A DNA stretch of 44,672 bases, from positions 1 through 44,672 of the forward strand of contig VYGS01000059.1 in the NCBI GenBank assembly GCA_009841725.1. Reading direction: 5' to 3'. Made by a program: the position numbers and the translations under genes. Position 1 is the stretch's first letter; every line of letters starts with the position of its first letter. The notes beneath the pieces are model-generated. The model was not told the DNA's origin and ran no database searches. It worked only from the letters and a program-made list of their open reading frames with translations. Positions 1 to 44,672 of this stretch are shown one piece after another. This stretch comes from Gammaproteobacteria bacterium (GTDB taxonomy: Bacteria; Pseudomonadota; Gammaproteobacteria; Arenicellales; Poriferihabitantaceae).

Positions 1-148
1 AAAGTCGGCAGCAGGTTAAGAGCCGGATATCAAACGTGCTCCACACGCTCGTCCAGTTCTCAGACTCGAAGCGGGGATTCATTTCAAGAGTGACATGCTC
101 GACTAATCTCTGACACTAAAAATTCAGAAGAATAGGAGGCAGGAAGTA

Positions 149-1099
149 ATGGATCATGCGTTCGATGAATTCCAAGATTTGGTCTCTAAGCTACCGGAAA
201 AAGGTGACTCCAGAGATCCCATCATCAGATATGTTTGCGCACTGGTTTCGGAGTTGTGCTACCACCACGTGCCGAAATTCGAGATTGATGGCAGAAAAAG
301 GGCAAAGGTTATTCCTTCCGATGGGTACGCTGACATAATCGAGACGAGAGAAGCCATCGATATCGAACAGTATCTGGGCAACTTGGATTTGAATGATCGG
401 TTTGTAGTGGTTGATAGAGGCATTGTGGCCGTTGGAATCAGGAAAAAGGAGCGGCTGTTTATCGGATTCCGAGGTACTTCGTGGCTATATGACTGGAGAA
501 TCAACATACGTGCCGCTATGGTTGATATGCCTTTTGGCCATTGGTATGGACCATGCGGTTGCCGTGTGCATAGAGGATTTAGCGAAGAAGCGTTGCGTGT
601 TGCGGTGCGAGTAATGGATAAAATACGAGACATGACAAAGACAAATAATCAGAAATGTCATTTGTTCTTGACCGGACACTCACTAGGCGGCGCGGTAGCC
701 GCTCTCATGCAGAACATCATCAGATTCGAATCATGCTCGACGATTACGTTTGGTAGTCCACGTTTCTGCAATGCTGCCGCGTATTACGATTCCCCCCTCA
801 ACCCACCAACAAATATTCGAAGAGTAGACGATATTGTTCCTTCGATTCCTCCAAAGTGTTGGGGATATGCAGACCACCTGTATGAACTCGATACCTCAGG
901 TGAGAAGATGTTGAGACCAATACGTAGTTCGGGGTGGAAGCATTTGGCTTGGTGCATGCGCTTGCTCTTGGGCAAAGATTTCCCGCCCCATCGGATGGAA
1001 TCCTATCGCAAGGAACTGGGCAAGAACGCAAAAGTTCAATTGTGGAACGAACAGCTTACTCCATATAAGAAACTGCAAAAATCTCATGCTGGCTCTTGA
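149..1099 (+). CDS. Lipase class 3-like alpha/beta hydrolase
   Basis: 316 aa ORF; GHSLGG nucleophile-elbow motif (FLTGHSLGGAVAALM) followed by TFGSPRFCN; upstream aggagg-type RBS; AT-richer than neighbours. Confidence 0.75.
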   Translation: MDHAFDEFQDLVSKLPEKGDSRDPIIRYVCALVSELCYHHVPKFEIDGRKRAKVIPSDGYADIIETREAIDIEQYLGNLDLNDRFVVVDRGIVAVGIRKKERLFIGFRGTSWLYDWRINIRAAMVDMPFGHWYGPCGCRVHRGFSEEALRVAVRVMDKIRDMTKTNNQKCHLFLTGHSLGGAVAALMQNIIRFESCSTITFGSPRFCNAAAYYDSPLNPPTNIRRVDDIVPSIPPKCWGYADHLYELDTSGEKMLRPIRSSGWKHLAWCMRLLLGKDFPPHRMESYRKELGKNAKVQLWNEQLTPYKKLQKSHAGS

Positions 1100-1231
1100 T
1101 ACTCTCGAACATCATGCCCTTCTCTTGGTCCAAGAGTACGCTGGAAAAGATTGTTGTAGACCACCAGTTCTATCGATAAATCGTTCCCGGGGACCTCAAT
1201 CCTCGGTCTTCAAATAATCCTCCGTCCAAAC

Positions 1232-1281
1232 TGCTTTGCGCACAAGGACTTCCCCATGATATGGAGTCAATGCGCAAAGCA
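1232..1281. promoter_or_regulatory. Perfect 11-bp inverted repeat TGCTTTGCGCA-N28-TGCGCAAAGCA upstream of the mttB-like gene
   Basis: Arms 1232-1242 and 1271-1281 read directly from sequence. Confidence 0.4.
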
Positions 1282-1509
1282 ACCCAACAATCCGGGCGTA
1301 AAAAATTTTCCAATTTCGGCTGCGCCCAGCATTGATTTTGAACCCGGACATCGGTAGCCTTCAAAAATCCACCCGTTATCGGATATGCCTCCAGAGGTCC
1401 GTGCTGTTTCCTTCCCAGCATGAGATAGCACCACAATTATTCAGGAGCGAGGATGATCCACTGCTATAACTGACCGGCCCGTCCACCTTGTCCAAGGGGG
1501 AAAGATCAA

Positions 1510-3045
1510 ATGACAGACAATCAGGCCAAGACATCGGGGCGGCGTTTCGCACGCACCGCACGACGCCAGCGCAAGACCGTTCCCACCCCGGCCTATGTCA
1601 AGCGCAGGATCCCGTTCTACGAGTATCTGGATGAAGAAGGCCTGACCGCCCTGGAAGACCAGGCCGAATGGCTGATGCAGGAAATCGGGATCGAGTTCCG
1701 GGGGGATCCCGAAGCCCTGAGGCTGTGGAAGGAGGCGGGAGCCGACATCAAGGACACCCGCGTCCGATTGCCGCGAGGGATGGCACGGCAGTTGTGCAAG
1801 ACGATCCCTGGCCGATTCACCCAGACCGCCCGCAACCCGGCGAGAAGCGTGGAGATCGGCGGCGACAACCAAGTCTTCGCCTGCGTGTACGGACCTCCGT
1901 TCGTGCTGGACATGGAAGGCGGCCGGCGCTACGGCAGCATCCGGGATTTCGAGAAGCTGGTCAAGATCGCCTACTCGCTCCCGTCCATCCACCACACCGG
2001 CTTCGTGATCTGCGAGCCGTGCGACATACCCGTGTCCAAGCGCCACCTCGACATGCTGTATCTCCACATGCGATACAGCGACAAGCCGTTTCTCGGCGCC
2101 ATCACCGAAAAATCGAGAGCCCAGGACTGCGTCGACATGGCCCGGATCCTCTTCGGCCGGGAATTCATGGAGAACCACTGCGTCATCCTCGGCAACGTGA
2201 ACACGAACTCTCCGCTGATGGTGGACAAGGTGGTGACCGAGGCGGCGCAGGTCTATTGCGGAGCCGGCCAGGGGCTGATCGCCGCCCCGTTCATCCTGAG
2301 CGGCGCCATGGGACCGGTCACGACGGCGGCGGCGATCGCGCAGGCTCTTGCCGAAGCCATGGCGGTCGGCGCCTTCACCCAGCTCGTCCGCGAGGGCGCC
2401 CCGTTCATCCTGGGCAACTTCCTCTCGTCGATGAGCCTGAAGAGCGGCGCGCCGACATTCGGCATGCCGGAGCCCGTGATGTCGAATTTCGTGATCGGTC
2501 AGCTGGCCCGGCGCCTGGGCGTGCCGCTGCGCTGCGGCGGCTCCCTGACCGCCTCCAAACTGCCCGACGCGCAGGCCGCGGCGGAAAGCGCCGATTCCAT
2601 GTTCTCGACGATTCTCGCCGGTGCCCATTTCGTCCTGCACTCGGCGGGGTGGCTGGAAGGCGGGCTGGTGACCGGCTACGAGAAGCTGGTCCAGGACGCG
2701 GACCGTCTCGCCGCGTACCAAATCCTGCTCGGCGGCATGCCGATGGACGAGAACGCCATGGCCCGCTCCGCCTATTTCGAGGTCGAGCCGTCCGGGCATT
2801 TCCTGGGCAGCGGCCACACTCTGGCGAACTACGAGACGGCCTTTTTCGAATCGTCCCTGTCCGACAACGACAGTTTCGAGCAGTGGCAGGAACGGGGAGC
2901 CCCGGATTCGAGACAGCGCGCCTTCGAGAGATGGAACGCCCTGCTCGACGACTACGAGGCGCCGCCCATGGACGAGGCAAAGAACGAGGAGCTGCTCGAG
3001 TTCGTCAGGAAGCGGAAGTCGGAATTGCCGGACGCCTGGTATTGA
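1510..3045 (+). CDS. MttB/MtgB-family (trimethylamine methyltransferase-like) protein, non-pyrrolysine
   Basis: 511 aa ORF resembling the MttB family (e.g. MLQEIGIEF-like N-terminus, SGAMGPVTTAAAIAQALAE, GGSLTASKLPDAQAAAESA); no internal amber codon. Confidence 0.8.
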   Translation: MTDNQAKTSGRRFARTARRQRKTVPTPAYVKRRIPFYEYLDEEGLTALEDQAEWLMQEIGIEFRGDPEALRLWKEAGADIKDTRVRLPRGMARQLCKTIPGRFTQTARNPARSVEIGGDNQVFACVYGPPFVLDMEGGRRYGSIRDFEKLVKIAYSLPSIHHTGFVICEPCDIPVSKRHLDMLYLHMRYSDKPFLGAITEKSRAQDCVDMARILFGREFMENHCVILGNVNTNSPLMVDKVVTEAAQVYCGAGQGLIAAPFILSGAMGPVTTAAAIAQALAEAMAVGAFTQLVREGAPFILGNFLSSMSLKSGAPTFGMPEPVMSNFVIGQLARRLGVPLRCGGSLTASKLPDAQAAAESADSMFSTILAGAHFVLHSAGWLEGGLVTGYEKLVQDADRLAAYQILLGGMPMDENAMARSAYFEVEPSGHFLGSGHTLANYETAFFESSLSDNDSFEQWQERGAPDSRQRAFERWNALLDDYEAPPMDEAKNEELLEFVRKRKSELPDAWY

Positions 3046-3095
3046 CGCGATGGCGCGGCGCCTGTAACGTGTCACCGTTCCCGCGAGAGTTCGCC

Positions 3096-3410
3096 ATGGC
3101 CACGACGACATCCAGACCGAAAGCCGAACCGACGGTCCAGATCGACAACGACCGGGTAACCGTCACCCGGTGGCGGTTCGACCCGGGCGCCGAAACCGGA
3201 TGGCACCGCCATGCCCACGACTACATCGTGGTGCCGATGACCACGGGAACGCTGCTCGCGGAAACCGCCGACGGCGAGTCCGCGTTCGAACTCGCCGCGG
3301 GGGAGTCCTACACGCGGCCCGAGGGCGTGGAGCACAACGTCGTCAACATCAACGATTTCGAGTTCGTTTTCGTGGAAATCGAACTGAAGACCCAGGGAGG
3401 CTGGCCATGA
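3096..3410 (+). CDS. Small cupin-domain protein
   Basis: 104 aa; GWHRHAHDYIVVPMTTGTL...GESYTRPEGVEHNVVN cupin metal-binding pattern; lies between the mttB-like and DMGDH-like genes. Confidence 0.75.
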   Translation: MATTTSRPKAEPTVQIDNDRVTVTRWRFDPGAETGWHRHAHDYIVVPMTTGTLLAETADGESAFELAAGESYTRPEGVEHNVVNINDFEFVFVEIELKTQGGWP

Positions 3411-3496
3411 GCGGCCGCCTGGGAGCCGGCGGGACCTGTCACGGACCGACCGACCGGCCCGAACGATAGACAAGACAGACAACCGGAGACAAAGCC

Positions 3497-5911
3497 ATGC
3501 AATCTCATGCTCGTGTGGTCGTGATCGGAGGAGGCGTCGTCGGGTGCTCGATCCTGTTCCATCTCGCCAAATTCGGATGGAAGGACTGCGTTCTTCTTGA
3601 GCGCAACGAGTTGACGTCCGGATCGTCCTGGCATGCCGCGGGACAGATTCACACCATCTCGTCCGACCCGAACATATCCAGGCTCCAGGGCTACACGATC
3701 AACCTGTACAAGGAAATCGAGGAGACCTCCGGCCAGTCGGTCGGAATGCACAGTACGGGCGGGTTCTACCTGGCATCCAACAACGACTGGTACGACTATC
3801 TCAAGCGGGAACGCTCGAAGGCGCGGTACATGGGCCTGGACCAGGAGTTCATCTCCCTTGAGGAAATCGCGAGGCTCCACCCGCTGATCGATCCGAAGCG
3901 CTACGTGGCGGCGTTGTGGGATCCCCTGGACGGGGACATCGATCCGTCCGGCGTCACCTACGCCTATGCCAAGTCGGCGCGCGTCCACGGCGCGTCCTAC
4001 CACACCCACACGCCGGTGCTCGAAACCGTGCAGCAGCCCGACGGGACCTGGGACGTCGTGACCGAGAAAGGCACCATCAACGCGGAAATCGTGGTCAATG
4101 CAGGCGGCCTCTGGGCGCGGGAGGTCGGACACATGGCCGGGCTCCACCTGCCGGTCCAGCCCATGGAGCACCATTACCTCCTGACCGAGGACATCCCGGA
4201 AATCGTCGAGCACGGGCAACGGCTTCCGGCCGGGATCGACTACGCCGGCAATATCTACTTCCGCCAGGAGCAGCAGGGCATGCTGCTTGGTACCTACGAG
4301 GCGCGCGGCGAGCCCTGGTCGGTGTCCGGAACGCCCCGGGATTTCGGCCACGACCTGCTCGAGCCCTGCCTCGAGCGGATCGAGGAAAAACTCGCGATCG
4401 GCTTCGAGAGGATTCCCGCGCTGCAGCGCGCCGGCATCCGCAAGATCGTCAACGGGCCCTTCACGTTCGGACCCGACGGCAACCCGATGATCGGCCCGGT
4501 CCCCGGAATGCGCAACTACTGGGTCGCGGTCGGGGTCATGGCGGGTTTTTGCCAGGCCGGGGGCGTCGGCCTGTGCCTGGCCGAATGGATGATGGACGGC
4601 GAGCCGTCGATCGACGTCTGGGCAATGGACATCGCCCGCTTCGGCGATTTCGCGACGCCCCACTACGGCACCCTGAAAGCCAAGGAGAACTACGAACGGC
4701 GCTTCATGCTGACCTTTCCGAACGAAACGCTGCCGGTCGCCAGGCGACAGCGCACCACCTCGATCCACGACCGGCTGGTCTCCAAAGGCGCCGTCATGGA
4801 TTCGGGATTCGGCCTCGAGAACGCGCTCTGGTTCGCGGACAGGCCCGACGACGCGTTCGAGGAGCCGACCTTCCTAAGATCCCGGGCCCACGACTATGTC
4901 GCGCGGGAAGTCAGAGCGGTCCGCGAAGCGGTCGGCGCGGTCGAAATCGCCAACTTCGCCAAGCACCGCCTGACCGGACCCGACGCCCGGGCCTTCCTCG
5001 ACGCGACCCTGGCCGGATTCATTCCGAAGCCGGGGCGCATCTCGCTGACGCCGCTGCTGACACCCAAGGGCAGGCTGTACGGCGACCTGACGGTCTCCTG
5101 CCTGTCGGAGGACCGTTTCATGCTGTTCGGCTCGGGCGCCTTCCAGATGGCACATCGCCGGCTCTTCGAAGACTTGCTCCGGGACGGCGGACACGACGTG
5201 CGGTATGAAAACGTCTCCGGCCAGTACCACGGCATCGGCCTGTCGGGGCCCAACTCCAGGGCCCTGCTCGAGCGGATCTGCCGGGATGATGTCGGCCCCG
5301 GCGCCCTGCGCTTCCGAGATATCCGAGAAACCTATGTCGGCGGCGTGCCGACGATCCTGATCCGGCTCTCGTTCTCCGGAGAGCTGGGTTACGAGATCTA
5401 TGTCGAGCCGGAATACCAGCTCAAGCTGTTCGAGGAGATCGAAGCGGCTGGCGCCGATCTCGGACTTCGCTGGTACGGCGCTCGGGCACTCATGAGCATG
5501 CGGCTCGAGAAGGGCTGGGGGGCGTGGGGGCTGGACTACCGTCCGGATTTCACCGCCGCGGAATCCGGCCTGGACGCCTTCATCAACTGGGACAAGGATT
5601 TCATCGGCAAGGCGGCCGCGCTGGAGCAACGGAACGCCGGACCGGAAAGGAGGCTGGTGACCCTGTCCATCGACACCGACATCGATGTCAGCAACGACGA
5701 GGCCATCCTGAAGGACGGCGAGTGCGTCGGCTACGTGACCTCCGGAGGCTATGCGCACCATCTCGGGATTTCCATGGCACTCGGATACGTTCCGAGCCGG
5801 CTTGCCCGGGACGGGGAATCCCTGGAAGTCGAGATCAACGGTGTCATGTATCCGTCTCGGATTCATGCCGAGCCGCTCTACGATCCCCGGGGAGAGCGCA
5901 TGAAGTCCTGA
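3497..5911 (+). CDS. FAD-dependent oxidoreductase fused to GcvT-like aminomethyltransferase domain (dimethylglycine/sarcosine dehydrogenase-like)
   Basis: 804 aa; N-terminal VVVIGGGVVGCSILFHLAKFGW Rossmann motif, TSGSSWHAAGQ (possible covalent-FAD His), C-terminal GcvT-like region (LSGPNSRALLERI, SFSGELGYEIYVEPEY, GARALMSMRLEKGWGAWGLDY). Confidence 0.88.
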   Translation: MQSHARVVVIGGGVVGCSILFHLAKFGWKDCVLLERNELTSGSSWHAAGQIHTISSDPNISRLQGYTINLYKEIEETSGQSVGMHSTGGFYLASNNDWYDYLKRERSKARYMGLDQEFISLEEIARLHPLIDPKRYVAALWDPLDGDIDPSGVTYAYAKSARVHGASYHTHTPVLETVQQPDGTWDVVTEKGTINAEIVVNAGGLWAREVGHMAGLHLPVQPMEHHYLLTEDIPEIVEHGQRLPAGIDYAGNIYFRQEQQGMLLGTYEARGEPWSVSGTPRDFGHDLLEPCLERIEEKLAIGFERIPALQRAGIRKIVNGPFTFGPDGNPMIGPVPGMRNYWVAVGVMAGFCQAGGVGLCLAEWMMDGEPSIDVWAMDIARFGDFATPHYGTLKAKENYERRFMLTFPNETLPVARRQRTTSIHDRLVSKGAVMDSGFGLENALWFADRPDDAFEEPTFLRSRAHDYVAREVRAVREAVGAVEIANFAKHRLTGPDARAFLDATLAGFIPKPGRISLTPLLTPKGRLYGDLTVSCLSEDRFMLFGSGAFQMAHRRLFEDLLRDGGHDVRYENVSGQYHGIGLSGPNSRALLERICRDDVGPGALRFRDIRETYVGGVPTILIRLSFSGELGYEIYVEPEYQLKLFEEIEAAGADLGLRWYGARALMSMRLEKGWGAWGLDYRPDFTAAESGLDAFINWDKDFIGKAAALEQRNAGPERRLVTLSIDTDIDVSNDEAILKDGECVGYVTSGGYAHHLGISMALGYVPSRLARDGESLEVEINGVMYPSRIHAEPLYDPRGERMKS

Positions 5912-5989
5912 ACCCGTCGGACCGACCGAGCCCGATAACCCTTGCTCCGGCGAGTTCTCGGCCCCTGAACCCGGAACATCCACGCAATA

Positions 5990-6025
5990 CCTTGGTCAAC
6001 AGGGATTGACCGGATCTTCACAGCC
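5990..6025 (+). repeat. 36-nt imperfect direct repeat, copy 1
   Basis: CCTTGGTCAACAGGGATTGACCGGATCTTCACAGCC; 30/36 match to 7185-7220. Confidence 0.55.
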
Positions 6026-6079
6026 CCGCATGCATTCAATCTGCACAGTCCACTTGGCAAATTCCGTTGACACAAATCA

Positions 6080-6472
6080 ATGAGTGGCTGGCTTACTGAA
6101 GTGCAATTCATTGATGCGGCGAGCCGTATTCTCCCCGAGGGATATGGCTTTGCAAATCCAGGCGGAGGAACTTCGCGGATTGAAAGAAACGATGGAGTAA
6201 GTGTCACCTATCGCCGAGGCAATTCGGCAATAACAGTGCGATGGTCGGATCTTTACAAGGCCTACAACCGTTTCAGGGGGAAACGGGTATCCTCAACGGA
6301 TTTGAGAAAATTTGCACCGGCGGTCTTCGACTCCAGCGCACGGCCCGCAGGCCATTCTTGCAATTGCACGTTCTTCTTCCACGTGATCGAGAAGATGGAC
6401 CTGGCCGAAGGAGCTCTTCAGGGGCGTGGGGTTCGTGGAGACCCTTTCGCTTTGAGCCTCAAAGACACATAA
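6080..6472 (+). CDS. Hypothetical protein
   Basis: 130 aa ORF in AT-richer patch; contains HSCNCTFFFHVIEKM; no family recognised. Confidence 0.45.
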   Translation: MSGWLTEVQFIDAASRILPEGYGFANPGGGTSRIERNDGVSVTYRRGNSAITVRWSDLYKAYNRFRGKRVSSTDLRKFAPAVFDSSARPAGHSCNCTFFFHVIEKMDLAEGALQGRGVRGDPFALSLKDT

Positions 6473-6491
6473 TCAGCGTCCAGAAAGCGGC

Positions 6492-6797
6492 TCAAGCGCC
6501 CAGGCGGGCGGCGGACAGGGGTGTGATCTCTGAAAGATCCAGCGCAGTGCGGGCCTGGGCAAGGTCGCGAGCCCGCTGCAGATTAATCCAGTACTCTGCA
6601 GACGTCCCGTAGAATTTCGCCAGACGCATTGCGGTGTCGACGCTCAGGGCGGTCTCTTCCCTGATCAGTCGCTCGATGCGCGTGCGGGGCACGTTCAGAC
6701 GACGGGCCAGCTCGATCGCGCTCATTCGAGTCGGCTTGAGATACAGCTCTGCAAGCACTTCTCCGGGATGGCACGGATTCTTCAGCAAAGACATCAT
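6492..6797 (-). CDS. higA: HigA-family antitoxin (HTH, VapI-like)
   Basis: 101 aa; NPCHPGEVLAELYLKPTRMSAIELARRLNVPRTRIERLIREETALSVDTAMRLAKFYGTSAEYWINLQ. Confidence 0.92.
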   Translation of the reverse strand: MMSLLKNPCHPGEVLAELYLKPTRMSAIELARRLNVPRTRIERLIREETALSVDTAMRLAKFYGTSAEYWINLQRARDLAQARTALDLSEITPLSAARLGA

Positions 6798-6805
6798 TCA
6801 TCTCC

Positions 6806-7087
6806 TCAGTGATAGTCGACAATTTCGACACGGGCCGGCCCCCGATCCGTCCAGATGAAGCAGATGCGCCATTGGTCGTTGATCCGAATCGAATGTTGCC
6901 CGGCCCGATCGCCTTTCAGTTGCTCCAGGCGGCTGCCCGGCGGGAACCTCGGATCATCAAGCAAAACGGCGGCATCCATCGCCGACAGCAAGGCGCGTGT
7001 CCGTTTCACCGGATGGGTCGGGTATCCCTTGCCAAAACGATCACGCACGGTGTCGTCGGCTAACTTGCCTTGCGTGCTCAAGACCAT
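6806..7087 (-). CDS. higB: HigB/RelE-superfamily toxin
   Basis: 93 aa; RLEQLKGDRAGQHSIRINDQWRICFIW...ARVEIVDYH typical of HigB; directly upstream of higA. Confidence 0.92.
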   Translation of the reverse strand: MVLSTQGKLADDTVRDRFGKGYPTHPVKRTRALLSAMDAAVLLDDPRFPPGSRLEQLKGDRAGQHSIRINDQWRICFIWTDRGPARVEIVDYH

Positions 7088-7095
7088 GAGTATCT

Positions 7096-7114
7096 TGTAT
7101 CATAACGTGATACA
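7096..7114. promoter_or_regulatory. HigBA operator-like palindrome TGTATCA-TAACG-TGATACA
   Basis: Perfect 7-bp arms, 5-nt spacer, just upstream of the higB start at 7087. Confidence 0.65.
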
Positions 7115-7184
7115 CATGCTTGAGGGATGATCTTTCAGAAAGATGTGTTGCTTGAGAGCGCATCTCTGAAGTTGGTGAGTTGTG

Positions 7185-7220
7185 CCTTCGCCAACAGGGG
7201 TTGGCCGGACCCTCACAGCC
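7185..7220 (+). repeat. 36-nt imperfect direct repeat, copy 2
   Basis: CCTTCGCCAACAGGGGTTGGCCGGACCCTCACAGCC; 30/36 match to 5990-6025. Confidence 0.55.
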
Positions 7221-7311
7221 TCAGGCTTACTGAACCCGGCCGTCGGCTTGCACAACAGTGGGGCCTGTGCCATGCTACGGAAATCGCTTTCGGATATCTC
7301 AGAGACCTCAC

Positions 7312-7860
7312 ATGCGAGATTTCATTACCGTGGCACTCTGCAGCCTGCTTCTGGTATCGGGAGCCCTCGCCGATCAGAACGACCCAGAACTGGCCGGACT
7401 CTTCGACCGGCTGCAGGCAACCGGGGATGCCGACGAGGCCCAGGTGATCGCCCAGAGAATCTGGTTCGTCTGGTACGAGCACGAGAACGCGGAAATCGAG
7501 TTCCTGATGGAACAGGGCGAGGTCAGCATGCGCCGGTCCGAACTCGAGGACGCGGTCAGCATCTACAGCCGCGTGATCGACATCGACCCCGAGTTCGCGG
7601 AGGGCTGGAACCGGCGGGCGACCATCCACTACCTGATGGGCGAGTACGACCTCTCCACCAGCGACGTGAAAAGGACGCTGGCCCTGGAGCCCCGCCATTT
7701 CGGCGCCCTGTCGGGACAGGGCCTGATCCACATGCGCCAGGAGAATCTACAGCAGGCTCTCGAATACTTCGAGCGGGCGCTTGAGGTCAATCCGCACATG
7801 CCCAACATCCGGGAAAACGTCGAATTCCTGAAAAAGGAGCTGAACGCCGACGTCATCTGA
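7312..7860 (+). CDS. TPR-repeat protein with N-terminal signal peptide
   Basis: 182 aa from MRDFITVALCSLLLVSGALADQ; TPR-like repeats (AVSIYSRVIDIDPEFAEGWNRRATIHYLMGEY; ALEYFERALEVNPHMPNIRENVEFL). Confidence 0.8.
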   Translation: MRDFITVALCSLLLVSGALADQNDPELAGLFDRLQATGDADEAQVIAQRIWFVWYEHENAEIEFLMEQGEVSMRRSELEDAVSIYSRVIDIDPEFAEGWNRRATIHYLMGEYDLSTSDVKRTLALEPRHFGALSGQGLIHMRQENLQQALEYFERALEVNPHMPNIRENVEFLKKELNADVI

Positions 7861-7920
7861 CGGCGGCGGCTTCCGGCTTTTCGGGAATGCCTCGCCCGTC
7901 CGACCGGAACCTCGGCTGGT

Positions 7921-8922
7921 TCACCGCGGCTGCGCTTCCCGGCGCCGGCTGACGCATTCGGCCAGCAGGCACAGAATCTCGAACATCATGGTCGCCCCGA
8001 CCAGCGCCGTGTTGCCGCTCGGGTCGAAAGGCGGCGCCACTTCCACCACGTCTCCGCCGACCAGATTCAGACCGCGCAATCCCCTCAGCATCATCTGGGC
8101 TTCCAGGGTGCTGTAGCCGCCGACTTCCGGGGTGCCGGTCCCCGGCGCGAACACCGGGTCGAGGGCATCCACGTCGAAGCTGACGTATGTCGGCCCGTCT
8201 CCCGCGATCCGCCGCGCCTCCTCGACAACCTTCTTCCACCCCATCTCGAAATACTCCTCGATATAGATCACGCGCATTCCGGAATCGTGGCTGAACTTCC
8301 ACACGTCGGGATCGTTGAGAGAGCCGCGGATGCCGATCTGGATGGTCCGCTTGGGGTCGAGCAATCCCTCGTCGACGGCGATCTTGAACGGCGCCCCGTG
8401 GTGGAACCGGGATCCCAGGTAGTCGTCTCCGGTATCGCAATGGGCGTCGAGGTGAACGAGCCCGATCGGGCGCTCCCGGGCGATCGCCCGGAAAATCGGC
8501 AGCGTGATCGAATGGTCCCCTCCCGCGGAAAGCGGAACGATTCCGGCGCCGTGGACCCTGCGGTAGAAATCCTCGATTTCCTGATGGCTGCCTTCCAGGG
8601 TGAAGGGCTTCTGGACCCAGGCGTCCCCGATGTCTCGCACCCGGCACAGCTCGTGCGGAAAGATTCCGGTCGCCTGGTTCATTTTCCGAATCAGGCTGGA
8701 CTGGTTGCGGATCTCCCGGGGCCCGTGCCGCGCCCCGGTGCGATTGGTCACGCCGCCGTCGAACGGCACCCCGATCATCCCGATGTCGACATCCTTGAAG
8801 CTTTCCGTATAGGGGGCGCGCATGAACGTGGGAAGGCCGGTGTAGCGCGGCCTCGCGATCGGATCGTCGAATTCGGGATAGTCGTCCATAGTGTCTTGAT
8901 CTGTTTCGTTTCGAATCGTCAC
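7921..8922 (-). CDS. Agmatinase / ureohydrolase family
   Basis: 333 aa; GGDHSITLPIF, HLDAHCDT, SFDVDALDPVFAPGTGTPEVGG ureohydrolase Mn-binding motifs. Confidence 0.9.
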   Translation of the reverse strand: MTIRNETDQDTMDDYPEFDDPIARPRYTGLPTFMRAPYTESFKDVDIGMIGVPFDGGVTNRTGARHGPREIRNQSSLIRKMNQATGIFPHELCRVRDIGDAWVQKPFTLEGSHQEIEDFYRRVHGAGIVPLSAGGDHSITLPIFRAIARERPIGLVHLDAHCDTGDDYLGSRFHHGAPFKIAVDEGLLDPKRTIQIGIRGSLNDPDVWKFSHDSGMRVIYIEEYFEMGWKKVVEEARRIAGDGPTYVSFDVDALDPVFAPGTGTPEVGGYSTLEAQMMLRGLRGLNLVGGDVVEVAPPFDPSGNTALVGATMMFEILCLLAECVSRRREAQPR

Positions 8923-9041
8923 CCGATGCGGCCGGACTGGTGAATGCGGGCCGGTTCAACTGCAGGCGATCTGAGGCCGTATTGTAAGGCGACAGGAAAG
9001 CCGGCCGCAAACCCCGGATGGACTGACCCGGCGTCGGGCAC

Positions 9042-9866
9042 CTATTCGACCTGCACCTCGTACCCCGCATGCTTGCGGATGTTGATGACCCCGCTATCCG
9101 TGATCAGGTATTGCCCCTTGATGCCGAGCAGCCGGCCGGAGACCTCGGCCTGCCTGTCGAGATTCAGGGGAACGATCTTCCCGGGAAACGCCTCGACCGG
9201 GTAGTCGAGGGTGACCGGATCGTCATCGAGGACTTCCCAGGCCAGGTCCGGATGCCTCGCGCGCTGGGCCTCGATGTCGTCGCTCACCCTTTCGAGGACG
9301 GAATGTCGAAGCTCGCGCATGTCGATCTCCTCCGGATGCCCCTTGAGCATCCTTCTCCAGTCGGTCCGGTCATTGAGATGCGCCTTCATCGCCGCCTCAA
9401 TCAGTCCCGAGTGAAACCGGCTCCGCACCCGCAGCGCCGGGATCGCCTGCCGGGCCCCCTGGTCGATCCAGCGCGTGGGAATCTGGTTGATCCGCGTGAT
9501 CCCCACCTTGATCCCGGAGGTGTTGGCGAGATAGACGATGTGATCCTGCATGCAGTGTCTCTCTCCCCATGCAGGATCCCTGCACGTTCCCAGATGATAG
9601 TGGCACGTTTCCGGCTTCAGAATGCACATATCGCACTCGGCAAGCGACCGGAAACAGGGAAAGCAATATCCCTGGTTGAAGCTTTTGCGCATGGCCCTGC
9701 CGCAGGCGACGCAATGCATTCTGCCCGTATACCGAAGGCTGAAACGGCCGCCGACCCTCTCCGAGACGGGAAACAGTCCGTCGCCGACCGGAATCCGGTA
9801 CGTCACCCGGACGTCCAGGGCGGAGTGCATCTTGCGCAGGGTTCCCGTGAGGTTCTCTTCAGACAT
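9042..9866 (-). CDS. DUF2797 protein
   Basis: MSEENLTGTLRKM...; Cys-rich region CVACGRAMRKSFNQGYCFPCF...CDMC followed by HIVYLANTSGIKVGITR. Confidence 0.8.
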   Translation of the reverse strand: MSEENLTGTLRKMHSALDVRVTYRIPVGDGLFPVSERVGGRFSLRYTGRMHCVACGRAMRKSFNQGYCFPCFRSLAECDMCILKPETCHYHLGTCRDPAWGERHCMQDHIVYLANTSGIKVGITRINQIPTRWIDQGARQAIPALRVRSRFHSGLIEAAMKAHLNDRTDWRRMLKGHPEEIDMRELRHSVLERVSDDIEAQRARHPDLAWEVLDDDPVTLDYPVEAFPGKIVPLNLDRQAEVSGRLLGIKGQYLITDSGVINIRKHAGYEVQVE

Positions 9867-10108
9867 GGACAACCGGATTCATGAATACTTTGCGATACCG
9901 AATACAGGGTCGAGACCGGCCCCGACCGCCGCATTCGATCCCATTATATTCCGAAAGACCCGGACAGGGGCGGCTCGCCTCTCCTTCTCCATGCTTCATG
10001 TACGGCTGATGCGAACAGAAGACCGGCCACCCGTTTGCCGCTTGACAGGAACCCCGCAGCCCGCATCCAGTGATACAATCGCCGATTCCACAAACACTCC
10101 CGCTCCAG

Positions 10109-10669
10109 ATGGACAGAATCGACACGATATCCGGGCATTACCGCTCGCTCATCGAACTGATCGGCGAGACCCCCGGCCGCGACGGACTCAAGGGCACGCC
10201 GAGTCGGGCCGCGAAGGCCCTCGAGCACCTGACCTCCGGCTACCGGCAGACTCTCGATGAGGTGGTCAACGGCGCGATTTTCGAATCGGACAACGACCAG
10301 ATGGTGCTCATCAAGGACATCGAGCTCTACTCGCTCTGCGAGCACCACATGCTGCCGTTCGTGGGCAAGTGCCACATCGCGTACCTGCCGTCCGGCCAAG
10401 TCATCGGACTGTCCAAGATGGCCCGCATCACCGACATGTACGCAAGGCGGCTGCAGATCCAGGAGAACCTGACCGAGCAGATCGCCCGAGCGATCGAACA
10501 GGTCACGAACGCGAGGGGCGTCGGCGTGATCATCGAGGCGCGCCATTTCTGCATGATGATGCGGGGCGTGGAGAAACAGAATTCCATCATGAAGACGTCC
10601 ATGATGCTCGGCACGTTCAGAAACGACCACCGCACGAGGGCGGAGTTTCTCAATCTGGTCACCGAATAG
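10109..10669 (+). CDS. folE: GTP cyclohydrolase I
   Basis: 186 aa; [35 protein letters not shown] and [17 protein letters not shown] signatures. Confidence 0.95.
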
Positions 10670-10705
10670 GACCCCGCGCACCGCAAGCCGCCACACGCAC
10701 TCGTC

Positions 10706-10885
10706 ATGGATACCTGGGAGAAGATTGCCATCGGCATCGTGATCGTCCTGGTCACGCTGTTCATGCTGCCCGGAACCCGGCGCATGATCGAGGTCAGCAA
10801 GGATGCGCCGAAAGACTGGAAGGGAGTGCTCCTGCCGATCGGGGCCGTCATCGCATTCGTCGTCTTTCTCGTCCTGACCCTGTAG
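10706..10885 (+). CDS. Small membrane protein (59 aa)
   Basis: Own translation: MDTWEKIAIGIVIVLVTLFMLPGTRRMIEVSKDAPKDWKGVLLPIGAVIAFVVFLVLTL; two hydrophobic segments; downstream of folE; not in the supplied ORF track. Confidence 0.6.
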   Translation: MDTWEKIAIGIVIVLVTLFMLPGTRRMIEVSKDAPKDWKGVLLPIGAVIAFVVFLVLTL

Positions 10886-11094
10886 AACGCCCGCCTCCGG
10901 CATGCGCCGGAATTCCGCCAGAGTCGACTTGCCAAGGCACGAGTCGATACAAGTATTTTTGACTGCAACGCAAAAATAAGTAATACTAATTCCCCGGGAA
11001 ATCGGGCTATGCTTCCGGTTGCCATGGATTCTTGTTTTATGCGCCACGTGTCTTTGCTGAATTGCCGCGTGTCCTTTACTTAATTACGGAGTGT

Positions 11095-12321
11095 ATGATG
11101 AAACGTCGAGACCTATTGATCGGGGCCGCGGGGGGTACCGTCACCGCCGCAGCCATCACACTATCCGGCTGCACCGACGACAAGGCTGCCAAACAGGCGC
11201 AGGAGGAGGCCTCCCGTCTGAAAACGGAGCTTGAACTCGCACGGGCCGAAATCGAACAGCTGAAGCAGGAAGCCGCCAAGGCGGCGGCGGAACCCGAAGC
11301 GCCGGCGGTCGTGAAGGATCGCGTGGAAATCGCGATCGTCTCCACCTGGCCGCGGGATTTCCCCGGACTCGGCACGGGCGCCCAGCGGTTCGCCGACCGG
11401 CTGACCACCATGAGCGAAGGCCGCTTTGCGGTCGAATACTTCTCCGCGGGAGAGCGGGTGGGCGCATTCGACTCCTTCGACGAGGTCGCTTCCGGCAACG
11501 CCCAGATCTACCATGCGGCGGACTACTACTGGAAAGGCAAGCATCCCGGATGGGCCTACTTCACCGCCGTGCCGTTCGGGTTGACCTACACCGAGATCAA
11601 CGCGTGGATCCGGTTTGGCGGCGGCCAGGAGCTGTGGGACGAGCTGGCCGGCGAATACGGCCTCAAAAACCTGATGTGCGGCAACACCGGCGTGCAGATG
11701 GGCGGCTGGTTCCGCAAGGAGATGAATTCCGCCGACGACTTCAAGGGACTCAAGATGCGTATCCCGGGACTCGGCGGCGACGTGCTGGCCAAGCTCGGCG
11801 CCTCGCCGGTTTCGCTTCCCGGAGGCCAGATTTACGAGAACCTGGTCTCCGGCGCGATCGACGCCACGGAATGGGTCGGGCCGTGGAACGACGAGATCAT
11901 GAAATTCTACGAAGCCGCCAAGTACTACTACTATCCGGGCATGCACGAGCCGGGCGCGATGCTGGCCGCCGGCGTCAACAAGAGCTTCTGGGACGGCCTG
12001 AGCGACAGTGACAAGGCGCTCATCGAATCGGCCGCCGGCACGGAAAACGATGTCATGATGTCCGAGTACAACGCCAAGAACGGCGACGCGCTTGCCCGGC
12101 TGATCAACGATCAGGGCATTCAGCTGCGCCGTTTCAGCGACGACATCTACGACTCGTTCGGGGAAGCGGCCTCTGCGGTATTCGACGAAACCGTCCAGCA
12201 CAGCGATCTGGCCAGGCGGATTCACGAAAGCTTCGCCAGGGCGCGCTCGAATGTCGGAGGCTGGGCGAAGATTTCCGATCAGGAATACATGCGCCAACGC
12301 AACCGGGTGCTCGGCGTATAA
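11095..12321 (+). CDS. TRAP transporter DctP-type solute-binding protein, TakP-like, with Tat signal, lipobox and N-terminal coiled-coil linker
   Basis: MMKRRDLLIGAAGG...LSGC; EEASRLKTELELARAEIEQLKQEAAKAAAE linker; ATEWVGPWNDEIMKFYEAAKYYYYPGMHEPG resembles TakP-type 2-oxoacid binding proteins. Confidence 0.88.
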   Translation: MMKRRDLLIGAAGGTVTAAAITLSGCTDDKAAKQAQEEASRLKTELELARAEIEQLKQEAAKAAAEPEAPAVVKDRVEIAIVSTWPRDFPGLGTGAQRFADRLTTMSEGRFAVEYFSAGERVGAFDSFDEVASGNAQIYHAADYYWKGKHPGWAYFTAVPFGLTYTEINAWIRFGGGQELWDELAGEYGLKNLMCGNTGVQMGGWFRKEMNSADDFKGLKMRIPGLGGDVLAKLGASPVSLPGGQIYENLVSGAIDATEWVGPWNDEIMKFYEAAKYYYYPGMHEPGAMLAAGVNKSFWDGLSDSDKALIESAAGTENDVMMSEYNAKNGDALARLINDQGIQLRRFSDDIYDSFGEAASAVFDETVQHSDLARRIHESFARARSNVGGWAKISDQEYMRQRNRVLGV

Positions 12322-12330
12322 TCTCGTCAA

Positions 12331-12377
12331 GGTCCGGCGGCGATGTCTGACGACCTCGTGCGCCGGGCCTCTTTTCG
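12331..12377 (+). terminator. Intercistronic stem-loop with T-rich tail between dctP and dctQ (attenuator or mRNA-stabilising)
   Basis: GGTCCGGCG (12331-12339) pairs with CGCCGGGCC (12361-12369) with one G-T wobble, followed by tcttttcg. Confidence 0.4.
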
Positions 12378-13394
12378 TTGACCTCCGTGCCGGCGAAGCC
12401 GCTCCGCCTTGACCTGTTCTTCAGGCTCGCCGCGGCGGCGGGCGTGGTGTCGGTCTTCCTGTTTCTGATCGACAACCTCCTGATCTACTGGTTCGGTCAG
12501 CCTGGCCTTCGCACCTTCTTCGGCCATCTCGGCCTGCTGGCGGCCCCCGGCCCCTCCGACCTGACCGGAGGCCAGATCGTATCCGGGTGGATTCAGCTGT
12601 CCGTCTTCGCGCTGGTCCTGGCGGCAATGGCCCTCCTTTGCGCGGTATCGCGCTCGCGATCCCTCGACGACGATGCGGCGCTGTATTCGTGCGTCGCCGC
12701 CTATATCGTCCGCACCGCATTCTGGGCCATCCTGCTGATCGGTGTCGCCGACATGCTGATCTCGTTCCTCCGGGTGGAAGGCTTTCTGCCCGCAGTGTTC
12801 GGCGATCACTATGCGACCCAGCTGGGACGCTCCATCTTTCGCGGCACCTACGTCCACTACCCGCTGATGGCCGCCGCCGCCCTGATCGCGCTGTATCATC
12901 GCGGCCTGGGGTTCATCTGGCTGGCCGTGCTGATCGTCGCCGCGGAATTCCTGATCGTCCTGACCCGTTTCATCTTCTCCTACGAGCAGGCGTTCATGGG
13001 CGATCTCGTGCGCTTCTGGTACGCCGGGCTGTTCCTGTTCGCGAGCGCCTACACGCTGGTGCACGACGGGCATGTCCGGGTCGACGTCTTCTACACCAAT
13101 TTCACTCCCCGGGGAAAGGCCCTGACCAACATCTTCGGCTCCCTGCTTCTGGGACTGCCGCTTTGCTGGAACATCCTGTACCAGGGCATGCACGGCAAGG
13201 GCAGCGTGATCAACAGCCCGCTGCTCAGCTTCGAAATCTCCCAGAGCGGCTTCGGCATGTACACCAAGTACCTGATGGCCGGGTATCTGGTCGTCTTCGC
13301 GACGAGCATGGCGGTGCAGTTCACGGCGCTCATACTCGAGAACATCTCGACATTCAGGTCGCCGCCGACCGACACCGCCGAAAGCGAGGCCTGA
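12378..13394 (+). CDS. TRAP transporter small permease (DctQ), extended form
   Basis: 338 aa multi-TM protein (TTG start) between DctP and DctM; C-terminal half has DctQ-like content (FASAYTLVHDGHVRVDVFY). Confidence 0.82.
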   Translation: MTSVPAKPLRLDLFFRLAAAAGVVSVFLFLIDNLLIYWFGQPGLRTFFGHLGLLAAPGPSDLTGGQIVSGWIQLSVFALVLAAMALLCAVSRSRSLDDDAALYSCVAAYIVRTAFWAILLIGVADMLISFLRVEGFLPAVFGDHYATQLGRSIFRGTYVHYPLMAAAALIALYHRGLGFIWLAVLIVAAEFLIVLTRFIFSYEQAFMGDLVRFWYAGLFLFASAYTLVHDGHVRVDVFYTNFTPRGKALTNIFGSLLLGLPLCWNILYQGMHGKGSVINSPLLSFEISQSGFGMYTKYLMAGYLVVFATSMAVQFTALILENISTFRSPPTDTAESEA

Positions 13395-13397
13395 TCC

Positions 13398-16067
13398 ATG
13401 GAACTGGTTTTTCTCGGCGTCCTGATTCTGCTGATGATCATCGCCCTGAGTTCGGGCTTTCCGGTCGCGTTCGCCCTGCCCGGCTCCGCGATCGGCGCCA
13501 TCGCCATAGCCGCCTTCTGCGGATACGTGTTCACCGGCGACTCGAGCTCGTATTTCGCGCAGGACGGCCCGGTGCAGTGGCTGACCGCCGGGATCACGAA
13601 TTTCAGGAGCCTCTACTGGGAGGTCGAACGCGATACGCTGATCGCGATACCCCTGTTCGTCTTCATGGGCATCATGCTGCAGCGGTCCAAGATCGCCGAG
13701 GACCTTCTGGTCGCGATGGCGCAGCTGTTCGGCCCGGTGCCGGGCGGGCTCGGAATATCCGTGGTGTTCGTGGGCGCCCTCCTGGCCGCCACCACCGGCA
13801 TTCTGGGCGCCACCGTGATCGCCATGGGACTGATTTCCCTGCCGGCGATGATCCGCCACAACTACTCGAAGCCCCTTGCCACCGGCACGATCTGCGCTTC
13901 CGGAACCCTGGGCCAGATCATTCCGCCCTCGATCGTCCTCATCATTCTCGCCGACCAGCTGGCCAATGCCGCCGACCAGGCCCGGACCATGCGCGCGGCC
14001 GAGTACAAGCAGTCGACCGGGGAATTCTCGATGCCGCCGGAAATGGACATCACCTCGGCAAGCGCTGGAGACATGTTCATGGGCGCGCTGGTCCCCGGAC
14101 TGGTCCTTGTCGGGCTCTACATGCTGTACATCCTGGTCCGGGCCCTGCTGAAACCCGAGGTCGCGCCACCCGTTCCGCACGAAGGCCAGTACGACCGCAA
14201 GTTCTTCATCTCGATCGGGATGTCCCTGATCCCGCCCCTGACCCTGATCTTCGCCGTGCTCGGATCGATCGTGACGGGCATCGCGACCGTCAACCAGGCG
14301 GGCGCGATCGGGGCCGTCGGCGCGATCGTCATGGGCGGCTACCGCCTCTCGCCGCCCGGGCGCCGCCGCTATGTGCCCCTGCTGGTCTCCCTCCTGTCGC
14401 TGGTGGTCATCTTCGTTCTTCAAAAGACGTTCGACCTGAACGTCAAGAACATCACCAGCCAGAGCGATATGATCGGGGTGATCCTGGCGGCCATCGCGGT
14501 GGCGTTTCTGGTCGTCGCCGTCCTGGTCAGCACCTGGCGCACGTTCAGGATCGACGACACGCTAAGGCAGGTGATGATCGAGACCGCCAAGACCACCACC
14601 ATGGTTTTCATCATCCTGATCGGCGCGGCCATGCTGACGGCCGCCTTCCGGGGATTCGGCGGCGAGCATCTGGTGCGCGACTTCCTGACCGGACTTCCCG
14701 GCGGCTTCTGGACCCAGTTCCTGGTCGTGATGCTGGTGATCTTCCTGCTCGGATTCTTTCTCGATTTCATCGAGATCGCGGTCGTCGTGGTTCCCATCGT
14801 CGCGCCGATCCTGCTGGCCGATCCGTCCGCCAACGTGACGGCCGTCTGGCTCGGGGTCATGGTCGGCCTGAATATCCAGACGTCCTTCCTGACGCCCCCG
14901 TTTGGATTCGCGCTGTTCTATCTGCGGGGCGTCGCCCCCAAGACGGTCAAGACGACCCACATCTACAAAGGGGCCACGGCCTTTATCGCGCTGCAGCTTC
15001 TGGGCCTGGCCATCGCGGGCTATTTCCCTGGGCTGGTGAATTACATGCCGAACCGGACGTTCCTGACATCGGAGACCGCCCCGCCTCCCGTCAACCCGAA
15101 ACTGCAGGCATGCATCGAAGAGCAGATCTTCCCCCTCTATCTGGAAGAGGAAGACCGGATCGTCATGGCGATCGACAAAGCGCGCCGCATTGATCTGTCC
15201 CCGCTTCCCGACCGCTACAGGGAGCCCCTTCACGAAAGCTTCGATCTCGCCCTGGACACCTTCGCGCTGGTCGATGAGTCCCTGTCGGCCAGAACCAGTC
15301 TGGATGCCTACGTCGAGGACTACAAGCCGCTGCATGCGACAACCCGGCAGATCCAGATCCGGGTGAGAAGCATCGACCGCCGCATCAAGCAGCTGGAAAC
15401 CCGGCTTCGCCGCCTTGAACGGGACGGCGCGGACGAGCAGGAAATCGAGCGCTTCAAGAATTCGCTCTATGAACTTGGTCTTGAGCGCCGGACGCTGATC
15501 GACCGGCTGCCGCCGCAATGGGAAGAACAGCGCGCCGAGTACAAGGCGCTCGAGAAGGCCGACAAGTCGAGCCGTGTCGCCTACCGAAGAAATGTCGACG
15601 CGGCCTACGAACCGCTCCAGAAAGTGCTTGCGGTGCTGAAGGAGCAGGACGCGCTCGCCGGAATGAAGGACGATGTCGAGCGGTTGCGCTCGTTGCTTGA
15701 AGCCGGGGTCACGCCCGAGAATCTGGACCATGTCATCGAACAGTTCAAACTGACGGAAATCGATCTTGGGGCTCTCGCCGGTGTCAATGACATTCGCTCC
15801 TCTCTCACCGCCTCGCGGCGAGCCGTGTCCGGCGAAGAAGTGAACGTATCGGAAGCCATCGCACTGCATGAAGCCGCCGTGGCGGAGCTGGAGCGGGAGT
15901 TGTCATGGAGGAAGTCGGCGGACGGACTTCGCAGCGCCTTGGGCGAATACGACGAGGCCATTCGAGACACGATCGGCCTTCGCCTGCAGCGGCGGCTTAC
16001 CCAGGACCAAGCCGAGGATGTTGCCAGCTGTCTCTCGGGGCACCGGGACATCTCCATGAGTTTCTAG
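13398..16067 (+). CDS. TRAP transporter large permease (DctM) with ~335-aa C-terminal coiled-coil-rich extension
   Basis: 889 aa; DctM motifs (DTLIAIPLFVFMGIML, GTLGQIIPPSIVLIIL, LGFFLDFIEIAVVVVPI, LNIQTSFLTPPFGFALFYLRGV); non-TM charged heptad-rich tail after ~residue 550. Confidence 0.9.
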   Translation: MELVFLGVLILLMIIALSSGFPVAFALPGSAIGAIAIAAFCGYVFTGDSSSYFAQDGPVQWLTAGITNFRSLYWEVERDTLIAIPLFVFMGIMLQRSKIAEDLLVAMAQLFGPVPGGLGISVVFVGALLAATTGILGATVIAMGLISLPAMIRHNYSKPLATGTICASGTLGQIIPPSIVLIILADQLANAADQARTMRAAEYKQSTGEFSMPPEMDITSASAGDMFMGALVPGLVLVGLYMLYILVRALLKPEVAPPVPHEGQYDRKFFISIGMSLIPPLTLIFAVLGSIVTGIATVNQAGAIGAVGAIVMGGYRLSPPGRRRYVPLLVSLLSLVVIFVLQKTFDLNVKNITSQSDMIGVILAAIAVAFLVVAVLVSTWRTFRIDDTLRQVMIETAKTTTMVFIILIGAAMLTAAFRGFGGEHLVRDFLTGLPGGFWTQFLVVMLVIFLLGFFLDFIEIAVVVVPIVAPILLADPSANVTAVWLGVMVGLNIQTSFLTPPFGFALFYLRGVAPKTVKTTHIYKGATAFIALQLLGLAIAGYFPGLVNYMPNRTFLTSETAPPPVNPKLQACIEEQIFPLYLEEEDRIVMAIDKARRIDLSPLPDRYREPLHESFDLALDTFALVDESLSARTSLDAYVEDYKPLHATTRQIQIRVRSIDRRIKQLETRLRRLERDGADEQEIERFKNSLYELGLERRTLIDRLPPQWEEQRAEYKALEKADKSSRVAYRRNVDAAYEPLQKVLAVLKEQDALAGMKDDVERLRSLLEAGVTPENLDHVIEQFKLTEIDLGALAGVNDIRSSLTASRRAVSGEEVNVSEAIALHEAAVAELERELSWRKSADGLRSALGEYDEAIRDTIGLRLQRRLTQDQAEDVASCLSGHRDISMSF

Positions 16068-16195
16068 CCCGGATTTCCGGCCATCCGGGCGGCGGTCAAT
16101 CGGGAGAGGGCCGAGAGGATTCGATGGGAAACGGGTCGGTGGTCGGCCAGGAAAGCTTCTCAAGAGGCCGAAAAGACCTCCTCGCAAGCAATAAA

Positions 16196-16232
16196 CCCTG
16201 AAAATTTATAGTCGACCTATCAATTTTCAGGG
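16196..16232. terminator. Strong stem-loop between convergent dctM and redoxin genes
   Basis: CCCTGAAAATT (16196-16206) and AATTTTCAGGG (16222-16232) are perfect 11-bp arms; inner ATAG/CTAT extends the stem; no clear T-tract. Confidence 0.45.
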
Positions 16233-16317
16233 TAGAGCGTGTCCGTGCAGTAAAGATCGGACAACTGCTTCAGGAACTCCCGCTCTGGCGGGACTGACCG
16301 TCAGACGACGGCAAGGG

Positions 16318-16917
16318 TCAGCCCGACGGCGCGAGACCCGGCTTCCACTTGATGTTGCAACCTATTGAGGGTTTCTGGTCGTCCGGGACCGGAATTCCCT
16401 GAAGGAGACAATCCATGGCGGCCCTGAGATCCCTGCCCGTGGGGTGCTCGCCGGCGGAATCGTAGTTTCCGGATGAAATTCGGCGGGGACGGCTGTCATC
16501 GAACTGTCCCCGGTACACCAGTCTGAGATCGCTGTCGAAGAGATAGATATCTGGAGTGCAGGCGGCGTCATAGGACCGGGCCACTTCCTGCGAATCGTCG
16601 AGAAGATAGGGAAACGGGTAGCCGCGCTCCCGCTTTTCGCGGATCATGTTCTCCATGCCGTCTTCGGGAAACGCCGAGGTGTCGTTGCTGTTGATGGCGA
16701 CAAAGCCGATGCCTTTCGCCATGTATTCCCGGGCGGTGCCGGCGAGGGCGTCGGCGATGTGGATGACATAGGGGCAATGATTGCAGATGAACAGCACCGC
16801 CGTGCCCCTTTCGCCGCGCTGACTGGCCAGATCGACGGTCGCCCCCTCGGTCGAGGGAAGCGAAAAATCGGGAGCCCGGGTCCCGATCGGAAGCATGTTG
16901 GAGGGAGTCAGGGACAT
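16318..16917 (-). CDS. Thioredoxin-like redoxin (AhpC/TSA or peroxiredoxin-like)
   Basis: MSLTPSNMLPIGTRAPDFSLPSTEG...VLFICNHCPYVIHIADAL; CNHC active-site-like motif. Confidence 0.85.
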   Translation of the reverse strand: MSLTPSNMLPIGTRAPDFSLPSTEGATVDLASQRGERGTAVLFICNHCPYVIHIADALAGTAREYMAKGIGFVAINSNDTSAFPEDGMENMIREKRERGYPFPYLLDDSQEVARSYDAACTPDIYLFDSDLRLVYRGQFDDSRPRRISSGNYDSAGEHPTGRDLRAAMDCLLQGIPVPDDQKPSIGCNIKWKPGLAPSG

Positions 16918-17145
16918 AGCGGTCTCACAATGTCGAATGGCGCAGATTCGCGAGGCCGATTCCGGTGGGATCACGATCTTCGCTGGTTTTCATCGCCGCA
17001 GAGTATACCCCAACCCAGGCGTCGTTGACGCTCCGGGCAGGACCGAAAGAAGGGAATTGGCAAGATAGGGCCTGCTGGCCAAAACGCTTCCCGACCCCGG
17101 AATCGGTCGAAAAAACTTCTGGAACATGGCGGCCACTTCACTCTT

Positions 17146-17190
17146 TGTTTCACATATAATTCCATGTTTCCATATAATCAGCAGGAAACA
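17146..17190. promoter_or_regulatory. Promoter/operator: tandem TGTTTC(A)CATATAAT repeats and IR TGTTTCC-N12-GGAAACA
   Basis: Direct repeat 17146-17160 / 17165-17178 containing TATAAT twice; 7-bp perfect IR 17165-17171 / 17184-17190 overlapping the second TATAAT. Confidence 0.5.
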
Positions 17191-17207
17191 AGGCAAGAGA
17201 TGACACG

Positions 17208-18020
17208 ATGAACCCACGAGCCCTGAATCCCATGTCAACATCAGAGGTACCCCTGCCCCAGGCGCCTCTGGCACGGGTAATCGCCCAAATACGATTCCCT
17301 TCCATTCTGGCCGTCCACAACCCTGACATGGTCGCGAAATTCCAGGAGAAGCATCGTCATGATTACCCCTTTCTCACTCAGGATCATGTCCATAGCATCG
17401 AACTGGTCGGTGATCAAACACCGAATGTCCACCACGGCATCGTATGGCGCCTCGCGGATCAGGAAAATGCCATTTGGAGGCTGTCTCTGGGGGTGGATTT
17501 CGTTGCCCTTGAAACGTCTTCCTATGACAGTCGAAGCGACTTTCTCAACCGCCTTGATGCCGTTGTTTCCTCCGTTGAGCAGATCTTCAAACCTGTATCG
17601 GCTAGCCGCATCGGGTTGCGCTATATCGACAGGCTAACCGATGGAGCGGTCGATCGAATCGGCGAACTGATCCAGCCAGGCATACTCGGTATAATGAAGC
17701 CTTCTGGAAGCCCCGAGCTCATGCTTGGAGACTCTGTCATTCATCAGATTACGGAGACACAATTTCTGGCTCCAGAAAGTGCCCGGATTCAAGGACGCTG
17801 GGGGCTATTGCCCGCAAACATGACCTACGATCCCGATGCTCTGGAGCCGATCGCCAAGAAGAGCTGGATTTTGGATCTCGACATGTTCAAAATGAAATCC
17901 CATCCCTTTTCCAGCGAAGCGATACTGACAACCACGACCGATTTTGCGGAATGTCTCCATTGGCTCTTTCGCCAAATGGTTACAGAGGAATTCTTGAGAT
18001 TCTACGGAGGATTGCAATGA
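17208..18020 (+). CDS. TIGR04255-family-like protein
   Basis: 270 aa; PLPQAPLARVIAQIRFP N-terminus and ASRIGLRYIDRL motif resemble the sporadically distributed TIGR04255 family. Confidence 0.7.
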   Translation: MNPRALNPMSTSEVPLPQAPLARVIAQIRFPSILAVHNPDMVAKFQEKHRHDYPFLTQDHVHSIELVGDQTPNVHHGIVWRLADQENAIWRLSLGVDFVALETSSYDSRSDFLNRLDAVVSSVEQIFKPVSASRIGLRYIDRLTDGAVDRIGELIQPGILGIMKPSGSPELMLGDSVIHQITETQFLAPESARIQGRWGLLPANMTYDPDALEPIAKKSWILDLDMFKMKSHPFSSEAILTTTTDFAECLHWLFRQMVTEEFLRFYGGLQ

Positions 18021-18688
18021 CCTTGACCTCTCTGAACAGCAGTGCCCAAGACGAGACTTCTGCTTATGGCAGCATGTACCATTCTGGTCATGAAGCCAAA
18101 TCAGCGACTGTGCGGCTTGACACCACCCTGCCGTCTTCGACGACGACCAGCATCTATGAAATCCTCCGATTGATTGAGCGTACTGCCGCCAGCCCAATTG
18201 GACATATTGCGCATGCGAGTACGGAAACCACCGGCGAAGCCATCATGGAAATCCGGCGCCGTTCAGGCTTGACATGGGATGAAATCAGCGCCCTGTTCGA
18301 TGTTTCACGTCGTAGCGTTCATCATTGGGCGAACGGCAAGCCTGTTTCTGCCAGCCATGATCGAATGATCCGCAGAATGCTGGCGGCTATCCGTTACCTT
18401 GATCGAGGTAGCCAATCCGATACCCGTGCAATGCTGTTGGATGTTGATGAGGCAACGGGAACTTCCACCTTCGATCTGTTGGTGAGCGGACGATTCGATG
18501 AGGCAGAGAATCGCATCGAAGGCGTCGGGATTCGCGAATCACGCCGTATACCCCTCTCCCGAACTGATTGGAAGGCCCGCCAACCACAAGAGCCTTTACT
18601 TCTTCTGGAGGCCGAGCAGGATCGATTCGATATTCAGGGCAAGGCGCGTACCGTCACTCCCAAACGAGGGCCCAAGACCGCTGGCTGA
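18017..18688 (+). CDS. HTH (Xre-like) DNA-binding protein
   Basis: Starts at an ATGA overlap with the upstream gene; EAIMEIRRRSGLTWDEISALFDVSRRSVHHWANGKPVSASHDRMIRRML. Confidence 0.75.
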   Translation: MTLTSLNSSAQDETSAYGSMYHSGHEAKSATVRLDTTLPSSTTTSIYEILRLIERTAASPIGHIAHASTETTGEAIMEIRRRSGLTWDEISALFDVSRRSVHHWANGKPVSASHDRMIRRMLAAIRYLDRGSQSDTRAMLLDVDEATGTSTFDLLVSGRFDEAENRIEGVGIRESRRIPLSRTDWKARQPQEPLLLLEAEQDRFDIQGKARTVTPKRGPKTAG

Positions 18689-18694
18689 TGCTTC

Positions 18695-19564
18695 ATGTGT
18701 TTGGAAGAAGAGGATGAACAGACGATCAACAAGGCTCTCCAAGAATGGCGTCAGGGAGATGCCTCACTAGACGATGACCTGGAATTCCTTCATCTCGCCG
18801 ACCTGTCCCGCCCGCACAGCAATGCTTCCATCCAGATTGCCGCATCGCTAAAACACAATGGCGAGACCGTTGAGTCCAAACCCACCCCGGTTCTGCAAGA
18901 AGTATGCGGCATAGCGGTGCTCAGCCAAACTTGTGATATCGTCCGCGGCTGTCGTGAACGTCCATTCCTTGAGGTTGCGCCGCTAGTCGAAGTGGATAAA
19001 CAAACGGTGGAAGAAATCCGCCGTCTTAAGCGCCCTGCCTATGCATATGTCCCGGCCGTTGCCCGTGAGCAACTTGTTGCTGATCTTGATCGCACCATGA
19101 CCGTTGAAAAATCCCTGATTTCGGCGTTGAATCGCATTCCGGGTTGCAAGACCGACGATCAGCGACGGGACTTTGCCCTTGCCTTGGCCCGCAAGAGATC
19201 GCGGTTTCCCTTTCCTGACGATTTCGTCACCGCTGCACGGAAATTTCAGCGCAACATGGTCAAAAAACACGATAGCCAAACCGAAGAGGGCGCCCATCTC
19301 CGGGCAATCGAGGAAATCCGTGTCCGAGCAGCGCCGTCCTGGCATGACGAGGAGGTGGAATTAGAATGGTGGCTGATAAAGGAGCACGACCCAGAAGGTG
19401 TACAAGCTGATTGGCAAACATTCATCGACAAATGGTTTGGCTTGTTTGACAAGACCGGCCGATTCGACTTCGGCATGCCTACCGCTTGCCGACTGGAGGA
19501 CATAACGGCCCGCGATTACGTCGAGAGTGACCGCCTGGATCTTGATCGACTGTCTGTTTCCTGA
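18695..19564 (+). CDS. Uncharacterised protein with SQTCDI motif
   Basis: 289 aa; VCGIAVLSQTCDIVRGCRERPFLEVAPLVEV; starts 6 nt after the HTH gene. Confidence 0.75.
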   Translation: MCLEEEDEQTINKALQEWRQGDASLDDDLEFLHLADLSRPHSNASIQIAASLKHNGETVESKPTPVLQEVCGIAVLSQTCDIVRGCRERPFLEVAPLVEVDKQTVEEIRRLKRPAYAYVPAVAREQLVADLDRTMTVEKSLISALNRIPGCKTDDQRRDFALALARKRSRFPFPDDFVTAARKFQRNMVKKHDSQTEEGAHLRAIEEIRVRAAPSWHDEEVELEWWLIKEHDPEGVQADWQTFIDKWFGLFDKTGRFDFGMPTACRLEDITARDYVESDRLDLDRLSVS

Positions 19565-19691
19565 TGGCCTTGATTGTGCAATACTCCAGATACTATGACA
19601 AATGCCTGCATCTGAAACTCATAATCCGAATAGCCTCTTAACCGTCACAGACTAATCCAACCCTCAAAGCCCCGGACCCATCTGAACCCAG

Positions 19692-19709
19692 ACACTGCGA
19701 CCGCAGTGT
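19692..19709. promoter_or_regulatory. Palindrome ACACTGCG-AC-CGCAGTGT upstream of the hicB-like ORF
   Basis: Perfect 8-bp arms, 2-nt spacer, ~24 nt before the ATG at 19733. Confidence 0.45.
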
Positions 19710-19732
19710 ATCTTGTCGGAAGGATCGTCAAT

Positions 19733-19981
19733 ATGCCAGACACATTCAACTATCCCGCCGAAATAGAACGCGACGAAGACGGTCGCCATGTCGTCACGTT
19801 TCCCGATTTCGGTTGGGGTGTAACCGATGGATTCACTCTGGATGAGGCTTTGACTGAAGCGAGGAATTTGCTTCGGGAACTGATCGCGACCACAATCAGG
19901 GAAGGCGGCGAGTTGCCGAAACCATCATTCTCAAGCAGTCGTCGCCCATTGGTCATTCCTCGGCGCCCATTGCACTTATAG
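19733..19981 (+). pseudogene. HicB-like antitoxin remnant (probably frameshifted)
   Basis: MPDTFNYPAEIERDEDGRHVVTFPDFGWGVTDGFTLDEALTEARNLLRELIATTIREGGELPKPS is HicB-like; the expected C-terminal ALIAA-type segment (ALIAAFL) is read in another frame at 19972; no hicA nearby. Confidence 0.55.
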
Positions 19982-20167
19982 CGGCATTCCTGCGACACAA
20001 GCCCCCCAGTCAAGGGCAGCCAGACAGCTCATCTGGGAGGGACTGCGACCGAAGCGCCGCGCATCCCGACGATTTCGCTCCGGACGTTCCCGTGCGTGTC
20101 GAATTTTCATCTGAGTTCCTCGAACCCCCCCCCCGATGGACTATCTATGCGCTGTCGGCAACCCTCT

Positions 20168-23100
20168 CTATGCGCCGGCATCCGGAAGCGCGCATAGCGC
20201 GTTCACCAGACGCATCTGCTCGATTGTGGTGCAGTGCGTGTGCAAAAGCCGCGGCGATGCGAAAACCAGGCTCAGCCCCTTTCCCCTGCTGACCGCCACA
20301 TTCAGCCGTTCCCGGGACAGCAGGAAGTCCAATCCCCGGGACGTCTCCTCGCAGGACGAGGCGGTCATCGAGACCAGCACGACCGGCGCCTCCTGCCCCT
20401 GGAACTTGTCGACCGTGCCGACACGGATACCGGACAGGGTGTCGGACAACGCGTTGACCTGCGCGTTGTAGGGGGCGACCACCACGATATCGCTCTTGCC
20501 GATCGGACGGCTCCTTCCGTCGCGGTCCGTCCACGCGCCCCCGAGCAGTTTTTCGATCGTACCGCGAACCGCTTCGACCTCTTCCGGGCAGATCTGCGCG
20601 CGGCCCTCGTGAGCGACCGGCACGCGCCAGGCTCCGTGGCAGGGCAGGCCGTCGGCCTCCACGGACTGGACGGCGGTCGAGGGGTGGCTCTTCAGCCGGC
20701 CTTCGTAGAACTGGGACGAGACATAGGCGCACAGCTCGGGATGCATTCTCCAGGTTTCCGGCAAGAAGATGCCGCGGTCCGGCTCGACATTGCGGCCCTC
20801 GCCCAGAATCCAGTCGAGACAGGAGAGATTGGCCGGAGAGGGATGCGCCCCCTGCAGGACCTGCGGAAGCTGCCGGGGATCGCCGATCAGGACAAGGTTG
20901 TCCGCCGCGTTCGACATCGCGACCAGATTGGCCAGCGAAACCTGTCCCGCCTCGTCGACGAACAGATAGTCGAACCCGTCTTCCAGGTCATCGCGCGAAA
21001 ACAGCCATGCCGTGCCTCCGACAACGTGGGCGTCACGGATGGCCGCAGCACGGTTGCCGGTCACGCAGTCGATCGCCGAGAGGACCTTTTCGGGAAGATT
21101 CGCGCCACTTGGAACCTTGTGGGCGAGGCGCACTTCGTCGGCGGACAGGCCGCAGTCCCCCGCCCGAAGGGCCTCGGCGCATCCCATCAGCACATTGCGT
21201 ATGGCCTCGTGACTGTTCGAGGACACCGCGATCCGCTTGCCGTCCCGAACCAGCGCGAGGATCGCCCGCGCCGTGACATGGGTCTTGCCGGTCCCGGGAG
21301 GTCCCTGGACAGGCAGGACCGACCGGTCCATCGCCCGCACGGCCCGGATCGTGCCGTCGAGCGCGTCGCCGCCCTCCTCCAGAGGCAGCGGAGACGGACC
21401 GCGGAACCGGGGAGGGTTCCGCGAGAGAAGGTCTTCGGCGGCCCGGTTGGACCCAGAGCCGCATTGGTCCTCGATCACTTTGCGGATGGCTGCGGGAATC
21501 GGATCCGGGCGCAGCGCAAAACCGGGAAGAAGGTCCAGGGTGTCGGGGAGACGGACATCCCGAGCGAACCCGATCTTCAGGGAGGCCCGCCTGCCGCCTC
21601 GGTCGAGCCCGGAGATTTGAACGGTCGTGAATCCGCCCTCCCTGGCGAAGAGCGCGTCGCTCCCCTTTCTCAGTTTCGTTTCCTGAGGCGGAAAGACGTA
21701 GTCGCGCCCGATCGACTGTTTCACCGGATACGGGCCTCCGGCCGCAACCAGTCCGGCCAGGCAGTCCATGTCGTCGGCCAGATCCTCGAAGTCCTTCGCG
21801 GCGGCGTCGAACACGGCCCAGGCCTGGGGCTTGCTCTCGCGCCAGTGGAACACCCCCAGGTCGTACAGCATCTGCCGGCGCTCCGGGGACAGGCCAGAGG
21901 CCTCGAGAAGATCGGCCAGTTCGCTGTTTTCGATCTGCTGCGCCTTCGATTTCTCCGTCTCGCCCTCGCCGATCTCGCGCCACGGGCCCTCGGGGCGAAT
22001 CCCGACCAGCCAGTTGCGCAGCCGCTCGAGGGAGATGCAGTCGATGCGGTTGTAATCCTCGATCTCCGGGAGAATGCCGGCATCGCCGGACTCCCTCCAC
22101 TTCTCGTACGCCACGATCGAGCCGCCGGCCGTCACCACCTCCCCCTCGCGGTCCATGTCGTAAAACGCCTCCATGTCCTTCAGGGAGTAGGAGGGCTCGG
22201 ATGCGAGAAGTCCTCCTCGAACCACTGCGTACAGGTCCACGAACCGCCGCTCCCGCAGCCAGCGGTCGAGTTGCGCCTCCCCCGTCCCGTGCCGCGTGGC
22301 GAGCCTTCTCAGCGCAGTGATCTCGTAGGGCGCGTAATGGTAGACGTGCGCGCCGGGATGTTCCCTGAAGTGCGCTTCGAACAGGTCGACGAGACCGGCC
22401 AGGGCCCGCTTCTCCTGCGCACAGTCGTGCGCCCACAGGGCGGTGAATTCCCGCCCGTCCCAAACGCCCTGAAGGTATTCGAGGCCCTCGGATCCGGCTT
22501 CGGCATAGAAGGGGTCGCCCTCGATGTCGTAGAAGAGGTCCCCGGGGTCCGGGCGCGGCAGCAGGTCGAAACCCTTGCCGGGAACCGGGGTGCGCAGCTC
22601 CCAGGCGGGATCGCCCGTCTTTCGGGCCGTCTGCAGCCGCGCCTGGGCCCGCAGCTTTTCGGCTGTCGAGCCAGCCAGCCCGGGGACGCGCCCCCGGTGC
22701 CCGGCCAGGGCACCCAGAGTCCCGATCCCGGCGGCCTCGAGCCTGGCGACCTGGCTTCGGGTAATGCCCGCGGCGAGATAGAGGCTGTCCGACTCCCGCC
22801 ATTCATCGGCGCACCGCACCCGCCAGCTGCAGAGATCGCAAAACGAGCAGGGAACGGGCCGGGTATCGGCCGGGTCTTGCACAAAATGCTCGAGGCGCTC
22901 GCGCAACAGGCGCGCGCAGTCGGCGTATTCGGAAAGCCGGAAACTGGCCCGCTCTCCCGTGCCGAGCAGCACATGGGCCCGCTCGGGCGCGCGGCCCTGA
23001 AGATCCGCAAGCAACTCCGAGTAGAGCAGCAGCTGGAGCATATGGCTCGGAGCCGGCTTCCGCTTGAGCTTGGTGTCCACGATCTCGTAGGAGAACGCGC

Positions 23101-23476
23101 CCAGATCGGAGGGGACCGGCACGCGCTCGATGAAGTCCGCGTACCCGCCCCACATTCCGCCGGCGAGCGCACCCTGAAAGACGATGTCGGGCCCGGCGCC
23201 AAGCGCGTCCCGCGTGGCGCTCACCGACTCCGCAAAGGGCACGCTGTCCGTTTCGATCCGGACCACCCGCCGGCCTTCGTCCTCGAGACGGCGAAGATAG
23301 TCGGCCTCATGCCGGTCGCCATGCCTTTGCAGCAAGGCGGCTTCCTCGCTGTCGCCGGCGGGAACCAGCGCCTCGCCCTGAAGGCGGGCCAGATCCAGCC
23401 GGACCGAATGCGGGCATGCCGCGAAGCGCATGAGATCGGTTGCCGACAACCGGATCCCTTCCTGATCCCGTCTCAT
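20168..23476 (-). CDS. TM0106-type RecB-like nuclease / RNase H-like exonuclease / SF1 helicase fusion
   Basis: ~1102 aa; N-terminal YEIVDTKLKRKP...MLQLLLYSELL and CSFCDLCSWRVRC; middle FYDIEGDPFY...YNRIDC; C-terminal VQGPPGTGKTHV, VDEAGQVSLANL, GDPRQLPQ, VDKFQGQEAPVVLVSM. Confidence 0.85.
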   Translation of the reverse strand: MRRDQEGIRLSATDLMRFAACPHSVRLDLARLQGEALVPAGDSEEAALLQRHGDRHEADYLRRLEDEGRRVVRIETDSVPFAESVSATRDALGAGPDIVFQGALAGGMWGGYADFIERVPVPSDLGAFSYEIVDTKLKRKPAPSHMLQLLLYSELLADLQGRAPERAHVLLGTGERASFRLSEYADCARLLRERLEHFVQDPADTRPVPCSFCDLCSWRVRCADEWRESDSLYLAAGITRSQVARLEAAGIGTLGALAGHRGRVPGLAGSTAEKLRAQARLQTARKTGDPAWELRTPVPGKGFDLLPRPDPGDLFYDIEGDPFYAEAGSEGLEYLQGVWDGREFTALWAHDCAQEKRALAGLVDLFEAHFREHPGAHVYHYAPYEITALRRLATRHGTGEAQLDRWLRERRFVDLYAVVRGGLLASEPSYSLKDMEAFYDMDREGEVVTAGGSIVAYEKWRESGDAGILPEIEDYNRIDCISLERLRNWLVGIRPEGPWREIGEGETEKSKAQQIENSELADLLEASGLSPERRQMLYDLGVFHWRESKPQAWAVFDAAAKDFEDLADDMDCLAGLVAAGGPYPVKQSIGRDYVFPPQETKLRKGSDALFAREGGFTTVQISGLDRGGRRASLKIGFARDVRLPDTLDLLPGFALRPDPIPAAIRKVIEDQCGSGSNRAAEDLLSRNPPRFRGPSPLPLEEGGDALDGTIRAVRAMDRSVLPVQGPPGTGKTHVTARAILALVRDGKRIAVSSNSHEAIRNVLMGCAEALRAGDCGLSADEVRLAHKVPSGANLPEKVLSAIDCVTGNRAAAIRDAHVVGGTAWLFSRDDLEDGFDYLFVDEAGQVSLANLVAMSNAADNLVLIGDPRQLPQVLQGAHPSPANLSCLDWILGEGRNVEPDRGIFLPETWRMHPELCAYVSSQFYEGRLKSHPSTAVQSVEADGLPCHGAWRVPVAHEGRAQICPEEVEAVRGTIEKLLGGAWTDRDGRSRPIGKSDIVVVAPYNAQVNALSDTLSGIRVGTVDKFQGQEAPVVLVSMTASSCEETSRGLDFLLSRERLNVAVSRGKGLSLVFASPRLLHTHCTTIEQMRLVNALCALPDAGA

Positions 23477-23626
23477 CGAACCGTTTCCGTATGACTCTCC
23501 CTTCCGCCCACAGGCGGGCCATTGCGGCCCGGCCATTCGTGCGTCGCGGCGGGACGAGCGGGAGGAATCGTCATTCGGAATCCTCCGCGCTCGCGCATCT
23601 AGCCAGCCCCGTCTCGGGGACCGGCC

Positions 23627-25045
23627 TCAGTACCGGTAGTGTTCCGGCTTGTAGGGCCCGTCGACCGGAACGTTGATGTAGTCCGCCTGCTTCCCGGACA
23701 GCACGGTCAGCCGGGCGCCGATCTTGTCGAGATGCAACCGCGCCACCTCCTCGTCGAGCCGCTTCGGCAGCACATGCACACTGTTGCCGTACCCCTCGCC
23801 GCTGTTCCACAGCTCGATCTGCGCCAGCACCTGGTTGGTGAAGCTGTTCGACATGACGAAGCTCGGGTGGCCTGTCGCGCAGCCGAGGTTGACGAGCCGG
23901 CCCTCGGCAAGCAGCGTGATGCGGTTTCCGTTCGGCAGCAGAATCTGGTCGACCTGGGGCTTGACGTTGATCCACTCGTACCGTTTCATGGACGCGATGT
24001 CGATCTCGTTGTCGAAATGGCCGATGTTGCACACGATCGACTCGTTCTTCATCCGCAGCATGTGATCGTGGGTGATCACCTGGAAGTTCCCGGTCGCGGT
24101 CACGAAGATGTCGCCCACCGCGCAGGCCTCGTCCATGTCGACCACGCGGTAGCCCTCCATCGCCGCCTGCAGGGCGCAGATCGGATCGATCTCGGTCACC
24201 CAGACGGTCGCGCCGAGGCCGCGCAGGGACTGCGCGCAGCCCTTGCCGACGTCTCCGTATCCGAGCACCACCGCGATCTTGCCCGCGACCATCACGTCGG
24301 TCGCGCGCTTGATGCCGTCCACCAGCGATTCCCGGCAGCCGTACAGGTTGTCGAACTTGGACTTGGTGACCGAGTCGTTGACGTTGATCGCGGGGAACGG
24401 AAGCTCCCCCTCCTCCGCCATCTTGTACAGCCGGTTGACCCCGGTCGTGGTCTCCTCGGTGACCCCCTTCACGCCGGCCAGCCGGCGGCTGTACCAGGAG
24501 GGATCCCGCTCGAGCTGCCAGCGGATCGAGGCGAACAGCGCCTCCTCCTCTTCGCTGCCCGGATTGTCGAGCACCGACGGATCGGTTTCGGCCCGGCTTC
24601 CCAGGATCAGCAGCAGGGTCGCGTCGCCGCCGTCGTCGAGAATCATGTTCGGTCCGCCTCCGTCGGGCCACTCCATGATGCGGTTCGTGAACGACCAGTA
24701 TTCCTCAAGCGTCTCGCCCTTGAACGCGAACACCGCGATGCCCTGGTCCGCGACCGCGGCCGCGGCGTGGTCCTGGGTCGAGAAGATGTTGCAGGACGCC
24801 CAGCGGACTTCGGCGCCGAGCGAGACCAGCGTCTCGATCAGCACCGCCGTCTGGATGGTCATGTGCAGGGAGCCGGCGATCCGCGCGCCCTTGAGCGGCT
24901 GGGCCTCCAGGTACTTCTCCCGGACGGAGGCCAGTCCGGGCATTTCTGATCTGGCAATCCGGATTTCCTTTCTGCCCCATTCCGCAAGGCCGAGATCGGC
25001 GACGTGGTAATCCGGGACAATCTGTTCTGCAGGTTGAGTCGACAT
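23627..25045 (-). CDS. ahcY: S-adenosylhomocysteine hydrolase
   Basis: 472 aa; [49 protein letters not shown]-terminal YKPEHYRY. Confidence 0.97.
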
Positions 25046-25071
25046 CGTGATTCAGGTGGTCAGGTATGATT

Positions 25072-26241
25072 TCAGGACAATCCGGCCTCGGATCTCAGCA
25101 GGTCGGCCTTGTCGGTGTTCTCCCAGGAAAACCCCGGCTCGGGCCGCCCGAAGTGCCCGTATGCGGCCGAGAGGCGGTAGACCGGCCTCAGCAGGTCGAG
25201 ATTCTGCACGATCGCCTTGGGACGCAGATCGAAGTGCGAGCGGATCAGCGCCTCGATGCGCTCGTTGCCGACCGCCCCGGTGCCGAAGGTTTCGACCATG
25301 ATCGAGACCGGCTGCGCCACGCCGATCGCGTAGGCCGCCTGGACTTCGCACCTCTCGGCGAGGCCGGCCGCAACGACATTCTTCGCCACATGGCGAAGCG
25401 CGTAGGCCGCCGAGCGGTCGACCTTGGACGGATCCTTGCCGGAGAACGCGCCGCCGCCGTGGTGCGCGGAGCCGCCGTAGGTGTCGACGATGATCTTCCT
25501 GCCGGTCAGGCCGCAGTCGCCGACCGGCCCGCCGGTCACGAACCGTCCGGTCGGGTTGACCAGAAACCGCGTGCCCCGGCCGAGCATGTCGGACGGGATC
25601 ACGGGCTTGATGATCTCCTCGATGACGGCCTCCTCGATGTCCTTGTGCCCGATCTCCTCGCGGTGCTGGGTCGACAGCACGACGGTGTCGACCGATGCCG
25701 GCCGGCCGCCTTCGTAGCGGACCGTGACCTGGGACTTGGCGTCGGGCCGAAGCCACTCGAGGGTGCCCGCCTTGCGGATCTCCGACTGCCTTTTCACCAG
25801 CCGGTGCGCGCAGGTGATCGGAAAGGGCATCAGCACGTCGGTCTCGTTGCAGGCGTAGCCGAACATCAACCCCTGGTCGCCGGCGCCCTGGTCAAGATCC
25901 AGGCCCTCGCCCTCGTTGACGCCCTGCGCGATGTCGGGCGACTGCGGGTCGAGCGAGACCCTGACCTCGCAGCTTTCATGGTCGAATCCGAGCTCCGGCG
26001 AATCGTAGCCGATCTCCCCGATCGTTCTTCTCGCCACTCTTGAATAGTCGACGCTTCCATTCGACGTGATCTCTCCCGCCACCACCACCAGCCCGGTGGT
26101 CACCAGGGTCTCGCAGGCCACCCGCGAGACGGGATCCTGCTCAAGCAGGGCATCGAGGATTGCATCGGAAACCTGATCGGCCACCTTGTCGGGGTGGCCT
26201 TCCGATACCGATTCCGAGGTAAACAGATAAGAGTCCGGCAT
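25072..26241 (-). CDS. metK: S-adenosylmethionine synthetase
   Basis: 389 aa; [64 protein letters not shown]. Confidence 0.97.
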
Positions 26242-26440
26242 ATTCAGAACACTCCAGTTGGTCGTGACAACATCAATCCAGAAACAAAATCGATCCGGCC
26301 GCGATGGGCCGGGGGTCCGTGCGCCGTAGGGTGCCACGAACAAAAGCTCGAGCGCGGAACAGCCGCATCGTGAAACGGATCGCCCGAAACAGCGTGACAG
26401 GGCCGATTTGCGCGCCCCTGCGATGCATCCGCACAGTCTT
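26242..26440 (-). promoter_or_regulatory. metK 5' leader with stem-loops and an intrinsic-terminator-like element
   Basis: On the minus strand CCGGCC-catcgc-GGCCGG followed by atcgattttgtttc (plus-strand coordinates 26281-26312); upstream stem CAGGG/CCCTG at 26398-26402/26416-26420. Confidence 0.4.
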
Positions 26441-26570
26441 TTATAGTACCATATCCGCCAATATGATATACGGCCTGAATCGCGCCTCGAACCTCTGACA
26501 GAACACGGCCGAATTCCCCCTGCACAGGGGCTCGCGGCCTTGTCACGCTTCAACCCCACAGGTCCCTCCC

Positions 26571-27467
26571 ATGCCCGAAACCGACTCGCAATCCTGTCAC
26601 ACCGCGCGCATCCTGCAGGAGGCCCTTCCCTACATCCGCCGCTACCAGGGAAAGACCCTGGTGATCAAGTACGGCGGCAACGCCATGGTCGACGAGGCCC
26701 TGAAGCGCAGCTTCGCCAAGGACCTCATCCTCATGAAACTCGTCGGCATCAATCCCGTCGTGGTGCACGGCGGGGGGCCCCAGATCAGCCGGGTGCTGGA
26801 GAGGATCGGCAAGGAGTCCGTCTTTGTCGACGGCATGAGGGTGACCGACAGCGAAACCATGGACGTGGTGGAGATGGTGCTCGGCGGCCTGGTGAACAAG
26901 GAGATCGTCAACCTGATCAATTCGCTTGGCGGCCAGGCGGTCGGGCTGACCGGCAAGGACGGCAACCTGATCCGGGCGCGCAAGATGAAGTCCGAAAACC
27001 GGGCGCCGGAAACGGGGCAGGATTCGGCCCTCGTCGACTACGGGCAGGTGGGGGAGGTCGATTCGGTGGATCCGACCATCATCCAGGTGCTGGACTCCCG
27101 CCGTTTCATCCCGATCATCGCGCCCATCGGGGTCGGAGCCGACGGTAAGACCTACAACATCAATTCGGATCTCGTGGCCGGGCATCTTGCCGTCACGCTC
27201 GAGGCCGACAAGCTGATGCTCCTGACCAACACCCCGGGCGTGCTGGACCGGGACGGCGCGCTGATGCCCGAGCTCCGGATCGCGGACATCGGGGATCTGA
27301 AGGAGGACGGCATCATCACGGCCGGCATGATTCCCAAGGTGCGGTGCGCCGTCGACGCCATCCGGGGCGGGGTCGGATCCTCGCTGATTCTCGACGGCCG
27401 GGTGGAGCACGCGCTGTTGCTCGAACTCTTTACCGACTCGGGCGTCGGAACCCTGATTCGCGACTGA
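26571..27467 (+). CDS. argB: Acetylglutamate kinase
   Basis: 298 aa; [88 protein letters not shown]. Confidence 0.97.
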
Positions 27468-27554
27468 CGCGCGGCGGCCGTCCGCTCCTGATCGGGGTAT
27501 AATCACCGTCCCGTTATCAGGGCCGCCCGCCGGCCGGAATCCTGCACAAGAGAT

Positions 27555-28328
27555 ATGCCTGAATTGCACAAAGAGCGCGTGATCGGTGTCCATCACTGGT
27601 CCGACAGACTGTTCACCATCAAGACCACCCGCGATTCGTCGCTCCGCTTCCGAAACGGGGAATTCGTCATGCTCGGAATCGAGGTGGACGGAAAGCCCCT
27701 GATGCGCGCGTACAGCATGGTCAGCGCCAACTACGAGGACTTTCTCGAGTTCTACAGCATCAAGGTCCAGGACGGCCCGCTCACCTCGCGCCTCCAGCAC
27801 ATCCGGGTCGGGGACGAAGTCTACGTCAGCAAGAAACCGACGGGCACCCTGCTGTGGGACCACCTGCTTCCCGGCAAGCATCTCTATCTGCTGAGCACCG
27901 GAACCGGCCTCGCCCCCTTCCTCTCGGTGATCAAGGATCCCGACGTGTACGAGAATTTTTCCAAGGTGATCCTGATCCACGGCTGCCGCTACGTCAACGA
28001 GCTGACCTACGAGAAACTGATCACGCACGAGCTACAGAACAACCCCTACTTCGGCGATGACGTCAAGGCCAAGCTGCTGTACTACCCCGCCGTCACCCGG
28101 GAGTCGTTCAGGAACTACGGACGGATCACCGAACTGTTGCGCTCGGGACAGATCATGGAGGATCTCGGCATGCCGCCGTTGAATGTCGACGACGACCGGT
28201 TCATGGTGTGCGGCGGACCCAGCATGCTGAAAAGCATGGCCGCCATTCTGGACGAGATGGGATTTCGGGAAACCCGGAAATCCGACTTCCGCGAATACGT
28301 GGTCGAGCGGGCGTTCGTCGAGCAGTAG
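27555..28328 (+). CDS. Ferredoxin/flavodoxin-NADP reductase
   Basis: 257 aa; MRAYSMVSANYEDFLEFYSIKV, LLSTGTGLAPFLSVIKDPDVYE, C-terminal YVVERAFVEQ. Confidence 0.92.
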   Translation: MPELHKERVIGVHHWSDRLFTIKTTRDSSLRFRNGEFVMLGIEVDGKPLMRAYSMVSANYEDFLEFYSIKVQDGPLTSRLQHIRVGDEVYVSKKPTGTLLWDHLLPGKHLYLLSTGTGLAPFLSVIKDPDVYENFSKVILIHGCRYVNELTYEKLITHELQNNPYFGDDVKAKLLYYPAVTRESFRNYGRITELLRSGQIMEDLGMPPLNVDDDRFMVCGGPSMLKSMAAILDEMGFRETRKSDFREYVVERAFVEQ

Positions 28329-28518
28329 GGCGGAGCACCCTGCCGACGAGACGCCGGAAGCGGGGCCCGAACGGGCCGGCAGGAGGCCGGGCGCATCCCT
28401 GATCAGGGTGAATCATCGCTGGCGGTCAGAACCCGTCATGACCTGCTGACAACGCGTCACAACTTCCTGATTCATGGTGTCAGCGGCTTGATCGACCCGG
28501 AAGACAGTTCCTGCGCCC

Positions 28519-29724
28519 TCAAACCAATTGCGCAAGGAACGTTCTCCCCGGCACGATCATCGGGGAATGGAATTCGAAGCAGTCCCTATCCACATACTCT
28601 GCATCCATGGCAACCTGAAAAGCATGCTCGGCCTGTGTCTGTTTCTGAAAATACACCAGTGACTTCGACAACGGGCTGCTGCCGGATTTGACTTCTGCCA
28701 GAAACCATGGATCCTGGTCCCTTGTGACCAGAAAATCGACTTCGCGCTTTTGCTTGTCGCGGAGAAAATACAACCCGAAATCCCCCTTTCCGGTTTCTGT
28801 CCACCAATGCACGGCCTTGAGCAATGCGCTTGCGACCATGTTCTCTGCCCGTGCCCCTTCATCATCGAGCTGCGACCAGTCCCAAAGGTAGTACTTTGGC
28901 TCTTTTCGCAGCGATCGGGCGACATTCCTGTGCCAGGGCCTGATCGTGAAACAGAAGTGAAGGGATTCCAGCGTCGCAATCCAGCGGCGAACCGTGTCGA
29001 CAGAGACGCGAACCGTTTTTGCCATGTAGGAATAGCTGCTCAGTTGTCCGACCTGACTGCGCAGCAGCCTGGCCAGCATTTCCACCTGATCCAGCTCCTG
29101 GATGCGAGTCAGGTCGCGCAGGTCTTGTCGAAACAGCTGTTCCGTCTGAAGACGTGTCCAACGATTGTAGAATTCCCGGTTGGCCTGAAGGAACGGTTCG
29201 GGAAAACCGCCATATCTCCATAATGCCTCCCATTCATGCTCGCCAATCGATGCGGGCTGGTGATTGATCAGCCCCTCCCTCTTGACATCCAGGCACTCTG
29301 CAACAGAGACCGGATGAAGCGTATAAGGGAAATAGCGCCCCATCAGACTGTCGCCGCTTCGCCTGAACGTTTTCAATGAAGCGCTGCCGGTAACAAGAAT
29401 CCGGACCTTTTTCTCGTTCTTGTCAAAGAAGCCTTTCAGGAAATTTCGCCAGTCCCGATATTTGTGCAATTCATCAAATACGCACAACGGCATATCCGGC
29501 TGCAAACGGTCCAACCCCATCGCGTCGGAGATTGCATTCTGGCCACTCAAAATCAATGCACGGTCATCCATGTCATCCCAATTGAAATACCGGTTGCGGG
29601 CAAACTCCTCCCCGAGCATTTCCGCCACAGTGGTCTTTCCGACCTGTCTCGGGCCGGACAGAAATATCATTTGCCGATACTTCTGGCAATGGTCGACAAA
29701 ATGATCGAGCACATATCTTTTCAT
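28519..29724 (-). CDS. AAA_14 / DUF4143 ATPase
   Basis: 401 aa; IFLSGPRQVGKTTVAEML, CVFDELHKYRDWRNFLKGFFD, VTGSASLKTFRRSGDSLMGRYFPYTLHPVSVAE; C-terminal KREVDFLVTRDQDPWFLAEVKSG. Confidence 0.9.
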   Translation of the reverse strand: MKRYVLDHFVDHCQKYRQMIFLSGPRQVGKTTVAEMLGEEFARNRYFNWDDMDDRALILSGQNAISDAMGLDRLQPDMPLCVFDELHKYRDWRNFLKGFFDKNEKKVRILVTGSASLKTFRRSGDSLMGRYFPYTLHPVSVAECLDVKREGLINHQPASIGEHEWEALWRYGGFPEPFLQANREFYNRWTRLQTEQLFRQDLRDLTRIQELDQVEMLARLLRSQVGQLSSYSYMAKTVRVSVDTVRRWIATLESLHFCFTIRPWHRNVARSLRKEPKYYLWDWSQLDDEGARAENMVASALLKAVHWWTETGKGDFGLYFLRDKQKREVDFLVTRDQDPWFLAEVKSGSSPLSKSLVYFQKQTQAEHAFQVAMDAEYVDRDCFEFHSPMIVPGRTFLAQLV

Positions 29725-29737
29725 GACTTTTTTGATG

Positions 29738-29773
29738 TATATCGCAAAAAGGTTATGACTATTTTACGATATA
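29738..29773. promoter_or_regulatory. Inverted repeat TATATCGCAAAA-N12-TTTTACGATATA upstream of the DUF4143 ATPase
   Basis: 12-bp arms, 11/12 complementary, directly upstream of the minus-strand start at 29724. Confidence 0.5.
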
Positions 29774-29942
29774 TAATTAATACAGTCAAAATGGAGCGTA
29801 GCCCCGGTATAACATCCTGTGCAGTATGCGGAGCGATTTTCTTATATAATCGAGTGCCTTGCGGTTCGGCCATCCGGACAAGCGCCGGAAAACGGCCCGG
29901 GCCGCTGTCACAAATCAACAACTATATTCAGAGAAACAACCA

Positions 29943-31049
29943 ATGAAAGAGAAAGAGACCCTAAATCGACGAAAATTCCTCAAAGGGACCGCCCTCGCCG
30001 CCACGGCCACGGCCGGCACCCTGGCCGCTCCGTCTATCGTCCGGGCCCAGACCGTCCTGAAAATGCAGGCGGCCTGGGGTGGCGGGATTTTCCTTGAAAA
30101 CGCCCAGTCGTATGTCGACCGCGTCAACTCCATGGCCGGAAGTGCGCTGCAGATCGAACTGCTTCCCGTGAACTCCGTGGTCAAGACCAGCCAGATGCAG
30201 GACGCCGTGCATCGCGGCGTTCTCGACGCGGCCCACTACGTGCCGGCCTACTGGTACTCCAAGTCGCCGGTCGCCTCGCTGTTCGGGACGGGACCGTGCT
30301 TCGGATGGTCGAGCCAGGAAGTCCTCGGCTGGATCTACTACGGCGGCGGTCAGGAACTGTTCAACGAAATGATGGAAAAGCTCGGACTCAATCTCGTCAG
30401 CTTCTTCAACAGCCCGATGCCGGCGCAGCCTCTGGGCTGGTTCAAGGAGCAGATCTCGGATTCGTCCCAGATGAATGGCCTCAAATACCGCACGGTGGGA
30501 CTGGCCGCCGACGTCCTGCTCGAAATGGGCATGTCCGTCGTCCAGCTGCCCGGCGGGGAAATCCAGCCGGCCATGAAGTCCGGCCTGATCGACGCGGCGG
30601 AATTCAACAACCCGACGTCCGATCGCGACTTCGGCATGCAGGACGTGTCCAAGCACTACCATCTGGCGAGCTTCCATCAGTCCCAGGAATTCTTCGAGTG
30701 CACCTTCAACAAGGCGAAGTACGACAGCCTGGCCGATGAGCAGAAGGCCATCCTGCAGTATGCCTCCGAAGCGGAAAACTCCAACTTCTACTGGCACAAC
30801 ACCCGCCGCTACGCCACCGACCTGGTCAAGCTGCGCGAAGAGCAGGGCGTCAACGTCTACCGGACTCCCGATTCCGTCATGAAGGATCAGCTGGTGGCCT
30901 GGGACGTGGTGGTCGACCGCCTGTCGTCGGAGGATCCGTTCTTCGCGAAGGTGATCGCGTCGCAGAAGGCCTATGCCGAGGAAGTGATGAATTATCTGAA
31001 TCTCAACCAGCCGGACTACAAGCTGGCCTACGATCACCACTTCGGATAA
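29943..31049 (+). CDS. TRAP transporter DctP-type solute-binding protein (Tat signal)
   Basis: 368 aa; NRRKFLKGTALAATATAGTLAAPSIVRAQ; WIYYGGGQELFNEMMEKLG; PGGEIQPAMKSGLIDAAEFNNP. Confidence 0.92.
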   Translation: MKEKETLNRRKFLKGTALAATATAGTLAAPSIVRAQTVLKMQAAWGGGIFLENAQSYVDRVNSMAGSALQIELLPVNSVVKTSQMQDAVHRGVLDAAHYVPAYWYSKSPVASLFGTGPCFGWSSQEVLGWIYYGGGQELFNEMMEKLGLNLVSFFNSPMPAQPLGWFKEQISDSSQMNGLKYRTVGLAADVLLEMGMSVVQLPGGEIQPAMKSGLIDAAEFNNPTSDRDFGMQDVSKHYHLASFHQSQEFFECTFNKAKYDSLADEQKAILQYASEAENSNFYWHNTRRYATDLVKLREEQGVNVYRTPDSVMKDQLVAWDVVVDRLSSEDPFFAKVIASQKAYAEEVMNYLNLNQPDYKLAYDHHFG

Positions 31050-31075
31050 TTCCCGGAACCCGGACTGACCGGTAC

Positions 31076-31103
31076 CCTTGCGGGAGCCCGTGCTCCCGCA
31101 AGG
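31076..31103 (+). terminator. Intercistronic 12-bp perfect stem-loop between dctP and dctQ
   Basis: CCTTGCGGGAGC-CCGT-GCTCCCGCAAGG (31076-31087 / 31092-31103). Confidence 0.6.
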
Positions 31104-31134
31104 CGCCGGGCACGCCCGTCCGGGAGAGTTCCGC

Positions 31135-31725
31135 ATGGTCGGACTGATACACAGCATCGAAAGCCTCAGCATCTGGGTCGGACGCGCCTTCGGATGGTGC
31201 ATACTGATCCTGACCTTCTCGGTCTCCTACGAGGTGTTCGTGCGGTATGTGCTGAACGCCCCGACGGTGTGGGCGTTCGACATGATGGTCCAGATGTACG
31301 GCGCCCTGTTCCTGATGGCCGGGCCCTACGCCCTGGCCCAGGACTCGCATGTGCGCGGCGACGTGCTCTACCGGCTGTTCCCGATTCGGGTCCAGGCGAC
31401 GCTGGATTTCGTCCTGTACGTGATCTTCTTCTTTCCGGGCATGCTGGCCCTGTTCTGGTTCGGCGCGGAGATCGCCGCCGACTCGTGGCGCTACAAGGAG
31501 GTCAGCTGGAACAGCCCGGCCCGTATCCAGATCTACTACTTCAAGACCCTGATCCCTCTCGCGGGCGGACTGTTGATCATCCAGGGCATCGCGGAAATCC
31601 TGCGCTGCTGGATGGCCATGCGCCACGGGACATGGCTCGAGCGCCTTGACGACGTCAAGGAAACCGAGGCCAAGGGGAAGCTGCTTGAAGATGACGAGCT
31701 GCTCACCGAAGAGCCCCAGAGATGA
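31135..31725 (+). CDS. TRAP transporter small permease (DctQ)
   Basis: 196 aa; multi-TM; SYEVFVRYVLNAPTVWAFDMMVQMYGALFLMAGPYALAQDSHVRGDVLY. Confidence 0.92.
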   Translation: MVGLIHSIESLSIWVGRAFGWCILILTFSVSYEVFVRYVLNAPTVWAFDMMVQMYGALFLMAGPYALAQDSHVRGDVLYRLFPIRVQATLDFVLYVIFFFPGMLALFWFGAEIAADSWRYKEVSWNSPARIQIYYFKTLIPLAGGLLIIQGIAEILRCWMAMRHGTWLERLDDVKETEAKGKLLEDDELLTEEPQR

Positions 31726-31780
31726 CGCCGACCCGGCCCGTCTCGGACCGACCCGCCCCCTTTCATCGGAGTAATCCGGC

Positions 31781-33148
31781 ATGACCAATCCCGAAGTCGC
31801 CATATTGATGCTGGGACTCTTTATCGTCCTGGTCCTGCTCGGCTTTCCCATCGCCTTCACCCTCATCGCGATGGGGGTCGGCTTCGGATACTACGCCTAC
31901 CACCAGGGCGGCTCCATCCAGGAGATCTCGGACGCGTTCAACAACCAGATCTTCTACCTTCTCAACCAGAACACCTACTCGGTGATGGAGAACGACACGC
32001 TTGTCGCGATCCCCCTGTTCCTGTTCATGGGCTATGTCGTGGAACGGGCGAACATCGTCAACCGGCTGTTCTCGTCCCTGCAGCTCGCCGCCCGGAACCT
32101 CCCGGGCTCCATGGCGATCGCCGCCCTGATCACCTGCGCGGTGTTCTCGACCGCGAGCGGCATCGTCGGCGCCGTGGTCACGCTGATGGGCCTGCTCGCC
32201 TTCCCGGCCATGGCCAAGGCAAGCTACCGCAAGGATTTCAGCGCCGGCGTCATCTGCGCCGGGGGAACGCTGGGCATCCTGATTCCGCCGTCCATCATGC
32301 TGATCGTCTACTCGGCCATTGCGGAACTGTCCCCGCTCAGGCTGTATGCGGCGGCCGTCTTTCCGGGCCTCCTCCTGGCCGGGCTGTACATCGTCTACGT
32401 CATCATCCGGGTGTACTTCAACCCGCACATCGCCCCCAGGCCGAACTACGACGACAACGTCACCCGGGGCGAGATCTATCTCCAGCTCCTGACCTCGTTC
32501 GTCCCCCTCACGGTGCTCATCATGCTGGTCCTCGGTTCGATCCTGGGCGGGCTCGCCACACCGGCGGAAGCGGCGGCGATGGGCGCCCTGGGAGGGCTGG
32601 TCCTGGCCGTCGCCTACCGCTCGCTGACCTGGGAGAAGGTCAAGGAGTCCGTGTTCCTGACCGCAAAGGCGACCGCGATGGTGTGCTGGATGTTCGTTGG
32701 CTCCTGGACCTTCGCGTCGGTGTTCTCCTACCTGGGCGGCCACGACGTCATCGAACACTGGATCCTGGCCCTCAATCTTCAGCCGTGGCAATTCCTGATC
32801 ATGGTCCAGCTGATCATCTTTCTGCTCGGATGGCCGCTCGAGTGGTCCGAGATCCTGATCATTTTCGTGCCCATCTTTCTTCCCATGCTGGACACGTTCG
32901 GGGTCAACCCCTACTTCTTCGCCATGCTGGTCGCTCTGAACCTGCAGACATCCTTCCTGACGCCCCCGATGGCCATGTCGGCGTATTACCTCAAGGGCGT
33001 GCTCAAGAAGGAGATCGAGCTGATGGAGATCTTCAAGGGCATCATGCCTTATCTCGCCATCGTGATCTTCAGCATGTTCCTCATGTACATGTTCCCCGAA
33101 CTGGCCCTGTGGTTCCCTGACTACCTGTTCGGACCCTACGTGCCCTGA
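31781..33148 (+). CDS. TRAP transporter large permease (DctM)
   Basis: 455 aa; DTLVAIPLFLFMGYVVERANIVNRLF, GGTLGILIPPSIMLIVYS, LNLQTSFLTPPMAMSAYYLKGV. Confidence 0.95.
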   Translation: MTNPEVAILMLGLFIVLVLLGFPIAFTLIAMGVGFGYYAYHQGGSIQEISDAFNNQIFYLLNQNTYSVMENDTLVAIPLFLFMGYVVERANIVNRLFSSLQLAARNLPGSMAIAALITCAVFSTASGIVGAVVTLMGLLAFPAMAKASYRKDFSAGVICAGGTLGILIPPSIMLIVYSAIAELSPLRLYAAAVFPGLLLAGLYIVYVIIRVYFNPHIAPRPNYDDNVTRGEIYLQLLTSFVPLTVLIMLVLGSILGGLATPAEAAAMGALGGLVLAVAYRSLTWEKVKESVFLTAKATAMVCWMFVGSWTFASVFSYLGGHDVIEHWILALNLQPWQFLIMVQLIIFLLGWPLEWSEILIIFVPIFLPMLDTFGVNPYFFAMLVALNLQTSFLTPPMAMSAYYLKGVLKKEIELMEIFKGIMPYLAIVIFSMFLMYMFPELALWFPDYLFGPYVP

Positions 33149-33156
33149 TCCAGGCG

Positions 33157-34515
33157 ATGTCGAAAAGGCCCGACCCGTCGCACGCGTCCCCGACTGTCGG
33201 GGAGTGTCTCGATCTCATGCGGCAGGGCGCGATCAGCTCCGAAGACCTTGTCCGCAAATACCTCGACGTCATCGACCGGACCGATGACCGCCTCGGGGCG
33301 TGGGTCTCGGTCGATCGCGAGCACGCTCTCGCCCAGGCCCGGGACCTGGACGGCCTGCGCAAGCGGGGCATGCCGACCGGCGCGCTTCACGGCATACCGG
33401 TCGGCGTCAAGGACATCATCGACACCTGCGACTTCCCGACCGAGATGGGAAGCGGATTCTTCTCGGGCCGAAGGCCAAAGCGGGACGCGGCCGTGGTGGA
33501 ACGGCTGAAGGAGGCCGGCGCCGTGATCCTGGGCAAGACGGCGACCACGGAACTCGCCTACATGCATCCGGCACCCACGCGCAACCCGAGAAATCCCGAA
33601 TACGGACCGGGCGGTTCGTCCAGCGGGTCCGCCGCCGCGGTGGCGATGGGACAGGTGCCGCTCGCGCTCGGCAGCCAGACCCACGGCTCTGTGATCCGGC
33701 CGGCGTCTCACTGCGGAGTCTTCGGCTACAAGCCGACACGCGGCATCGTCTCCAGGCGGGGCGTTCTGAGGACCTCGTACCACCTCGATCAGATGGGCAT
33801 GTTCGCCGCGAATCTCGGCGATCTCGCCCTTCTGGCCGACACCCTGGGCGGATACGACGCGGCCGACCCGCTCTGCCCGCTCAGGCCCCGGCCCGCGACG
33901 TTTGCGGGATACCTCTCGGACGTTCCGATCGAGCCGACGCTGGTCTGGATCGATCTGCCCTACGCCTCGCGCTATTGCGAGGCGCTGGTTGCCGGCTGCG
34001 ACGAGCTCGTCGGCGAGCTTGGCGGACACGTCGAGCGCATCCCGGCTCCCCGCTCCTTCGTCGGCCTGATCGAGAGCCACCGGATCATCTACGGATATGA
34101 GCTGTACCGTTCCCTGCTCGAACTCGGCATCCTCGACTCGGACCAGGCCAGCGATACCCTTCGCGCGGCGGCCGAGACGATCAGCACCTTCACGGACGAC
34201 CAGTACGACGACGCCATGGAGGCGAAACAGGCCGCCGAAGAGTGGTTCGTCCGATTCTTCTACGACTACGACGCCGTTCTCACGCCCTCGGCCCCGGGCA
34301 TTGCCCCGCGCTACGAGCAGGGCACCGGCGATCCGTGCTGCTCGACGATCTGGACCCTGGCCGGCCTGCCCTGCGTCAGCATGCCGCTGCTGGTCGGGGA
34401 AGACGACATGCCGATCGGCATCCAGCTCGTCGGATCGGCCGAGCAGGACGACCGGCTGTTCAGAACGTCGCGCTGGCTGCTCGAGCACCTGTCCGGAAAC
34501 GATGCGCTTGCCTGA
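33157..34515 (+). CDS. Amidase (amidase-signature family)
   Basis: 452 aa; GIPVGVKDIIDTCDFPTEMGS, GPGGSSSGSAAAVAMGQVPLALGSQTHGSVIRPASHCGVFGYKPTRG. Confidence 0.93.
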   Translation: MSKRPDPSHASPTVGECLDLMRQGAISSEDLVRKYLDVIDRTDDRLGAWVSVDREHALAQARDLDGLRKRGMPTGALHGIPVGVKDIIDTCDFPTEMGSGFFSGRRPKRDAAVVERLKEAGAVILGKTATTELAYMHPAPTRNPRNPEYGPGGSSSGSAAAVAMGQVPLALGSQTHGSVIRPASHCGVFGYKPTRGIVSRRGVLRTSYHLDQMGMFAANLGDLALLADTLGGYDAADPLCPLRPRPATFAGYLSDVPIEPTLVWIDLPYASRYCEALVAGCDELVGELGGHVERIPAPRSFVGLIESHRIIYGYELYRSLLELGILDSDQASDTLRAAAETISTFTDDQYDDAMEAKQAAEEWFVRFFYDYDAVLTPSAPGIAPRYEQGTGDPCCSTIWTLAGLPCVSMPLLVGEDDMPIGIQLVGSAEQDDRLFRTSRWLLEHLSGNDALA

Positions 34516-34535
34516 CTGATCTGGTACCATACGGC

Positions 34536-34754
34536 ATGCTTCCCAGAACCATATCGATCATCACCGGGCTCGTCGGGTTCGTCATGCTGGCCATTTTCAT
34601 CATCGGCCTGTCCCACAGCATTTCGACCGGATTTGCCGGATTTTGGGGCGGCCTCCCCTTCGTCGTCATCATTGCGCTCATCCTGCCGATGGCCGCTTAC
34701 GATTACTGCGCCGAGAGCGTTCGGGAGCAGAACGGTTCGAAAAGCGGAAACTGA
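34536..34754 (+). CDS. Small membrane protein (72 aa)
   Basis: MLPRTISIITGLVGFVMLAIFIIGLSHSISTGFAGFWGGLPFVVIIALILPMAAYDYCAESVREQNGSKSGN; internal ATG of ORF 34242..34754, just after the amidase stop. Confidence 0.6.
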   Translation: MLPRTISIITGLVGFVMLAIFIIGLSHSISTGFAGFWGGLPFVVIIALILPMAAYDYCAESVREQNGSKSGN

Positions 34755-34833
34755 CCGCCTTGCGGCCGAGAGCGGACCGGATTATCGTCACAATCTCCCG
34801 GCATGACCCGCGTCAGCTGGCAAACAGGCAACC

Positions 34834-35802
34834 TTGATGAGCGAAAAACCCGTCCTGTGGGTGACACGAAAACTGTCCGCCAGCACCGAAGCGAGAGCCG
34901 CGCGGGACTACTGCGTGATCCTGAATCCGGACGACACCCTGGCCTCGGCGGATGACATCGTCGAGATGAGCCGCAAGGTCGACGCGATCCTGCCCTGCCA
35001 CTCGGAAATCTTCGACCGGGACGTGGCCGGCCGTCTCGCAAGCCGTGTCCGGATCATCGCCAATCACTCCGTCGGGGTCGATCACTGTGATCTCGAGGCC
35101 CTGTCCTCCCGGGGCATCGTGGTGACCAATACGCCGGACGTGCTGTCCGACGCGACCGCCGAGATCGCCATGCTCCTTCTGCTCGGCGCGGCGAGACGCG
35201 CGGCGGAGGGCGACATCCTGGTCCGCAACGGGCAATGGAGAAGCTGGAGCCCGTCGTTCATGGTCGGCCACCAGGTCACCGGCAAGCGCCTCGGCATCGT
35301 CGGCATGGGCCGGGTCGGGCAGGTGATGGCCAGGCGGGCCGCCGGATTCGACATGGAAATCCATTACCACAACCGCAGCCGACTTGATCCGGAACTCGAG
35401 AACGGCGCCGTGTTCCATGCCGAGCTCGATTCCCTGCTCGAGGTGTCGGAGTTCCTGTCGCTGCATTGCCCGGCCACCGCCGAAACCCGGGGGCTGATGA
35501 ATGCGAGGGCGTTCTCGATGCTTCCCGACAATGCGATTCTCGTCAATACCGCCCGGGGGGCGCTGGTGGACGAGAGCGCCTTGCTGGAGGCGCTCGACAG
35601 CGGCAAGGTCGCCGCGGCGGGGCTCGACTGTTTCCAGACGGAGCCGGGAGGCAATCCCGCCTTTGCCGGACATCCGAACGTCTTCATGCTCCCGCACATC
35701 GGAAGCGCGACCTTCGAGACCCGCGACGCGATGGGATTTCGCGCGCTCGACAACCTGGACGCGTATTTCAGCGGACGGGAACCCCGGGACAGGGTGGCCT
35801 GA
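34834..35802 (+). CDS. D-isomer-specific 2-hydroxyacid dehydrogenase
   Basis: 322 aa; VGVDHCDLEALSSRGIVVTNTPDVLSDATAEIAMLLLLGAARR, GKRLGIVGMGRVGQVMARRA, LVNTARGALVDESALLEALDSGKVAAAGLD. Confidence 0.92.
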   Translation: MMSEKPVLWVTRKLSASTEARAARDYCVILNPDDTLASADDIVEMSRKVDAILPCHSEIFDRDVAGRLASRVRIIANHSVGVDHCDLEALSSRGIVVTNTPDVLSDATAEIAMLLLLGAARRAAEGDILVRNGQWRSWSPSFMVGHQVTGKRLGIVGMGRVGQVMARRAAGFDMEIHYHNRSRLDPELENGAVFHAELDSLLEVSEFLSLHCPATAETRGLMNARAFSMLPDNAILVNTARGALVDESALLEALDSGKVAAAGLDCFQTEPGGNPAFAGHPNVFMLPHIGSATFETRDAMGFRALDNLDAYFSGREPRDRVA

Positions 35803-35810
35803 TCCCGCCC

Positions 35811-35827
35811 GACGCCGGCTCGGCGTC
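35811..35827. terminator. Stem-loop GACGCCG-GCT-CGGCGTC between convergent genes
   Basis: 7-bp perfect stem in the 35-bp gap between the hydroxyacid dehydrogenase and argD; no T-tract. Confidence 0.35.
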
Positions 35828-35837
35828 CGGGCCCGGC

Positions 35838-37109
35838 TTACGCGGATCGGTCCGCGGACTTGAGAAATCGCTCGACCGACCGGTCGAGACGCGCCAGCCC
35901 TTCCTCGACTTCCGCCTCGCTGATGTTGAGCGGCGGTGCCAGCCTGAGCACGCCGGGCCCGGCCACCAGGGTCAGCAGTCCCGATTCGGTGCATGCGGAC
36001 AGGAGATTGCGGGCCTTGCCCGCGTACCGCGATTCGAGCTCGCAGCCGAGCAAGAGGCCGATGCCGCGTATCTCGCTGAACAGTCCGTGCTTCGCGTTCA
36101 GCGCCTCGATCCCCGCGATCAGTTGCTGGCTTCGCTGCTCCACGTTGCCGAGCAGCTCGGGCGAGTTGATGATCTCAAGCACCTTGCCGGCGACGGCGCA
36201 GGCCATCGGATTGCCGCCGAAGGTGCTTCCGTGGCTGCCCACCACCAGATGGCCGGCGATCGGGTCGGTGGTCAGGACGGCGCTGACCGGGAAGCCGCAG
36301 CCGAGCGCCTTGGCCGTCGTCAGGATGTCCGGAACGACGCCGAGCCTCTCGTAGAGATAGAGCGAACCGGACCGGCCCATGCCCGTCTGCACCTCGTCGA
36401 AAATGAGCAGGGCGTCGTACCGGTCGCAGCATGCTCGGAGCGTCTGGACGAATTTCCGCGTGGCGGGGGTCACGCCGCCCTCGCCCTGGCAGGGCTCGAC
36501 GATCACGGCGCACGTCCTCTCCCCGTTCTTTTCGAACCACTTGGCCGCGGCGGCGGGGTCGTTGTACGGAAGGTGCGAAATGCCGGACGGGACCGGCCCA
36601 AACCCGCGGCTGTAGGCCGGCTGCCCTCCGGCACAGACCGTAAACAGGGTACGACCGTGAAACGCGTTGTCGAAGGCCAGAATCTCGTGCTTGTCCTCGC
36701 CGTGCCGGTCGTGCGCGACCCGGCGGGCGAGTTTCAGAGCCGCCTCGTTGGCCTCGGCTCCCGAATTGGCGAAAAACACCTTCTCGGCGAAGGTCGCGGC
36801 GCACAGCTTGCGCGCCAGTTCGAGCGCCGGGGCGTTGGTCAGAAGATTGCTGACGTGCCAGAGTTTCCCGGCCTGTTCGGTGAGCGCCTTGACCAGTTCG
36901 GGATGGGCATGCCCCAATGCGGAAACGGCGATTCCTCCGGCAAAATCCAGGTACCGCTTTCCGGACTCGTCCCACAGCCACGAGCCCCGGCCCCGAACCG
37001 GCACGATGTCCATCGGCGCATAGTTCGGCATCATGACCCGGTCGTGCAGATCCCTCAGGCGGGATGCCGCGGGATCGGATCGGGTTTCGGCTGTCGGGGA
37101 GTCGGGCAT
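35838..37109 (-). CDS. argD: Class III aminotransferase, acetylornithine/succinyl-DAP aminotransferase type
   Basis: 423 aa; YLDFAGGIAVSALGHAHPELVKALTEQAGKLWHVSNL, FFANSGAEANEAALKLAR, LIFDEVQTGMGRSG, GSHGSTFGGNPMACAV. Confidence 0.9.
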   Translation of the reverse strand: MPDSPTAETRSDPAASRLRDLHDRVMMPNYAPMDIVPVRGRGSWLWDESGKRYLDFAGGIAVSALGHAHPELVKALTEQAGKLWHVSNLLTNAPALELARKLCAATFAEKVFFANSGAEANEAALKLARRVAHDRHGEDKHEILAFDNAFHGRTLFTVCAGGQPAYSRGFGPVPSGISHLPYNDPAAAAKWFEKNGERTCAVIVEPCQGEGGVTPATRKFVQTLRACCDRYDALLIFDEVQTGMGRSGSLYLYERLGVVPDILTTAKALGCGFPVSAVLTTDPIAGHLVVGSHGSTFGGNPMACAVAGKVLEIINSPELLGNVEQRSQQLIAGIEALNAKHGLFSEIRGIGLLLGCELESRYAGKARNLLSACTESGLLTLVAGPGVLRLAPPLNISEAEVEEGLARLDRSVERFLKSADRSA

Positions 37110-37205
37110 AATACGGGGACCGGCAAATGAAAAACTGGCATTTTACAGTTATCGGTAGCAAAATATCGGCAATTTTTCCCATTCAACATCTCTTGGAAAC
37201 CCAGC

Positions 37206-38861
37206 ATGACGCAAGAACTGCCTGAACGCGAATCGATGGAAGTCGATGTCGTTGTCGTGGGGGCGGGACCGGCCGGCCTCGCCACGGCCTGCCGCCTGAT
37301 GCAACTCGCCACCGAAAACGGCAGGGAGCTGTCCGTGGTCGTTTTGGAGAAGGGTTCCGAAGTCGGCGCCCACATCCTCTCGGGCGCCCTGTTCGAGCCG
37401 AGAGCGCTGAACGAGCTGTTCCCGGACTGGAAGGACATGGAGGCGCCGCTCAACACTCCGGTGACCCGGGATCAGGTCTACCTGTTCAAGAACGCGTCCA
37501 GGGCGAGCCGGATGCCGCTCTGGATGGTCCCCAAGCCCATGCACAACGAGGGCAACTACATCATCAGTCTGGGCGAGCTGTGCCGGTGGCTGGCCCAGCA
37601 GGCGGAAAATCTCGGCGTGGAAATCTACCCCGGCTTTCCCGCGTCGGAAGTCCTGTATCACGAGGACGGCAGCATCAAGGGCGTCGCCACCGGGGAGATG
37701 GGACGCGGGGCCGACGGCCAGCCGAAAGACAGCTACGAGCCGGGAATGGAGCTTCACGCGGCGGTCACGGTCTTTGCCGAAGGGTGCCGCGGACACCTGG
37801 GCAAGGAGCTGATCCGAAAGTTCGAGCTGGACCGCTCTGCCCAGACCCAGCACTACGGGATCGGGATCAAGGAGTTGTGGAAGATCGACTCCTCCAGGCA
37901 CGAGGCCGGTCTCGTCGTCCACGGCGGCGGCTGGCCGCTGTCCGAGCACGGCGCGTCGGGCGGTTCGTTCCTGTACCACCTCGGTGACGATCTCGTGTCC
38001 ATGGGTCTGATCACGGATCTCGGCTATGCCAACCCGTACATCAGCCCTTTCGACGAGTTGCAGCGATTCAAGCACCATCCCGTCATCCGGCAGTATCTCG
38101 AAGGCGGCGAGCGGATCGCCTACGGCGCCCGGGCGATCACCAAGGGCGGCCTCAACGCCCTGCCCAAGATGACCCTGCCCAATGCGCTGCTGATCGGGTG
38201 CGACGCCGGGACGCTCAACTTTTCCAAGATCAAGGGATCGCACACCGCGATGAAGTCCGGCCTCCTGGCCGCGGAGTCGGTGTTCCGGTTTCTCCAGGGC
38301 GAGAGCGCCCTCGACGACTTCGAGCACCACTTCAAGTCCTCGTGGCTCTACCAGGAACTCCACCGGTCCCGGAATTTCGGCGCGGCCCTTCACAAGTTCG
38401 GCGTATGGATGGGCGGGGCCTACAACTACATGGACCAGAACTGGTTCTCGGGAAAAATGCCTTTCAAGCTGTCCGATCCGGTTCCCGACCACGAGTCGCT
38501 TCAGGAGGCCGAGCGGTTCCAGCCGATCGACTACCCGAAACCGGACGGCGTGCTCAGTTTCGACAAGACCTCCTCGGTGTTTCTATCCAGCACGAACCAC
38601 GAGGAGGACCAGCCGGTCCACCTCTGTCTCGCCGAGCCCTCCAGGGCGGTCGAATGGAACCTGAGCCGGTACGCGGGACCGGAGGAGCGCTTCTGCCCGG
38701 CCGGCGTCTACGAGTTCGTCGACGAGGACGGGTCGAAACGGCTGCAGATCAATGCGCAGAACTGCGTGCACTGCAAGACCTGCGACATCAAGGATCCGAC
38801 CGGAAACATCAACTGGGTGACGCCCGAAGGTGCCGGGGGACCGAACTACGCCAACATGTAG
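37206..38861 (+). CDS. Electron transfer flavoprotein-ubiquinone oxidoreductase
   Basis: 551 aa; VVVVGAGPAGLATACRLMQLA, GAHILSGALFEPRALNELFPDW, C-terminal NAQNCVHCKTCDIKDPTGNINWVTPEGAGGPNYANM 4Fe-4S motif. Confidence 0.97.
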   Translation: MTQELPERESMEVDVVVVGAGPAGLATACRLMQLATENGRELSVVVLEKGSEVGAHILSGALFEPRALNELFPDWKDMEAPLNTPVTRDQVYLFKNASRASRMPLWMVPKPMHNEGNYIISLGELCRWLAQQAENLGVEIYPGFPASEVLYHEDGSIKGVATGEMGRGADGQPKDSYEPGMELHAAVTVFAEGCRGHLGKELIRKFELDRSAQTQHYGIGIKELWKIDSSRHEAGLVVHGGGWPLSEHGASGGSFLYHLGDDLVSMGLITDLGYANPYISPFDELQRFKHHPVIRQYLEGGERIAYGARAITKGGLNALPKMTLPNALLIGCDAGTLNFSKIKGSHTAMKSGLLAAESVFRFLQGESALDDFEHHFKSSWLYQELHRSRNFGAALHKFGVWMGGAYNYMDQNWFSGKMPFKLSDPVPDHESLQEAERFQPIDYPKPDGVLSFDKTSSVFLSSTNHEEDQPVHLCLAEPSRAVEWNLSRYAGPEERFCPAGVYEFVDEDGSKRLQINAQNCVHCKTCDIKDPTGNINWVTPEGAGGPNYANM

Positions 38862-38873
38862 GCGCGGCGGGAC

Positions 38874-41800
38874 CTATCCGATCCAGTTCCGCGCGTTTAG
38901 GAACATCCTGATCCAGGGGCTGTATTCGCCCCAGCCGTCGGGATGCCAGGAATTCGAGACGGTGCGCACGACGCGCTCGGGATGCGGCATCATGATCGTG
39001 AAGCGGCCGTCCCGGCTGGTGAACCCGGTCAACCCTCCGGACGAGCCGTTGGGATTCAGGGGATAGTGGTCCGTCGGACGGCCCCGGTTGTCCACGAATC
39101 GCAGACAGACCTGATCGCCCGTCTCGAGCGCGGCCGAATCCGCGGCATCCCTGAACCGCACCCTCCCCTCGCCGTGAGCGGTCGAGACGGGGATCATGGA
39201 GCCCTTCATGCCGGCCATCAGGATCGAGGTCTCCGACAGGATTTCCGTCATGACGAAACGGGCCTCGAACTGCTCCGAGGCATTGCGCACGAAATCCGGC
39301 CAGTGCTGTGCGCCCGGAATGATCTCCCGGATGCTCGAGAACATCTGGCAGCCGTTGCAGATGCCGAGCGCGAAGGTATCGGACCGGGCGAAGAACGCCT
39401 CGAAGGCATCCTTGAGCGCGGCGTTGTACAGGATCGATTTGCCCCACCCCGCTCCCGCGCCGAGCACGTCTCCGAACGAGAATCCCCCTCCGGCGGCCAG
39501 CCCCTGAAATTCCTCCAGGCCGAGACCGGCCACGATGTCGGTCATCGTGACGTCGTGCGGCGAGAAGCCGGCGAACTCGAACGCGGCCGCCAGCTCGACG
39601 TGGCCGTTGACGCCCTGTTCGCGCAGGATCGCGACCCGGGGCCGGTCGGCATGAATGTGCGGGGCTTCGAATATCCGCCTGGACAGATCCTGATCGTGTT
39701 CGAAGGTCAGGCGGCAGAACAGCCCGGGATCGTCCCGGTCCGCGATCCTGAGATATTCCCGGTCCGCACAGGCCGGATTGTCGCGCAGCCGCTGCATCTG
39801 CCAGGTGCTGCTCGACCAGGCCTGCTGACAGACCGTGCGGGACTGCGACAGCAGCAGAGCGTCCCCCTTGAGAATGTCCAGCCGGTCGTCCGGGTTGACG
39901 GCGCCGATTTCGCTGACGAGATCGTCCACACCCCATGACCGGGCCCATTTTTCGACTTCGGGCATCCGGCTCCGCTCGACCTGGATCACCGCTCCGAGCT
40001 CCTCGTTGAACAGGTAGCCCGGAATGTCGCGTTCGGTCTGCGGGATCGTGAGCGAGATGCCGCAGCGCGCGGCAAACATCATCTCGCAGACGGCCGAGAC
40101 CAGCCCCCCGTCGGAGCGGTCGTGGTAGGCCAGGGCAAGCCGGTTCTTCAACAGCGCCTGGACGAAGCCGAAGAATTTCCCGAGCCAGTCCGGCTCGTCG
40201 AGATCGGCGGGATCGTCCTGCGGCTGGCCGGTCACCTGAGCCAGGATGCTTCCTCCCAACCGATTCTTTCCCCGCCCCAGATCGACAAGCAGCAGCACCG
40301 TGTCCCGGCCGTCCTGCACCAGTTCGGGCGTCAGGGTGGCGCGCACATCCCGAACTTGCGCAAATCCGCTCACGATCAGCGACAACGGGGCCACCACCTT
40401 GCGTTCGTGCCCTTCAGAGTCCTGCCACACGGTTCGCATGGACATCGAGTCCTTGCCGACGGGAATGGAGAGGCCGAGCGTGGTGCAGACGTCCTGCGTG
40501 ACCGAGCGGACGGTTTCGTAAAGGGCCGCGTCGTGCCCGGGCTCCCCGGCCGCCACCATCCAGTTGGCCGACAGGCGGATCTTCCCGATCTCCCCGATGT
40601 CCGCCGCGGCCAGATTCGTGACGGCCTCGCCGATCGCCATGCGCCCGCTCGCCGGCGCATCGACAACCGCCACCGGAGTCCGCTCGCCGATGCCCATGGC
40701 CTGCCCGGAATGCGAGCGGTACCCGGATGCCGCGATCCCGACATCCGCCACCGGAACCTGCCACCGTCCCACCATCTGGTCCCGTGCAATCAGCCCCGTG
40801 ACGCTTCGATCGCCGATAGTCACGAGAAAGGTCTTGTCGCCGACCGTCGGGTGGCCGAGCACCCTGTCGAGCAATTCGTCAAGCGGCTCCTCCCATCTGC
40901 CCGGCGCCTTCGGCGGCGGTGCTTCGCTGACGGCGTCGCGCTCCATCCGAGGCGCGAAGTCGAACAGGAATTCCATGGGCAGGTCGACCGGGTCGGGATC
41001 GTTTTCGAACAGCGCGTCCGTCAGCACCAGTTTCCGCTCGGAGACCGCTTCGCCGACCACGGCATGCGGACAACGCTCCCTGCGGCAGAGTTTCTCGAAC
41101 ATTTCCAGCCGGTCGCGCTCGACAGCGAGGACATAGCGCTCCTGGGACTCGTTGCACCACACCTGCATCGGCGACATGGACGGCTCGTCGTTCGGAACGT
41201 TCCGCAACTCGAACACTCCGCCGCACAGGGAGTCGTGAACAAGCTCCGGCAGCGCGTTGCACAACCCGCCCGCCCCGACATCGTGAATGGAGAGAATCGG
41301 ACTGTCCGGCCCCAGCTCGCAACATGCGTTGATGACCTCCTGGCAGCGCCGCTGCATTTCCGCGTTCTCGCGCTGCACCGAGGCGAAGTCAAGCTCCTCG
41401 GCAGAACTGCCGGAGGCGGTGCTCGAGGCGGAACCGCCTCCGAGCCCGATCAGCATTCCCGGGCCGCCGAGGACCACGATCGGAGTCCGCTCGGGAATCT
41501 TTCCCTTCTCGACATGATCGGGCCGGATGCCTCCCACGCCGCCAGCGAGCATGATCGGCTTGTGATATCCGTGGCGTACGCCGCCGTCTGCGGATTCCGA
41601 TTCGAAGACCCTGAAATAGCCGGATACGCAGGGCCGCCCGAACTCGTTGTTGAAGGCCGCCGCCCCGACAGGGGCCTCGGTCATGATCTGCAGGGGGCTG
41701 GCGATCCGGCCGGGACGGCTTTCAGGACCTTCCCAGGGCCGCGCCATGCCGGGGAGCCGAAGATGGGACACGGAATAGCCGACCAGCCCGGCCCGCGGGC

Positions 41801-42800
41801 GGCCGCCCCGGCCCGTCGCCCCCTCGTCGCGGATCTCGCCGCCGGAGCCGGTTGCGGCACCCGGATAGGGCGAGATCGCGACCGGATGGTTGTGGGTCTC
41901 GACCTTGATCGTGTAGTGCTGCGTCTCGTCGCCATAGGCGTAGACCCGATCCGCAGTGCCGGGGGCAAACCGGGCAATGGGGTCACCCTCGATGACGGCG
42001 GCGTTGTCCGAATAGGCGGACAGCGTTCCGGCCGGATTCGAGGCATGGGTCTGTCGGATCATCCCGAACAGGGAATGGTCGGCCGCCTGTCCGTCTATCG
42101 TCCATCTCGAATTGAAGATCTTGTGGCGGCAATGCTCGGAGTTGATCTGGGCGAACATCATGAGCTCGGCGTCGGTCGGATTTCGGCCCATCCGGACGAA
42201 CCGGTCATGAAGGTAGTCGAGTTCCGCCGCATTCAGGGCAAAGCCGGATTCGTCATTGGCCCGAACCAGCGCCTCGCGTCCGCCTCCCAGGACATCGACT
42301 ACGGACAGCGGAGCGGGAACCGCATGGACGAACAGGGCTTCGGCCTGCGATTCGTTCCCGAGAACCGATTGCGTCATCGGATCGTAGACGATGCCGCCGA
42401 GTATGTCGTGGCCGGACGCGGCAAATCCTTTCCCGACGCCGCGAAACGCCCAGGAGAATCCCCTCTCGACACGAACGACCGGCTCCAGTCCGCACAGGTG
42501 AAAGATGTCCGTGGCCTTGCTCGACCAGGGGGAGATGGTCCCGATGCGCGGCACGACCAGCAATCGCGGGCCGCCATCGGCCGTGCGCGAAGAGGCGCGG
42601 GCGGTGTCCGGATTTTCGATTCCGAGCAGGGCGCGGATCGTCTCGGCGTGTTCCGGATCCGGCTGCCTCTCGAGTTCGATGAAGTAGATGTGGCGGACCC
42701 GGATGTCTTCGCAGCCGCCCAACGCCCTGGCAAGATCCCGCACGACACGGCGGCGGCGAAACTCCGAAAGCGCTTCGCCCCCGTAGAGCGTCAGGATCAT
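38874..42800 (-). CDS. purL: Phosphoribosylformylglycinamidine synthase, single-chain
   Basis: [20 protein letters not shown]...; [49 protein letters not shown]-terminal glutaminase [12 protein letters not shown]. Confidence 0.97.
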
Positions 42801-42823
42801 GCGTCGGACAGACGGGAGGCGGG

Positions 42824-43699
42824 TCAGGCGGCCCCGGCGATCTTCATCGCGCGGCGGACCGGATCGTGAAACTCCTCGGACAACCAGGTCATCGGGAGTC
42901 GAATCCCGTCCCGGATACGTCCCATCGCCCGAAGGGCCCATTTCGAGGGAATCGGGTTGGATTCGAGAAACAGGGCGTCGTGCAGGGGATTCAGCCGGTC
43001 ATTCAGTTCCTCCGCCCTGGCAAGATCCCCGTCGAGCGCCGCGCTGCACATTTCGCTCATGAGAGCGGGGGTGACATTCGCGGTGACGGAAATGCAGCCG
43101 TCCCCGCCGGCCTTCATCAACTCGAGCGCGGTGTCGTCGTTGCCGGAATACACCGCGAAATCGCTTCCGCATCGGGTCTTCAAATCCGCAACCCTGGGAA
43201 TGTCCGACGTCGCGTCCTTGATGCCGACGATGTTCGGCACTTCGGACAGCCGGACCACGGTGTCGTTGACCATGTCGAGCGACGTCCGGCCCGGAACGTT
43301 GTACAGGATTTGCGGCACGTCGACGCGTTCCGCGATGTGGGAAAAATGCGCCACCAGCCCGTGCTGCGTCGGCTTGTTGTAGTACGGCACCACCTGCAGG
43401 CAGGCGTGGATGTCGTACCGGGCCGCGCGTTCGGTCAGCTCGAGCGCCTCGGCGGTCGAGTTCGCGCCCGTGCCGGCGATGACCGGAATCCGCCCGGACA
43501 CGTATTCCACGGTCTTGGCAATCACTTCGATCTGCTCGTCGACGGTCAGGGTCGCCGATTCGCCGGTCGTTCCGACCGAGATGATGGCACGGGTCCCGCT
43601 TTCGACATGAAAATCCACGAGGCCGGCCAGACTCTCGAAGTCGACCGTCCCGTCCGGGTGCATGGGGGTGACAAGCGCAACAAGGCTTCCTCTTAGCAT
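42824..43699 (-). CDS. dapA: 4-hydroxy-tetrahydrodipicolinate synthase
   Basis: 291 aa; [81 protein letters not shown]. Confidence 0.96.
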
Positions 43700-43789
43700 G
43701 TCTGCTTCCGATAACAATGGCTTTTTCGATAGCCGGAATGGTACTACAATTCCCCTTCGGGAACACGCTCGCCGGACCATCGATTTCGC

Positions 43790-44533
43790 ATGAACAGATC
43801 GCACCAGACACGCATCGGACTGCTGCTTTGCGACGACGTGGACCGGGACTCGCAGGACCTGTACGGCACCTACAGCAACATGTACCAGCACGGCCTGGAT
43901 TCGGAGCGCACATCGATCGATCTGGTTCCGATCCGTTGCTTCGAGGGGGAATCCCCGCCGGACTCGCCCGGGGACTATGCCGGGTATATCGTCACCGGTT
44001 CGCGATACGGCGTCTACGAGGACCGGCCATGGATCGGCGATCTGCTGCAATTCATCCGCGATTGCCGGGATTCCCGATCCCGGGTGGTCGGGGTGTGCTT
44101 CGGCCATCAGGCGATCGCGCATGCGCTCGGCGGGCGCACGGAAAAATCCCCTGCCGGCTGGGGGTTCGGCATTCATGCCTCGACGATCACCCGCCGCCAG
44201 CCCTGGATGACGGACTACGAGATGCTCGACGGCGACGTGTACAACCTGGTGGTGATCCATCAGGATCAGGTGGTCGAAGTGCCGCCGATGTTCGAGACCA
44301 TCGCCAGCAACCGGTTCTGCCCCCACAGCATGATCGTCTCCGGCACGACAATGCTCGGCATCCAGGGCCATCCCGAGTTTTCGCGGGAATTCTGCCGATT
44401 CCGGGCCGATTTTCGCAAGGACCTCATCGGGCCGGAAATCTACGCGTCCACGATCCGCTCCCTCAAGGAGAAGTCGCTGCACTCGCAGACGGTGCTCAAG
44501 TGGATCTGCCGATTCCTGCTGATGCCCCGCTGA
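43790..44533 (+). CDS. Class I glutamine amidotransferase-like protein (stand-alone)
   Basis: 247 aa; RVVGVCFGHQAIAHALGG nucleophile motif, MLGIQGHPEFSREF His-x-Glu. Confidence 0.88.
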   Translation: MNRSHQTRIGLLLCDDVDRDSQDLYGTYSNMYQHGLDSERTSIDLVPIRCFEGESPPDSPGDYAGYIVTGSRYGVYEDRPWIGDLLQFIRDCRDSRSRVVGVCFGHQAIAHALGGRTEKSPAGWGFGIHASTITRRQPWMTDYEMLDGDVYNLVVIHQDQVVEVPPMFETIASNRFCPHSMIVSGTTMLGIQGHPEFSREFCRFRADFRKDLIGPEIYASTIRSLKEKSLHSQTVLKWICRFLLMPR

Positions 44534-44633
44534 TCCGCGCCGGATGGCCGGGCCCACAGACACTGCGCGCGGAGGTGCCCTCGATGCCGAGCACGTCGAT
44601 CCGGATTCTTGCGCCTGTTGTTAAGAGCAAATA

Positions 44634-44669
44634 GAACTGTCCGGTTTAATAGCACATGAATTGTCCGCT
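44634..44669. repeat. Two GAAYTGTCCGST repeats at the window edge, possibly the terminus of an insertion sequence
   Basis: GAACTGTCCGGT (44634-44645) and GAATTGTCCGCT (44658-44669), 24-nt period, AT-rich, cut off by window end. Confidence 0.3.
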
Positions 44670-44672
44670 ATC

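Follow-up and report, generated by a model that had tools for sequence, protein, structure and literature searches.

A candidate mobile, self-regulated three-gene toxin-antitoxin-type cassette headed by a TIGR04255 family protein in a gammaproteobacterial genome

Introduction

HipBST and TAC, the latter consisting of HigBA with a SecB-like chaperone, are three-gene toxin-antitoxin systems. The three genes of TAC are co-transcribed, and its HTH antitoxin needs a dedicated SecB-like chaperone (PMC9098466). A third component of this kind can pair with different toxin-antitoxin types. In the two-gene MazEF/PemIK systems, the antitoxin gene precedes the toxin gene in an autoregulated operon, and the toxin, MazF, is a protein of about 110 aa with the catalytic residues Arg25 and Thr48 (PMC7354611). 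MbcTA of Mycobacterium tuberculosis is of the Xre-RES type, in which the antitoxin consists of an HTH domain followed by a toxin-binding C-terminal domain. Type II systems in general are recognized by co-directional, adjacent antitoxin and toxin genes that are conserved jointly, by autoregulation through the antitoxin, and by a toxin that can be lost without the antitoxin but not the reverse.

Here, we compare with these systems a three-gene cassette found in a stretch of 44,672 nucleotides (hereafter, the window) from a gammaproteobacterial genome of 2.6 Mb in 168 contigs. The initial annotation, made from the sequence alone, saw in the cassette a candidate defence, abortive-infection or toxin-antitoxin-like unit, and our results support a toxin-antitoxin-like nature, given the MbcA-like domain of gene 2, the operator covarying with it, the MazF-like fold of gene 3, and the one-sided decay of the cassette. 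Together with the conserved gene order and the signs of mobility, these computed features lead us to a probability of roughly two in three that the cassette is an undescribed mobile, self-regulated, three-component toxin-antitoxin-type unit.

Results

The cassette, its upstream elements and its downstream neighbors are located in the window as follows.

17137-17154, forward strand: tandem operator TTCACT-CTTTGT-TTCACA (consensus TTCACA-N6-TTCACA, 12-bp period)
17146-17160: repeat TGTTTCACATATAAT, read from the sequence
17149-17178, forward strand: probable sigma-70-type promoter, TTCACA (17149-17154), 18 bp, TATAAT (17173-17178)
17165-17178: repeat TGTTTCCATATAAT, read from the sequence
17165-17190, forward strand: inverted repeat TGTTTCC-N12-GGAAACA
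17208-18020, forward strand: gene 1, TIGR04255 family protein, 270 aa
18017-18688, forward strand: gene 2, HTH protein with an MbcA-like C-terminal domain, 223 aa
18695-19564, forward strand: gene 3, QGD/QTCD protein, 289 aa
19733-19981, downstream of the cassette: truncated HicB-like ORF, 82 aa (PF15919, 30.5 bits)
20168-23536, reverse strand: convergent nuclease-helicase, 1122 aa, with RNase_H_2 and AAA_11/AAA_12 domains

The layout is that given in the initial annotation, with three co-directional ORFs of which genes 1 and 2 share an ATGA overlap (18017-18020) and genes 2 and 3 are separated by a 6-nt gap. The AT-richer patch that it noted is also real, the GC content being 53.4% in the cassette versus 62.1% in the window, within the lowest 1% of 2.4-kb stretches, and all of the TGTTTC repeats and the inverted repeat that it placed upstream were located. 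The HicB remnant and the nuclease-helicase indeed lie downstream, but their membership of the cassette finds no support, given that the nuclease-helicase is present, at 78% identity, in a congener without an adjoining cassette. No obvious HicA partner of the solo HicB-like ORF was seen in the short gaps beside it, and the nuclease-helicase matches the PADLOC MkoA/MkoC helicase models, probably via the common helicase domain. None of the three cassette genes matched a PADLOC 2.0.0 family at E-values up to 1.

An alignment query with gene 3 recovered 69 genome loci, in most of which the trio is adjacent and in order, and, from the viral collection, three contigs. Scans of both collections with the single gene 3 protein had come back empty, the peptide patterns being over-specific. 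No gene 3 homolog was found in phage records. All three genes are intact, in the order TIGR04255 protein, HTH protein, QTCD protein, in 55 of 78 non-redundant loci, and a profile scan of these 78 loci found the genes to be adjacent in most of the intact cassettes. Searches with tblastn identified gene 3 homologs on plasmids of Chroococcidiopsis, Sphingomonas, Rhizobium, Sinorhizobium, Kocuria, Paenarthrobacter and Streptomyces, preceded in all except Streptomyces by the TIGR04255 and HTH genes in the same order. The locus titles span Pseudomonadota, Cyanobacteriota, Planctomycetota, Acidobacteriota, Myxococcota, Actinomycetota, Gemmatimonadota and others, although several loci come from MAGs, for which single phylum labels may reflect binning errors; isolates and complete plasmids alone cover cyanobacteria, alphaproteobacteria and actinobacteria. 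The proposal of a coherent unit was to fall if genes 1 and 3 were not neighbors in other genomes, and the trio is in fact adjacent, in the same order, in very distant bacteria. The distribution is sporadic, as had been suggested, with the cassette present in 6 of 109 genomes of the order and 3 of 399 genomes of the phylum. Pairwise divergence is strongly correlated among the three genes, most closely between genes 2 and 3 (Mantel r 0.87), followed by genes 1 and 2 (0.81) and genes 1 and 3 (0.79; p 0.001). Genes 2 and 3 thus form a jointly conserved, co-directional and adjacent pair, as in type II systems.

Gene 3 had no meaningful match in Pfam, NCBIfam, PADLOC or PHROGs, the MazF/PemK family PF02452 matched neither gene 3 nor any of its 56 homologs, and comparison with a small PemK/MazF profile detected no sequence homology to these toxins. 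Ahead of any structural model, the order of its motifs (GD, a hydrophobic strand, PL and DLxRxxTVxK) hinted at a MazF-like barrel. The AlphaFold2 model built from 56 sequences (pLDDT 94.2) was then compared by Foldseek with the PDB, following the test proposed in the initial annotation, and the three top matches were MazF toxins, namely those of B. subtilis (probability 0.99), M. tuberculosis (MazF-mt1, 0.96) and E. coli (0.82), with the non-MazF proteins among the matches listed reaching 0.54 or less. Nothing useful for gene 3 was found in the viral structure library. The best MazF match has a Foldseek E-value of 0.022 and a TM-score on target of 0.56, and covers about 100 of the 289 residues, so that the similarity is claimed at the level of the fold only. 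Among the 56 homologs, G21, D22, Q78, C80 and P174 are invariant, and W18, Q20, D81, D130, K139 and R209 are nearly so. With places assigned from the motif order, the 56 sequences have neither a conserved Arg before the strand at 73-77 nor a Thr after PL96-97, where the catalytic Arg25 and Thr48 of MazF would be expected; the chemistry of gene 3 may thus differ, or the fold may be put to another use. In length and in its QGD...QTCD signature, gene 3 is unlike MazF; the MazF-like core fold and the position behind a candidate antitoxin gene in a very probably autoregulated operon are as in MazEF/PemIK. Gene 3 is the probable toxin.

Gene 2 alone yielded only weak HTH matches. A profile of 50 gene 2 proteins, however, matched MbcA (Rv1990c, 6fkg_C) with an E-value of 1.3e-6 over both the HTH and the C-terminal domain, that is, the architecture of Xre/MbcA/ParS-type antitoxins, with other antitoxins matched more weakly. 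The Pfam Xre-like-HTH model gave a weak match in 26 of the 50 members, and neither a C-terminal Pfam model nor PF09722-type models matched any of them. Gene 2 is akin to MbcA rather than to MazE. A difference from MbcTA is that gene 3 has no match to the RES toxin family in Pfam.

Of the 70 loci scanned, 41 have the tandem operator upstream of gene 1 in exact form, and 55 have it when one mismatch is allowed, compared with 0.24% of shuffled sequences at the latter threshold. A scan with an 11-bp period failed, and a table of pair distances gave the period of 12. The second half of the operator coincides with the TTCACA of the probable promoter; in three loci, the pair of repeats lies on the opposite strand, which marks it as an operator rather than simply a -35 box. 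This conserved element is not one of the repeats listed in the initial annotation, although it overlaps the first TGTTTC repeat, and the inverted repeat of the window was seen in none of the upstream regions of relatives that were inspected. The type of operator follows the recognition helix of gene 2: C[TS]RQ helices go with TTTAC in 7 of 7 cases, compared with 1 of 63 for other helices, and NVDRRT helices go with TTCCCA repeats in 3 of 3, the loci being partly related and the covariation in part limited to related clades, so that independence is overstated by the Fisher values. Because the operator covaries with its recognition helix, gene 2 is very probably the autorepressor of the operon, and with its MbcA-like domain it is a probable antitoxin, as the initial annotation had supposed in naming it a candidate autoregulator or antitoxin. 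In the genome of the window, a degenerate operator pattern has three zero-mismatch sites, one of them at the cassette, and 11 sites with one mismatch versus 3 for a reversed-pattern control, which lends no support to a genome-wide regulon.

The cassette decays in one direction. Genes 1 and 2 are intact, and gene 3 alone is disrupted by a stop codon, a frameshift, an insertion or a truncation, in at least seven loci that do not lie at contig ends (L030, L040, L050, L066, L080, L085 and L089), and among the 78 non-redundant loci there is none, away from contig ends, with an intact gene 3 and a lost gene 2. The sign test on this small sample gives 7:0 (p 0.016). The loci were gathered by gene 3, so that sampling favors the reverse case, in which gene 2 is lost, and yet none was seen. 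All three orphan copies of gene 3 (L087, L088 and L090) are broken, one intact gene 3 sits beside one broken and one intact gene 2 (L054), and in a locus that has no gene 1 (L027), gene 3 is intact and gene 2 retains its HTH/MbcA part. The candidate toxin gene is thus lost without the candidate antitoxin gene but not the other way around, the pattern expected of a type II pair.

Comparison of the flanks and the plasmid and integrase context bear out the earlier view of the cassette as a mobile unit. The flanking redoxin gene is about 80% identical in congeners that have no adjoining cassette, resolvases, phage integrases, a CI-type repressor and a serine integrase are among the nearest neighbors at other loci, and cassettes reside on conjugative and mobilizable plasmids. 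A congener, genome G009, carries three different copies, one of them frameshifted. In a further locus from a congener (L006), the cassette has decayed through a deletion: gene 2 is gone together with the QGD/QTCD part, and the first half of gene 1 runs in frame into what is left of gene 3.

Gene 1 belongs to NCBIfam TIGR04255, as the initial annotation had surmised, the HMM search giving an E-value of 3.9e-37 and 128.4 bits against a curated cut-off of 30, over positions 2-249 of 252. Membership in the family says nothing of the operon logic seen here. The AlphaFold2 model (pLDDT 94.8) has weak matches to AdoMetDC and TBP-like folds. A search of open-access journal papers returned none that names TIGR04255. 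The family is not specific to this trio: it is present in 30 of the 399 genomes of the phylum, compared with 3 for gene 3, and most of the other members stand first in operons of three genes whose remaining two are of other kinds. In five loci (L118, L121, L126, L128 and L143), these two encode a divergent HTH protein and a QxCx protein, and in four others (L119, L122, L130 and L134) a small protein and an SNTCD/SNSCD protein with QGD and LSN[TS]CD motifs, which is probably a distant relative of gene 3. A third set (L115, L125, L129, L137-L140 and L142) combines TIGR04255 with a protein of 165-240 aa bearing a W-D-G-Y type motif and a last gene of 137-183 aa; the pair in L142 had no Pfam match. 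The TIGR04255 operons of L116 and L117 end in a gene of 214-233 aa with HVGIIY, CHLAWH and LTCATF motifs, which in L117 was unmatched in Pfam. The last gene of the L136 operon encodes 125 aa with the motif RAYYAALLNS; it looked HEPN-like by eye, a candidate we set aside as neither Pfam nor PADLOC gave a match.

The TIGR04255 gene of L120 has a PemI-like ORF within 1-2 nt of its end, and next comes an overlapping gene for a genuine PemK (PF02452, E 1.1e-18). This operon begins 4-5 nt past a gene that resembles PglZ by eye (L120/L166, G289:C94), and it lies in a defence-type run of genes with matches to a DUF1156/HmaB-type methylase and an HEC-01A-type ATPase. L120 is our best hint that TIGR04255 may work with toxin-antitoxin pairs in general. 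On a Streptomyces plasmid (L015), a gene 3 relative with an ILTQDCDL motif comes after an HTH gene of another, MerR-like kind, and a TIGR04255 gene was not found at this locus, which suggests that genes 2 and 3 are the core of the system.

Discussion

Could the cassette be an ordinary metabolic or regulatory operon, with no toxin-antitoxin unit in it? The lack of a function for gene 3 in the domain and protein family collections would be consistent with that, but autoregulation, one-sided loss of gene 3, mobility, a MazF-like fold and an MbcA-like domain would be hard to reconcile with it in combination, and we consider it very improbable. A toxin-antitoxin unit of the TAC kind would share with our preferred reading the three genes, the HTH antitoxin and the dedicated third component; in addition, gene 1 would act as a SecB-type chaperone holding a hydrophobic stretch of gene 2, which would then fold and block gene 3. 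One constant third protein serving exchangeable toxin-antitoxin pairs follows the same logic, the antitoxin of TAC depends on its chaperone, and many gene 2 proteins do have a hydrophobic N-terminal stretch. Such a stretch is, however, no general trait of gene 2, only 18% of the homologs being more hydrophobic than their own shuffled sequences, and the gene 2 of the window has none (maximum hydropathy 0.38). SecB is also absent among the 50 listed PDB matches of the gene 1 model, and the gene order, with TIGR04255 heading the operon, is unlike that of TAC. With no SecB among these listed matches and no hydrophobic stretch in the gene 2 of the window, a chaperone mechanism appears improbable.

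The two remaining alternatives concern the benefit of the cassette, for which plasmid addiction and defence stand as equal alternatives. In anti-phage abortive infection, TIGR04255 would sense a phage product and the toxin would kill or arrest the cell, the toxin-antitoxin-like behavior being the resting state. The sporadic occurrence of the cassette would fit such a role, which is also suggested by neighbors matching PADLOC models in some loci (type I and III methylases, MADS, PglW and IetA) and by the company of the TIGR04255-PemK operon; against it, many loci adjoin ordinary metabolic genes, and the trio itself matches no PADLOC model. We regard this possibility as open to serious consideration, at somewhat less than even odds. 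A stability (addiction) module of plasmids or genomic islands, with no role in defence, would account for the cassettes on conjugative and mobilizable plasmids, for those adjoining integrases and resolvases, and for the multiple decaying copies within genome G009, but it leaves unexplained why the shared third component is retained and why TIGR04255 heads other trios, and it seems rather unlikely.

Under the preferred reading, that of a three-component toxin-antitoxin-type unit, gene 2 would bind the two direct TTCACA repeats through its HTH domain and repress the operon and, alone or with gene 1, would neutralize gene 3, a task that probably falls to the MbcA-like C-terminal domain. As the toxin, gene 3 would have a MazF-like barrel at its core, with QGD...QTCD in place of the MazF catalytic pair and with RNA as a first guess at its target. 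Gene 1 would be the component with exchangeable partners, most likely a sensor of the trigger or a stabilizer of the antitoxin, such that a disturbance of gene 1 would free gene 3 and bring about growth arrest. By extension, and more tentatively, TIGR04255 proteins could act as the shared sensor throughout a large, so far undescribed class of defence or toxin-antitoxin systems with three genes each, the second and third being exchanged from one system to the next (HTH with QTCD, small protein with SNTCD, WDGY with its partner, PemI-like with PemK, and others). Gene 3 would then be a toxin of the MazF fold whose active site is new; we would put this at below an even chance.

Conclusion

The HTH antitoxin, the MazF-like fold and the three-gene toxin-antitoxin system are all known kinds, whereas the system as a whole is absent from PADLOC and gene 3 falls in no Pfam family. 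If our reading is correct, the known toxin-antitoxin-like systems gain a tripartite member, whose MazF-shaped toxin does without the usual catalytic pair and which has an operator of its own across distant bacteria. The TIGR04255 family, so far annotated only as 'sporadically distributed, unknown function', becomes testable as the head of compact toxin-antitoxin-like three-gene operons, and it would then serve as a search handle for further undescribed toxin or defence operons, forming a larger class if the sensor is indeed shared among them.
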